DNA from: Pseudomonadota bacterium | GTDB lineage: Bacteria; Pseudomonadota; Gammaproteobacteria; Steroidobacterales; Steroidobacteraceae | Length of the DNA: 64,000 bases | Assembly: GCA_025355245.1 (NCBI GenBank) | Contig: JANXZZ010000058.1 | Coordinates: 1-64,000, forward strand | Direction: 5' to 3' | Part shown: positions 1 to 64,000 of the stretch, piece after piece | How the letters are laid out: every line of letters begins with the position of its first letter | Numbering within the stretch: the first letter of the stretch is position 1 | The notes under the pieces: generated by a model | The model's input: only the letters and a program-made list of their open reading frames with translations | Told to the model about the DNA's origin: nothing | Databases searched by the model: none | Program-made: the position numbers and the translations under genes

Positions 1-492
1 CTTGACGCCTGCGCGATCGAGCGTGGTTCCGCTCATCGTGTTGATCAGCGTCACCTGGCCGTCGACCAGCTGCGCCATGTCCTTGTCGCCGGTCGAGATG
101 ACCACCTGCATTCCGGCCTCAGCACCGCGACGCGCCAGCGTGCCGATGACATCGTCCGCCTCGACGCCGGTGACTCTGAGGAGCGGCAGCCCGAGCGCCT
201 CGACGGCCTCGAGCAGCGGCGCGATCTGCGAGCGCAACTCGTCCGGCATCGGGGGCCGGTGGGCCTTGTAGGCCTCGAAGAGATCGTCCCGGAACGTGCG
301 TCCCGGCGCGTCGAACACGACCGCGATGTGCGACGGTCTGGTCTCCTTCAGCGACTTCTGCAGCATGTTGATGACGCCGAGCACTGCGCCGGTCGGCTCG
401 CCCTTGGAATTGCTGAAGGGCGGCAGGGCGTGGAAAGCCCTATAAAGATAGGAGGAGCCGTCGACCAGGTAGAGGCGCGCAGCGTCGGCCAT
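1..492 (-). CDS. polA: DNA polymerase I, N-terminal 5'-3' exonuclease part (truncated by window edge)
   Basis: Minus-strand translation reads [44 protein letters not shown]...[14 protein letters not shown], typical PolA N-terminus. Confidence 0.93.
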
Positions 493-493
493 G

Positions 494-766
494 TCAGGCG
501 CGCGGCGGGGGCGCTGAAGCCTCGCTGGCGTCCTTGGGCTTGGTGGCAGCGGCCGCCGGCGTCACCGCGGCCGCGCCGCCGAGGGCGTCGGCGGATGCCG
601 GCGTCGTCGGTGCCGCCGCAGGCACGGTGGCAGCGGGCGGTGTTGCCGGCGCCGGCACGCTGACACGCGTCTTCGCATGGGCGTTCGGCAGCACCAGTGG
701 CCCCTTCTGGCCGCAGCCCGCCGTCAGCGCGAGCGCGACGAGACAGATTCGGATGAGTGCGCGCAC
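494..766 (-). CDS. LptM/YifL-type small lipoprotein
   Basis: Signal peptide with lipobox LTAGC followed by the GQKGPL signature; GTG start inferred. Confidence 0.75.
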
Positions 767-813
767 GCGATTCCCTCGAGTCCCGCCGCCGAGTATAGCG
801 GCGCCCGGCACCC

Positions 814-1239
814 TCAGCGTTTGGTCAAGACGGCGAGCGTCAGCGTCGACAGGCAGATGAGATGGGCCGCGGTATCACGGATCTCGATCTGCCAGACGTG
901 GCTGCGACCGCCGATGTGCACCGGCCGTGCGGTACCCGTCACGAGGCCCTCGCGGACGCTGCGGATATGGTTCGCCGTGATGGCCTGCCCCACGCACATG
1001 AACTTCGCGCCGTCGACGCACAGGTGTCCGCCCATGCTGCCAAGCGTCTCGGCGAGCGCGACCGAGGCCCCGCCGTGCAGGATGCCGAACGGCTGGTGGG
1101 TACGGCCGTCGACCGGCATCGTGGCGCTCAGCCAGTCATCGCCGAAGGCGGTGAATTCGATGCCAATCTGGCTCGCGAGCGTGTCACGGTGCACCTTCGT
1201 CAGCAGGGCGAGATCGATCGGCTGGAACCAGATGCTCAT
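814..1239 (-). CDS. Hotdog-fold thioesterase (MenI/YdiI-like)
   Basis: HQPFGILHGGASVALAETLGSMGG...HVWQIEIRD hotdog thioesterase motif; internal ATG start chosen. Confidence 0.85.
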   Translation of the reverse strand: MSIWFQPIDLALLTKVHRDTLASQIGIEFTAFGDDWLSATMPVDGRTHQPFGILHGGASVALAETLGSMGGHLCVDGAKFMCVGQAITANHIRSVREGLVTGTARPVHIGGRSHVWQIEIRDTAAHLICLSTLTLAVLTKR

Positions 1240-1367
1240 GGGTAAGCCGCGCGGCAAGGCGAGGAAATTCGCCGCTCATTGTAACGCGGCAGGCGACCGA
1301 ACTTCCCGGCCTGCCCCGCGGATGGCAGAGTAAGGGCTCGACTACCGCTGACTCTGCCGGTGACCCG

Positions 1368-4300
1368 ATGCAAGCCGCCCCGAAGCTGGAGGACAAATAC
1401 AGTCGCGCGACGGGGCGCGTGTTCCTGAGCGGCACGCAGGCGCTGGTGCGCCTGCCGCTCATGCAGCGCGAGCGCGACCGGGCCGCCGGGTTCAACACGG
1501 CGGGCTACATCAGCGGCTATCGCGGCTCGCCGCTCGGCGGTTATGACCTGCAGCTGCAGGCGGCTGCGGCGCGCCTCGAGGCCGCGGACATCAAGTTCGT
1601 GCCCGGCGTGAACGAGGACCTGGCGGCAACCGCCATCTGGGGTACCCAGCAGGTGCCGCTGCTGGCGGGCGCCAGGGTCGATGGAGTATTTGCGATCTGG
1701 TACGGCAAGGGCCCCGGGGTCGACCGGTCCGGGGACCCGATCAAGCACGCGAACCGCATGGGCACCTCGCCGCGCGGCGGCGTCCTCGTCGCCTTCGGCG
1801 ATGACCATCCGGGTAAGAGCTCCACCATCGCTCACCAGAGCGAGCAGGCGCTTGCCGCCAACGGCGTGCCGGTGCTGTATCCCGCGAGCGTGCAGGAGTA
1901 TCTCGATCTCGGCCTGCACGGATTCGCGCTCTCGCGCTCGGCCGGCGTCTGGGTGGGCATCAAGTGCGTCAACGAGACCGTCGAGGCGACGGCAACCGTG
2001 GACGTGAGTCCCGAGCGAATCGAGATCCGCGCGCCCGGCGGCGTCGTGATGCCGCCCGGTGGCGTGAACGCCCGCCTCGCCTTCGATCCGATGGGCGACG
2101 AGGTCCGGCTGGCGCGATTCAAGCTGCCGCTCGCGCAGGCCTACGTGCGCGCCAACGGGCTCGATCGCGTCACGCACGGCGCGCCCGGCGCCGCCGGCGG
2201 CCTTGGAATCGTCGCGCCCGGCAAATCGTGGCTCGACGTGGTCGCGGCGCTCGCGGCGCTCGGGCTCGACGCCGCCCGACTGGCGGCCGTCGGCGTCGCC
2301 GTCTACAAGCCCGCGCTCATCTGGCCGCTCGAGCCGCACGGCCTGACGGAATTCGCGCGCGGCAAGGCCGAGCTGCTGATCGTCGAGGAAAAGGCGGCGT
2401 TCATCGAGACGCAAGCCGCGCACGTGCTCTTCAACCTGCCGGACCGCGAGCGGCCGCAGATTACCGGCAAGCACGACACCGCGGGCCATGCGCTGATCGC
2501 GGCGGACGTGGTGCTCGAGCCGCTCGAGATCGCGCGCGTGGTCGGCGCCCGGCTGCGTGCGCTCGGCCGCGTGGACGCGGCGCTCGAGACGAGCATCGCC
2601 GCGCTCGAGCAGCGGCTCGCAACGGCGGCGGCGCGCCGCACGCCGGGCGACGGCCGCACGCCGTATTTCTGTTCCGGCTGCCCGCACAACACCTCGACGA
2701 AGGTTCCGGAAGGCAGCATCGCTCTCGCCGGCATCGGCTGCCACACGATGGCCCTGTACATGGATCGCAGCACGCTGCCGCCGACGCAGATGGGCGGCGA
2801 GGGCATGACGTGGGCCGGCATCGCGCCGTTCACGGCCCAGCCGCATGCCTTCCAGAACCTTGGCGACGGCACTTACTTCCATTCCGGGTTGATGGCCGTT
2901 CGCGCTGCGGTCGCGGCGGGCGTGAGCCTGACGTACAAGATCCTCTACAACGACGCGGTGGCCATGACCGGCGGCCAGGCGGTCGAGGGGCACCTGTCGG
3001 TCGCGGAAATCACCCATCAGTTGCGCGCGGAGCGCGTCGTGCGCATCGCGGTCGTCAGCGACGACACCGAAAAGTACGGCGCATCCCCGGGGTTCGCTTC
3101 CGGTGTCACCGTGCACGACCGCCTCGACCTCGACGCGGTGCAGCGCGAGCTACGTACAGTCGCAGGGGTTTCAGCGCTCATCTACGACCAGGTATGCGCC
3201 GCGGAGAAGCGCCGCCGCCGCAAGCGCGGGCGCATGGCCGATCCGAGCCGGCGCGTGGTGATCAATCCGCTCGTCTGCGAAGGCTGTGGCGACTGTTCCA
3301 CCGCCGCAAACTGCGTATCGATCCAGCCGCTCGAGACGGAATTTGGGCGCAAGCGCGCGATTGACCAGTCGAGCTGCAACAAGGATTACTCGTGTGTAAA
3401 CGGCTTTTGTCCATCGTTCGTGACCGTTGAAGGCGCGGGACTGCGCAAGCCCGCCGCGCGCGGGCTCGATGCCGCGCGCGTCGCGGCGCTGCCGCCGCCC
3501 GCGCGCGCTGCATCCGTCGGGTGCACAAGCCTGCTGGTGACGGGAATCGGCGGGACCGGCGTCGTCACGATCGGGGCGGTGCTCGGTATGGCGGCGCACC
3601 TCGAGGGCAAGGCGGCGAGCGTGTTCGACATGACCGGGCTCGCGCAGAAGGGCGGAGCGGTGCTGTCACACGTCAAGATCGCCGACCGTCCCGAGCAGAT
3701 CGCGGCACCACGGGTCGGTCTTGGCGAGGCGGACGTGGTGCTCGGCTGCGATCTCATCGTCACCGCGGGCGTCGACGCGCTGCGAACGATGGCGAACGCA
3801 CGCACGCGCGTCGTCATTAACACGCACGTGGTGCCGACTGCGGTATTCCAACTGCGGCCCGACGTCGACTTCCACGCGCCGGAGATGCTCGCCGAGATCG
3901 ACGCGATCGTCGGCGCGGCGAACAGCGCGCGCATCGACGCCACCGGCGCCGCCCTCGGCCTCAGCGGCGATACGCTGGGCGCGAACATGTTCATCGTCGG
4001 CTACGCGCTGCAGCGCGGCTGGCTGCCGCTCGGCCTCGAGTCGATCGAGCAGGCGATCGGGCTGAACGGCGCAGCGGTTGAGTTCAATTGCCGCGCACTC
4101 GCGTTCGGCAGGCTCGCGGCGGCGGATCCGGCGTTGCTGCCGGCCTCGCTCGGCGCCGACGCCGCGGCGACGCCTGAGCCGGCGGGCGTCGCGGACCTGG
4201 TGGCGACGCGCGAGCGCTTTCTCAGTGCCTACCAGGACCGCGCCTACGCGGCCCGCTACGCGACGCTGGTCGCCAAGGCGGGCGCGGCGGAGGAGCGTGC

Positions 4301-4850
4301 GACCCCGGGCCGGACGGAATTCGCGGCAGCGGTCGCGCGCTACTACTTCAAGCTGCTCGCGTACAAGGACGAGTACGAGGTGGCGCGGCTGCACGCCGAT
4401 ACGGCTTTCGGGGCACAGCTCGCTGGCATGTTCGAGGGGCCCTACCGGATCAAATTTCACCTGGCGCCGCCCGGTCTCGCTCGCTTCGGCGGCGATCCCG
4501 CGCGCAAGCACGAATTTGGCGCGTGGATGCTGCCGGTGTTCCGGCTGCTCGCGCGGCTCAAGTTTCTGCGCGGAACGGCCTTCGATCCCTTCGGGCGGGC
4601 GGAGGAGCGCAAGCTCGAGCGACGCCTGATCGCGGAGTACGAGGAACTCGTTCTGGAGTTGTCGGCGGGCCTGACGCACGAGCGCCACGCCCTCGCCGTC
4701 GAACTGGCGTCGCTACCCGAGCAGATCCGCGGCTTCGGGCATGTGAAGGCGCGACATCTCGCGGCGGTCGTGAAGAAACAGGGATTCCTCCTGGCGCATT
4801 GGCGCGCGGTAGGGCCGACGCCGGCACCGACGCTCGAGCACGCCGCGTAG
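1368..4850 (+). CDS. Indolepyruvate ferredoxin oxidoreductase, fused subunits
   Basis: 1160 aa; GYRGSPLGGYD, FCSGCPHNTSTKVPEGS, GIGCHTM, Cys-rich CEGCGDCS ferredoxin-like segment, GIGGTGVVTIGAVLGMAAH. Confidence 0.92.
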   Translation: MQAAPKLEDKYSRATGRVFLSGTQALVRLPLMQRERDRAAGFNTAGYISGYRGSPLGGYDLQLQAAAARLEAADIKFVPGVNEDLAATAIWGTQQVPLLAGARVDGVFAIWYGKGPGVDRSGDPIKHANRMGTSPRGGVLVAFGDDHPGKSSTIAHQSEQALAANGVPVLYPASVQEYLDLGLHGFALSRSAGVWVGIKCVNETVEATATVDVSPERIEIRAPGGVVMPPGGVNARLAFDPMGDEVRLARFKLPLAQAYVRANGLDRVTHGAPGAAGGLGIVAPGKSWLDVVAALAALGLDAARLAAVGVAVYKPALIWPLEPHGLTEFARGKAELLIVEEKAAFIETQAAHVLFNLPDRERPQITGKHDTAGHALIAADVVLEPLEIARVVGARLRALGRVDAALETSIAALEQRLATAAARRTPGDGRTPYFCSGCPHNTSTKVPEGSIALAGIGCHTMALYMDRSTLPPTQMGGEGMTWAGIAPFTAQPHAFQNLGDGTYFHSGLMAVRAAVAAGVSLTYKILYNDAVAMTGGQAVEGHLSVAEITHQLRAERVVRIAVVSDDTEKYGASPGFASGVTVHDRLDLDAVQRELRTVAGVSALIYDQVCAAEKRRRRKRGRMADPSRRVVINPLVCEGCGDCSTAANCVSIQPLETEFGRKRAIDQSSCNKDYSCVNGFCPSFVTVEGAGLRKPAARGLDAARVAALPPPARAASVGCTSLLVTGIGGTGVVTIGAVLGMAAHLEGKAASVFDMTGLAQKGGAVLSHVKIADRPEQIAAPRVGLGEADVVLGCDLIVTAGVDALRTMANARTRVVINTHVVPTAVFQLRPDVDFHAPEMLAEIDAIVGAANSARIDATGAALGLSGDTLGANMFIVGYALQRGWLPLGLESIEQAIGLNGAAVEFNCRALAFGRLAAADPALLPASLGADAAATPEPAGVADLVATRERFLSAYQDRAYAARYATLVAKAGAAEERATPGRTEFAAAVARYYFKLLAYKDEYEVARLHADTAFGAQLAGMFEGPYRIKFHLAPPGLARFGGDPARKHEFGAWMLPVFRLLARLKFLRGTAFDPFGRAEERKLERRLIAEYEELVLELSAGLTHERHALAVELASLPEQIRGFGHVKARHLAAVVKKQGFLLAHWRAVGPTPAPTLEHAA

Positions 4851-5012
4851 CGAGCCGGCGCGTAGAATCCGTCAGGCTGTCGAAAGAGTGCAGCGTGGAA
4901 CGGACGGCCGCAACGGCTGTCCACTGGGGCGCGGGCACGCGAGGCGTCGGCAGTGCCGGCGTCGATTCTGGAGGAGGTTCCGGGGATTGTGCGCAACCAG
5001 GAGGCTCCGGTC

Positions 5013-6461
5013 ATGAAGCTTGGCACGCGCATCGCATTGCAGCGCCTGGCCGGCGTCGTGGTGGCGGGACTCCTGCTGAGCGGCTCGTCGCAGTGCAGCT
5101 TCGGCGGCCACGACTTCGGTCCCGGAAGCAGCACGACCACCGCGCAGATGACCATCGCGCCGATCAGCGCCTTTGGCAGCGTGTTCGCCGCCGCGACCGA
5201 GTTCGCGGACGGCGGTGCGACGATCACGCTCGACGGCGCGCCGGTCGGCGAGTCGCTGCTGCGGCCCGGGCAGGTGGCGACCGTGGTCGGCAGCGTCACG
5301 TCCGCGAGCTCCGGCACGGTCACCGCAACGGCAACGTCCGTGACCGTCACCGACAAGCTGGTCGGGCCGGTGTCCGCGATTGATCCCGCGACGGGCAGTT
5401 TCACCGTGCTCGGCCAGACGGTCTACGTGACCGGTGATACCAGCGTCGGTCCCGGATTTGCGATCGCGGACGTTGCAGGGTTTCCGGTCGGCAGCGTGTT
5501 CGTCATCGACGGCTATCGGACGAGTTCGGGCCTCATCGCCACGCGCATCGACGCGCCGCGGTCGGGCCAGACGTTCCAGGTCGCCGGCCGCGTGTCGGGT
5601 CTTGACGGCTTCGTGCATAGCTTTTCCATCAACGGCACGACCATCGACTACGGCAACGCGAGCGGCGGCCTGCCGACGCTGGTGACCAACGGCAGTTACG
5701 TCGTCGCGAGCGGCGGCGTCGTGACCAACGCGACGACGCTGCAACCGACGCTCATCGACACGGCGACCGAAGCAGCGGGTGGCGGCAGCGGCGACAACGG
5801 CGTCGTGCACGGCGCCGTGACCCGCTTCGCGTCGAGCGCTGATTTTGACGTCGCCGGGCAGGCCGTCGCGACGACGACGCGCACCGCCTTCACGCACGGC
5901 GCGCTGAGCGATATCGCCGCCGATCGCGAACTCGAGGCAAGCGGGACCTACAGCTCCGCCGGTGTGTTGACCGCGACGACGATCGACGTGACGCCGGCGG
6001 CAACCTTCCGGGTGGTCGGGCCCGTGCAGTCGCTGAGCCAGAGTGCCGCGACACTCGGGATCGCCGGGCTCACGCTCACAACCGATGTGCGGACCCGCTG
6101 GGACGACCAGAGCCTCGACGTCAAGGCATTTGGCCTTGGCAGTCTCGCGCTCGGCGACTGGGTCGAGGTCCGCGGCCTGCCCGGCACCGGCATGGCGGCC
6201 AGTGCGCGCATCGTCGAGCGCCGCGCGCAGCCGTCACCCGCATTCGTGGAGCTGCAGGACGTGCCGACGGCGCTGTCGTCGCCGGATTTCACGCTGACGG
6301 GGATCTCGATCGATGCGCGCACGGCGTCCTTCACGGACGCCGCGGGGCGGGCCCTTTCGCAATCGAGCTTCTTCGCGCAGGCGGCGGGCCACGTCGTGCG
6401 GGTGCGTGGCGCGTTCATTGGCAGCACGCTGACCGCGGCGACTGTCGCGTTGCGGCCCTAG
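5013..6461 (+). CDS. DUF5666 domain-containing exported protein
   Basis: N-terminal signal peptide and repeated FSINGTTIDYGNA / VEVRG(LP) beta modules typical of DUF5666. Confidence 0.65.
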   Translation: MKLGTRIALQRLAGVVVAGLLLSGSSQCSFGGHDFGPGSSTTTAQMTIAPISAFGSVFAAATEFADGGATITLDGAPVGESLLRPGQVATVVGSVTSASSGTVTATATSVTVTDKLVGPVSAIDPATGSFTVLGQTVYVTGDTSVGPGFAIADVAGFPVGSVFVIDGYRTSSGLIATRIDAPRSGQTFQVAGRVSGLDGFVHSFSINGTTIDYGNASGGLPTLVTNGSYVVASGGVVTNATTLQPTLIDTATEAAGGGSGDNGVVHGAVTRFASSADFDVAGQAVATTTRTAFTHGALSDIAADRELEASGTYSSAGVLTATTIDVTPAATFRVVGPVQSLSQSAATLGIAGLTLTTDVRTRWDDQSLDVKAFGLGSLALGDWVEVRGLPGTGMAASARIVERRAQPSPAFVELQDVPTALSSPDFTLTGISIDARTASFTDAAGRALSQSSFFAQAAGHVVRVRGAFIGSTLTAATVALRP

Positions 6462-6488
6462 GCCGCGGCGGCGGCGTACGGGACCAGC

Positions 6489-7061
6489 TTGGGTCGCAAG
6501 CACCGCCTCGCCGGGCCCACCCGTCCGCATCGCGCCGCGCCCAAAGCGAAGCTGCGCGCGCTCCTCGACCGCGCCCTCGAGGCCGGCGACGGCGCGGGAG
6601 GTGCGGAGTGCATCCACGAGCTCTGGCTGCGCGGCGAGATGACCGTGATGATCGAGCAGGCCCTCGAGCAGCTGTGGCGGCGCGCCGCGGATTCGATCCC
6701 CGACTGGCTGCCGATGCGGCACGTCGAATGGTTGCCGCTCGCCTACGAGGTCGCGGCGCGCTGTCGTACCGAGTCGCCCGGCCGCTCGAACATATACCTG
6801 GTGCTGCTCGACTACGCCGACAGTGCGCGGGGTCCCTATGGCGTGTACGTTGGCATGACGGACTACACGCCGGCGGAGCGCTTCGACCAGCACAAGGCGG
6901 GAATTCGAGCCTCCGGCAGCGTATTGAAGCGCGGACTTGAAGTGCTGACCGGGCCGGTCGCGCACCTGCAGCGCATCGGCCGAAGTGAGGCGACGCGTAT
7001 TGAATCGGAGCTAGCCGAGGCGCTTGGGGCGGCCGGCTTGCTGGTCCAGGGCGGCCATTGA
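6489..7061 (+). CDS. GIY-YIG-like fold protein
   Basis: NIYLVLLDYADSARGPYGVYVGMTDYTPAERFDQHKAGI resembles the GIY-YIG core; TTG start uncertain. Confidence 0.55.
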   Translation: MGRKHRLAGPTRPHRAAPKAKLRALLDRALEAGDGAGGAECIHELWLRGEMTVMIEQALEQLWRRAADSIPDWLPMRHVEWLPLAYEVAARCRTESPGRSNIYLVLLDYADSARGPYGVYVGMTDYTPAERFDQHKAGIRASGSVLKRGLEVLTGPVAHLQRIGRSEATRIESELAEALGAAGLLVQGGH

Positions 7062-7133
7062 CGGTTGCGCGTGGGACGAGGGCTGGCACCGCCGAACGGC
7101 GTCCCGCGCGCTACTCAAATCAAGGAGTCGGAA

Positions 7134-7418
7134 GTGAAGCATCGGATTCCGCCACCCGGCGATGCGCTCATCGATGAGACCTACGGTCTCGAGCCCGTGT
7201 TCGACCCCGCCGCCGCGGCGAATGGCGCGGAACTCGGTGAATTTGTGGTCGTCGAGTGTCCGTATTGCGCGGAATCCTACGAGACCGCGATCGACCTGAC
7301 GGCCGGTTCCGCGACGGTCATCGAGGATTGCCAGGTGTGCTGCCAGCCAATCGAACTCCAGACGGAAATTGGGGACGACGGCACCATCGAGTCGCTCACG
7401 ATCCGCCGGCTCGATTGA
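7134..7418 (+). CDS. CPXCG motif-containing cysteine-rich protein
   Basis: VVVECPYCAESYETAIDLTAGSATVIEDCQVCCQPIEL zinc-ribbon pattern. Confidence 0.85.
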   Translation: MKHRIPPPGDALIDETYGLEPVFDPAAAANGAELGEFVVVECPYCAESYETAIDLTAGSATVIEDCQVCCQPIELQTEIGDDGTIESLTIRRLD

Positions 7419-7488
7419 CTCCCGCGCGGCGCGTCGCTGTCGGTCCGGGCTGGCAACGACGGCCATTCGCGACGAGAATGGCGAACAC

Positions 7489-8403
7489 ATGAACCTCCGG
7501 CGCGGACTAGCGGCATATCTCGTGGTGGCCAGCGTGGCGGCAGCGGCGATGCCGACGTGTGTGCGCGCCGACGCCGCGGCGGCGGATGCCGAATGGCGTG
7601 CCGAGAGACTCGCATCGCTGACGAGCGAGACCGGCTGGCTCACGCTGGTTGGGCTTTACTGGCTGCGGGATGGCGCGAACACGATCGGCCGGGCGCGCCG
7701 CAACACGATTTCGCTCGACTACCCGCAACTCGGACCGCACGCGGGGACGTTCACCCTTGCCGGCTCGTCGCTGCGATTCGACGCGGCGCGGGGCAGCTGC
7801 TTTCGCGTCGGCGGGGCACCGGCGTCCGCGGAGGTCAAGCCCGACAGCGCCGGCGAGCCGACGCTGCTGACCTGCGGCTCCTTGCAGCTCTTCGTCATCG
7901 AGCGCGGCGGAAAGTTCGGCGTTCGGATCCGAGACACGGCCAGCCGCGCACGTCGCGAATTTCGCGGCGTCGACTACTATCCGTTCGATCCCGGCTGGAT
8001 CGCCGACGCGCGCTTCGAGGCTTACGAGCCTCACCACCGCGTACCGATCGTGAATGTTCTCGGCATGGATATCGACATGGAATCGCCGGGCGCGATCATC
8101 TTCGCGCGCGACGGTCAGGAGTGGCGGCTCGACACGCTGCTCGAGGCACCGGACGCCGACACATTGTTCGTCATGTTCGCGGATAGCACGTCCGGGAAGG
8201 AGACCTATGGCGCGGGCCGCTTTCTCTCCATTCCGCTACCGGCCGCCGGGCGCGTCGCCGTCGACTTCAATAGGTCTTACAGTCCGCCGTGCGCGTTCAC
8301 GCCCTTCGCGACCTGCCCGCTGCCGCCACCGCAGAACCGGTTGGCACTGCGAGTTTCAGCGGGGGAGCTTCGGTACGTGGCGCCCGGGCGCCAGCTCGAC
8401 TAG
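7489..8403 (+). CDS. DUF1684 domain-containing protein
   Basis: EWRAERLASLTSETGWLTLVGLYWLRDGANTIG...YPFDPGWIADARFEAYEP...NRSYSPPCAFTPFATCPLPPPQNRL. Confidence 0.85.
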   Translation: MNLRRGLAAYLVVASVAAAAMPTCVRADAAAADAEWRAERLASLTSETGWLTLVGLYWLRDGANTIGRARRNTISLDYPQLGPHAGTFTLAGSSLRFDAARGSCFRVGGAPASAEVKPDSAGEPTLLTCGSLQLFVIERGGKFGVRIRDTASRARREFRGVDYYPFDPGWIADARFEAYEPHHRVPIVNVLGMDIDMESPGAIIFARDGQEWRLDTLLEAPDADTLFVMFADSTSGKETYGAGRFLSIPLPAAGRVAVDFNRSYSPPCAFTPFATCPLPPPQNRLALRVSAGELRYVAPGRQLD

Positions 8404-9665
8404 GCCGTGAAGAGTCGCAGCGGCGCACTCGCCGCGTAGCCGGGAAACACGCCACGCGTCGTACCGGGATGCCATTCCTCGAGGGCGGCGCCGAGTACGG
8501 CGCGGTAGTCCGTGGTGACGGCGAGATCCACGCCTTCCTCAAGCTGCTCCGAAGCGAGGCCCGGCCACTTTCCGTAGACGCGCCCGCCGGCAACTCGACC
8601 GCCGATGAGAGCCATCACGCCTGCCCTTCCGTGATCCGTCCCCTGGCTACGATTCGAGCGGAGCCGGCGGCCGAACTCCGTGAGCACCACCACCGTGAGC
8701 CGATCGTGGTCGAGCGCCAGATCGTCGTAAAATGCACCCAGTCCGCGTGACAGACGATCGACCAGCGATTTAAAACGACCCGGCTGGTTTTCGTGCGTGT
8801 CCCAACCACCCAGGTCAACCGTCGCCGCGGTCACGCCGACGTCCATCTTCACAAGCTGCGCCAGCGTGCGCAGCGGGCGGCCGAAATCTCCGGCGGCATC
8901 GTAGCTCACACCGCTCGCAGGCGCGTAGGGCAACGGCTTCTTGGCCGCATCGCGAGGCAAGCGCTGGTCGATCTCCCGCATCGCTGCAAGCGCTTCCCGG
9001 CCGACACGCTCAACCTCGCCGCGCTCGTCGGCATAGAGCTGGTTCAGCGCGGCGGCGACGTCGGTCCCTCCCGGAACGGCAAAGGAGCCGCCGAGATCGG
9101 GGATCGCGACGACGGTCGACGACCCGAGCCACGCGCCGCTCGGAGAATTCGACACGGCAAGGGCGGAAATGAGTCCTTGCGGCCGAGCCGACGCAACCGC
9201 GCGCGTCAGCCAGCCGTCGGGCACGCGAGCCAGGGCGCCAACGCTCGCGACGCCGTGCTCGATGAGATCGGTTGCGACAAAATGACTGCGCGTCGCGTCC
9301 GTCAGCCCGACCGCGTGCACGAATGCGAGCGCGCCGGCGTCGTAGAGCTCCGCCAACGCGCCAGCCATCGGGTGGAGGCGAAAATCGATGTCCGGGCTCG
9401 GCGCATCCTTGAGCGCGTGTCCCGCATCGGCGCCGTCGGCTTGCACACGCAGCTCGGTCGCGCGCGCGGCGATGAAATCGGGATCCGTTGCCGGCGATAC
9501 CAGGTTGAGGCCGTCGCAGGCGCCGCGCAGGTGAATGTTGACGAGCACTCGGCGCGGCGTCTCGGGTCCTGCGAATGCGAGGCCGCGCAGGCCCGAGGCC
9601 GCAACGGCGCTCGCGAGCGCGAGCTTGCCGCCGCATGACAGAAAACTTCGACGGGAAAGCGGCAC
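8400..9665 (-). CDS. DUF1501 domain-containing (Tat-exported) protein
   Basis: MPLSRRSFLSCGGKLALAS Tat-like leader; VNIHLRGACDGLNLVSP...WDTHENQ...TEFGRRLRSN. Confidence 0.9.
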   Translation of the reverse strand: MPLSRRSFLSCGGKLALASAVAASGLRGLAFAGPETPRRVLVNIHLRGACDGLNLVSPATDPDFIAARATELRVQADGADAGHALKDAPSPDIDFRLHPMAGALAELYDAGALAFVHAVGLTDATRSHFVATDLIEHGVASVGALARVPDGWLTRAVASARPQGLISALAVSNSPSGAWLGSSTVVAIPDLGGSFAVPGGTDVAAALNQLYADERGEVERVGREALAAMREIDQRLPRDAAKKPLPYAPASGVSYDAAGDFGRPLRTLAQLVKMDVGVTAATVDLGGWDTHENQPGRFKSLVDRLSRGLGAFYDDLALDHDRLTVVVLTEFGRRLRSNRSQGTDHGRAGVMALIGGRVAGGRVYGKWPGLASEQLEEGVDLAVTTDYRAVLGAALEEWHPGTTRGVFPGYAASAPLRLFTA

Positions 9666-9678
9666 GACGTTTACCTCC

Positions 9679-11265
9679 TCAAACGACCTGGAATGCGGGT
9701 GTCATCCCCGCGAGCGCGGCGAGTCGTGTCCAACGCCGCGATCCGTCAGGTCCCTCGATCGGCCGATCCGCCGCGCCGCCGACCCCGGCGACGAGAGCGT
9801 CCACCGAGGCCGCGGGTGCATCTCCGGTCAGCTGCCTGAGCCAGAAGCTGGCCGCATCGCGCGTGCTGCGGCCTGCGAGGCCCATAGCGTCGGGGCCAGG
9901 CAATTCGCCACCGTGCCAGCTGTTCTCAGCCAGCGCGAGAATCATCGACCACCGATGTCGCAGCCCCTGCGTAGTCACGAAGGTACCGGTCGTGTCAGGA
10001 AGGCCAGTCGGCGTCGGCCAGCCAAAGAGGCGCTGGCCGCTGGCCGCCAGCTCGTTCGCGAGCGGTTCTGTCGGCGTCAGATCAAGCGCGCTCGCGCGTG
10101 CGAACGCCGCAACCAGCGCGATCGGCCGCCGCGTCTTCGAGCCGACGCCGGCCGCGAATTCATTTGACATGAGAATTACGCGCACGACACGCGCTATCTG
10201 ATCGGGCGCATCGACAGCGTGCAGCCACTCGCGGCTGGTTCGCGCAATCAGGTCTCTCGAGGCGCTCTCTCCGACGAATCGGTGGCAGAGCTTGCTCGCC
10301 AGGAAATCGGCGGTGGCGGGGTGCCGGGCGAGCAGGTCGAGAGTCCGCCGGCCGTCGGCCATCGGCGGCTGAAAAGCGTCGAAGTCGCGGGCCAGGACGC
10401 GCTTCTGATAGCCGTCGTGCCACGATTCAACGTAGGCGAACTCGCCGCTCGCGGGGAGCTTGCGACCGCCGTCGATGCCCGCCCCGTCCGCGACGGTCCA
10501 GCCGGTGAAGGCGCGAGCGGCTTCGTACACGTCCTGGTCGATGTACCCGCGCGGTTCGCCCGTCGTCGCTCCGGGGACTTCCCGCCACCGGTCGTAGCGA
10601 TCGTTGAGATACGCGGCGCGACCCAGCGTGTGCAGCTCAAAGAGCTCGCGCGCATAGTTTTCGTTCGCGGCTCCGGCGCGCGAGCTCTTATTGGAAAGGT
10701 AGTACTGCATCGCGGTGCTTGTCGCAACGGCTTCCAGGAAATCACGGAAATTGCCAAGCACGTGAGGTCGGATGACGGCGCGGTCGTAGATCGGTAGCGC
10801 GACCGCGATCTGATCCGAGGAGTAGGCGTCGACGTTGAAGTGATCGTGCCAGAAGCCCGCGAGCACCTCGCGAAGCTGCCAGCGACTGTGCACCGCGCGG
10901 ATTAGCGTCGCCGCGACCACCTCGTCGCGCGGCCGACGGCGTTCCGCGCCGTCCATGGGCAATTTGCGATCCGTCAGACGCCACAAGGACGCTATGGGCG
11001 CGTCGAGGCACACGAGCGCACGTTGCTCATCGAGTGCGGCGTGGCCCTCACCCGCGGCATAGCGAATCGCGAGGCGAAATCGGGCGAGGCGGGCGGCGCA
11101 CGGCAGGTCGTCCTTGTCGTCGGGCGCCAGCTGCTCCTCGATCCAGTCGCGAAACCCCCGGGCGGCGACCGCCTCGACGTCGGCCGGACGCGCCCCGAAG
11201 CCGGCGCGCCCCAGCGACGAGCGCACGATCAAGCGCTCCTTGTTCGCCTCTGAGCCGCTGTGCAC
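9679..11265 (-). CDS. DUF1800 domain-containing protein
   Basis: LGRAGFGARPADVEAV...FWHDHFNV...NYARELFELHTLG...AARAFTGWTV; upstream of the DUF1501 gene. Confidence 0.9.
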   Translation of the reverse strand: MHSGSEANKERLIVRSSLGRAGFGARPADVEAVAARGFRDWIEEQLAPDDKDDLPCAARLARFRLAIRYAAGEGHAALDEQRALVCLDAPIASLWRLTDRKLPMDGAERRRPRDEVVAATLIRAVHSRWQLREVLAGFWHDHFNVDAYSSDQIAVALPIYDRAVIRPHVLGNFRDFLEAVATSTAMQYYLSNKSSRAGAANENYARELFELHTLGRAAYLNDRYDRWREVPGATTGEPRGYIDQDVYEAARAFTGWTVADGAGIDGGRKLPASGEFAYVESWHDGYQKRVLARDFDAFQPPMADGRRTLDLLARHPATADFLASKLCHRFVGESASRDLIARTSREWLHAVDAPDQIARVVRVILMSNEFAAGVGSKTRRPIALVAAFARASALDLTPTEPLANELAASGQRLFGWPTPTGLPDTTGTFVTTQGLRHRWSMILALAENSWHGGELPGPDAMGLAGRSTRDAASFWLRQLTGDAPAASVDALVAGVGGAADRPIEGPDGSRRWTRLAALAGMTPAFQVV

Positions 11266-11408
11266 GTCGCGATTCTCCGACCGGCGAGAGTTCGAATGCC
11301 GACGATACGTCTTGGTTCGCGCCTATTGATTGCGGACGGATTAAGATGCAGCGCTTGCGCTAACATTTCGACCAGCGGCCGCCGACGCGGCCCTCGAAGG
11401 GGATAACG

Positions 11409-12824
11409 ATGGCTCTCCGTGCTCGACGCGCGCTGCGGCGCGGGACGCTTGCCGTGCTCTGGGCGTTTTTCGGAGCAGTGCTTTCCGCCCAGGCGTCCTC
11501 GCCATGGGATGACCCGTACCCCTCGACCTACCGCGCGCCGACCGCGGCGCCGGTGCTGATCCGCGGGGCGACCGTTCTGACCGGCACCGGCGCCCGGCTG
11601 GAGTCCACGGACGTTTTGATCGCCGAGGGCAAAATTGTCGCGGTCGGCCAGAATCTCGATACGCTCGCGGGCGCGCGCGTCGTCGACGGCCACGACCGTT
11701 GGCTCACGCCCGGCCTCATCGACGTGCACTCCCACCTCGGCGTGTATCCGAGCCCGGCGATTTCCGGCAACAGCGACGGCAACGAGGCGACCGCTCCCGT
11801 CACCGCGAACGTGTGGGCGGAGCACTCCGTCTGGCCGGTGGATCCCGGGTTCACCACGGCGCTCGCGGGCGGCATCACGACCCTCGAGATCCTGCCCGGC
11901 TCCGCCAACCTCATCGGCGGCCGGTCGGTGGTGTTGAAGAATGTCCAGGCCGTCACCTACCAGAGCATGAAGTTTCCGGCCGCGCCGCAGGGACTCAAGA
12001 TGGCGTGCGGCGAGAATCCGAAGCGTGTCTACGGCAGCAAGAACACCGCGCCATCGACCCGCATGGGCAACGTCGCCGGCTACCGCGCGGCCTGGATCGA
12101 GGCCGAGGAGTACCTGCGCGACTGGAACAGCTACGACGCCAAGATCAAGGCGGGTGGCAAAGCGGCGGAAGAGGCGAAGCCGCCGAAGCGCGACCTCAAG
12201 CTCGACACCCTGGCGCGCGCGCTCAAGGGCGAGATCCCGATCCAGATGCATTGCTACCGCGCTGACGAGATGGCGATCATGCTCGACATGTCGCGCGAGT
12301 TCGGCTTTCACATCGCGGCGTTTCATCACGCGGTCGAGGCCTACAAGATCGCCAACCTGCTGGCCGAAAAAGGAGTCTGCGCGGCGATGTGGGCCGACTG
12401 GTGGGGCTTCAAGATGGAAAGCAACGACGGTATCGAGGAGAACATTGCACTCGTCGACGCGGCAGCGGGCGGTTGCGCGATCGTGCACTCCGATTCTGAG
12501 GAGGGCGTCCAGCGACTCAACCAGGAGGCGGCCAAGGCGATGACACGCGGGCGTGCCGCCGGTCTCGACATCGCGCCGGAACGGGCGATTCGCTGGCTCA
12601 CCGCGAATCCCGCGCGCGCGCTCGGCATCCTCGATCGCACCGGTACGGTCGAGGTCGGCAAGATGGCCGACGTGGTGCTGTGGAATCGCGATCCGTTCAG
12701 CGTGTACGCGCTGGCCGACGAGGTCTACATCGACGGCGTACTGCAGTACGACCGCGCGCATCCACCTGCCGTGCCACGCTCCGACTTCATGCTCGGCCAA
12801 CCCGCGACGGTAGGTGCACCGTGA
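11409..12824 (+). CDS. Amidohydrolase family protein
   Basis: VDGHDRWLTPGLIDVHSHLG...NPARALGILDRTGTVEVGKMADVVLWNRDPFS. Confidence 0.85.
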   Translation: MALRARRALRRGTLAVLWAFFGAVLSAQASSPWDDPYPSTYRAPTAAPVLIRGATVLTGTGARLESTDVLIAEGKIVAVGQNLDTLAGARVVDGHDRWLTPGLIDVHSHLGVYPSPAISGNSDGNEATAPVTANVWAEHSVWPVDPGFTTALAGGITTLEILPGSANLIGGRSVVLKNVQAVTYQSMKFPAAPQGLKMACGENPKRVYGSKNTAPSTRMGNVAGYRAAWIEAEEYLRDWNSYDAKIKAGGKAAEEAKPPKRDLKLDTLARALKGEIPIQMHCYRADEMAIMLDMSREFGFHIAAFHHAVEAYKIANLLAEKGVCAAMWADWWGFKMESNDGIEENIALVDAAAGGCAIVHSDSEEGVQRLNQEAAKAMTRGRAAGLDIAPERAIRWLTANPARALGILDRTGTVEVGKMADVVLWNRDPFSVYALADEVYIDGVLQYDRAHPPAVPRSDFMLGQPATVGAP

Positions 12825-14116
12825 GCGCCGCAGGCATTCTCGCGTCCCGGACGGCGCGCGCGCTCGCCGGCGCCGCACTGAGTCTCGTCGCGTGGGCCGC
12901 GACCGCCGCTCCGGCCGTGCTTCTGCGCGACGGCGTGATTCATACCGAGAGCACGCGCGGGACGCTGACCCACGCGAGCGTCCTGATCGTCGGCGGCAAG
13001 GTCACCGCGATCGGTCCCGATCTCGTACCGCCGGCTGGCGCGGCCGTCGTCGACTTGCACGGCCGGCCGGTCACCCCCGCACTCTTTGGCGGCGTCGGCC
13101 TGCTCGGCGTCGAGGAGGTGACCGAGGAAGGGACGACGATTGATGGCGTGCTCAAGCTCGGGCAGATGCGGCCCGAATTCGACGCATCGCTCGCCTTCAA
13201 TCCCGACTCGATCCCGGTCAGCGTCAGCCGCGCCGACGGCATCGGCTTTGCGCTCCTGGCTCCGGGTGCGGAAGCCGGGCGGCGCGGCGCTCCGAGCAGT
13301 TCGGTGGTGCCGGGCCTCGCGAGCGTCGCGCGGCTGGACGGGCGGGCGCCGCGCCCGCCGGTTGCGCTCAGCTTCGTTCTTGGGGCGGAGGCGGGCTCGC
13401 TCGCCGGCGACAGCCGCGCGGCGGCGTACATGCTGCTCTCGCAGGCCCTCGAGGAGGCGCGTAACGGTGCCGCGGCCAGCACCACGGATACGCACCTGCT
13501 GACGCCGGCCGGCCGGCGCGTACTCAAGAGCTTCATCACCGAGCAGAAGCCGATCCTCGTGGCCGCGGACCGGGCGGCCGATATCCGCACGGCGGTCGAG
13601 TTCGCGCAGCGCGAGAAGCTCAAGATCATCATCGAGGGCGGTGCCGAGGCATGGCGGGTCGCGGCGCTACTCAGGCACGCCGACGTTGCCGTCGTGCTCG
13701 ACCCGTTCGATGATCTGCCGGAGTCCTTCGACAGCATCGGCGCCACGCTTGAGAACGCGGCGCGACTGCACGCCGCGGGGGTCACGATCGCCTTCAGCCT
13801 GCGCGATTCGGACCCGCACAATATCCGCAAGATCCGGCAGGCCGCCGGTATCGCCGTCGCGCACGGCCTCGCGTGGGATGCGGCCCTGAGCGCAATCACC
13901 AGCACGCCCGCGCGGCTCTTCCGCGCGTCCTCCGAGTTCGGCAGCATCGAGGTCGGCAAGCCTGCGAACCTGGTCGTCTGGAGCGACGACCCGTTTGAGG
14001 TCACGAGTCTCGCCGAGGCCGCGTGGCTCGATGGCGCGCGCGCGAGCCTGCGCTCTCGTCAGACCGAACTGCGCGACCGCTACCTGCCCAAGGTAAAGGC
14101 CGGCACGGCGCGCTGA
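12821..14116 (+). CDS. Amidohydrolase family protein (second of tandem pair)
   Basis: GTG start overlapping upstream TGA (GTGA); TPARLFRASSEFGSIEVGKPANLVVWSDDPFEVTSL. Confidence 0.8.
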   Translation: MSAAGILASRTARALAGAALSLVAWAATAAPAVLLRDGVIHTESTRGTLTHASVLIVGGKVTAIGPDLVPPAGAAVVDLHGRPVTPALFGGVGLLGVEEVTEEGTTIDGVLKLGQMRPEFDASLAFNPDSIPVSVSRADGIGFALLAPGAEAGRRGAPSSSVVPGLASVARLDGRAPRPPVALSFVLGAEAGSLAGDSRAAAYMLLSQALEEARNGAAASTTDTHLLTPAGRRVLKSFITEQKPILVAADRAADIRTAVEFAQREKLKIIIEGGAEAWRVAALLRHADVAVVLDPFDDLPESFDSIGATLENAARLHAAGVTIAFSLRDSDPHNIRKIRQAAGIAVAHGLAWDAALSAITSTPARLFRASSEFGSIEVGKPANLVVWSDDPFEVTSLAEAAWLDGARASLRSRQTELRDRYLPKVKAGTAR

Positions 14117-14132
14117 GATCCGCGGGCGCGCC

Positions 14133-15536
14133 TCAGTGCGCGCCCGCCAGGTCGTGCATGAGCAGGTACCAGTAGGGCAGGGTCTTGTAGAAGGCATCGA
14201 CCGACACGCGCTCGTTGAGCCCGTGCGCGAAGTCATCCGAGCCCTTCATGAATAGCCCGGAAGCGCCGTAGGTCGGGATGCCACCGCGTCGGAATACGGA
14301 GCCGTCGGTCGCGTAGGCCGCCATCGTTCCCGAAACCGTTGCGCCCGGGTAGGTCGCGTTGACCGCGTGCGTGACCGCCTTCATCACGTCCGCGCGCATG
14401 GGCGAGGCGTCTGAGACGAGCGGCTCGTGCGCCAGCGCGATCTCGACCTTGGCGCCGGCGAGCTGCTGCAGCGTGCCCTTGACGTCCATTGCGGTCGTGC
14501 CCGGAAAAATCCGGCAGTTCACCGTCGCCGTTGCGGACTGCGGCAACGCGTTCTCGGCGTGGCCTCCCTGCAGCATCGTCGCAATGCATGTCGTGCGCAC
14601 TAGGCCGACGAATTCGGGGTCCTTGGAAATCTCCTCGGCGGCGGTGGCATCACCTGGACTGGCCGCGAACTTCGTAAGTGCCGCGCCGAGCGCCCCCGGC
14701 CGAACGCCGCCCGCGGCCTTGAAATCCTGCAGCGTCCAGTCGTTCCACTTCACGGGGAACTGATAGCCGCGAATCGCCTCGAGCGCATCGGCGAGCTCGT
14801 AGATCGCATTGTCCTTGCGCGGCCGCGAGCTGTGGCCGCCGGGGTTGCGCACGGTGAGCACGTAAGTCGCAGAGCTCTTCTCGGCGCCCTGCACCACGTA
14901 CGAGAGCGCGCGACCGTCGCTCTCCGCCAGCGTGCCGCCACCGCCGTCGCCGTTTAGGGCGAACTCGGCGTCCACCAGGTCGCGGTGGTGCTCGACGAGG
15001 TCGATGGCGGTGTACTGCTCGGTTTCCTCATCGCCGCTGAAGGCGATGATGAGGTCGCGCGTCGGCGCGAACTTCTCGGCCTTGAGCCTGAGGAAGGTCG
15101 CGGTCAGCGAGGCGACCTCGCTCTTGATGTCGGACGCGCCGCGACCGAAAAAGTAGCCGTTCTCCTCGACCAGGGTGAACGGATCGCGCTTCCAGTCCTC
15201 GCGTTTGGCGGTCACGACGTCCATGTGCGCGAGGAAAGCGACGGGTTTGCCGCCCTTGCCGCTGCCGCGGTAGCGCACGACCAGCGAAGCGCTTTCGCCG
15301 AGCGGCAGGACGTGCACGTCCGCCGCCGGGAAGCCGCCGTCGCGGAAACGGCCGGCGAGGTACTCGGCCGCCTTCGGCACCTGCCCCTTGCCGATCGAGG
15401 TCTCGATGCTGACAAGCTTCGCAAAGATCTCCCGCGCGTCGCGCCTTTCGGCTTCGGGCGCCGTCGCTGGCGCGGCCGCATGCGCCGCCGGCAGTGACAC
15501 GAGAACACCCAGCACCAGCGAACCGATCTTCAGCAT
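14133..15536 (-). CDS. M20 family metallopeptidase, exported
   Basis: Signal peptide; VAFLAHMDVVTAKREDW...GRGASDIKSEVAS...FSGDEETEQYTA. Confidence 0.88.
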   Translation of the reverse strand: MLKIGSLVLGVLVSLPAAHAAAPATAPEAERRDAREIFAKLVSIETSIGKGQVPKAAEYLAGRFRDGGFPAADVHVLPLGESASLVVRYRGSGKGGKPVAFLAHMDVVTAKREDWKRDPFTLVEENGYFFGRGASDIKSEVASLTATFLRLKAEKFAPTRDLIIAFSGDEETEQYTAIDLVEHHRDLVDAEFALNGDGGGGTLAESDGRALSYVVQGAEKSSATYVLTVRNPGGHSSRPRKDNAIYELADALEAIRGYQFPVKWNDWTLQDFKAAGGVRPGALGAALTKFAASPGDATAAEEISKDPEFVGLVRTTCIATMLQGGHAENALPQSATATVNCRIFPGTTAMDVKGTLQQLAGAKVEIALAHEPLVSDASPMRADVMKAVTHAVNATYPGATVSGTMAAYATDGSVFRRGGIPTYGASGLFMKGSDDFAHGLNERVSVDAFYKTLPYWYLLMHDLAGAH

Positions 15537-15667
15537 GAGTCGAGGCTCCGATCAGGGCGCCCGGCGGCGGGCAGGGCGCGACACTATAGTCCTGTTGAAA
15601 CACCCGTCGCGAGGTGGAACCATAGTCGCCCGCGGCCTGCCCGCGCATCCGACCGAGACCCGCCCGC

Positions 15668-17053
15668 ATGCCGGAACCGACCGCCGCGCTCCTCGAGGTC
15701 CTGGGCAATGCCCTCGGTCCCGATGGCGTCGTCGTCGGCACCGACATCGGCGAGCGTCATCGTGCGGATGCGACCGGACTCAACGCCTGTGCACCGCAGG
15801 CGCTGCTGCGGCCGCGCACCACTGCGGAGGTGGCGACGATCCTCAGGCACTGCTACGCGGCCTCGCAACCCGTGGTCGTGCAGGGCGGCCTGACGGGGCT
15901 CTGCGGTGGCGCGACGCCGCGCTTCGGGGAATTTGCGCTGTCGCTCGAGCGACTGACCGGCATCGAATCGATCGATCGCGATGGCAGCACGATGACGGTA
16001 CGAGCGGGCACGCCGCTCGGCGCCATCCACGAGGAAGTCGCACGCCATGGCCTGCAGTTCGCGCTCGACCTCGGCGCGCGTGGGTCGTGCAGCATCGGCG
16101 GCAACATCGCGACCAACGCGGGCGGTAACCGCGTCATCCGCTACGGCATGACGCGCGAGCTCGTGCTCGGCATCGAGGTCGTGCTCGCCGACGGCACGGT
16201 GCTCACCGCAATGAACGCGATGATGAAGAACAACGCCGGCTACGACCTGAAGCATCTGTTCGTTGGTACCGAGGGCACGCTCGGCGTGGTGACGCGCGCG
16301 GTACTGCGCCTGCACGCGGCGCCGCGCGACCGGCTCACAGCGCTGGTCGCGGTGCCGAGCTTCGAGGCGCTGGTCGCGGTGCTACGCGAGGCGCGCTCCG
16401 CGCTCGGTGGCCAGCTCGGCTCCTTCGAGGCGATGTGGTCCGCCTACTACGAGTTTGCCGTCGAGCGGGTGCTGACCGGGCCGCGTCCGTTCGCCGCGCG
16501 CCACCCCTTCTACGCGTTGATCGAGCTCGAGGCGCTGCAGCCGGAGGTGGACGGCGAGAAGCTCGAGGCGCTGCTCGGCCGCCTGCTGGAGGACGGACTT
16601 GCGGCGAACGCGATCATCGCGCGCTCGCTTGCCGACAGCGCGCGCCTGTGGCGGATCCGCGAATCGGCGGGCGAACTGCTTGCGCACCTGCGTCCGGTTT
16701 CGGCTTACGACATCTCGTTGCCGATCGATGCGATGCGCGACTACCTGCGCGACATCGAGAAACGCGCGGCACCGCTCCTCGGCGCGTGGCCGCTGTTCGT
16801 GTTCGGGCATCTCGGCGACGGCAACCTGCACATCGTCGCGGCGGTGGCGAAGCCGGCGGATACCGCTGCCCTCGATGCGATCGTCTACGGCGCCCTGGAC
16901 GGTTTCGGGTCGGTGTCGGCGGAGCACGGAATCGGCGTTCTCAAGCGCGGCTACCTCGGCAAGTCGCGCACACCAGTGGAGCTCGAAATCATGAAGCGCC
17001 TGAAGACCACCCTCGACCCGCGTAACATCCTGAATCCCGGACGCGTGCTGTGA
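15668..17053 (+). CDS. FAD-binding oxidoreductase (GlcD / D-lactate dehydrogenase-like)
   Basis: QGGLTGLCGGATPRFGE...GSCSIGGNIATNAGGNRVIRYGMTRELVLGIEVVLADG...FGHLGDGNLHI...SAEHGIGVLK. Confidence 0.9.
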   Translation: MPEPTAALLEVLGNALGPDGVVVGTDIGERHRADATGLNACAPQALLRPRTTAEVATILRHCYAASQPVVVQGGLTGLCGGATPRFGEFALSLERLTGIESIDRDGSTMTVRAGTPLGAIHEEVARHGLQFALDLGARGSCSIGGNIATNAGGNRVIRYGMTRELVLGIEVVLADGTVLTAMNAMMKNNAGYDLKHLFVGTEGTLGVVTRAVLRLHAAPRDRLTALVAVPSFEALVAVLREARSALGGQLGSFEAMWSAYYEFAVERVLTGPRPFAARHPFYALIELEALQPEVDGEKLEALLGRLLEDGLAANAIIARSLADSARLWRIRESAGELLAHLRPVSAYDISLPIDAMRDYLRDIEKRAAPLLGAWPLFVFGHLGDGNLHIVAAVAKPADTAALDAIVYGALDGFGSVSAEHGIGVLKRGYLGKSRTPVELEIMKRLKTTLDPRNILNPGRVL

Positions 17054-17583
17054 ACGCGCCACCGGTTGCAGAGGGCGAACTCGAGTACGTGGGTTTCTGG
17101 GTGCGCGTGGCCGCTTCGCTGATCGACACGCTCTGGGTCACGCCGATCGTGCTGCTGCTCGGATTCATGTTCACCACTGCCGACACGTCGCTCACGGATC
17201 AGCTGCTGCGCGATCCGGCCAGCGTCTCGGTGGCGGCGCTCAGCGCCGAGCTCGTGCCGAGCGCAAGTGACTTCATCCTGCAGTACCTGGTGCCCGCCGC
17301 GTTGATCGTGGTGTTCTGGTTGATGCGAAACGCGACGCCCGGAAAAATGGTGTTTCACGCCCGCATCGTCGACGCCGCGACGGGCGCCGCGCCCACGAGC
17401 CGCCAGCTGGTCATCCGCTACATCGGGTACTACGTGTCGTTGCTGGGCCTCGGCCTCGGCTTCGTGTGGGTCGGAATCGACCCGCGCAAGCAGGGCTGGC
17501 ACGACAAGCTCGCGGGTACGGTCGTCGTGAGGCCGAAGATACGCCCGACTGCGACGGTCAGCTTTCCTGCCCGCAAGCCGTGA
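17050..17583 (+). CDS. RDD family membrane protein
   Basis: GFWVRVAASLIDTLWVTPIVLLLG...NATPGKMVFHARIVDAATG. Confidence 0.85.
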   Translation: MNAPPVAEGELEYVGFWVRVAASLIDTLWVTPIVLLLGFMFTTADTSLTDQLLRDPASVSVAALSAELVPSASDFILQYLVPAALIVVFWLMRNATPGKMVFHARIVDAATGAAPTSRQLVIRYIGYYVSLLGLGLGFVWVGIDPRKQGWHDKLAGTVVVRPKIRPTATVSFPARKP

Positions 17584-18221
17584 TGCAGCTCTACACGTTC
17601 TGGCGCAGCTCGGCGGCGTTTCGCGTGCGAATTGCCCTCAACCTCAAGGGCATTCGTTTCGAGAGCATTTCCAAGACGCTCGGCAAGGCTGCGCACCGCT
17701 CGGCCGAGTACCTGGCGCTCAACCCGCAGGGACTCATCCCCACGCTCGTCGACGAGGGCAGCGTGCTGTCGCAGTCGCTGGCGATCATCGAGTACCTCGA
17801 CGAGACGCACCCGGCCCCGCCGTTCCTGCCGGCCGATGCGCTCGGACGCGCGACGGTCCGCTCGATGGCCCAGGCAATCGCCTGCGATATCCACCCGCTC
17901 AACAATCTTCGCGTGCTCAACTACTTGAAGGGCCCGCTCGCGCACGACGAGGCGACCGTCACGGCCTGGTACCGCCACTGGATCGCCGCGGGCTTCACCG
18001 GCCTCGAGGAGCTGGCGCGACGCCACTCGCGCGACGGGCGCTTCCTCTACGCCGGCGAGCTCTCCATGGCGGATATCTACCTCGTCCCGCAGGTCTACAA
18101 TGCCCGTCGCTTCGAGTGCGACCTCTCGCCCTTTCCAACGCTGGTCGCGATCAGCGCGGCACTCGAGGCGCGGCCTGCTTTTGAAGCGGCGCGGCCGGAA
18201 GCGCAGCCCGACGCCACCTGA
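17583..18221 (+). CDS. maiA: Maleylacetoacetate isomerase / zeta-class GST
   Basis: [24 protein letters not shown]...[14 protein letters not shown]...[14 protein letters not shown]...[14 protein letters not shown]. Confidence 0.88.
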
Positions 18222-18255
18222 ACCCGCCGCCAACCGACTGACGAGGATCGAAGCG

Positions 18256-19365
<1,110 letters not shown>

Positions 19366-19387
19366 CTAAAGCAGGGAGGGGGCTCTC

Positions 19388-19966
19388 ATGACTACCGTTT
19401 CGATTCATCCGTCGGTCGACAAGGGCGTCGCGCCGGGATCGGCGACGTTTGCCGGCGGCACGCTGACCTGCCACTGCGCGAAGGAGCCCGTGACTGTGAC
19501 GATCAAGGGCAACGTGGCGCACAACCACGCCTGCGGCTGCACGAAGTGCTGGAAACCCAAGGGCGCCGCGTTCTCGGTCGTCGCGGTCGTCGGCAAGGAC
19601 AACCTCAGCGTCACCGCGAACGGACACAAGCTCAAGGTCGTGGATGCGGCAGCTGCGATCCAGCGACACGCCTGCAGCGGCTGCGGCGTGCACCTGTACG
19701 GGCGCATCGAGAACAAGGCGCATACCTTCCACGGCCTCGACTTCGTGCACGTCGAGTTGTCGAAGGACCGCGGCTGGGCGGCGCCGGAATTCGCGGCCTT
19801 CGTCTCCTCGATCATCGAGGCGGGGGCGGCGAAGCCGGGCGACATGGCGGCGGTCCGCGCTCGGCTGCGCGAGCTCAAGCTCGAACCCTACGACTGCCTG
19901 TCGCCGGTGCTGATGGATGCGATCGCGACGCACACGGCCAAAGCGAAGGGCGTGCTCGCGGTTTGA
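19388..19966 (+). CDS. gfa: S-(hydroxymethyl)glutathione synthase (GFA/CENP-V domain)
   Basis: [54 protein letters not shown]...[10 protein letters not shown]. Confidence 0.93.
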
Positions 19967-20844
19967 GCACCTCCACGGCCGCCTCGGGTGTCCCGGTGCC
20001 GGCAGCCGCGCCGACGGCGTCTGCGCACTCCGCGTTCGGCGGGGTCGTGAGCTATCACGTTCACGACTCCGTCGAGAACCGCTCGCCCATGCGATTCTCG
20101 GTCTTCGCCCCGCCGCAGGCGCAGGCAGGCCCCGTGCCGGTTCTCTACTACCTCGCGGGCCTCACGTGCACGGAAGAGACCTTCATGATCAAGGCGGGCG
20201 CCCAGCGGCTCGCCGCGGAGCTCGGCATCCTGCTGGTCGCCCCCGACACGAGTCCGCGCACCGCCCGCTTGCCGGGCGATGACGAGAGCTGGGACTTCGG
20301 GCTCGGCGCCGGCTTCTACGTCGATGCGACCGAGGCGCCGTGGTCCCGGCACTACCGCATGTACAGCTACGTCACGAGCGAGCTGCCGGCGCTGGTCGCG
20401 AGGCAGTTCGCGGTGAGGGCGGACGCGCAGGGCATCTTCGGCCACTCGATGGGCGGCCACGGGGCGCTCGTCGCCGCGCTCAGGAACCCCGGCCAGTACC
20501 GTTCCGTGTCCGCGTTCGCGCCGATCGCGGCGCCGATGCAGTGTCCGTGGGGCGAGAAGGCGTTCTCGCGCTACCTGGGCGGCGCTCGTGCCGACTGGGC
20601 CGCCTACGATGCGACTGCGCTGGTCGCGAAGGCCGCGCCGCGCGATTCGATCCTCATCGACCAGGGTACGGCCGACAAGTTTCTGGACGAGCAGCTGAAA
20701 CCGGCGCTGCTCGTCGAGGCTGCGCGACGCTCGGGACAGGCGCTCGAGCTGCGCATGCAGCCGGGCTACGACCACGGCTACTACTTCATCAGTACCTTCA
20801 TCGACGACCACCTGCGTTTTCACGCCGAGCGGCTGGTTCGTTGA
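19963..20844 (+). CDS. fghA: S-formylglutathione hydrolase
   Basis: TTG start in TTGA overlap; [39 protein letters not shown]...[31 protein letters not shown]. Confidence 0.93.
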
Positions 20845-21974
20845 GCGGAGTCCTGGTACTCGGCGGCTACGGCTCTTTCGGCGGGCGCGTGTGCGAGCTG
20901 CTCGCCCGCAGCCCCGAACTCACCGTGTTCGTGGCCGGTCGTCGCGCTGCCAAGGCGGCGCAGGCGGTCAGGCGCATCGGCGGCAGCTCACTTCGGCCGG
21001 TGGCGCTCGACCGCGATGCGCCGGACAGCATCGCGGCCTTCCTGAAGGCCGAGCGCCCGAAGGTGGTCATCGATGCGATCGGGCCGTACCAGGGTCGCGA
21101 CTACCGCTTGCCCGAGCTAATCCTCCAGCACGGTGCGCATTCGCTCGATCTCGCGGACGATCGCGCCTATGTCGCGGGCATCGCGAACCTGAACTCGCGC
21201 GCCGAAGCGCGCGGCGTGCTGGTCGTGAGCGGCGCCTCGACGGTCCCGGCGCTTTCCTGCGCGGTGGTCGACCGCCTGCTCGAGGACCTCGACTCGCTCG
21301 AGTCGGTCGACATCGGTCTCTCGCCGGGCCACCGCGCCCCACGGGGCCCGGCGACGATTCGCTCGGTGCTCTCGTACTGCGGCAAACCCATTCCCGCCGT
21401 CGCGCGCGCGCACCTAGCGACGCGCCGCGGCTGGGGCAACCTCACGCGACATCGGTATCCACCGCCCGTCGGTGGCCGCTGGCTGTCGAACGTCGACATC
21501 CCGGATGCGGCGCTGCTGCCGCTGCGTTACCCGGGCGTCGAGACCTTGCAGCTGCGCGCGGGCCTCGAGCTCTCGGTCCTGCACCTGGGCCTGTCGTTAA
21601 TGTCCGTGCTCGTGGCCCGGGGACTCATCTCGAGCCTCGTCCCTGCAAGTGGCATCGCGCGCTTCCTGTCGCGGCTGCTCGATCCGTTCGGGTCGGATGC
21701 GGGCGCGATGCACGTGACGGTCGATGGCAACCGCGGCGGCGTGCGCTACCGGCGCCACTGGGCGATCGTCGCCGAGGAGAACCACGGCCCATACATCCCG
21801 GCGACGGCCTCGAGCATCCTCGCGAAACGCCTGTGCGGCGTCGCGGGCTACGCCCCGCTGGCAGCGCGCGGCGCGCGTGCCTGTGTGGGTCTGGTGAGCC
21901 TCGAGGAGTTCATGCTGGAGTTGAGCGGCTTCAGGATTCGAACGGTCATGTACGACGAGACGCGGACCGTCTAG
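20841..21974 (+). CDS. Saccharopine dehydrogenase NADP-binding domain family protein
   Basis: TTG start in TTGA overlap; [33 protein letters not shown]...VVIDAIGPYQ. Confidence 0.8.
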   Translation: MSGVLVLGGYGSFGGRVCELLARSPELTVFVAGRRAAKAAQAVRRIGGSSLRPVALDRDAPDSIAAFLKAERPKVVIDAIGPYQGRDYRLPELILQHGAHSLDLADDRAYVAGIANLNSRAEARGVLVVSGASTVPALSCAVVDRLLEDLDSLESVDIGLSPGHRAPRGPATIRSVLSYCGKPIPAVARAHLATRRGWGNLTRHRYPPPVGGRWLSNVDIPDAALLPLRYPGVETLQLRAGLELSVLHLGLSLMSVLVARGLISSLVPASGIARFLSRLLDPFGSDAGAMHVTVDGNRGGVRYRRHWAIVAEENHGPYIPATASSILAKRLCGVAGYAPLAARGARACVGLVSLEEFMLELSGFRIRTVMYDETRTV

Positions 21975-21996
21975 AGCGCCCGGCGGCGCCGCGACC

Positions 21997-22692
21997 TCAT
22001 GCCTCGGTGACTGCGGGGGCGGCCGGCGCGAGACGCTCCTCGAAGAACGCCGTCTGGCGAACCACGACGCCAAACCACGGGTGGATCACGCGCAGGCTGA
22101 AGCTGAAGCGCCCGCCGCGCTCTTCCCGGTGCTCGACCTCGATGGCACCCGGTGTCAGCCACGACGGCAGCGGGATCGAGAGGCGGCCGAGGCGCAGGAA
22201 AAAGCCGGCGCTGCGAAACACGAGCGCGCGCCGCTCGACCGAGAGGCGCAGGCGCATGCCGATGCCGCCGCCGACGCATTCCTCGAGTCCGGTCGGGCCC
22301 GAGAAACACTTGGTCGAGTGGATGACCTGCGGCGTGCGCCCCGGGCGGCAGTAGATCCGGGTCCACCGCTGGCGCCGCGCCGAATCGCCGCTTACGACCA
22401 CGCAGGCGGCGACCCGCCGGCCGGCCGACAGCGGCAGGGGCGCGCCGACGAGGCGCGCGAGCTGCCCGAGTACCCGTCCCGCCGGCGTGAGCTCGGTCGA
22501 GACGACCTCGCCCGCGTAGACGGCGGTGTGCGTGCCGTCGACGTGCCGGCTGAACCGCCGGCGCACCGGCGCGGGCAGCCGTGCCCAGTCTGCGGGCGGC
22601 AGCAGGTACTCGAATAAACCGAGCGTCGCCGGCGCCGCTTCGCCGGGCGCAGCAGCAGCAAAGGCGCGTCGGACTCTGCGCACCTTGGTCAC
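21997..22692 (-). CDS. DUF4166 domain-containing protein
   Basis: DGTHTAVYAGEVVSTELTPAGRVLGQLARLVGAPLPL...RIYCRPGRTPQVIHSTKCFSGPTGLEECVG. Confidence 0.75.
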   Translation of the reverse strand: MTKVRRVRRAFAAAAPGEAAPATLGLFEYLLPPADWARLPAPVRRRFSRHVDGTHTAVYAGEVVSTELTPAGRVLGQLARLVGAPLPLSAGRRVAACVVVSGDSARRQRWTRIYCRPGRTPQVIHSTKCFSGPTGLEECVGGGIGMRLRLSVERRALVFRSAGFFLRLGRLSIPLPSWLTPGAIEVEHREERGGRFSFSLRVIHPWFGVVVRQTAFFEERLAPAAPAVTEA

Positions 22693-22693
22693 G

Positions 22694-23281
22694 CTACGCG
22701 GTGGCGCGTCCGCGCGCCGGCGTCGACTTGCGGGGCAGGAAGCGGGCGATGCCGGCGCCGAGCTTGAGGAGCGCGGTGATCTGGCTCCGCGGCAGTGCGA
22801 GCACGTCGTCGTGCCAGCGGCCGAGCCGCTCCACGAATTCGAGCATGCCGGTGAGCCGCGCCTGCACGACCGGGCTCATTGCCGGATCAGCCTCGGCAGC
22901 CGCGACGCAACTGCGCAGCGCGCTGGCCGCGGGATCGAGCTCGCGCGCTTTCCGGCCCGCGGCGATGCGCTGCACGATGACCCAGAGGTCCGTCTCCGCG
23001 GAATAGAAGTCGCGTCGCTCGCCGAGCACCGAGGCGCGATGGATCAGCTGCCAGCCGAGGAGTTCGCGCAGCGACGTCGAGACGTTCGAGCGTGCCATCT
23101 CAAGGCGCGCGGCGATGTCCTCGGCGGTCAGTGGCCGCTCCGCGAGGTAGAGGAGGGCGTGCACCTGGGCGACGGACCGGTTCACGCCCCAGCGTTCGCC
23201 CATCTCGCCCCAGCTGAGGACGAACTGGTGGGTCGCGCCGGCGATCGGGGTCATCGAGGTAATTTCTGTTATTTCTGTCAT
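22694..23281 (-). CDS. GbsR/MarR-type transcriptional regulator
   Basis: FVLSWGEMGERWGVNRSVAQVHALLYLAERPLTAEDIAARLEMARSNVSTSLRELLGWQLIHR. Confidence 0.85.
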   Translation of the reverse strand: MTEITEITSMTPIAGATHQFVLSWGEMGERWGVNRSVAQVHALLYLAERPLTAEDIAARLEMARSNVSTSLRELLGWQLIHRASVLGERRDFYSAETDLWVIVQRIAAGRKARELDPAASALRSCVAAAEADPAMSPVVQARLTGMLEFVERLGRWHDDVLALPRSQITALLKLGAGIARFLPRKSTPARGRATA

Positions 23282-23304
23282 GACAGAATTATCTGAAATA
23301 ACAG
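23266..23304. promoter_or_regulatory. Probable autoregulatory operator of the GbsR/MarR gene
   Basis: Inner perfect palindrome TTCTGTCATGACAGAA (23273-23288) flanked by outer arms CTGTTATTTC (23266-23275) and GAAATAACAG (23295-23304); contains the start codon. Confidence 0.65.
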
Positions 23305-23451
23305 GTCTGGAAGTCAAGGCCGCCTTCATATAAGGCCGCCGTCGGCCGGCGCCATGAATACCGCGCCAGGGCGGCTGCCCGTCGTCGGGCGTGGCAAGAT
23401 TGGCCACGTCGCCCGGCGCCCGCGCGCCCCGATCCGTGCACGAGGTGTCCC

Positions 23452-23736
23452 ATGTCCGTGACCGCAGTGGTTCTGATCAAGGCGAAGACCCAGGAGATCA
23501 ACAAGCTCGCGCAGTCGCTCGCCGAGCTCGAAGGCGTCACGGAGGTCTACTCGGTGGCCGGTCGCTACGACCTGGTGGCCATCGTGCAGGCGGCGCGCAA
23601 CGAGGAGATCGCCGACATCATCAGCCAGCGCATGCACCAGGTTCCAGGGATCGTCGACTCGGAGACGCTGATCTCGTTCCGCGTCTACCGTAACTCCGAC
23701 GTCGAGGCGGGATTCTCGCTCGGCCTCGCCGAGTGA
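23452..23736 (+). CDS. Lrp/AsnC ligand-binding-domain (stand-alone RAM) protein
   Basis: MSVTAVVLIKAKTQEINKLAQSLAELEGVTEVYSVAGRYDLVAIVQA...VPGIVDSETLISFRVY. Confidence 0.85.
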   Translation: MSVTAVVLIKAKTQEINKLAQSLAELEGVTEVYSVAGRYDLVAIVQAARNEEIADIISQRMHQVPGIVDSETLISFRVYRNSDVEAGFSLGLAE

Positions 23737-23745
23737 GCTGCGCCG

Positions 23746-24933
23746 CTACTTCTTGGTGAGCGTCGCGGCGACGCGCCGGTAGGCCTCGCGAAATGGAATC
23801 CCCTCGCTGACGACGAGCGCGTTGGCGCGCTCGGCCGCGTGGATGGCGGGGTCGAGGCGAATGTTCTCCGGCCGGAAGCGCACCCCGTCGAGCGCCGGCG
23901 GCAGGATATCGAGCGTCTCGGCCGCGAGGTCAATGCCACGGAACAGCGGCGCCTTCAGTAGCTGCAGGTCCCGGTGGTAGCCGCTCGGCAGCTTCGCAAC
24001 GATGCCGAGCGCTTCCGCGAGCGTCGCGTGCGCGCTCGCGGTGCGGCCGCGAATCAGCTCGAAGACGTCGGGATTGCGCTTCTGCGGCATGATCGAGGAG
24101 CCGGTCGTGAACGCCTCCGGAAGTTCGACGAACGCGAATTCCTGCGTATAGAAGAGCAGCAGGTCGGATGCGAGGCGCCCCAGGTCGGTCATCAGCAGCG
24201 CGATCTCGAACAGCAGCGTCGCCTCGGCCTTGCCGCGCGACAGCTGCACGGCCGTGACCGGCTCGTGGCTCATGGCAAAACCTAGCCGGCGCGTCGTCTC
24301 GGCGCGCTCGAGCGGAACGCCGGGCGTGCCGTAGCCGGCCGCCGAGCCGAGCGGGTTCTTGTCGATCCTGCGCCGCGCGAGCCCGAGTCCCTCGGCGTCG
24401 TCGCGGATCTCCGCCGCGAAGCCTCCCGCCCAGAGCGTGACGCTGCTCGGCATGGCCTGTTGCATGTGTGTGTAGCCGGGCAGGGCGACAGCTGCGTGGC
24501 GTGCGCCGAGTGCATCGAGTGCGTTCGCAACGCTGGCCGCGCCGGCTGCGAGCGCCTCGACCGCATCGCGCAGGTACAGGCGCAGCGCCGCGAGCACCTG
24601 GTCGTTGCGCGAACGGCCGAGATGAATGCGGCCGCCCGCGGCACCGACGGCGGCCGTGAGGCGCCCCTCGAGGGCCGTCTGCCCGTCCTCGTCGGCGAGC
24701 GCGACGTGCCACTCGCCGCGCGCGTGCGCGGCACCGATCGCGGCGAGCGCTGCCGCCAGCGCGGCGAGATCCGTCGCCGACAGCAGTCCCGCGGCATGCA
24801 AGCCCTCGGCGTGCGCGATCGAGGCACGCACGTCGTAGCCGACCAGCCGGTTGTCGAGCGCGTGGTCTTCGCCCGCCGTGTAGGCGAGCACGCGCGCATC
24901 GAGCGGTGCGCCCTTGTCCCAGAGCCGCGTCAC
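23746..24933 (-). CDS. argH: Argininosuccinate lyase
   Basis: GRSRNDQVLAALRLYLRD...GYTHMQQAMPSS...TTGSSIMPQKRNPDVFELIRG; GTG start overlaps argB stop. Confidence 0.95.
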   Translation of the reverse strand: MTRLWDKGAPLDARVLAYTAGEDHALDNRLVGYDVRASIAHAEGLHAAGLLSATDLAALAAALAAIGAAHARGEWHVALADEDGQTALEGRLTAAVGAAGGRIHLGRSRNDQVLAALRLYLRDAVEALAAGAASVANALDALGARHAAVALPGYTHMQQAMPSSVTLWAGGFAAEIRDDAEGLGLARRRIDKNPLGSAAGYGTPGVPLERAETTRRLGFAMSHEPVTAVQLSRGKAEATLLFEIALLMTDLGRLASDLLLFYTQEFAFVELPEAFTTGSSIMPQKRNPDVFELIRGRTASAHATLAEALGIVAKLPSGYHRDLQLLKAPLFRGIDLAAETLDILPPALDGVRFRPENIRLDPAIHAAERANALVVSEGIPFREAYRRVAATLTKK

Positions 24934-25868
24934 GACGCTGCACCGCCCGGCTGCTGCTCGGCCGCGGACAGCGCCTTGACGTCGGCGACGATGAGCGTGC
25001 CGAGGCCCTCGTTCGTGAATACCTCCGCAAGCAGCGCATCGGTCGACTTGAACGAGATCACGTGCACGCGGTGCACGCCGCCGCGAATCGCCGCCTCGAT
25101 CGCATTGGCCTTCGGCATCATGCCGTCGGCGAAGCTGCCGCCCGCCTCGAGGCGTTTGAGGCCGTTGAGATCGGTATAGGAGACGAGTGTCGAGGGATCC
25201 TCGAGGTGCTCGAAGATCCCGGCCGAACCTGTGCACAGGAGCAGCTTCTCGGCGCCGAGCGCGGCGCCGATCCGCGCCGCGACGGTATCGGCGTTGATGT
25301 TGAGCACGGTACCCTGCGCATCGCAGCTCAGGGGGCTCACCACCGGCATGTAGCCCGCATTCAAGAGCTGGTTCAGCACGTCAGGATCAATGCCTTCGAT
25401 GTCGCCAACCTGCCCGTAGTCGACCTGGCTGCCGTCCTGCGCGCGCACGGGCGGGCGGCGGTGCGCACGGACGAGGCCGCCGTCGACCCCGGAAATCCCG
25501 ACCGCCTTGATGCCGAGCTCGCGGCAGATGCCAAGCAGGCGCGTGTTGAGGAGCCCGTTCAGCACCATGACCGTCACCTCGACCGTCCTGGGGTCGGTCA
25601 CGCGCCGGCCGTCGACCATCTTGGGCTCCATGCCGAGGGAGCGCTGCATCTCATCAAGCTGCGGACCGCCGCCGTGGACGAGCACGACGCGGATGCCCAC
25701 CTGGTGAAGGATTGCGACCTGTTCCATCAGCGAGCGGGTCGCCTCGGGGCTGCCGAACAGCGCACCACCGACTTTCACGATGAAGACCTTGCCCTTGTAC
25801 ATGCGGATGTACGGCGCGGCGTTGCGCATGGCGCGAATCGCTACGGCTTGTTCGGGGCGGTAGCTCAT
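24930..25868 (-). CDS. argB: Acetylglutamate kinase
   Basis: KVFIVKVGGALFGSPEATRSLMEQVAILHQVGIRVVLVHGGGPQLDEMQRSLGMEPKMVDGRRVTD; 312 aa, no visible C-terminal GNAT domain. Confidence 0.93.
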   Translation of the reverse strand: MSYRPEQAVAIRAMRNAAPYIRMYKGKVFIVKVGGALFGSPEATRSLMEQVAILHQVGIRVVLVHGGGPQLDEMQRSLGMEPKMVDGRRVTDPRTVEVTVMVLNGLLNTRLLGICRELGIKAVGISGVDGGLVRAHRRPPVRAQDGSQVDYGQVGDIEGIDPDVLNQLLNAGYMPVVSPLSCDAQGTVLNINADTVAARIGAALGAEKLLLCTGSAGIFEHLEDPSTLVSYTDLNGLKRLEAGGSFADGMMPKANAIEAAIRGGVHRVHVISFKSTDALLAEVFTNEGLGTLIVADVKALSAAEQQPGGAAS

Positions 25869-25931
25869 GGAATGCCTCTTAAGGTTCGCAGTATCGGAAT
25901 GACGGATCGATTGGCCGGCGATGCGGGCGGG

Positions 25932-26939
25932 TCAGGCGAGCAGGCGGTGCAGAACGGCGATCTGTACGAGCAGCCGGTTGTGCGCCTCGCGCAACACCAC
26001 GCTCCTCGCGCCGTCGAGGACCTCGTCGGCGACCGCGACGTTGCGCCGCACCGGAAGGCAGTGCATCAGCCGGCAGCCGGGCGCCGCGCGCCCGAACCAG
26101 GACTCGCGCACCTGCCAGTCGGCGAGCGCGACCCGTTGCTCGGCGTCGCTGCTGGCATCGCCGTAGTGGCTGGTCGAGCCCCACTCCTTGGCATACACGA
26201 CGTGGGCGCCGGCCAGCGCCTCTGCGCGATCAGCGGTCTCCGTGACCGAACCGCCGGATGCCGCCGCGGCCTGGCGCGCGCGTTCCATCACGACTGGCGG
26301 CAGCGCGTAGCCCTCGGGCCTCAGTACCACCACCTCGTGCCCGCGCAGCGCCGCCATGTGCACCGCCGCGGCGGGAACGGCGAGCGGCAGCGCGCGCGGA
26401 TGGTTCACCCAGGAGAGCACGAACTTCGCGCGCTCGGGCACTCCGATGTCCTCGAGCGTCTTCCAGTCGGCGAGTGCCTGGCAGGGATGGTTGATAGCGG
26501 ATTCCAGGTTGATGAGCGGCTTGTCGATCAGCGCCGCCATGGCCTTGAAGTTCCCGTCGGCCAGGTCCGCCGCCAGGTCCTTGCCGTCCGCGAAGGCACG
26601 GATGCCGAGCGCGTCGCAGTAGGACGCGAGCACCGGCAGGCCCTCGCGGATGTGTTCGGCCGCGACACCGTCCATCGCGACTCCCATCCGCGTCTCGAGC
26701 GCCCACGTCCCCTGCCCGGGCGTGATGACGAACGAGGTTCCGCCGAGGCGGGCCATGCCGGCCTGGAACGAGGCGAGCGTGCGCAGCGAGGGGTTCAGGA
26801 ACACGAGGCCAAGGATGCGACCGGCGAGTGCGCGGGGCTCGGGGCTCTTTTCGAGCCGGCGGGCGAGCGCCAGCAGTTCGAGCACGCCGTCGCGGCCGAC
26901 GTCGGCGAGGTCGAGGAAGCGAGCGAGGCGCGCGCTCAC
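25932..26939 (-). CDS. N-acyl-ornithine carbamoyltransferase (acetyl- or succinyl-ornithine type)
   Basis: LVFLNPSLRTLASFQAGMARLGG...MDGVAAEHIREG...HCLPVRRNVAVADEVLDG, features of the AOTCase/SOTCase branch rather than classical ArgF. Confidence 0.82.
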   Translation of the reverse strand: MSARLARFLDLADVGRDGVLELLALARRLEKSPEPRALAGRILGLVFLNPSLRTLASFQAGMARLGGTSFVITPGQGTWALETRMGVAMDGVAAEHIREGLPVLASYCDALGIRAFADGKDLAADLADGNFKAMAALIDKPLINLESAINHPCQALADWKTLEDIGVPERAKFVLSWVNHPRALPLAVPAAAVHMAALRGHEVVVLRPEGYALPPVVMERARQAAAASGGSVTETADRAEALAGAHVVYAKEWGSTSHYGDASSDAEQRVALADWQVRESWFGRAAPGCRLMHCLPVRRNVAVADEVLDGARSVVLREAHNRLLVQIAVLHRLLA

Positions 26940-28108
26940 GAGCCGAGTCCGGCGAGCGTGTCGGCAAGCTGCGCGACGTGTTCCGCGGCGAGCGTGAACG
27001 GCGGCAGCAGGCGCACGATGTTGGGATCGGCGGCGGTGCCGGCGAAGATGCCCCGCGCGAGCAGTTCCTTCTGCACCTCCCTGGCGGGCCGTGAGGTGCG
27101 AAGTCCGAGCAGCAGCCCGGCGCCCTGGATCCCGGTCACCGGTCCCGTGATGCAGGTCGCCCGGATCAGCGCCGACATCCGTTCGACGTTCGCGAGCAGG
27201 CCCTCGCTCTCAATGATGTCGATGACCGTCTCGACGACGGCGCAGGCGAGCGGGCCGCCTCCGAACGTCGTGCCCAGGTCCTCAATCCTGAGGCGCGAGG
27301 CGACCGCGGGCGAGAGCAGCATCGCCGACACGGGGAATCCCGCACCGAGCGCCTTCGCCGTGGTCAGGATGTCGGGCGTGACGCGCGCGCGGTTGGCTGC
27401 GAAGGGGAATCCGGTGCGTCCGACTCCGCACTGCACCTCATCAAAGATGAGGAGCGAGCCGAGTTCGCTGCAGCGCCGCCGCAGTGCGGCTAGCACCTCG
27501 GTCGGCACCTCGTACGCGCCGGCGAGGCCCTGCACAGGCTCGACGATCACGCAGGCGGTTTCCTCGCTGACCGCCGCCGCCGCGGCGACGGGGTCGCTGC
27601 GCGATGCGAAACTCACGTCGAAGGGCGCCCGCGGAAAGCCGTACCACTTCTCGCGTGCACCAAAGGTCACGGCCCCGGCCGCGGCCGTCCGCCCGTGCCA
27701 GCCGTGCTCGAGCGCGACCGCCTCGCGCCGCCCGGTCAGCTTGAACGCGAGCCTGAGCGCATTCTCGTTGGCCTCGGCGCCCGAGTTCACGAAGAAGACG
27801 CTGTCGAGGCCGAGTCCCGCGAAACGCACCAGGCGTGCCGCGGCGCGCTCGCGCACCGCCATCGGAATCGCGTTCGTCTGGAACAGTACCTCGCGCGCCT
27901 GCTTCTCGAGCGCCGCGACCCAGCGCGGATGGCCGTAGCCGAGCGCGGCGACCGCGTGGCCGCCGTAGTAGTCGAGCACGCGCCGGCCATCCCGGGTCTC
28001 GAGCCACACGCCGTCCGCGCGCACCACCTCGAAGGGGTACTGCGCGAACACCCGCGCGAGATGGTCGGTGGCGGGGGCGATAGGCGTCTGGATGCTCGCT
28101 GAAGACAT
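26936..28108 (-). CDS. argD: Acetylornithine aminotransferase-type class III aminotransferase
   Basis: VLDYYGGHAVAALGYGHPRWV...FVNSGAEANENALRLAFKLTGR...LLIFDEVQCGVGRTG. Confidence 0.92.
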   Translation of the reverse strand: MSSASIQTPIAPATDHLARVFAQYPFEVVRADGVWLETRDGRRVLDYYGGHAVAALGYGHPRWVAALEKQAREVLFQTNAIPMAVRERAAARLVRFAGLGLDSVFFVNSGAEANENALRLAFKLTGRREAVALEHGWHGRTAAAGAVTFGAREKWYGFPRAPFDVSFASRSDPVAAAAAVSEETACVIVEPVQGLAGAYEVPTEVLAALRRRCSELGSLLIFDEVQCGVGRTGFPFAANRARVTPDILTTAKALGAGFPVSAMLLSPAVASRLRIEDLGTTFGGGPLACAVVETVIDIIESEGLLANVERMSALIRATCITGPVTGIQGAGLLLGLRTSRPAREVQKELLARGIFAGTAADPNIVRLLPPFTLAAEHVAQLADTLAGLGS

Positions 28109-28140
28109 GCGCTTGCTCGTTTCGGGAGGCCCGGCGGCCG

Positions 28141-29208
28141 TCAGGTCCAGCCGGGCGCGGGTGCGAGGAGACCGGTCGTCTCGGGCCAGCCGAACATCCG
28201 GTTCGCCCACTGCACCGCCCCGCCGGCCGCGCCCTTGGTGAGGTTGTCGAGCACGCTCATGACCGCCACCGTGCGGCCGTTCGTGCTAACGGCGAGCTCG
28301 GCGAAGTTGCTGGTGAGGACGTCCTTGAGCCGCGGCGCGCTCTCGAGCACGCGCACGAACGGCTGCCCTGCGTAGAAGTCCCGCAGCGCTGCGGTGAAGT
28401 CAGCGGCGCTGATCGACTTGAGCAGCCGCGCCTGCGTGGTCGCGTGGATGCCGCGTGCAAACGGACCGGAGTGCGGCACGAAGTTGAGATCGGCGGTTCG
28501 ACCCGTGATCGCGCGGGCGACGCCGACGACTTCCGGCGCATGGCGGTGGGCGAGGGCGCCGTACGAATAGAGATCGCTGTGCCGCCTCGGGTGGTGGGTG
28601 CCGTCCGTCGGCGCGCGGCCGGAGCCGGTGCTGCCGGTGACGGCCGAGACGAAGAACTCGGGTTCGACGAGACTCAGCTGCAGGAGCGGCACGATCGCGA
28701 GCAGCATCGCGGTCGAGAAGCAGCCGGGGTGCGCGACGTGCGGGGTCGCGAGGGTCGCGAGGTGCTCGGGCACGGCGCAGCTGAACTCGGCGACTCGCGC
28801 CGGCGCGCCGTGGGCGTGACCATAGACCGTCTGGTAGGCGAGTGGATCGGCGAAGCGGTAGTCGGCGGAGATGTCGACGACGCGCGGGCGCGTGCCCGCG
28901 GCGGCCGCGGCGGCGAGCAGGCGGTCAATGAGAGCGGCCGAGACGCCGTGCGGGCCGGCAGCGAGGACGGCGCTCACCGGCAGTGAGGCGATGCGGCGTT
29001 CCGCGTCCGCGAGGCTGCCGAACACCGCCTCGGGATATGCGGTCGCGAGGTGTGGGAACGCCGCGCCGATGCGCTCGCCGGGCTTCGAATCGGAGATCGC
29101 CGCGGCGAGCTCGAGATGGGGATGCAGCGCGATCAGGCGCAGCAGTTCCCCGGCGACGTAGCCGCTGCCGCCGATGACGAGCGTCGGAATGCGCTCCACG
29201 CCGATCAC
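28141..29208 (-). CDS. argC: N-acetyl-gamma-glutamyl-phosphate reductase
   Basis: TLVIGGSGYVAGELLRLIALHPHLEL...VAHPGCFSTAMLLAIVPLL...VTGSTGSGRAPTDGTHHPRRH; GTG start in GTGA overlap. Confidence 0.92.
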   Translation of the reverse strand: MIGVERIPTLVIGGSGYVAGELLRLIALHPHLELAAAISDSKPGERIGAAFPHLATAYPEAVFGSLADAERRIASLPVSAVLAAGPHGVSAALIDRLLAAAAAAGTRPRVVDISADYRFADPLAYQTVYGHAHGAPARVAEFSCAVPEHLATLATPHVAHPGCFSTAMLLAIVPLLQLSLVEPEFFVSAVTGSTGSGRAPTDGTHHPRRHSDLYSYGALAHRHAPEVVGVARAITGRTADLNFVPHSGPFARGIHATTQARLLKSISAADFTAALRDFYAGQPFVRVLESAPRLKDVLTSNFAELAVSTNGRTVAVMSVLDNLTKGAAGGAVQWANRMFGWPETTGLLAPAPGWT

Positions 29209-30284
29209 TCCGTGGTCGGCTTGATCGGGAATCGCTCGGCGAGGCCCGCCGCAACGATGACGCGGTCGCCGAGCGCCGCGCCGCTCGTGATCGCGTTGAA
29301 CGCGGACACGCCCATCTGGTCGGCGATGATGTCGACGCCGACCTGGTTGTCGGTGGCGGGTCCGGTAACCACCGCAGGCTCGATGCCGAACTTCTCGCGC
29401 AGGATCTTGACGCCGCCCCAGGCGGCGACGGGGTCGTTCGCCGAGAGCACGAGCGCGGTGATGGCGCTGCGAATGTCGTGGGACGCGAGGATCGCCTCGA
29501 CGCCGTAGGTGCCGAGCAGGCCATCGCCGAGCTCGAAAACGATGACGTCCGGCGCGCCCTGCGACATCTCGCTCAGCATGGTGCGCGTCAGCGCCGGACC
29601 CACCCGCGCCGTCGTCGTGCCGACCCCGAAGTCGGTGAAGATCATGCTCTTGCGGGCGCCGGCATCTTCCATCGCGAGCACGTCGCGCCTGAGCGAGACG
29701 CCGGTTGCCTTGAAGGCGTGGACCGCGATGCCGCGGTGGCGCATGCGCGCGATAATCGCGCACGCGGCAGCGGTCTTGCCGGCCTCCATGCAGGTGCCGG
29801 CGAGCGCGACGACCGGCACGTCACGTGTCTCGAGCTTGGCGGCCTGGTCGAGCGGCTTGTAGCCGATGCGCGCCGGGACGCCGATGCGCTCGCCGAGGAA
29901 CGGGAACTGCAGGACCACGCCGAGCACGCGACAATCGAAGGGGCGGCCCTTGTCCACATTCACCGAGTCGCAGATCCCGAGGACGCCGCCGATGTTGAGC
30001 ATCTGGATCACGTCGCCCGGCTTCACCGCTTCGGGCACGTGGCCGGAATAGCCGAACAGCGCCTTGCGATGGCCGAGCGCGCCGACGACGATGTCGCCCT
30101 TCGCGACTTTGGCCATGCGTCCGCTCGTGAGCTCGAGCGTGTTGTAGGTGCTCTTGTTGGTAAGCACTTCGACAACGAGGATTACGCCCTCCTCGCAGGG
30201 AATGTCCTCGGAAATGCGCAGTTCGTGGCCGAGGCCACGTGCCTGCGTAATGGAGGCGACCTTGTCGACGACGACGGATTTCAC
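29205..30284 (-). CDS. Unassigned P-loop protein encoded between argG and argC (protein X; BioD/DUF1611-like nucleotide-binding motif)
   Basis: 359 aa; VVALAGTCMEAGKTAAACAIIARMRHRG has the spacing of the dethiobiotin-synthetase-type P-loop (GT-x4-GKT); N-terminal beta-rich domain; GTGA overlaps with both neighbours. Confidence 0.6.
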   Translation of the reverse strand: MKSVVVDKVASITQARGLGHELRISEDIPCEEGVILVVEVLTNKSTYNTLELTSGRMAKVAKGDIVVGALGHRKALFGYSGHVPEAVKPGDVIQMLNIGGVLGICDSVNVDKGRPFDCRVLGVVLQFPFLGERIGVPARIGYKPLDQAAKLETRDVPVVALAGTCMEAGKTAAACAIIARMRHRGIAVHAFKATGVSLRRDVLAMEDAGARKSMIFTDFGVGTTTARVGPALTRTMLSEMSQGAPDVIVFELGDGLLGTYGVEAILASHDIRSAITALVLSANDPVAAWGGVKILREKFGIEPAVVTGPATDNQVGVDIIADQMGVSAFNAITSGAALGDRVIVAAGLAERFPIKPTTE

Positions 30285-31516
30285 GACTGGCTGTCCTTGG
30301 CCTCGGCGCCGGCACGGGTATAGAACATGCCCGTCAACGCGAGCATCTTGGAGTAACCGAGCGCATCCGCCGGCGTCCACTCGCCGGCCGCTTCGCCGTA
30401 TACGCCGCGCGAAGCCGCCATCAGTGACCAGCGCGAGGTGACCCCCTCGACGAATGCGCCGCCGGTGCGGAACAGAAGCGCCACCTCGCCGCTGACCCGC
30501 TCCTGGGAGGAGCGCAGCAGCGCCTCGATGTCCCGGCACACGGGATCGAGGTGGTGGCCCTCGTGCACGAGGTCGCCGTAGGGAGCGGCGACGAGTTCCT
30601 TTATGCGTGCCTGCCGGCCGGTAAGCACGAGCTTTTCGAGCTCGCGATGCGCCGTCAGCAGCACCTCCGCCGCCGGCGCCTCAAATGCGACGCGGCCCTT
30701 CGTGCCGATGACCGTGTCGCCGAGATGAATGCCGCGGCCGATGCCGAAGGGCGCGGCCAGGCGCTCGAGCGCCTCGATGAGCGCTGGTGGCTCGAGTGCC
30801 GTGCCGTCGAGCGCGACCGGCACGCCCTTCGCGAAGGCGAGCGTGTGACGCTCGGCAGCGCGAAGCGCAAGGAAGGCATCGCGCGTCAGCACCCAGGCCG
30901 CGTCCGGAATGCTGCCGGCCGAGGTGAGCGTCTCCTTGCCGCCGATCGTGACTCCCCACAGGCCGCGGTTGACCGAATAGGCGGCACCGAACGGCGGCAC
31001 GGGCAGCCTGCGTTCCTCGAGGAACTTGAGCTGCTCGGAGCGCTTGAAGGCGTGGTCGCGCACCGGCGCGAGGATCTCGAGGCCGGGCGCGAGCGTGCGC
31101 AGCGCGACCTCGAAGCGGACCTGGTCGTTGCCGGCAGCCGTGCAGCCGTGCGCCACCGACGGCGCGCCGAGCTTCTGCGCCATCTCGGCGATCATCTGTG
31201 CCTGCAGGACCCGTTCCGCACCGACGCAGAACGGGTACATCTGCCCGCGGCGCGCATTGGCCATCAACAGGTACTTGAGTACCCGCTCGAAGTACTCCGC
31301 CTTGGCGGGCACGAGGTAGTGGGCATCGGCACCGAGTTCGCGCGCGCGCGCCGCGAGCGTCCGCGCCGCCTGCTCATCGATGCCGCCGGTATCGACGGTG
31401 ACGCTGATGACCGGGCGCCCATAGGTCTCCTTCAGCCACGGCACGCAGAACGACGTGTCGAGACCGCCGGAAAAAGCTAGGAGGATGGGCCGGTCGCCCG
31501 TCGGGATCGTGGTCAT
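30281..31516 (-). CDS. argG: Argininosuccinate synthase
   Basis: ILLAFSGGLDTSFCVPWLKETYGRPVISVTVDTGG...HGCTAAGNDQVRFE...NRGLWGVTIGGKETL. Confidence 0.93.
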   Translation of the reverse strand: MTTIPTGDRPILLAFSGGLDTSFCVPWLKETYGRPVISVTVDTGGIDEQAARTLAARARELGADAHYLVPAKAEYFERVLKYLLMANARRGQMYPFCVGAERVLQAQMIAEMAQKLGAPSVAHGCTAAGNDQVRFEVALRTLAPGLEILAPVRDHAFKRSEQLKFLEERRLPVPPFGAAYSVNRGLWGVTIGGKETLTSAGSIPDAAWVLTRDAFLALRAAERHTLAFAKGVPVALDGTALEPPALIEALERLAAPFGIGRGIHLGDTVIGTKGRVAFEAPAAEVLLTAHRELEKLVLTGRQARIKELVAAPYGDLVHEGHHLDPVCRDIEALLRSSQERVSGEVALLFRTGGAFVEGVTSRWSLMAASRGVYGEAAGEWTPADALGYSKMLALTGMFYTRAGAEAKDSQS

Positions 31517-31525
31517 GGGCGCCCT

Positions 31526-32002
31526 TCAGCGACTTTCGAGGGAACGGAAGCGGTCGAGAACGGTGTGCTGGGCACGCGCGGTGGCGGTCGCGATGAAGAT
31601 CGTATCGTCCCCCGACAACGTGCCGACCACCTCGGGCCACCGCGCGCGGTCGATGGCGAGCGCGACGCTCGGCGCCGAACCCACGGGCGTGCGCACGACC
31701 GTGAGGTTGGGCCCTGCCGGTGTCACCGCGCGGACGAACGCGGCGACGACCGAGAGATCCGCCACCGGCGCGCCCGCGTCCTCGGCGAGCACGTAGCGAT
31801 CCCCGACCTTGGCGACGCCGAGGTCGCGGAGGTCGCGGCTGACGCTCGACTGCGTGACCGGGTAGCCCTCGCGCTTGAGGAGCCGCACCAGCTCCGCCTG
31901 CCGGCCGATCTCGCCGCCACGGATGATCCGCTTGAGCGCATCGCGCCGGTCGAGGCCGACGCGCGTCGCGGCCGAGCCGTGATGGTGGTGATCGTATTGC
32001 AT
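31526..32002 (-). CDS. argR: Arginine repressor
   Basis: [54 protein letters not shown] winged-helix ArgR N-terminus; start codon chosen at 32002, alternatives upstream. Confidence 0.9.
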
Positions 32003-32034
32003 AAAGGTGCGGACATTGTGCATAAATATGCATA
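31996..32034. promoter_or_regulatory. Tandem ARG-box-like operator upstream of the argR-led operon
   Basis: tgTGCATaaatATGCAta (32017-32034, perfect inverted repeat TGCATA-AA-TATGCA) plus degenerate TTGCATAAAGGTGC beginning 21 bp away, the 18+3 bp spacing of classical ARG box pairs. Confidence 0.72.
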
Positions 32035-32081
32035 GACGGTCAAGCCCCATCGTCTGCGCCCGGCACGGCCGGTCGCGGCCA

Positions 32082-32849
32082 TCAGCGCCAGGGAGCCTCA
32101 AGCGCGAAGCGCCGCGACCCGGTAGGGCTGCCGTCGGCGGCGTAGCTGCGCTCGAGGACCGCGCCGGCGCCGTCGGCATCGAGGACGAGCGCCGTGCTCG
32201 AGCGCGTTCCGTAGTCGGCGCCCACGATGAACGCCGACGACAGGCGCCGTTCGAGTTCGAGGCCGACGCCGGTATCGGGCAACTCCGCGTCCGCGGCCCG
32301 CGTGCGGTCGGCGATCACCCCGAGCAGCTGTTCGGGCGCGAGCGCCGGCGCGGCGACGAGGGCGCCGAGCCTGGCGCGGCTCTGCACCAGCTTCGGCCAG
32401 GGCGTGTCGAGGGTCGCGTTGCTGAGGCCGTAGATTCCGGGGAGCAGCAGGCGCGGCGGCGCGGAGTCGCGATTGCAGTAGTAGCCGAGTGAATGTTCAT
32501 CGCCGAGCAGGAGGCTGAATCCCGCGTAGCGCGCGGCTTCCGGGACGAGCGCGCCAAGAAAGGCGGCGGGCGAAAGCTCGCCCGCGAGAAAGCGCGGAAT
32601 CAACGTGCCACGCGAGGGCGCCGCCGCCGGCCCCTCGCCACCCCGGAAGTTGGTGATCACGCCGAAGCGGCGGCGCCCATCAAGTGCGAGCCAGGTGCCG
32701 CCGGCGGTCAGGTCGCGGCCGGCGAGCAGCGGCGGCGCACCCGCCCACTCCATCGGCGCGGTCGGCCGCTGGTGAAATTCATCGCGGTTACCGACGAGCG
32801 CAAGCCGTCGTGCGGGTGACTGGTGCCAGGAGAAGACGAGGAGGCACAC
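32082..32849 (-). CDS. NRDE (TANGO2-like) family protein
   Basis: [36 protein letters not shown]-like N-terminus; [14 protein letters not shown]. Confidence 0.9.
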
Positions 32850-32858
32850 GGCAGGCGG

Positions 32859-33641
32859 TCAACCCGAACCGGCGTCGCGGATGACATCGAAGCCCGTCTT
32901 CGCGATCAGCAGTGCCACGACGCATGCGAACACGATGCGCACGAACCGCGCACCACCGCGCAACGCCAGTCGGGCGCCGAGCTGTGCGCCGCCGACGTTC
33001 GCCACCGCCATGGCGAGGCCGAGGGTCCAGAGCACCTGGCCGTGCCAGGCGAACCAGGCGAGTGCCGTCGCGTTGGTGGCGACGTTGACGACGCGCGCAG
33101 CGGCGGCGGCGTGCACGAAGTCGAAGCCGTAATGGCGAATGAACAGCACCATCAGGAAGCTGCCCGCGCCCGGCCCGAAGAAGCCATCGTAGAAGCCGAT
33201 CACCGCGACCAGCAGCGTACCCACCACGAGGCGGCTGCGATCGAGCGCGTGCGGTGCGTGGATCGCGCCCAGGTCCTTGCGCATGAGGGTATAGACGAGC
33301 ACCACGGCCAGCATGAGCGGCACGAGCGGCCGGAACAACGCAGGTGACACCCACGTCACGGTCGCGGCGCCGGCGAGCGAGGCGACGAACGCCGCGGCGA
33401 TCGCAGGCGCCAGCATTGCCCAGGGCAGGCGCACCGCGCGGGCGTAGCGTGCCGCGGCACTCGCGGTGCCGAACAGGCCCGCGAGCTTGCTGGTCGCGAG
33501 CGCGGTCGCGGGGCGCGCATCCGGCAGCGCCGAAAAGAGCACCGGCACCTGGATGAGGCCGCCGCCGCCGACCATCGCATCGACGCCACCGGCGAGAAAT
33601 GCGGCGATCAGCAGGCCCGCGAACAGCGCTGGAGCGACCAC
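32859..33641 (-). CDS. TSUP family (TauE/SafE) membrane transporter
   Basis: AFLAGGVDAMVGGGGLIQVPVL...ATSKLAGLFGTASA...GFYDGFFGPGAGSFLMVLFIRHYGFDFVHAAAAARVVNVATN. Confidence 0.92.
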   Translation of the reverse strand: MVAPALFAGLLIAAFLAGGVDAMVGGGGLIQVPVLFSALPDARPATALATSKLAGLFGTASAAARYARAVRLPWAMLAPAIAAAFVASLAGAATVTWVSPALFRPLVPLMLAVVLVYTLMRKDLGAIHAPHALDRSRLVVGTLLVAVIGFYDGFFGPGAGSFLMVLFIRHYGFDFVHAAAAARVVNVATNATALAWFAWHGQVLWTLGLAMAVANVGGAQLGARLALRGGARFVRIVFACVVALLIAKTGFDVIRDAGSG

Positions 33642-33644
33642 CCG

Positions 33645-34592
33645 CTAGCGCGCAAGCGACCAGAGCGCGGCGCCCGGCTCGTCGCTGAGGCGCCGACCGG
33701 TCTGCCGCTCGTACCAGTCCGCGATCAGGCGATAGGAGATCGATTGTGGCGGCGGTAGCGCGGGCGTGCCCGCGGCCATCTCGGCACAGCTGAACCAGCG
33801 CGCGTCCTCGAGCTCCCCGTCGGGGCAGGCAATCGTCGTGTTACGCGCGCGCGCGACAAAGCCGATCATGACGGAGGACGGAAATGGCCACGGTTGCGAG
33901 GAGTGATAGTCGATGTCGCCGACCTCGACGCTCGTTTCCTCGCGCACCTCGCGGACGACCGCGTCCTCGAAGCTCTCGCCAGGCTCGACGAAGCCGGCAA
34001 TCGTCGAGTAGCGGCCGGGCGGCCACGCTGCCTGTCGGCCAAGCAGCGCGCGCTCGCCGTCGTGGACCAGCACGATGATCGCGGGGTCGATGCGCGGAAA
34101 GAACTCCGCCGCGCAGCCACTCACCGTGCAGCGCATGACGTGGCCCGCGTCGACCGCGACCGTCGGCGCACCACATACACCGCAGAAGCGATGGCGCTGG
34201 CGCCACCAGATCAGCGCGCGCGCGTAGGCGAGAAGTCCCGCCTCGTCCGCCGGCAGGAGACCGCCCGTGAGGCGAAGGTCGACGAATTCGCCGTCGAGCG
34301 CAGGATCCGGCGCACCGTCCGCTGCGACTTCGAGCGCGAATGTCGCCGCCCCGCGGAACTGTCCGAGCAGGATCGCTTGCCCAGGCTGGAAGGGAGGGCA
34401 TGCGGCGCGCGGCAGCAGCACCGCGAGCGGCGCCGGTTCGAGCCGGACCAGGCTCTGCGAGCGCCAGACGGGAACGAAGCGGGTCGAGGGCGTGAGCAGA
34501 GCGGCGGCGACCCACGCGGGATCCTTCCGCAAGCCGCTGGTGCGGTCGACGTAGGGGCCTGCGAAGACGTTGGAAACGGGGTGGGCTGGCAT
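33645..34592 (-). CDS. nudC: NAD+ diphosphatase (Nudix, zinc-ribbon)
   Basis: HRFCGVCGAPTVAVDAGHVMRC...FFPRIDPAIIVLVHDGERALLGRQ...GFVEPGESFEDAVVREVREETSVEVGDIDYHSSQPWPFPSSVMIGF. Confidence 0.93.
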   Translation of the reverse strand: MPAHPVSNVFAGPYVDRTSGLRKDPAWVAAALLTPSTRFVPVWRSQSLVRLEPAPLAVLLPRAACPPFQPGQAILLGQFRGAATFALEVAADGAPDPALDGEFVDLRLTGGLLPADEAGLLAYARALIWWRQRHRFCGVCGAPTVAVDAGHVMRCTVSGCAAEFFPRIDPAIIVLVHDGERALLGRQAAWPPGRYSTIAGFVEPGESFEDAVVREVREETSVEVGDIDYHSSQPWPFPSSVMIGFVARARNTTIACPDGELEDARWFSCAEMAAGTPALPPPQSISYRLIADWYERQTGRRLSDEPGAALWSLAR

Positions 34593-34639
34593 GGCGCGCG
34601 CGGTCGCCCGCGCGCACTCATTCTACCTGCCCGCCCGGG

Positions 34640-35257
34640 TCAGGCGCCCGCCTGCTCGAAACGCACCTGCGCCCGCGGCTCGCTGCCGGCGACCACGGCG
34701 GATTGCGCGCGCGCATCGCTCTCGCACCACGTGCAGAGGGCGTGCGTGGTCCGAAGCGCATCGATGACCATGAACGCCTGGCAGGCCGGGCAGCGGCCGG
34801 CGCGCAGCTCCGCGCGCCGCTGCAGCAGGTTGAGCAGGTGCGAAGCGTGCTCGAAGGAAATCCGCTGCGAGCGGTAGAACGCCGTGTAGGTTTCGTAGGT
34901 ACGGCAGAAGAGTTCTCCCCAGCGCAGCGCCGCGAGCGTGCCACCCGGCTCGGCATCGCTGCTCGCCTCCTCGAGGAGCCCGAGGATCGCGAACAACCCG
35001 GCGAGCGCGGAGGATTGCCGCCGCGTCTCGGGATTGCGCAGGAAGAACGCGGTCTGGGTCGGCGACTTGCCGCGGTGACGCTTGATCCCCGAGCCGTGGC
35101 TCGCGACGTAGCTTCGAAAAAGCTTGCGGATGCGGTCGTCGCTGAGGCCCGTCCACGTCCGGATGGTGCACGTGCGGGCCTCGTGATGGATCATCCGCAT
35201 CGCGAGATCGAAGCGCTGCCGGTCCCTGGTGTACCGATCGTCAGTAATGCGCATCAC
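34640..35257 (-). CDS. FlhC-family transcriptional activator-like protein
   Basis: FDLAMRMIHHEARTCTIRTWTGLSDDRIRKLFRSY...SPTQTAFFL matches FlhC core ([33 protein letters not shown]); CPAC...CTWC zinc ligands. Confidence 0.75.
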   Translation of the reverse strand: MMRITDDRYTRDRQRFDLAMRMIHHEARTCTIRTWTGLSDDRIRKLFRSYVASHGSGIKRHRGKSPTQTAFFLRNPETRRQSSALAGLFAILGLLEEASSDAEPGGTLAALRWGELFCRTYETYTAFYRSQRISFEHASHLLNLLQRRAELRAGRCPACQAFMVIDALRTTHALCTWCESDARAQSAVVAGSEPRAQVRFEQAGA

Positions 35258-35279
35258 AATGATCTCCCGTCATTAATTA

Positions 35280-35318
35280 GTTTCATAAGAAACACATTTT
35301 GGTGAAATTTCACCAAAA
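35280..35318. promoter_or_regulatory. Divergent promoter region operators
   Basis: GTTTC-ATAA-GAAAC (35280-35293) and perfect 22-bp palindrome TTTTGGTGAAATTTCACCAAAA (35297-35318). Confidence 0.65.
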
Positions 35319-35380
35319 ACTGTACTCTCCGGTCTCGCCGGGCGCTACCAGAATATGTAGAGGCAACGGGGAGAAAAGCT

Positions 35381-36049
35381 ATGGCGGGATCTTCGAGAAG
35401 TGTTCACGACGCCCCCGAGGGCGCCTATGCCGCGCGCGCGGTCATCGACGCAAGTTCACTGAGCTCGATTCAGGAGGCGAACCTCGCATTCCTCGCGCTC
35501 CTCGGCAGTCGCGGGCGCCCCGCCGGGAGTCCGCCTGCACTTGGCCTCGGCGCCGAGATCCTCGACGAGCTCGGCCGGCTCGATGCGCGCGCCCGCTCTG
35601 CGCTTGCCGACTGTCCGTACACGCTGTTCGACCTGCGATTCGCGGACGGCGCGTTCTGGAAGACCGCGGCCTGCCCCGCCGCGCCCGTTCCAGCAGCCGA
35701 ATCACCGCTGCTGACCGGCTTCACGCGCACCGCCGTGTTCCTGGCCTGGCACCTCGCGCAGAGCAACGAACTCGCTGCGTCGCTCGTGCTCGGGATGAGC
35801 GGCCAGGTGCAGCGCCTGTGGCGGGGGATGCCGGTCTCCGCGCTCGAGGCGGTAGCGCTCGCCGCCGCGCCCCACCTCACAGCACGCTGGGGCAGGCATC
35901 CGACGTTCTGGGCGAAGCTCATGGACACGGCGGGTCCGGGCGCGCTCGATCGCGGCGAGGCGGTCCGGTTGCTAGGGCTGCAGCTCATAGCGGCGGACGG
36001 GGCATGGCCGCCCGCGGTGCCGACCGGGCAGGGCCGGCGCCCCGCCTGA
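35381..36049 (+). CDS. Uncharacterised protein with two FlhD-like repeats (putative tandem FlhD)
   Basis: IQEANLAFLALL...LGLGAEILDELGRLDARARSALADCPYTLFDLRFAD resembles FlhD ([46 protein letters not shown]); second copy FLAWHLAQSNELAASLVLGMSGQVQRLWRGMPVSALEAVALAA. Confidence 0.5.
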   Translation: MAGSSRSVHDAPEGAYAARAVIDASSLSSIQEANLAFLALLGSRGRPAGSPPALGLGAEILDELGRLDARARSALADCPYTLFDLRFADGAFWKTAACPAAPVPAAESPLLTGFTRTAVFLAWHLAQSNELAASLVLGMSGQVQRLWRGMPVSALEAVALAAAPHLTARWGRHPTFWAKLMDTAGPGALDRGEAVRLLGLQLIAADGAWPPAVPTGQGRRPA

Positions 36050-36139
36050 GAGGCGAGGTTGCCGCGCGCCGCGCGGGGTCTTACGCTTCGCGCTCGCTGC
36101 CGCTGGCCGGCAGCCCCCCCGCTGAAGAAGCCCCCGCTC

Positions 36140-37099
36140 ATGCAAGCACTGTCGATTTCCAAGCTCACCAAGACCTACCGCAACGGCATCCAGGCGCTCA
36201 AGGGCATCGACCTCGATGTCGAGCAGGGAGATTTCTTCGCGCTCCTGGGTCCCAACGGCGCCGGCAAGACGACCACGATCGGCATCATCACCTCGCTCGT
36301 GAACAAGACGAGCGGCACGGTCAGCGTCTTCGGGCACGACATCGACCGCGAGATCGCGGTTGCGAAATCCTGCATCGGGGTCGTCCCGCAAGAGATCAAC
36401 TTCAACCAGTTCGAGTCGGTCGAGACGATCCTGCTCAACCAGGCTGGGTTCTACGGCATTCCGCGACCGCTCGCGCGGCAGCGCACCGAACGCTACCTCA
36501 AGCAGCTGCAGCTCTGGGACCGGCGGCGCTCGGTCGCGCGCTCCCTTTCGGGCGGCATGAAGCGCCGGCTCATGATCGCGCGCTCCCTGGTCCACGAGCC
36601 GCGGCTCCTGATCCTCGACGAGCCGACCGCGGGCGTCGACATCGAGATCCGCCGCTCGATGTGGGAGTTCCTGCGCGAGACCAACGAGCGCGGCGTCACG
36701 ATCATCCTGACGACGCATTACCTGGAAGAGGCGGAGCACCTGTGCCGCAATGTCGCGATCATCGACAAGGGCGTCATCATCGAGAATGACAAAATCAGCA
36801 ACGTGCTGCGCAAGCTCCAGTCGGAAACCTTCGTGCTCTACCTGCGCGAAGCCCTCAAAGTCGCGCCGCAACTGCCGGGATTCGGCGTGACACTGGTCGA
36901 TGACCACACGCTCGAGGTCGAGGCCTCGAAGGACCGCAACCTTAACGACATCTTCGTGCGCCTCGCCGCACAGGGCATCGACGTCGTGTCGATGCGCAAC
37001 AAGGTCAATCGCCTCGAAGAGCTGTTCATGCGCCTGGTGCGCGGCGCGAACACGCCTGCGGAATCCGCTCCCGCCGAGCGGACCGGGAGCGCCCCATGA
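36140..37099 (+). CDS. ABC transporter ATP-binding protein (YadG-like)
   Basis: LLGPNGAGKTTTIGIITSL...RSLSGGMKRRLMIARSLVHEPRLLILDEPTAGVDIEIRRSMWEFL. Confidence 0.93.
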   Translation: MQALSISKLTKTYRNGIQALKGIDLDVEQGDFFALLGPNGAGKTTTIGIITSLVNKTSGTVSVFGHDIDREIAVAKSCIGVVPQEINFNQFESVETILLNQAGFYGIPRPLARQRTERYLKQLQLWDRRRSVARSLSGGMKRRLMIARSLVHEPRLLILDEPTAGVDIEIRRSMWEFLRETNERGVTIILTTHYLEEAEHLCRNVAIIDKGVIIENDKISNVLRKLQSETFVLYLREALKVAPQLPGFGVTLVDDHTLEVEASKDRNLNDIFVRLAAQGIDVVSMRNKVNRLEELFMRLVRGANTPAESAPAERTGSAP

Positions 37100-37890
37100 A
37101 CGCCGTCGTCGCCCCGTCCCGCGCGCGCACCGACTGGGTCGGGTTCCAGACCATCGTGCTGCGCGAGTTCAGCCGCATCATCCGTATCTGGGGACAGACG
37201 CTCGTGCCGCCGGGCGTCACCGCGACTCTCTACTTCATCATCTTTGGCAGCCTGATCGGCTCGAGGATCGGCTCGATGGGCGGGTACGGCTACATGCAGT
37301 ACATCGCACCCGGCCAGATCATCATGTCGGTGATCACGAACTCCTACGGCAACGTGGTCTCGAGCTTTTTCGGCGCGCGCTTCGGCAAGCACGTCGAGGA
37401 GCTGCTGGTGTCGCCGCTGCCGAACTGGCTGATCGTGCTCGGCTATATCTCCGGTGGCGTGTTGCGCGGGCTCCTGGTCGGCGCAGTGGTCACGATGGTC
37501 GCACTCTTTTTCACCCACCTGCAGGTCGCGCATCCCTTCGTGGTGGTTGCGGCGGTGCTGCTGACCTCGGTCGTATTTGCGCTCGGCGGATTCATCAACG
37601 CGATCTTTGCCAAGAACTTCGACCACATTTCCTGGTTCCCGACATTCATCCTGAACCCGCTGACCTATCTCGGCGGCGTCTTCTACACGATCGCGCTGCT
37701 GCCCGACTGGGCGCGCGCGATCTCGCAGGTGAACCCGATTCTTTATATGGTGAACAGCTTCCGCTACGGTTTCCTCGGCGTCTCCGACGTCGACTTGAGG
37801 CTCGCCTTCGCGATCATGGTCGGCTTCGCCGTGGCGCTCTTCGGCCTGGCGGTCGGCCTCATGTACAAGGGCGTCGGGATCCGCGAATAG
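37096..37890 (+). CDS. ABC transporter permease (ABC-2 type, YadH-like)
   Basis: FQTIVLREFSRIIRIWGQTLVPPGVTATLYFIIFGSLIGSRIG...YMQYIAPGQIIMSVI; ATGA overlap with upstream gene. Confidence 0.93.
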   Translation: MNAVVAPSRARTDWVGFQTIVLREFSRIIRIWGQTLVPPGVTATLYFIIFGSLIGSRIGSMGGYGYMQYIAPGQIIMSVITNSYGNVVSSFFGARFGKHVEELLVSPLPNWLIVLGYISGGVLRGLLVGAVVTMVALFFTHLQVAHPFVVVAAVLLTSVVFALGGFINAIFAKNFDHISWFPTFILNPLTYLGGVFYTIALLPDWARAISQVNPILYMVNSFRYGFLGVSDVDLRLAFAIMVGFAVALFGLAVGLMYKGVGIRE

Positions 37891-37913
37891 GCGTCGACCG
37901 GGAGGCGAGTTCC

Positions 37914-38606
37914 ATGTGCGGCCGATTCGCATTCCATTCACCCCACGAGACGACGGCGCAACTTTTTGCGCTGTCGGACGGATCGCCCGATCTGCCGGCG
38001 CGCTGGAACATCGCGCCCGGCACCGACATCCCGGTGGTGCGGATCGCGGCGGGTGGCGCGCGCGAGCTAGTGAGCCTGCGCTGGGGACTCGTGCCCTCGT
38101 GGGCCAAGGACCGCTCGATCGGGCAGCGCCTCATGAATGCCCGCGCCGAGACGCTGACCGAGAAGCCCGCGTTTCGCGTCGCGTTCAAGCGGCGGCGCTG
38201 CCTCGTGCCTGCCGACGGCTACTACGAGTGGCGTGTGGTCACGGGGGGCAAGCAGCCTTATTTCGTGCACGCCGCCTCCGGGCGTCCGTTCGCGATGGCC
38301 GGCCTGTGGGAGCACTGGGTGGATCCCGAAACTGGCGCGGCGCTTGAATCCTGCGTCATCGTCACACGCGAGGCGGCCGGCATCGTGCGCGAGATCCACG
38401 GACGCATGCCCGTGATCGTTCCCGCCGACGCCTTCGCCGCGTGGCTGAACCCGGCCGAGGACGGCGCGGCCATGCTCGCGACCCTGCTCGCGAACGAGCA
38501 GGGCGCCGGGCTCGAGGCGTACGCCGTCAGCCGGCGGGTGAACAGCCCTCGCAACGAAGGCGCCGTGCTTACCGAACCCGCCGCCGGAACCGGCAGCGCC
38601 GGCTAG
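37914..38606 (+). CDS. SOS response-associated peptidase (YedK/HMCES, SRAP)
   Basis: MCGRFAFH...RWNIAPGTDIPVV...RWGLVPSWAKD...NARAETLTEKPAFRVAFKRRRCLVPADGYYEW...HGRMPVIV. Confidence 0.95.
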   Translation: MCGRFAFHSPHETTAQLFALSDGSPDLPARWNIAPGTDIPVVRIAAGGARELVSLRWGLVPSWAKDRSIGQRLMNARAETLTEKPAFRVAFKRRRCLVPADGYYEWRVVTGGKQPYFVHAASGRPFAMAGLWEHWVDPETGAALESCVIVTREAAGIVREIHGRMPVIVPADAFAAWLNPAEDGAAMLATLLANEQGAGLEAYAVSRRVNSPRNEGAVLTEPAAGTGSAG

Positions 38607-38763
38607 GCACGCGCCAAGCGGCGCGCGCGCCCGGTGCGATGCGACTTATGGCGCACTTGTGGCTCCGCGCCGACAGTATCGGCACGCGCAAACCGGGAGG
38701 CGGTTCGCGGCCGCCGCCGCGCAAAAGGTCTAGAAAGCAGCAACATCTGCCAAAGGATCGCGC

Positions 38764-39657
38764 ATGACCCGGAGCCTGCACCTCGTCGACGTCTTCACCG
38801 ATCGCCCCTGCGCGGGCAACCAGCTCGCGGTCGTCACCGGCGCCAAAGGGCTGAATGCCCCGGCAATGCAGGCTTTCGCGCGCGAGATGAATTTCGCCGA
38901 GACCACGTTCGTGATGAGCGACCGGCCCGTCGGCGGCGGCTGGCCGGTGCGGATCTTCACGCCCAAGCACGAGGTGCCCTTCGCCGGCCACCCGACGCTC
39001 GGCACGGCGCATGTGATCCGCCACGCACTCCTGGGCGGGCGCGTCGATCGCGTCACACTGTCGCTCGAGGCGGGTCTCACCCCCGTGTTCGTCGAGCGCG
39101 CGACCAAGCACGAGCTCTACTGGATGCGCCAGCGCTTCCCGACCTTCGGCAAGCGCCTGCCGAGGAAGCTGGTCGCACCCGCGCTCGGCCTCTCGCCCGC
39201 CGACCTCGACAGCCATCCGATCGAGGAAGTGTCGACCGGCCTTGCGTTCCTCGTGGTGCCGGTGCGCACGCGCCGGGCGCTCGAACGTATCCGCGTCGAT
39301 CGCGAGGCGCTCCTCAAGCTCGTCGACGGGCTCGACGCCAAGGCGGTCATTGCCTTCGCGCCCGGCGCGCGCGGCGCCGGCCACCAGCTGACTGCGCGCG
39401 TGTTCGTGGATTACTATGGCGTCCCCGAGGATGCTGCGACCGGCAGTGGCAACGGCTGCCTCGCCTCCTGGCTCGTGCAGCATCGCTACCTCGACGACGA
39501 TGCGATCGACGTGCGCGTTGAGCAGGGCGTCAGCATCGGGCGGCCCTCGACGCTGCACCTGCGCGCGATGCGCACGTCCCGCGGCATCGAGGTGCGCGTC
39601 GGGGGCGGCGTCGTCGACGTCGCCCGAGGCACGCTGCTCGCGGCGCGACTAGCCTAA
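38764..39657 (+). CDS. PhzF family isomerase/epimerase-like protein
   Basis: LHLVDVFTDRPCAGNQLAVVTGA...MNFAETTFV...RIFTPKHEVPFAGHPTLGTAHVI. Confidence 0.93.
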   Translation: MTRSLHLVDVFTDRPCAGNQLAVVTGAKGLNAPAMQAFAREMNFAETTFVMSDRPVGGGWPVRIFTPKHEVPFAGHPTLGTAHVIRHALLGGRVDRVTLSLEAGLTPVFVERATKHELYWMRQRFPTFGKRLPRKLVAPALGLSPADLDSHPIEEVSTGLAFLVVPVRTRRALERIRVDREALLKLVDGLDAKAVIAFAPGARGAGHQLTARVFVDYYGVPEDAATGSGNGCLASWLVQHRYLDDDAIDVRVEQGVSIGRPSTLHLRAMRTSRGIEVRVGGGVVDVARGTLLAARLA

Positions 39658-39773
39658 TCGGAGCGCGCAGTCAATCGGCGAGCGTCGCATCGCGATCTAC
39701 TGCTTAGCCTTAGCCGCTGCGCTACACTCGCCGCCTCCCCGTTCCATCTCCGGATCGCGAGGTGCTCGTGCGA

Positions 39774-41150
39774 ATGAAGCGTGCGCTCATCGTGGACGAC
39801 TCGAAGTCCGCACGCGTCGTCCTGTCGCGCGTTCTCGAGAAGCTCGAGCTCGCCGTCGACACGACCGACTCCGCGGAGAGCGCGCTCCACTACCTGCGTG
39901 AGAACCGTCCCGACGTGATCTTCATGGATCACGTGATGTCGGGCATGGACGGTTTGCAGGCGGTGCAGGCCATCAAGAGCGATCCGAGCACGGCGTCCAT
40001 CCCGATCATGATGTACACCTCCCAGGACGGCGAGGTGTACGCGGGCGAAGCGCGCGCGCTCGGCGCGGCCGGCGTGCTACCGAAACTCATGGCGCCTTCC
40101 GATATCTCGCGGGTCCTCGACCAGCTCGAGATCCTGCGCGAGCCACGCGAGGCGCGCCTCGTCGGCTTCGAGCAGGTGCACTTGCCAGCGGTTGGCTCCG
40201 AGCACGCGCTGCCGCCGGCCGCGAGCCCGGCGCCCGAGCCCATCGCTGTGTCTGCGGCCGCGGCCAGCCTCACGCCCGCGGAGCTGCGCGAGGCGCTCGC
40301 GCCGCTGCTGCGCGAGCAGGGCACGGATCTGCGCCGCTTCGTGGTCGCGGCGCTCGAGAGCTTCAGCGGCCGCGTGGTGACGGAGGTGACGGCGCAGGTC
40401 GAGTCGGCGTCGCTGCGCGCGGCGCACGCTGCCGTCGCGGCGATTCCTCCGCTGCCGCCGGTCGCGCCGCCACCCCCTCTGGAAGCCGTTGTCGAACGCC
40501 GGCCTTCCGCGTGGATCGCGCTTGCGATCGGTGCGCTCCTGGTCGCGAGCGCGTGCGCTGCCTATGCCTGGCAGCAGCACGGCGCGCTCGCCAGCGCGCA
40601 GAACCGGGGCGATGCACAGGCGCGCGAGCTCGCCGCGGTACGCCACGATCTCGATGCTGCGCGTGCCGCGACGCTTGCGGCCGCCAACGCCGGCGAGCGC
40701 GTGCTCGTGCCCTACGGCGAAGTCGCACTGTCCGGCGATCGCCTCGCGACACTCGCGAAGCTGCTCGCCGATCTCGAGGAACGCGGCACGGCGGCGACCG
40801 TGACCGTGACCACGGCGGCGGGCGAGTACTGCCTGACCGGAAATCCCGCGGAGGGCTACGCGACCGCGCCCGGTGAAATGCCCGCCAATCGCTGCGACGT
40901 CGTCGGCAACCCCTTCGAGGAATCGATGCGCCCGGAGCAGCGCGAGCCCCAGGCCGCGACCGCCCTCGCGGCGAGCGCGATGGCGCGGCCGCAGGGCGCG
41001 CTCGAGGTCAAGTTCGTGCACGCGGCGCGCCAGCAGAACCCGGCCGGCTACCCGGTAGCCGCGGACGTGAGCGCCGCGCAGTGGAATGCCGCGGCGGCCA
41101 ACCACAACTACGTCGAATTCACGGTCGAAACCCGACACCCGAACCCATGA
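39774..41150 (+). CDS. Membrane-anchored response-regulator receiver protein
   Basis: ALIVDDSKSARVVLSRVLEKL...DVIFMDHVMSGMDGLQAVQAIK...PIMMYTSQ CheY-like domain, then linker and single TM helix (WIALAIGALLVASACAAYAW) and C-terminal domain. Confidence 0.8.
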   Translation: MKRALIVDDSKSARVVLSRVLEKLELAVDTTDSAESALHYLRENRPDVIFMDHVMSGMDGLQAVQAIKSDPSTASIPIMMYTSQDGEVYAGEARALGAAGVLPKLMAPSDISRVLDQLEILREPREARLVGFEQVHLPAVGSEHALPPAASPAPEPIAVSAAAASLTPAELREALAPLLREQGTDLRRFVVAALESFSGRVVTEVTAQVESASLRAAHAAVAAIPPLPPVAPPPPLEAVVERRPSAWIALAIGALLVASACAAYAWQQHGALASAQNRGDAQARELAAVRHDLDAARAATLAAANAGERVLVPYGEVALSGDRLATLAKLLADLEERGTAATVTVTTAAGEYCLTGNPAEGYATAPGEMPANRCDVVGNPFEESMRPEQREPQAATALAASAMARPQGALEVKFVHAARQQNPAGYPVAADVSAAQWNAAAANHNYVEFTVETRHPNP

Positions 41151-42196
41151 GCTGGATGCTGTACGGGGCCAACGGCTACTCGGGCGAACTGATCGCCCGG
41201 GCCGCGGTCGCCGCAGGCTTGCAACCTATCCTCGCCGGCCGTTCACGCGAACCGCTCGAGGCGCTCGCCCGCGAGCTCGGCCTCGAGGCGCGCGTGCTCG
41301 CGCTCGACTCAGCGGCCGCGCTCGCTACCGGGCTCAAGGGCATCGCGCTGGTCCTGAACTGCGCGGGCCCGTTCTCCGCGACCGCGCGGCCGATGATCAC
41401 GGGCTGCCTCGCCGCCCGCGCCCATTACCTCGACATCACCGGCGAGGTCGCGGTGTTCGAGCTCGCCGCCTCGCTCGATGCGGCCGCGCGCACGGCGGGC
41501 GTAGTGCTCTGCCCCGGAGTCGGCTTCGACGTCGTGCCCACCGACTGCGTCGCGCTTGCGCTCGCCGAGGCGCTGCCGGGCGCGAGCCACCTTGCGCTTG
41601 GCTTCGACAACGCCTCGCCCGTGAGCCGTGGCACTGCGCGCACTATGGTAGAGGGTCTCGGCCAGGGCGGCGCGGTACGCCGCGATGGCGCGATCGTGCG
41701 CGTGCCGCTCGGCTACCGCGACCGGCGCATCGATTTCGGCGCGGGCGAGAAGCTCGCGATGACGATTCCGTGGGGCGACGTCAGCACCGCATTCCGCACC
41801 ACCGGCATCGCCAACATCGAGGTGTACATCCCGATCTCGCCGCGGCGCCTCGCGCGCCTGCGGCAGCTCAACTACCTGCGCTGGGCGTTGCGGCTCGGCG
41901 TCGTCCAGAGCCTGATGAAATCGCGCGTCGACGCGGGCATTCCCGGCCCCGACGCGCAGCTTCGCGAGCGCACGCCGACGCACATCTGGGGCGAGGCGCG
42001 CCGCGCGGACGGGAGCGTGCGCACCGCCCGCATCGTGACCGCGAACGGCTACACCGTCACCGTGCACGCCTCCCTCGCCATGGTCGCGCGGCTGCTCGCG
42101 GGCGGAATCGCCGCTGGCTCGGTCACGCCCGCGCGCGTCCTCGGCGCGCGCTTCGTCGAGACCCTGCCTGGCAGCGGACGCCTGTCCATCGGCTGA
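41147..42196 (+). CDS. Saccharopine dehydrogenase family / trans-acting enoyl reductase-like protein
   Basis: [47 protein letters not shown]...GPFSATARPMITGCLAARAHYLDITGEVAVFE. Confidence 0.88.
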   Translation: MSWMLYGANGYSGELIARAAVAAGLQPILAGRSREPLEALARELGLEARVLALDSAAALATGLKGIALVLNCAGPFSATARPMITGCLAARAHYLDITGEVAVFELAASLDAAARTAGVVLCPGVGFDVVPTDCVALALAEALPGASHLALGFDNASPVSRGTARTMVEGLGQGGAVRRDGAIVRVPLGYRDRRIDFGAGEKLAMTIPWGDVSTAFRTTGIANIEVYIPISPRRLARLRQLNYLRWALRLGVVQSLMKSRVDAGIPGPDAQLRERTPTHIWGEARRADGSVRTARIVTANGYTVTVHASLAMVARLLAGGIAAGSVTPARVLGARFVETLPGSGRLSIG

Positions 42197-42203
42197 AGCG
42201 CGC

Positions 42204-43196
42204 ATGGACTCTGCAGGCTTCGCACCTCCGTTCTGGCTCAGCAACCCGCACCTGCAATCGATGCTGCCAAGCTCGACGCTGCGCCGCTCGTTTGTCGCGC
42301 GCGCCGCCGCCCCGCTGCTGGCCGCAAGTCGCGATGTCATCGTCGAATGCGGCGACGGCGTGCGCCTTGCGGGCCACTACAGCGCGCTGCCGCAGGCGAC
42401 TCGCGACCTGGTGCTGCTCGTGCACGGCTGGGAAGGCAGTGCCGAGTCGCAGTACTTGCTGTCCGCCGCGCAATACCTGTACGCGCGCGGCTTCGAGGTA
42501 TTCAGGCTCAACCTGCGCGATCACGGCGCGAGCCATCACCTGAACCCCGAACTCTTCCATTCGTGCCGCATTGCGGAAGTGGTCGGCGCGGTGCGTTCGG
42601 TGCAGGGGCTGTTCCCCGATCGCGTGCTGTCGCTGGTCGGCTACTCGCTCGGCGGCAACTTCGCGCTCAGGGTCGCGGTGCGCGCGCCGGCCGCCGGCGT
42701 CGACCTCGGGCAGGTCGTTGCGATCTGTCCGGTGATCGATCCCGCACGCACGCTCGAGAGCCTCGAGAACGGACTGTGGCTCTACCGGAACTACTTCGTG
42801 CTCAAGTGGCGCCGGTCGCTGCGCAAGAAACGCCAGGCGTGGCCGGACCTCTACGATCTCGACGACCTGCTCGACAGCCGCGACCTCACCGGTCTCACCG
42901 AGACGCTGGTGCTCAAGTACACGGGCTTTGCGGACCTGATGAGCTACCTGAACGGCTACTCGATCACGGGCGATGCGCTCAACGGCCTCGCGGTGCCGTG
43001 CCGCATCATCACCTCGCTCGACGACCCGATCATCCCGGCCGCGGACCTTGAGCGCCTTGCGTCCTCGGCGCGGCTTGAGATCACCCTGACCCGGCAGGGC
43101 GGCCACTGTGGCTTCCTCGAGAACCTGAACCGCGAGAGCTGGGCCGATCGCCAGGTACACGCGACCCTGGTCGAAGCGCGCGCCCGGCGCGCCTAA
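42204..43196 (+). CDS. YheT-like alpha/beta hydrolase
   Basis: FWLSNPHLQSMLPSS...LVHGWEGSAESQYLLSAAQYLYARGFEVFRLNLRDHGASHHLNPELFHSCRIAEV...VGYSLGGNFALRVA. Confidence 0.88.
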   Translation: MDSAGFAPPFWLSNPHLQSMLPSSTLRRSFVARAAAPLLAASRDVIVECGDGVRLAGHYSALPQATRDLVLLVHGWEGSAESQYLLSAAQYLYARGFEVFRLNLRDHGASHHLNPELFHSCRIAEVVGAVRSVQGLFPDRVLSLVGYSLGGNFALRVAVRAPAAGVDLGQVVAICPVIDPARTLESLENGLWLYRNYFVLKWRRSLRKKRQAWPDLYDLDDLLDSRDLTGLTETLVLKYTGFADLMSYLNGYSITGDALNGLAVPCRIITSLDDPIIPAADLERLASSARLEITLTRQGGHCGFLENLNRESWADRQVHATLVEARARRA

Positions 43197-43285
43197 CGAG
43201 TCTGGCGGCACTGCGCTCGGTGGAGTTGCATCCGCTGTTTGCTGCGCCGATCATGCGAATCCCGCCGTCATCCCGAGAGAACACC

Positions 43286-44068
43286 GTGACCACCCGACTC
43301 GAGATCCTGTCGAAGGCCGTGCGCGCTGCAGGCGCCGCGCTCCTGCTGGTGTTCGCGGCGGTCGTGCCCACGGCGCACGCCGCGGTCTCGCCGTACGCGG
43401 AGGCGCTGGCAGTGCCCGGCCGCAGCGACAAGGACAAGGAGCGGGACGCGCGCGACAAGCCCGCCGACGTGCTCGCCTTCGCCGGCTTCAAGTCCGGGAT
43501 GCGCATCGCGGATGTCTTCGGCGGTGGCGGCTACTACAGCGGGATCCTCGCCCACGTCGTCGGGCCCAAGGGCAAGGTGCTGCTCGTCAACGACCCGGCC
43601 TACGCGCAGTTCGCGGCCGCCGATCTCGCGGTGCGGTTCAAAGACGGGCGGCTCGCAGAAGTCGAGCAGCGCGTCGTGCCGAACGAAAAGCTCGGCTTCA
43701 ACAAGGGCGAACTCGACGCCGCGCTGTTCGTGATGTCGTATCACGACCTCTATTTCGAGGACAAGGCCGGATTCCCGCGCATCGATGCCGGCCAGTTTCT
43801 CGACCAGATTCACGACGCGATCAAGCCGGGCGGAGCGCTGCTAATTGTCGACCACTCGGCGGTGGCCGCTAGCGGCAACGCGCCGGCGCAGACGCTGCAC
43901 CGCATCGACGAGAAGTGGGCGACCGCGGACCTGGCCAAGCACGGCTTCAAGCTAATCAAGACCTTCGACGGCCTGCGCAATCCCGCGGATGATCGCTCGA
44001 AGCCCGTGTTCGATGCGGCGATCCGCGGCAAGACGGATCGCTTCGTGCACCTGTACCGGCGCGTCTAG
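43286..44068 (+). CDS. Exported class I SAM-dependent methyltransferase-like protein
   Basis: Signal peptide; RDKPADVLAFAGFKSGMRIADVFGGGGYYSGILAHVVGPKGKV; start codon uncertain. Confidence 0.78.
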   Translation: MTTRLEILSKAVRAAGAALLLVFAAVVPTAHAAVSPYAEALAVPGRSDKDKERDARDKPADVLAFAGFKSGMRIADVFGGGGYYSGILAHVVGPKGKVLLVNDPAYAQFAAADLAVRFKDGRLAEVEQRVVPNEKLGFNKGELDAALFVMSYHDLYFEDKAGFPRIDAGQFLDQIHDAIKPGGALLIVDHSAVAASGNAPAQTLHRIDEKWATADLAKHGFKLIKTFDGLRNPADDRSKPVFDAAIRGKTDRFVHLYRRV

Positions 44069-44484
44069 GAGTCGGTGCGCGCGGCGCGCTTCTCCTCGAA
44101 GCGCACGACCGGTTGGCTGCCCGTCACGGTGATCTCGCCATCGACGACGGCGCCGTCGGCGATTGCAATCACCTGCGCCCGCACGCGACCGTGGATGACC
44201 GCGGTCTTGCCGATTTCGAGCTTGGCGTCGACGGTTACATCGCCGGTGATGCGTCCGGCTACGACGGCCGAGCGTGCCGAAACGTTGCCGTGCCAGTGGC
44301 CGTCGCGGGAAATCGACAGCGCGCCGTTGATCGCGCCGTCGCCGACCACGGTACCGCCGAGCGCCATGGGCCCGCTGACCTGAAGCTGCCCCTCGAACAC
44401 GCTGCCCGCGCCGACCAGCGTCGGTGTCCCGGAAACCTGGTCGAACAGCCGCCGGCGCGGCCGATCGGAAGTAGCATCGGACAC
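44065..44484 (-). CDS. Bactofilin (polymer-forming cytoskeletal protein)
   Basis: TLVGAGSVFEGQLQVSGPMALGGTVVGDGAINGALSISRDGHWHGNVSARSAVVAGRITGDVTVDAKLEIGKTAVIHGRVRAQ repetitive beta-helix. Confidence 0.9.
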   Translation of the reverse strand: MSDATSDRPRRRLFDQVSGTPTLVGAGSVFEGQLQVSGPMALGGTVVGDGAINGALSISRDGHWHGNVSARSAVVAGRITGDVTVDAKLEIGKTAVIHGRVRAQVIAIADGAVVDGEITVTGSQPVVRFEEKRAARTDS

Positions 44485-44678
44485 GGGACCTCCTGTGACG
44501 GCTCGCTCCCAAGGCGCTGGCGCCGCCCTCGGAGCGTCAACACTATACTAAGCACCGCGCCGTCGCCGTCTCGCGAAGCTTCAGTATTCAGACGGCCGTC
44601 ACACGCACGAGCATTGCATCGCATGATTGCACGCGCCCACGCCGAGCCAGCGCGACGAGTGCCGCGGGCCGGGCTCCG

Positions 44679-45617
44679 GTGAGTGTGTCCCTGCTGTTGC
44701 TCGCGCTCGCGCCCTTCGCGGCCGCGATCCTGCTCGGGATGAGACGACCGCCGGCCGGTCGCTACCTCGCCTTTGCCGCGGCGCTGCTGCTCGCGATGGC
44801 GCTCGGACTCGCGCTCGCGATTCTCGGCTTCGCGCTGCGCGGGGTAGGCACGGCTCTGGTGCTGCCGTGGGTCCCCGCGCTCGGCCTCGACGGGAACCTG
44901 CACGGAGACGTCGACGGTGCCGCGTTCGCCCTCGCCATTCTCGTCTTCGGCCTGCGCGCGGCGTGGCTGCTGCGTCGGGCGCCCGCCGTGGCGGGGCGCC
45001 CGTCGCCGCTCGCGCTCGCGCTGATCCTGGTTGGCGTCGCTCAATTGGCAGTACTCGCGGACAACCTGCTGGTCGCGATCGCGGTCTCCGAACTCGCCGC
45101 AGTGCTCGGCTATTGCCTCGAGCGCGGTGCGGCGCCCGCGGGCGGCGCCGGTCGGTGCCTCGCACTCGGCGCCTTGAGCGCCGGCACGCTGTTCCTGCTC
45201 GCCGGGGCGCTCCTGGTCGGTGACAGCACTGGTACCTACCGCTCGGGTGCGATCGTCGTCGCGACGGCGACGCTCGGCGCGCAGCCGCTCTACCCGGCCG
45301 CGGTGGGCCTCCTGCTTGCGGGCGCCTGGACGCGTTCGGCGGCGTGGCCGTGGGGACTGTCGTTGCGGCGGTCACGCGCGAATGCATTCGGCGTCGGCAA
45401 CGCCGCGGGCACGGTGCTGCTGCTGACGGGCCTTTGCCTCGCGATCCGGCTCCTGCCCGCCCTCGTCGGCGCCGTGCCCGGCATCGCGGTCGCCGCAGGC
45501 TTCCTCGCGATCCCGCTGCTGCTGGGTTCGATCGCGCGCCTGCTCGGCGGCTCCGTGCCGCCGGGTCGCCCGGCGCTCGCGACCGCGCCCGAGGCCGGTG
45601 CCGGGAGCGAGACGTGA
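44679..45617 (+). CDS. Degenerate MrpA/NuoL-like antiporter-type membrane subunit
   Basis: Multi-TM; LADNLLVAIAVSELAAVLGYCLERG and GAWTRSAAWPWGLSLRRS align by eye with MrpA/NuoL DNLL..ELTSLSSYLL and GAFTKSAQFPFHFWLP. Confidence 0.55.
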   Translation: MSVSLLLLALAPFAAAILLGMRRPPAGRYLAFAAALLLAMALGLALAILGFALRGVGTALVLPWVPALGLDGNLHGDVDGAAFALAILVFGLRAAWLLRRAPAVAGRPSPLALALILVGVAQLAVLADNLLVAIAVSELAAVLGYCLERGAAPAGGAGRCLALGALSAGTLFLLAGALLVGDSTGTYRSGAIVVATATLGAQPLYPAAVGLLLAGAWTRSAAWPWGLSLRRSRANAFGVGNAAGTVLLLTGLCLAIRLLPALVGAVPGIAVAAGFLAIPLLLGSIARLLGGSVPPGRPALATAPEAGAGSET

Positions 45618-47056
45618 CGGCGCTCCCAGCGCTGGCGCTCGTGCTGCCGCTTGCGAGTGCGCTCCTGCTGCTGGGCATCGAGCGCGGCCGGCCGCGGCTC
45701 GCGCGTGCCTTGAACGGCACCTCGATGGTGCTTGCGCTCGCGCTCGCGATCGCGGCGCTGCGTGCGGCGAGCGGTGGCGGCGCGCTCGCGATGGCGCTCG
45801 GACCCACCGGCCTCGTCCTCGTGCTCGACCGGCTGTCAGCGTGGATGCTCGTCGCGGCATCGAGTACGGCGCTCATCGTCTTTGCGCACACGGCACGCGC
45901 GCCTGCCCGCGGCGCGAGCCGAGCCCATTCGCTCGTGCAACTGCAGCTGTTCGCGCTCGACGGCGTGTTCCTGGTCGGCGACCTCGCGAGCCTGTTCATG
46001 CTCCTTCAGGTGGTCGTGTTCGCATCGACGAGCGCGCTCGCGCGCGGCACGGGCACGACGGACGCGGCCGCCAGTCGGCGCGCCTTCCTTGTCAACGGCG
46101 GCAGCGCGGTCGCCTTCGCTATCGCCATCGGCTGCATTTTCGTGGCGCTCGGCACGCTCGACCTTGCGGGACTGTCGGTCGCGGCGCCTGCGGTGCCGGC
46201 GGCCGAGGCCGGGCTGCTCGGCAGCGCATCCTTCGTGCTGCTCGGTGTGCTCGCGCTCGGCGCAATCGTGACGCCGCTGCTGTTGTGGCTGCCCGGTAGC
46301 GGCGCTGCGCCGCCCGCGTTTGCGGTCGGCCTCGGCGCGCTGCTCGCCGAGAGCTGCATCTACCTGATCCTGCGTCTCTACACGCTTGTTTTCCCGTGCT
46401 TCGTCGCCGGGCCCTGCGGGCCGTCCGGCCTGGCATTGCCGCTCGGCCTCACTGCGGTGACCGCGGGTGCGCTCGCGGCGCTCACGGCGCGCGAAGCGCG
46501 GACGCTGCCTGCGCAGCTCCTGGTCGCGTCGGTGGGAGTGCTCCTGATCGCGGTCGGAAGTTTTCGGGAGGCAGGGCTCGCGGCCGCGATCTTCCTGCTC
46601 TGGCACACGGCACTGGCTGCGACCGCGTTGTTCCTCGCCGCCGACCTGTTGAGGCGGGCGTCGCCCGGCCGCGGGCGCGGGGTGGCGGTCGTCGGGTACT
46701 TTGCGTCACTCGCGGCGCTCCTCTGCCTGCCGCCGCTGGCGGGATTCCCGGGGCTCATCGCGGTGCTGCAAGCCTCGACACCCGATGCGCTCGCGGTCTG
46801 GACGCTGGTCTGCGCCTCGCTGCTGGTGGCCGGGATCGCGGTGTTTCGGCACGAGAGCCCCATTCCGGCGGGTGGCGCGGCATCGATGCGCGTGCCGCGG
46901 CTGGCGCTCGCGGGCAGCGGCATTGCGCTCGGCGCGCTGCTCGCCCTCGGGCTTGCGGCGGCTCCGGTATTCGATCTCGCGCACTTGACCGCGCGCCAGC
47001 TGCTCGACCGCGCGGCGTACGTCGCCGCGGTACGTGCAGCCCGCGAGACCCGGTGA
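45614..47056 (+). CDS. MrpD/NuoN-like proton-conducting-type membrane subunit, charged residues lost
   Basis: GVFLVGDLASLFMLLQVVVFASTSALA, GALALGTLDLAGLS-type spacing, APPAFAVGLGALLAESCIYLILRLYTLVF, LPPLAGFPGLI; GTGA overlap. Confidence 0.7.
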   Translation: MTALPALALVLPLASALLLLGIERGRPRLARALNGTSMVLALALAIAALRAASGGGALAMALGPTGLVLVLDRLSAWMLVAASSTALIVFAHTARAPARGASRAHSLVQLQLFALDGVFLVGDLASLFMLLQVVVFASTSALARGTGTTDAAASRRAFLVNGGSAVAFAIAIGCIFVALGTLDLAGLSVAAPAVPAAEAGLLGSASFVLLGVLALGAIVTPLLLWLPGSGAAPPAFAVGLGALLAESCIYLILRLYTLVFPCFVAGPCGPSGLALPLGLTAVTAGALAALTAREARTLPAQLLVASVGVLLIAVGSFREAGLAAAIFLLWHTALAATALFLAADLLRRASPGRGRGVAVVGYFASLAALLCLPPLAGFPGLIAVLQASTPDALAVWTLVCASLLVAGIAVFRHESPIPAGGAASMRVPRLALAGSGIALGALLALGLAAAPVFDLAHLTARQLLDRAAYVAAVRAARETR

Positions 47057-47060
47057 AGGG

Positions 47061-47153
47061 GCCCACTCGCGGGCCGCGCAGACGGGAGTGGGCAGATCTC
47101 GCGCACCAAGGCACTATCGCAGTGCCCCGCCGCGATCGGCGATGACGCGGCGG
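47061..47153 (+). other. Cluster of three consecutive perfect stem-loops (candidate structured RNA / terminator region)
   Basis: GCCCACTC/GAGTGGGC, GGCACT-ATCGC-AGTGCC, CCGCCGCG/CGCGGCGG between two same-strand genes. Confidence 0.4.
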
Positions 47154-47259
47154 CCGTTATTGAACCTCGGTGCGCCGTGACGGGCACCGCGACCGGAGGA
47201 CCGCAGATGCGCCTGCGTATTGCGTCGATGCCGGCGGGAATTCGCCGCGAGGTGCGCCG

Positions 47260-48021
47260 GTGCGTCGCGTAGTCGTGTGCGCGGTTCTCGTGCTGGCGGG
47301 CTGCGGCTCCGACCGCGACTATGCTGCGGCGGAGCGCGCCAATACCGTGGTTGCCTTCGATGACTACCTGCGGCTGCACCCCGACAGTGCGCACGCCTCG
47401 GAGGCACGCGCGCACCTGGCGACGCTGGTGGAGGCACGCGAATGGGAGCGTGCGCACAGCGCCGACACGGCCGATGCCTACCAGCAGTACCTGCGCGGCT
47501 ACCCCTCCGGTGCTCACGCGCACGATGCACTGATCGCGATCTCCGACTTCAACATGGCCGCGGTCCCGAACACCGAGGCATCGGGCGCCGCGTCCGCACC
47601 GTCGCTCGCGCCGGGCGGTCCGCCGGCGACGCCCGCCGTGAAAGGACCGATCGCGCGCACACCGGTTCCGGTGGCGCGCGTGAATTCGTCGCCGGCAGCC
47701 AAGCCCGCGCCCGTCGCGGCTGCCGCGCCGTCGCCAGCACGCGCGCCGACCGTGGCAGCGCCAGGAACCCGCATCCAGCTCGGCGCGTTCGCGTCGGAAT
47801 CCGCCGCGACGGCGGCATGGCAGCGGCTCGCGCATCGCTACGCCGAGCTCGCAGGACGCACGCCGCTGGTTGCGAGCGCCACGCTCGCGGACGGGCGACA
47901 CGTGCACCGTCTCCAGGTCGGCGGCTTCAGCGCCCAGTCGGCCGCGGCGATGTGCGCCGCGCTGGCTGCGAGTCACGACGCCTGTCTTATTGTGCCGGCC
48001 GCGGCCGCCACGACGAACTGA
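47260..48021 (+). CDS. SPOR domain lipoprotein
   Basis: GTG start; lipobox VLAGC; tetratricopeptide-like YLRLHPDSAHASEARAHL; C-terminal TRIQLGAFASESAATAAWQRLAHRYAELAG...VHRLQVGGFSAQSAAAMCAAL. Confidence 0.8.
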   Translation: MRRVVVCAVLVLAGCGSDRDYAAAERANTVVAFDDYLRLHPDSAHASEARAHLATLVEAREWERAHSADTADAYQQYLRGYPSGAHAHDALIAISDFNMAAVPNTEASGAASAPSLAPGGPPATPAVKGPIARTPVPVARVNSSPAAKPAPVAAAAPSPARAPTVAAPGTRIQLGAFASESAATAAWQRLAHRYAELAGRTPLVASATLADGRHVHRLQVGGFSAQSAAAMCAALAASHDACLIVPAAAATTN

Positions 48022-48071
48022 CCCCGCGCGGCGGGGCAAAGTCGTCAGTTCCTGACGCGCCACGTCAGTTC
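48015..48071. promoter_or_regulatory. Repeated GTCAGTTC elements (candidate enhancer-binding sites)
   Basis: GAACTGAC at 48015-48022, CGTCAGTTC at 48043-48051 within CGTCAG-TTC-CTGACG, CGTCAGTTC at 48063-48071 (20-bp period). Confidence 0.5.
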
Positions 48072-48131
48072 TCCGGCGCCAGCGGCGGACCGGAGTGTTC
48101 GTAACCAGTTGTTTTATATATATTTACAAGG

Positions 48132-48150
48132 TTGGCACGGGCCTTGCTTT
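48132..48150 (+). promoter_or_regulatory. Sigma-54 (RpoN) -24/-12 promoter
   Basis: TTGGCACGGGCCTTGCTTT, essentially exact match to YTGGCACGrNNNTTGCW with GG and GC separated by 10 bp. Confidence 0.85.
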
Positions 48151-48157
48151 ATCTTCA

Positions 48158-48233
48158 GTGCAAGTCTCATCTCCCCCTGTGGTTTGAATCTTGGCGCCGT
48201 CGAGCTTCCCCCAGCTCCCGGCGCCTTTTTTTT
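48158..48233 (+). ncRNA. Predicted sigma-54-dependent ~76-nt sRNA or terminated leader RNA
   Basis: Predicted +1 about 12 bp after the -12 GC; ends in strong hairpin plus T8; C-rich segments CUCCCCCUG and CUUCCCCCAG; no convincing ORF. Confidence 0.55.
48193..48233 (+). terminator. Intrinsic terminator
   Basis: GGCGCCG-TC-GAGCT-TCCCCC-AGCTC-C-CGGCGCC followed by TTTTTTTT. Confidence 0.88.
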
Positions 48234-48362
48234 CGCCGGCGCGCAAGTCCGGGGCGCCAACGGTTCGTCGCTCGAGACCTGCCATTCACCGCGTGTCATC
48301 AGAATCTGCACCGTGAACGGGTAGACTCGCGCAACTCTTTGTTGCACCTAGAAGTAGCCACC

Positions 48363-49595
48363 GTGAACGATGACGCCACGTCGCGCCCGGATTCGGGCGA
48401 CGCGCCACACTCCACTCACTCCTTCGGCGGCGATTCCTACCCGGCAGCCGCGACCGCTGGGATCGAGACGCCGTTCTGGCGGCGCACGCAGGTCATCGGC
48501 ATCGCCGTGGTCGGGGTCCTCGCCGTGGTCATCGCCCTCGTCATCGTCATGCACGTGCGCGCGGCCAACCTCGCCAATGCGGTGGACCCGAACGACGCGA
48601 TTCCGCTCGTGACCGCGCGCGCGCCCGGTCGCTCGACGATCGCGTCGCTGGTCACGTTCACCGGCGGCATCGTTGCCCGCTACGACCAGCCGATCGGCGT
48701 CGAGGGCGACGGCGGTCGGGTCTCGGAAGTGCTGGTCGAGAGCGGTGACCGCGTCAGCCGCGGCCAGGTGCTGGCGCGCCTCGACACGGCAGTCGTATCG
48801 GCGCAGGTGGCGAACCTGCGCGCGTCCGTCGAACAGATGCGCGCGGAGGCCGTGCTCGCCGAGGCCGACTACCGGCGCGCCGCGGCGGTTGCCGACTCGG
48901 TCGGCGCGCTGTCGAAGGAGGAAGTGGACAAGCGCCACTCCGTGGTCGCGACCTCCGCGGCCCGCGTGAAGTCGGCTGATGCGCAGCTCGCCGAAGCCGA
49001 GGCGCGCCAGGGGCGCACCTCGATCCGCGCACCGGCCGACGGCATCGTGCTGACGCGTACGGCGGAAGTCGGCCAGACCGCGATGCCGGGCGGCGCGGCG
49101 CTGTTCCGGCTCGCGCGCGGCGGTGAAGTCGAGATGCGCGCGCAGGTGGCGGAGCGCGACCTGCCGCGGCTCAAGCTCGGGCAGGACGCCGACGTGTACC
49201 TGACCGGCATCGCGACGCCGTTCCAGGGCAAGGTCCGGCTGGTGAGCGCCGTCATCGACCCGCAGACCCGCCTGGGCGAAATGCGCATCGCGCTCGAGCA
49301 GCGACCGGACCTGAGGCCCGGTGCCTTCGCGCGCGGCGAAGTGAAGGTGGGATCGGAGGTGCTGCCGATCGTTCCACAGACCGCCGTGCTGTCGGACGGC
49401 CCGACCAATTTCGTCTACGTCGTCGGCACCGACGGCCACGTGACTCGCCGCGCCGTCAAGGTCAGCGGCACGCAGCCGCAGGGAATCGTGATCGGCGAGG
49501 GCATCGACGGCACGGAACGGATCGTCTCCTCGGCCGGCGCCTTCCTGCATGACGGAGAGCTCGTCCGCCTCGCGGAGGCGAAGGGTTCGCCGTGA
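48363..49595 (+). CDS. RND efflux periplasmic adaptor (MFP) subunit
   Basis: YDQPIGVEGDGGRVSEVLVESGDRVSRGQVLARLDTAV...GRTSIRAPADGIVLTRTAEVGQTAMPG. Confidence 0.9.
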   Translation: MNDDATSRPDSGDAPHSTHSFGGDSYPAAATAGIETPFWRRTQVIGIAVVGVLAVVIALVIVMHVRAANLANAVDPNDAIPLVTARAPGRSTIASLVTFTGGIVARYDQPIGVEGDGGRVSEVLVESGDRVSRGQVLARLDTAVVSAQVANLRASVEQMRAEAVLAEADYRRAAAVADSVGALSKEEVDKRHSVVATSAARVKSADAQLAEAEARQGRTSIRAPADGIVLTRTAEVGQTAMPGGAALFRLARGGEVEMRAQVAERDLPRLKLGQDADVYLTGIATPFQGKVRLVSAVIDPQTRLGEMRIALEQRPDLRPGAFARGEVKVGSEVLPIVPQTAVLSDGPTNFVYVVGTDGHVTRRAVKVSGTQPQGIVIGEGIDGTERIVSSAGAFLHDGELVRLAEAKGSP

Positions 49596-52500
49596 GAAAT
49601 ATCTCCTCGTGGGCGATCAAACACCCGGTGACGCCGCTGGTGCTGTTCGCGGTGCTGACTTTCGTCGGAATCGTCGCCTTCAAGCTCTTGCCGGTGAACC
49701 TGAACCCCGACGTGACCTACCCGGCCGTGACGGTGTTCGTGTCGCAGCCAGGCGCCGCCCCGGCCGAGCTCGAGACGCAGGTCATGCAAAAAGTCGAGGG
49801 CGCGGTCGCCTCGGTCGCCGGGGTCCGCAGCGTCACCTCGTTCGCCTCCGAGGGCACCGCATTCACCTCGATCGAATTCCAGATCGGCACGCCGATCGAC
49901 CGGGCGATGAACGACGTGCGCGATGCGATCTCGCGGGTCCGCTCGCAGCTGCCCGAAGGCATCCAGGAACCGATCGTCCAGCACCAGGACATCGACGGTG
50001 GTGCGTTCGTCTACTACGCCGCCAGCAGCAACGCGATGAGCTCGCAGGAGCTGAGCTGGTTCGTCGACAACGCCGTCACCAAGCGGCTGTTGCCGCTGCC
50101 GGGCATCGCCCAGGTCAACCGCTCCGGCGGCGACAGTCGCGAGATCCGCATCGAGCTCGATCCAGCGCGCATGCAGGCGCTTGGCATCACCGCCGTCGAC
50201 GTGAACCAGCAGCTGCGCACGCTCAACGTCGATTCGCCGGGCGGTCGCGCCCAGCTCGCCGGCGGCGAGCAGTCGATCCGGGTGCTCGGCGGCGCGCGCA
50301 CTGCCGAACAGCTCGGCAACACGCGCATCCAGCTGAGCGGTGGACGCTTTGCGCGGCTCGATGACATCGCCACCGTCAAGGACGGAGTCGAGGAGGTCCG
50401 CTCGATCGGCAGGCTCAATGGCCGGCCGGCAACCACCTTCGGCGTGTCGCGCTCGCGCGGCTCCTCGGACGTCGCCGCGCTCGCCAACGTCGAGGCCGAG
50501 CTCAAGAAGATCATCGTCGAGAACCCGAGCGTGACGGTCAAGCAGGTGTTCTCGACGGTCGGCGCGACCAAGCTGCAGTACAACTCGGCGATCGACGCGC
50601 TGCTCGAGGGCTCGGTGCTCGCGGTGCTCGTGGTGTGGGTATTCCTGCGCGACTGGCGCGCGACGGCGATCTCGGCGCTCGCGATCCCGCTGTCCGCGAT
50701 CCCGACGTTTGCGTTCATGGCGTGGATGGACTTCACGCTCAACAGCATCAGCTTGCTGGCACTGTCGCTGGTTGCCGGCGTGCTCGTCGACGATGCGATC
50801 GTCGAGATCGAGAACATCGTGCGCCACATGCGCATGGGCAAGACTCCGTACCAGGCGGCGCTCGAAGCGGCCGATGAGATCGGGCTCGCCGTGGTCGCGA
50901 CCTCCGGGACCATCATCGCGGTGTTCCTGCCAGTCAGTTTCATGGGCGGCTTCACCGGCCAGTACTTCAAGCAGTTCGGGTTGACCGTGGCCGCGGCCGT
51001 GTTCCTGTCGCTCTTGGTCGCGCGACTGATCACGCCGGTGATCGCCGCGTTCACGCTCAAGCCCGCGGGCTTCAAGGCGCACCTCGAGGGGCCGCTGATG
51101 ACCCGCTACCTCGCCCTGTTGCGGGCGAGCGTGACCCATCGCTGGCGGACGATCGGCGTCGGCGTCCTTTTCTTCGCGCTGTCCATTGTCGGCCTCGCGC
51201 TCATCCCGAAGGACTTCATTCCCGCCGGCGACTTCGGCACCAGCCAGATCTCGATCGAGCTGCCGCCCGGCGTGCGCATCGAGGACACCGCAGGGGTCTC
51301 CGACAACGTGACTGCGCTGGTCCGCAAGTCGCCCGATGTCGCCGACGTCGTCGAGTCCATCGGCAACGGCGACGACGGCTCGGTTCGCGAGGCGCAGATC
51401 TTCGTGTCGCTGAAGCCGCGCGAGCAGCGCAAGCTCAGCCAGAAGCAGTGGGAAGACGCGATGGCGCCGCAGCTGCGGGCGATTCCCGACGCTCGCGTGT
51501 CGATCGCTTCGCAGAGCGGCGGCGGCGGCGACGCGCCGATCTCGCTCTATTTCACGGGCGATGACCTCGAGCAGATCGAGTCGGCCGCGCGGGCCGCGGT
51601 CGTGCAGATGCGGGACGTCAAGGGCATCCGTGATCCGCGCATCGCGGGCGACCTGCCGCGTCCCGAGCTCCTGATCAAGCCGCGCTTCGATCTCGCCGCG
51701 CAGCTCGGCGTGACGGTGCAGGCCATCAGCCAGACGATCCGGATCGCGACGATCGGCGACATTCCACAGAACGCGGCCAAGTTCTCGCTCGCCGACCGGC
51801 AGGTGCCGATCCGTGTCAGCCTGCTCGAGTCCTCGCGCCAGGACATGTCGACGCTCGAGAACCTGCCGGTGCCGACCGCCGCGGGCGGCGCGGTGCCGCT
51901 CAAGGCCGTTGCCGACATCAGCTTCGGCGAGGGACCGGCGACGATACGCCGCTACAACCAGACGCGCCGCGTCAAGGTGCTGGCCGACCTGCAGCCGGCT
52001 GCGGCGCTCGGTGACGTGAGCGAGCTCGTCAAGGCCCTGCCCGCGATCAAGCACCTGCCGCAGGGCGTGCACCTCGTCGAGCGCGGCAGCGTCGAGTTCA
52101 TGACGGAGATGATGCGCAACTTCACGCTTGCGATCCTCGCGGGCGTGCTGATGGTGTTCGCGGTGCTGGTGCTGCTGTTCGCGCGCATCTTCCAGCCGCT
52201 GACGATCCTGTCGGCGCTGCCGCTGTCGCTCGGCGGCGCGATCCTCGCGCTGATGATCTGCGGCATGCCGTTCTCGTTCCCGGTGGTGATCGGCATCCTG
52301 ATGCTGATGGGCATCGTCGCCAAGAACTCGATCCTGCTGGTCGATTTCGCGATCGAGGAGATGCGCGCGGGCAAGGACCGGATGACCGCGCTCATGGAGG
52401 CCGGGCACAAGCGTGCGCAGCCCATCGTGATGACCAGCATCGCGATGATCGCCGGCATGTTGCCGATCGCGATCGGCCTCGGCAATTCGAACTCCTTCCG

Positions 52501-52735
52501 CACGCCCATGGCGGTATCGGTGATCGGCGGCATCATCACCTCGACCTTCCTGACCCTCGTGATCGTTCCCGCGGTGTTCAGCGTCGTCGACGACATCGAG
52601 AAGTGGCTGGCACCCAAGTTCAAGGGTCTCGTTACGCACGAGTACCACGTGCTCGCGCACCACCTGCCCCGCCCGCCGGGCGAGGCGCCGGCCGGCGGAC
52701 TCGCCGGCGGTCGCGCCCAGGACAGCAGTCCCTGA
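49592..52735 (+). CDS. RND efflux permease (AcrB/MdtB-type)
   Basis: 1047 aa; NPDVTYPAVTVFVSQPGAAPAELETQV...LVAGVLVDDAIVEIENIVRHM...GIVAKNSILLVDFAIEE; GTGA overlap. Confidence 0.95.
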   Translation: MRNISSWAIKHPVTPLVLFAVLTFVGIVAFKLLPVNLNPDVTYPAVTVFVSQPGAAPAELETQVMQKVEGAVASVAGVRSVTSFASEGTAFTSIEFQIGTPIDRAMNDVRDAISRVRSQLPEGIQEPIVQHQDIDGGAFVYYAASSNAMSSQELSWFVDNAVTKRLLPLPGIAQVNRSGGDSREIRIELDPARMQALGITAVDVNQQLRTLNVDSPGGRAQLAGGEQSIRVLGGARTAEQLGNTRIQLSGGRFARLDDIATVKDGVEEVRSIGRLNGRPATTFGVSRSRGSSDVAALANVEAELKKIIVENPSVTVKQVFSTVGATKLQYNSAIDALLEGSVLAVLVVWVFLRDWRATAISALAIPLSAIPTFAFMAWMDFTLNSISLLALSLVAGVLVDDAIVEIENIVRHMRMGKTPYQAALEAADEIGLAVVATSGTIIAVFLPVSFMGGFTGQYFKQFGLTVAAAVFLSLLVARLITPVIAAFTLKPAGFKAHLEGPLMTRYLALLRASVTHRWRTIGVGVLFFALSIVGLALIPKDFIPAGDFGTSQISIELPPGVRIEDTAGVSDNVTALVRKSPDVADVVESIGNGDDGSVREAQIFVSLKPREQRKLSQKQWEDAMAPQLRAIPDARVSIASQSGGGGDAPISLYFTGDDLEQIESAARAAVVQMRDVKGIRDPRIAGDLPRPELLIKPRFDLAAQLGVTVQAISQTIRIATIGDIPQNAAKFSLADRQVPIRVSLLESSRQDMSTLENLPVPTAAGGAVPLKAVADISFGEGPATIRRYNQTRRVKVLADLQPAAALGDVSELVKALPAIKHLPQGVHLVERGSVEFMTEMMRNFTLAILAGVLMVFAVLVLLFARIFQPLTILSALPLSLGGAILALMICGMPFSFPVVIGILMLMGIVAKNSILLVDFAIEEMRAGKDRMTALMEAGHKRAQPIVMTSIAMIAGMLPIAIGLGNSNSFRTPMAVSVIGGIITSTFLTLVIVPAVFSVVDDIEKWLAPKFKGLVTHEYHVLAHHLPRPPGEAPAGGLAGGRAQDSSP

Positions 52736-52743
52736 CACGAACT

Positions 52744-52768
52744 CCGGCCGGCCCGTCGGGCCGGCCGG
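52744..52768 (+). terminator. Strong hairpin after RND permease gene (terminator-like, no U-tract)
   Basis: CCGGCCGGCCC-GTC-GGGCCGGCCGG perfect 11-bp stem just downstream of the stop. Confidence 0.55.
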
Positions 52769-52954
52769 GACTTCGCCCCCGCCAGGCCCCCGCGGGGCGG
52801 GCCGCAACCCCTTCTGTCCCGTCGCGCGGCTCGATCGACATTAGTATGCTGCGTTGCATCATACATAGTGCACTGCAGCATTGACCGGTCCCCAGGCTGC
52901 CGGCATAGTCGATGCGCACGGCAGACGCTCCTCGACGGGCGCGAAGGATCGGGG

Positions 52955-58917
<5,963 letters not shown>

Positions 58918-58961
58918 GGTGTGAGGCTGCGGCGCGCCACCACGCACGCGGGAGAATCGGG

Positions 58962-59984
58962 ATGACAACCATGAACCGGCGGATCGTGCTCACCTCGCGC
59001 CCGACGGGTGCCGCGAGCGAGGACAACTTCCGGCTCGAATCCGTCCCGGTTCCGGAGCCCGCAGACGGGCAGGTGTTGGTGCGCCACCACTACCTGTCAC
59101 TCGATCCCTACATGCGCGGGCGCATGAGCGACCGCAAGTCCTATGCCGTCCCGCAGCCGCTCGGCGAGGTCATGATCGGCGGCACGGCGGGCGAGGTGAT
59201 CGCGAGCCGCCACGCCGGCTTCGCGGTGGGCGACAAGGTCGTCAGCATGGGCGGCTGGCAGGAATACTCCGTCGCCGATGGCGCGGCCGGCGCGCTCGCG
59301 CCCCGCAAGGTCGACGTGAGCCGGATCGCGCTCTCGGCCTATCTCGGCATCGTTGGCATGCCGGGCGTCACTGCCTGGTACGGCCTCAACAGCATCTGCG
59401 AACCGAAGTCCGGCGAGACGCTCACGGTCAGCGCGGCGACGGGGGCCGTCGGCAGTGTGGTCGGCCAGCTCGCCAAGGCCAAGGGCTGCCGCGTCGTCGG
59501 CATCGCCGGTGGCAAGGAAAAATGCGACTTCGCGGTCAAGGAGCTCGGCTTCGATGCCTGTGTCGACTACAAGGCGGCCCCCGATGCGCGCGCGCTGGGC
59601 GCGCTCCTCGCCGCCGCGACGCCGAGCGGGATCGACTGCTATTTCGAGAATGTCGGCGGGGCCGTGCTCGATGCGGTGCTGGCGCGCATGAATGCCTTCG
59701 GTCGCATCGCGGTGTGTGGAATGATCTCGGGCTACGACGGCGAACCGTTGCCGCTCGCCTATCCCGCGCTGATCCTGACCTCGCGTTTGAAGGTGCAGGG
59801 CTTCATCGTCTCGGAGCACCCGAAGGTCTGGCCGCAGGCGCTCGCGGAACTCGGTGCCGGCGTCGCGACCAAGACGCTCAAGTATCGAGAGAGCGTGGCG
59901 GAGGGTATCGCGAGCGCACCGCAGGCTTTCCTCGGACTGCTGAAGGGCCGCAACGTCGGCAAGCAGCTCGTCAAGCTGGCGTGA
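58962..59984 (+). CDS. NADP-dependent oxidoreductase, MDR family (CurA-like)
   Basis: NRRIVLTSRPTGAASEDNFRLESVPVPEPADGQVLVRHHYLSLDPYMRGRM...AATGAVGSVVGQLAKAKGCRVVGIAGG. Confidence 0.93.
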   Translation: MTTMNRRIVLTSRPTGAASEDNFRLESVPVPEPADGQVLVRHHYLSLDPYMRGRMSDRKSYAVPQPLGEVMIGGTAGEVIASRHAGFAVGDKVVSMGGWQEYSVADGAAGALAPRKVDVSRIALSAYLGIVGMPGVTAWYGLNSICEPKSGETLTVSAATGAVGSVVGQLAKAKGCRVVGIAGGKEKCDFAVKELGFDACVDYKAAPDARALGALLAAATPSGIDCYFENVGGAVLDAVLARMNAFGRIAVCGMISGYDGEPLPLAYPALILTSRLKVQGFIVSEHPKVWPQALAELGAGVATKTLKYRESVAEGIASAPQAFLGLLKGRNVGKQLVKLA

Positions 59985-60161
59985 TTTGCGGAGCTTTCCC
60001 GAGGCGTTCCGCGTCAGCTTTTCTCCTTCGAAACCAGAGTGTTGCGTACGGCCACCGCGTTCGCACGGTGTGCCGGTCGACGGCCCCCTCCGGGCGCTGG
60101 TAGGCTGTCTGACTGAAGACCTTCGGCGCGTGGCGCCGTTCGACACGGAGCATTTCTCACC

Positions 60162-61472
60162 ATGACCACGAATGCGGATCTGCAGAAGTTGCGCGAATCG
60201 GCCGTGCCCCGCGGCGTGTCGAACCTGCTGCCGGTCTTCACCGCGCGCGCCGAGAACGCGGAACTCTGGGACGTCGAAGGCAAGCGCTACATTGATTTCG
60301 CCGCGGGCATCGCCGTGCTGAACACCGGACATCTTCACCCCATGGTGAAGGCGGCGGTTGCCAAGCAGCTCGAGAACTTCTCGCATACCTGCTTCCAGGT
60401 GACCCAGTACGAAGGCTACGTGCGCCTCGCGGATCGCCTGAATCGCCTCGCGCCGGGCCCGACGCCGAAGAAGACGATCCTGCTGTCGACCGGCGCCGAA
60501 GCGGTCGAGAACGCGGTCAAGATTGCGCGTGCTCATACCAAACGTTCGGCCGTCATCGCCTTCTCGGGTGCCTTCCACGGTCGCACGATGTACACGATGG
60601 GGCTGACCGGCAAGGTCGCTCCGTACAAGACCGGCTTCGGCCCGATGCCGGGCGAGATCTTCCACCTACCGTTCCCGGCGGAATACCTCGGTGTGCCGCA
60701 GTCGGAGTCGCTGCACGCGCTCGAGACGCTGTTCAAGTCCGACGTCGATCCCTCGCGCGTCGCCGCGATCATCATCGAGCCGGTCCAGGGCGAGGGCGGG
60801 TTCTACGCCGCGCCGGTCGAGTTCCTGCGCGAGCTGCGGCGCATTTGCACCGAGCACGGCATCGTGCTGATAGCGGATGAAGTGCAAACCGGCTTTGCAC
60901 GCACCGGCAAGATGTTCGCGATCGAGCATGCGGGTGTGGAACCGGACCTGATGACGATCGCCAAGAGCCTCGCCGGTGGCTTCCCACTGTCGGGAGTAAT
61001 CGGCAAGGCGGAGATCATGGATGCGCCGGGCCCCGGTGGACTCGGGGGGACTTACGCCGGCTCGCCGATAAGCTGCGCCGCGGCGCTGGCGGTGCTCGAC
61101 GTGATCGAGAAAGAGGGACTGTGCGCGCGTTCCACGGCCATTGGCGCGCTGTTGAAGCAGCGCCTGAACGGCCTGCGCTCCAAGCACGGCCTCACCTGCG
61201 TCGGCGACGTCCGCGGCTTGGGCGCGATGGTTGCGCTCGAGCTCGTGAAGAATGACGACGCCAAGCAGCCGGACGCGGATCTCACCAAAGCGTTGGTGCA
61301 GCGCGCGGCGGCGAACGGACTCCTGATCCTGTCGTGCGGCACGCGTGCCAACGTGATTCGTTTCCTCGCGCCGCTGACCGCGAGCGATGCGATCCTCCTC
61401 GAGGGGCTCGACATCCTCGAGCGTTCGCTGCTCGATGTCGCGGGCACCGGACGCGAAGCCAAGCGGGCCTGA
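60162..61472 (+). CDS. gabT: 4-aminobutyrate aminotransferase
   Basis: AELWDVEGKRYIDFAAGIAVLNTGHLHPMV...FHGRTMYTMGLTGKVAPYKTGFGPMPGEI...IADEVQTGFARTGKMFAIEH. Confidence 0.93.
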   Translation: MTTNADLQKLRESAVPRGVSNLLPVFTARAENAELWDVEGKRYIDFAAGIAVLNTGHLHPMVKAAVAKQLENFSHTCFQVTQYEGYVRLADRLNRLAPGPTPKKTILLSTGAEAVENAVKIARAHTKRSAVIAFSGAFHGRTMYTMGLTGKVAPYKTGFGPMPGEIFHLPFPAEYLGVPQSESLHALETLFKSDVDPSRVAAIIIEPVQGEGGFYAAPVEFLRELRRICTEHGIVLIADEVQTGFARTGKMFAIEHAGVEPDLMTIAKSLAGGFPLSGVIGKAEIMDAPGPGGLGGTYAGSPISCAAALAVLDVIEKEGLCARSTAIGALLKQRLNGLRSKHGLTCVGDVRGLGAMVALELVKNDDAKQPDADLTKALVQRAAANGLLILSCGTRANVIRFLAPLTASDAILLEGLDILERSLLDVAGTGREAKRA

Positions 61473-61510
61473 GCACCGGGTGCGGTGGCCGCGGGCCACG
61501 GCGCTCCCTG

Positions 61511-62128
61511 TCAGTCGCCGGGTACGGGGCCGCACCAGCCCGGTAGATAGCTCGCGTCCTCGCTCTTGGCGAGGCGCAGCGCCTGCTCGAGCGCCTGCGT
61601 GAAGCTGTCGATCACCCGCGGCCGGTTCACGCGGCGCCTGAGGAAATCCGCCCACAGGAACTCGCTGAACGGCGTCGTGTCCTTGGCGAACCCGCCGGCG
61701 CGGCGCAGCTCGCCAGCGAGACTGCGGAACGGATCATCGACCAGGCCGGACACCCGCCGCGGCAGTGCGGCGTAAGGCCGACGCTTGCCCTTCGAGTCGT
61801 AGGGGTGCATCCACCCCCGGTTGTCGAGGTAGGTCCAGAACGCTTCCTTGTCGAGCTTGCTCAGGTCCGCGAGCACCGTAATCGCGACCTTCTCGACGCC
61901 CTCTTCGTGCAGCGCGAGCGCGAGGTGGTGATGGTCGATTACGTAGAGGCGCCTCTTCGGGCCCTGGATCACCGGGATCAGGTGGCCGCCGAGGAACGCC
62001 CCTTTCTTGCCGACGTGGCGCCAGTGCTTGCGCTTGGCGCGCACCTCGCGCATGCCGACGGTGATCTGCGTCGGGTACAGCTCTTCGATGGCAACGGTGT
62101 GCAGCAGCAGGTCGCGAACCGGATGCAT
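61511..62128 (-). CDS. ParB-like nuclease family protein (stand-alone ParBc_2 type)
   Basis: LYPTQITVGMREVRAKRKHWR...LIPVIQGPKRRLYVIDHHHLALALHEEGVEKVAITVLADLSKL...FWTYLDNRGWMHPYDSKG. Confidence 0.82.
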   Translation of the reverse strand: MHPVRDLLLHTVAIEELYPTQITVGMREVRAKRKHWRHVGKKGAFLGGHLIPVIQGPKRRLYVIDHHHLALALHEEGVEKVAITVLADLSKLDKEAFWTYLDNRGWMHPYDSKGKRRPYAALPRRVSGLVDDPFRSLAGELRRAGGFAKDTTPFSEFLWADFLRRRVNRPRVIDSFTQALEQALRLAKSEDASYLPGWCGPVPGD

Positions 62129-62236
62129 GGCCTCGAGCCCCCTTGCTTGCGCCGGCCGGCAGCCGGTCAGCGAATTTGATCGCGCCGGCGCGTGAGCGCC
62201 GGCAGGTTTGCGGCGGTATGCCGCTTCAGCGAAACC

Positions 62237-63301
62237 TCAGCGCGGCTCCGCGACCAGGATCGTAAACGTGTCGGGCACCTGCGATGGGCGCGGATGCGGC
62301 TGCTCCGGCGTCGCCGCCGGCGGCGGTCCGAAGTCGGCCGTCGCCAGGTAGATCCGCCGCGTGACGGGATCGAGTGCCATCGTCCGCGCGCCACGCTGCG
62401 TCGCGAGTGTCTGCGCGACCGTGTAATGCGTGCGCGAATCGGCGTGCACCACGGTCAAGCTGCCTTCGCCGTTCGAGCTGAACACGAGTCCGCGTGCGAC
62501 GTCGACCGCCGCGGCGTCGGGGCCCTCGCCGATCGTGACCTTGGCGAGCTGGTGCCCGTCGCCGAGATCGGTCACTGCCATCACGTTGCCGTCGCAGACG
62601 GAGAAGATCCGATGATTGGCCGCATCGAGCGCCATCCCGCTCGGGCTCGCGCAGCCCGGCATCGGCCAGGTCGCGACGATTGCGGTTTTCTTGAGGTCGA
62701 TCGCGACGATCTGGCCCGCCTCGCTTTCGATGTTGACGTACATGCGTCCGGTGCCATCGGTCGCCGCGAACTCCGGCTTGTCGGGCATGGGCAGCGTGGC
62801 GATGACGGCGAGCGTGCCCGCATCCAGCACGGTTGCATTCTTGCTGCGGCCGTTGAAGGTCACGACACGCTTGGTGACCGCGTCGTAGGCGATCGCATCG
62901 GGATTGGTGCCCGGCACCGCGACTTCGCGGACAACCGCGAGAGTGTCGTAGTCGAATTCGGTGACGCTGTTGCTGCGGCCGTTGCTCGTGTAGCCGCGCT
63001 TCAACTCGGGCGCTAGCGCGACGCCATGGACTCCGGCGGTACCGGGAACGACGCCGAGCACCTTGCCGCTCGTCGCATCCAGGACCTCGACACGGTCACC
63101 GCGCGTGACGAAGAGTCGGCCGCGCGCGCCGTCCATCGTCAGATAGTCCCAGCCGCCGACCCCGCCCAATTTCCAGTGCGCAACTACTGCATAGGCCGGC
63201 TCCGCGGCCCGCGCGATCACAGCCGCCGTCATCAGGCAGGCTCCGACGAGGACCCCGGCACCGAGCCTTCCGCAGATCTGTGAATGGTGTGATACGAGCA
63301 C
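62237..63301 (-). CDS. YncE-type beta-propeller protein, exported
   Basis: Signal peptide; repeated YVNIESEAGQIVAIDLKKTAIVATWPMPG / VTFNGRSKNATVLDAGTLAVIATLPMPD blades; GTG start inferred. Confidence 0.82.
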   Translation of the reverse strand: MLVSHHSQICGRLGAGVLVGACLMTAAVIARAAEPAYAVVAHWKLGGVGGWDYLTMDGARGRLFVTRGDRVEVLDATSGKVLGVVPGTAGVHGVALAPELKRGYTSNGRSNSVTEFDYDTLAVVREVAVPGTNPDAIAYDAVTKRVVTFNGRSKNATVLDAGTLAVIATLPMPDKPEFAATDGTGRMYVNIESEAGQIVAIDLKKTAIVATWPMPGCASPSGMALDAANHRIFSVCDGNVMAVTDLGDGHQLAKVTIGEGPDAAAVDVARGLVFSSNGEGSLTVVHADSRTHYTVAQTLATQRGARTMALDPVTRRIYLATADFGPPPAATPEQPHPRPSQVPDTFTILVAEPR

Positions 63302-63347
63302 TTTGGACTCTCCTATGCTGCCGGCTCGGGCGTTGCCGCGAGTCCGG

Positions 63348-64000
63348 TTATTGAGTGTGAGCAGGCGCTGCCGGGACCTTCGCCGCGCGCCCGGGGCCCG
63401 CCGCAAAGACCGACGCGTAATCATTGACAGCAGCATCGCGCGGGCCGAGCGGCTCGAGGCCGAAGCGATGCTCCAGCGTCGCGACGATCGAGGTCGTGTC
63501 GTGGCTCGTCGTGTCGACGACGAAGGGTGCGCGCAGGCGCGGCGAGATGAGCAGCGCCGGAATGCGCGTACCCGGACCGAACACGTCGTGCGGTCCGCGC
63601 TCGTTCCCCTGGCCAGGCGGTGACACGTGGTCCCACTGCCCGCCGAATTCATCGTAGGTCACGATGATCAGGGTGTCGCGGGCGCAGGTACTTGCGCTGA
63701 TCGCACGCAGCAACTCGACGAGGTGGTTGTTGCCGTGCGCTTCGCTCGCATAGCCCGGGTGCTCGTTCTCTGCGCCGATCGGCTTGATGAAGCTGACGGG
63801 CTTGAGCTCGCAGCTCTTCCGCGAACGATGCGCGAGATCGATGAACTCCGCCTCGTCACGCAGGTGCGCAGCGCGATTGGCCGCGCCGTCCGGGGTGTGC
63901 GGATCGAAGGCCGCGAAATAGTTGAGCGGCTGGTGGTGGAACTGGAAGAGTTGGTTCGGGCAATTGGGGAAGACGGCTCCGCGTGCCGTGTGCGCATCGC
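63348..64000 (-). CDS. Alkaline phosphatase family / phospholipase C-type phosphoesterase (5' end beyond window)
   Basis: NQLFQFHHQPLNYFAAFDP...LIIVTYDEFGGQWDHVSPPGQG...GPGTRIPALLISPRLRAPFVVDTTSHDTTSIVATLEHRFGLEPLGPRD. Confidence 0.85.
   Translation of the reverse strand, partial: DAHTARGAVFPNCPNQLFQFHHQPLNYFAAFDPHTPDGAANRAAHLRDEAEFIDLAHRSRKSCELKPVSFIKPIGAENEHPGYASEAHGNNHLVELLRAISASTCARDTLIIVTYDEFGGQWDHVSPPGQGNERGPHDVFGPGTRIPALLISPRLRAPFVVDTTSHDTTSIVATLEHRFGLEPLGPRDAAVNDYASVFAAGPGRAAKVPAAPAHTQ

Follow-up and report, generated by a model that had tools for sequence, protein, structure and literature searches.

The arginine operon in the 64,000-nucleotide stretch of DNA analyzed here (the window) contains a gene of 359 codons between argG and argC, called X in the following, whose product is a strong candidate for a first-step enzyme of arginine biosynthesis that is neither of the GNAT nor of the ArgJ type, probably an N-succinyl-L-glutamate synthase. 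We estimate the probability that X acylates glutamate, and thereby carries out step 1 of the pathway, at roughly 60%; given that it does so, succinyl is clearly favored over acetyl as the acyl group. The genes of the operon follow one another on the minus strand in the order argR-argG-X-argC-argD-argF'-argB-argH:

31526..32179 (ORF as listed), minus strand: argR, arginine repressor, head of the operon (Pfam PF01316 and PF02863)
30281..31516, minus strand: argG, argininosuccinate synthase (TIGR00032, above cut-off)
29205..30284, minus strand: X, predicted L-glutamate N-succinyl(acyl)transferase or synthetase, a 359-aa P-loop protein (from operon, orthologs and fold)
28141..29208, minus strand: argC, N-acyl-gamma-glutamyl-phosphate reductase of the TIGR01850 type (above cut-off)
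26936..28120 (start approximate), minus strand: argD, acylornithine aminotransferase (Pfam Aminotran_3, above cut-off)
25932..26939, minus strand: argF', knotted acylornithine carbamoyltransferase with succinylornithine-type residues (models and residue comparison)
24930..25868, minus strand: argB, acylglutamate kinase of 312 aa (TIGR00761, above cut-off; in Pfam AA_kinase only)
23746..25080 (start approximate), minus strand: argH, argininosuccinate lyase (TIGR00838, above cut-off; Pfam)

The true start of argR is probably located further downstream than in the listed ORF, the domains starting at residue 77, and the best NCBIfam match of argD, TIGR00707, scores below the cut-off of that model. 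The operon covers the known steps leading from acylglutamate to arginine with the exception of the deacylation. With the Pfam and NCBIfam models no GNAT, ArgJ or M20 domain was detected in the eight operon proteins; according to Pfam the 312-aa ArgB does not carry a NAT synthase domain and ArgH does not carry a GNAT domain, which rules out a fused synthase of the ArgH(A) type. The domain models thus agree with the first-pass annotation, which had seen no argA, argJ, argE or GNAT domain in the operon and had noted that ArgB has only 312 aa. It had missed the succinylornithine-type carbamoyltransferase and the sister operon type that shows what X replaces. About 8 kb downstream of argH there is a 467-aa M20 peptidase (14136-15536) with an apparent signal peptide; we judge it to be secreted and unlikely to serve as ArgE.

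The reading frame of X comprises 359 codons plus the stop codon and overlaps both of its neighbors by a GTGA sequence, at 30281-30284 with the stop codon of argG and at 29205-29208 with the start codon of argC, so that the coordinates, the length and the overlaps given in the first-pass annotation are all correct. Mechanically the open reading frame extends further upstream to 30539; the assigned start is backed by the orthologs, which have the same N-terminus M/V-K/R-x-x-x-x-DK. Orthologs in other species are 57-94% identical and retain the position between argG and argC. The gene order argG-X-argC is kept in 20 loci (L002-L021) and also in L022-L026. Conservation across species together with the synteny shows that X is not a chance ORF. 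The complete eight-gene order was found in 63 of the 80 named loci, most of the others being interrupted by contig ends, and this operon type is present throughout the Steroidobacteraceae and related families. When the operon proteins were compared over the 63 loci in which argG to argB is nearly whole, X had the highest mean identity (79.1%), followed by ArgG (75.5%), ArgH (74.4%), ArgF' (73.5%), ArgB (69.5%), ArgD (67.8%), ArgC (64.8%) and ArgR (57.6%); this top rank in conservation fits what is expected for an enzyme. The named carriers belong to the Steroidobacteraceae and to allied gammaproteobacteria; cultured species among them are Povalibacter uvarum, Peristeroidobacter agariperforans and Steroidobacter gossypii. 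A Steroidobacteraceae-type X operon is also found in a metagenome bin titled Klebsiella pneumoniae (L106, CAMCBU010000002.1), the name of this record being very likely wrong.

We compared the distribution of X and of step-1 enzymes in a sample of 120 genomes of the order, counting orthologs of X at an E-value of at most 2e-100. The searches for synthases were confined to ArgA, ArgJ and NAT, as distinct from the single-domain GNAT synthases (S-NAGS, C-NAGS and the Cabys_1732 type). X is present in 102 genomes and a NAT domain (PF04768) fused to ArgB in 12, and no genome has both. Neither ArgJ (PF01960) nor ArgA (TIGR01890, full-length with kinase-like and GNAT part) exceeded the cut-off in any of the 120 genomes; the strong matches to the ArgA model end at about model position 280-294, in the kinase part, and are therefore ArgB. 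In sister genomes of the order the Xanthomonas-type ArgB::NAT fills the same gap as X would: it carries a GNAT-related domain on ArgB, belongs to an acetyl pathway with ArgE in the operon, and never occurs together with X. Since X is located in the arginine operon and all step-1 enzymes covered by the searches are missing, X probably performs step 1, and the earlier proposal that X supplies the missing acyl-glutamate step gains support from the exclusion of NAT and from the lack of ArgA and ArgJ matches over cut-off.

The mutual exclusion of X and NAT has a Fisher p of about 2e-12 when the 120 related genomes are treated as independent, which they are not because of their shared ancestry. The exclusion is in part due to this ancestry and to the existence of two alternative whole operons: as the operon types are inherited as blocks, the exclusion of NAT is correlated with the loss of ArgE, and both are correlated with the succinyl-type ArgF'. 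An exchange of X and NAT has taken place at least once inside a family, as can be seen from genome G123, which belongs to a family (f7) whose members mostly have X, lacks X and has the operon argF'-argG-argE-argB::NAT-argC. Six of the 120 genomes have neither X nor NAT. Five of these are without a match to an ArgB-like kinase or a close match to ArgF'; in the sixth, G055, an acetyl-type argF' adjoins argG, and we therefore assume that argB::NAT was probably lost in the draft.

The carbamoyltransferase gives an indication of the acyl group. The acetyl and succinyl types of this enzyme differ at positions 92, 185 and 302 (Xanthomonas numbering), with E, N and K in the former and A/S/P/V/Q, P and V/I/E in the latter (PMC4581275), and the distinction at position 92 has also been reported in PMC7311316. 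ArgF' of the window has A94 where the Xanthomonas enzyme has E92, and it has P for N185 and A for K302. Among the ArgF' sequences of X operons the three positions are A, P, A in 70 of 71 and A, P, V in the remaining one, whereas those of NAT operons read E, N, K (8 of 9) or E, N, Q (1 of 9). At position 302 the acetyl-type lysine thus occurs in none of the 71 X-operon sequences, although the alanine found in 70 of them lies outside the listed V/I/E. The best PDB score of ArgF', a tied one, is to chain 3l02, the Xanthomonas enzyme version with A at position 92. Being succinyl-type at two of three positions and free of the acetyl-type lysine, ArgF' suggests that the intermediates of the pathway accompanying X are most likely succinylated, as far as this can be read from the residues. 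A further carbamoyltransferase (L184, G055:C244:617-1594) is 48% identical to ArgF' of the window, has Q, S, P, A and S at Xanthomonas positions 92, 144, 185, 252 and 302 and adjoins a PLP decarboxylase-like gene.

The structure of X was predicted with AlphaFold and compared by Foldseek and by profile searches, which allowed the following parts to be assigned:

29835..30284, minus strand: N-terminal beta-rich domain of X, about residues 1-150 (AlphaFold, pLDDT 94.2)
29235..29819, minus strand: C-terminal SIMIBI P-loop domain of X, about residues 156-350 (AlphaFold, Foldseek, profiles)
29772..29798, minus strand: Walker A motif GTCMEAGKT of X, residues 163-171 (alignment to E. coli BioD)
29709-29711, minus strand: K192 of X, with the spacing of K37 of dethiobiotin synthetase

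The AlphaFold model calculated from 35 sequences (pLDDT 94.2, pTM 0.91) consists of a beta-rich N-terminal domain, as the first-pass annotation had predicted, and a P-loop domain. In an earlier model based on 16 close sequences the N-terminal domain was poor (pLDDT 77), and the inclusion of paralogs raised the value to 94. No substitution occurs in X or its paralogs at K170, T171, K192, D218 or E251. The sequence AGTCMEAGKT (residues 162-171) has the spacing of the dethiobiotin synthetase motif, and residues 161-192 align with E. coli BioD without a gap, 34% of the 32 residues being identical; both proteins have a GTxxxxGKT Walker A motif, and the lysine that follows it lies at the same distance. 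Foldseek lists dethiobiotin synthetase first (E 5e-6), followed by other SIMIBI NTPases, while the highest TM-score (TMq 0.41-0.42) is reached by the DUF1611 protein 2obn, whose r.m.s.d. of 4.2-4.5 Å is among the lowest. The TM-scores are low since essentially the P-loop domain alone is matched, and for the N-terminal domain Foldseek gave no fold match beyond the P-loop domain (TMq at most about 0.42). A search of viral protein structures gave nothing at E <= 0.001. At the sequence level no NCBIfam model matches X, and neither X by itself nor the profile of its orthologs retrieved anything useful from the PDB; a wider profile including the paralogs found the dethiobiotin synthetases (E 0.012). 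BioD is therefore the best match of X both by Foldseek E-value and by PDB profile, and the resemblance to dethiobiotin synthetase and DUF1611 P-loops noted at first reading is borne out. X differs from BioD in that it has no match to the bioD model (TIGR00347) and no biotin operon, an additional N-terminal domain and, as predicted, other substrates. A Pfam match to Hexapep_2 ('succinyl-transferase') at residues 330-348 was dismissed as a chance hit (E 0.07, in one of 16 members).

DgcN, which belongs to DUF1611, is a D-glutamate N-acetyltransferase and thus acts on the amino group of glutamate. DUF1611/DgcN proteins (NF041892, PF07755; PDB 2obn, 2g0t, 7xrj) have, like X, a P-loop fold with the motif GTxCxxGK. 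X is not, however, a member of this family: Pfam DUF1611 scores it at 16.5 bits with a cut-off of 25, there is no match to NF041892, the profile alignment spans residues 152-345 only, and hhalign relates its sequence to DgcN only weakly (P about 0.003, probability 10-11%). The DUF1611 N-terminal domain is missing by Pfam, and the beta-rich N-terminal domain of the AlphaFold model differs from that of DgcN. Moreover, X is located in an arginine operon, unlike DUF1611/DgcN. Its GKT is canonical, whereas DgcN has GKK or GKM, and the residue corresponding to K192 is mostly arginine in DgcN. The kinship between X and DgcN is at the level of the fold. The DUF1611 match in the source genome itself (L001) is a separate fragment and was ruled out as being X. 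The link between DUF1611 and DgcN drawn in the first-pass annotation is correct: of the DUF1611 proteins encoded in these genomes that match the NCBIfam model 'N-acetyltransferase DgcN', one exceeds its cut-off of 480 and three fall just short of it, and dgcN is part of a D-glutamate pathway (PMC12363236).

The difference between GKT in X and GKK/GKM in the DUF1611 proteins hints, from sequence, that X possibly uses ATP. In dethiobiotin synthetase the amine attacks a mixed anhydride with phosphate. We propose that X would attach an acyl group, most likely succinyl, to the alpha-amino group of L-glutamate and that the resulting N-succinyl-L-glutamate would then be processed by three further operon enzymes, ArgB, ArgC and ArgD, and by the succinylornithine-type ArgF'. 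The ligand of the C-terminal P-loop domain would be a CoA ester if X works like DgcN, or Mg-ATP if it works like dethiobiotin synthetase, so that the acyl donor might be succinyl-CoA or succinate plus ATP; glutamate and acyl group would be held by the family-specific beta-rich N-terminal domain. What we infer is the reaction, the identity of the acyl group and of its donor, and the roles of the domains. Functions as deacylase, ligase or regulator are less likely. As the SIMIBI fold is common to X, HypB, FtsY/Ffh and MobB, X could be a nucleotide-dependent regulator, a chaperone or a channeling subunit of the arginine enzymes. We consider this unlikely, since 102 genomes would then lack an explanation for step 1, neither the exclusion of NAT nor the highest conservation among the operon proteins is expected of an accessory factor, and with ArgR a regulator is already present at the head of the operon.

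To look for X outside the order we searched 398 genomes over the phylum. Besides the source genome one of them, G353, has a true ortholog (73% identical), in the arrangement argR-X-argC-argB and thus among the genes for steps 2 and 3. As its carbamoyltransferase G353 has what looks like an ordinary OTCase, encoded next to argG and argH, and a domain search detected no ArgJ. This arrangement ties X to the early pathway and not to the citrulline stage.

The deacylation has to be considered separately. By gene content ArgE is absent from the X operons, and it is present in the NAT operon that was inspected gene by gene (L119). The two X genomes consisting of a single contig, G041 (L127) and G077 (L125), have one strong M20 match each; that of G077 is DapE, over the desuccinylase cut-off, and the top match in four other genomes is likewise DapE. 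This suggests that DapE may double as acylcitrulline desuccinylase and serve both pathways, including the deacylation in arginine synthesis. The more detailed reading in which a SIMIBI P-loop family with a new N-terminal domain is the N-succinyl-L-glutamate synthase of a large gammaproteobacterial clade, possibly an ATP-dependent ligase, and DapE the final desuccinylase is put forward tentatively, at somewhat less than even odds.

With ArgE missing, X could instead fill the deacylation gap, as N-succinylcitrulline deacylase or a part of it, the acylglutamate being made by an unlinked single-domain GNAT protein; small GNAT synthases are known elsewhere (PMC3827942), and the 25-30% identical relatives of X adjoin an M20 peptidase. 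This is distinctly unlikely, however, as X has no hydrolase motif, its P-loop domain is of the ATP- or CoA-binding kind, and in G353 its neighbors are argC and argB, the genes for steps 2 and 3, and not late genes. Slightly less likely still is a transacylase analogous to ArgJ that moves succinyl from N-succinylcitrulline (or N-succinylornithine) to glutamate and so combines step 1 with deacylation: with a single new gene both gaps would be closed, since X operons lack the NAT domain as well as the ArgE of the sister operon, and G041 and G077 have their single strong M20 match each (DapE in G077), but a P-loop of the ATP-binding type would be superfluous for transacylation, DapE as a desuccinylase could itself be the deacylase, and G353 combines X with an ordinary OTCase.

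In a review of 2015 the glutamate-succinylating gene was still not identified (PMC4490483); in the open-access literature the only later proposal we found is the BT3761 type of the Bacteroidetes (PMC7311316). The succinylated arginine pathway (SOTCase) of the Bacteroidetes resembles the X operon in having a knotted carbamoyltransferase with succinyl-type residues; its arginine locus also contains a dedicated synthase outside the classical types, as X would be (PMC7311316, PMC5317091). This synthase, of the BT3761/Cabys_1732 type, has been reported from Bacteroidetes and Caldithrix only. We found no description of X in the open-access literature. X is a concrete and testable candidate for glutamate succinylation with a fold different from the BT3761 type. 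If the assignment is true, X closes the arginine pathway in 102 of the 120 sampled genomes of the order, automated annotation would cease to label these organisms as gapped or auxotrophic, X would be the first enzyme with a SIMIBI P-loop fold for step 1 of arginine biosynthesis, and the dethiobiotin synthetase/DUF1611 fold would have been used more than once for the acylation of glutamate.

Two groups of more distant relatives of X were observed. The second of them (L116:10118-11230, L120:3668-4885 and L177-L179) has no arginine genes nearby, an N-terminal domain with an 'NRYAPDQFEA'-like motif and MobB-like P-loop scores. The first, 25-30% identical to X ('GTSMSAGKTT...EAGASPLEPYNG'), is found in L111, L113, L114, L117, L118, L182 and L183, and in most of these loci its direct neighbors are a CPG2/ArgE-like M20 peptidase and a protein resembling flavin reductases; this trio is conserved and is also present in G337, outside the order.
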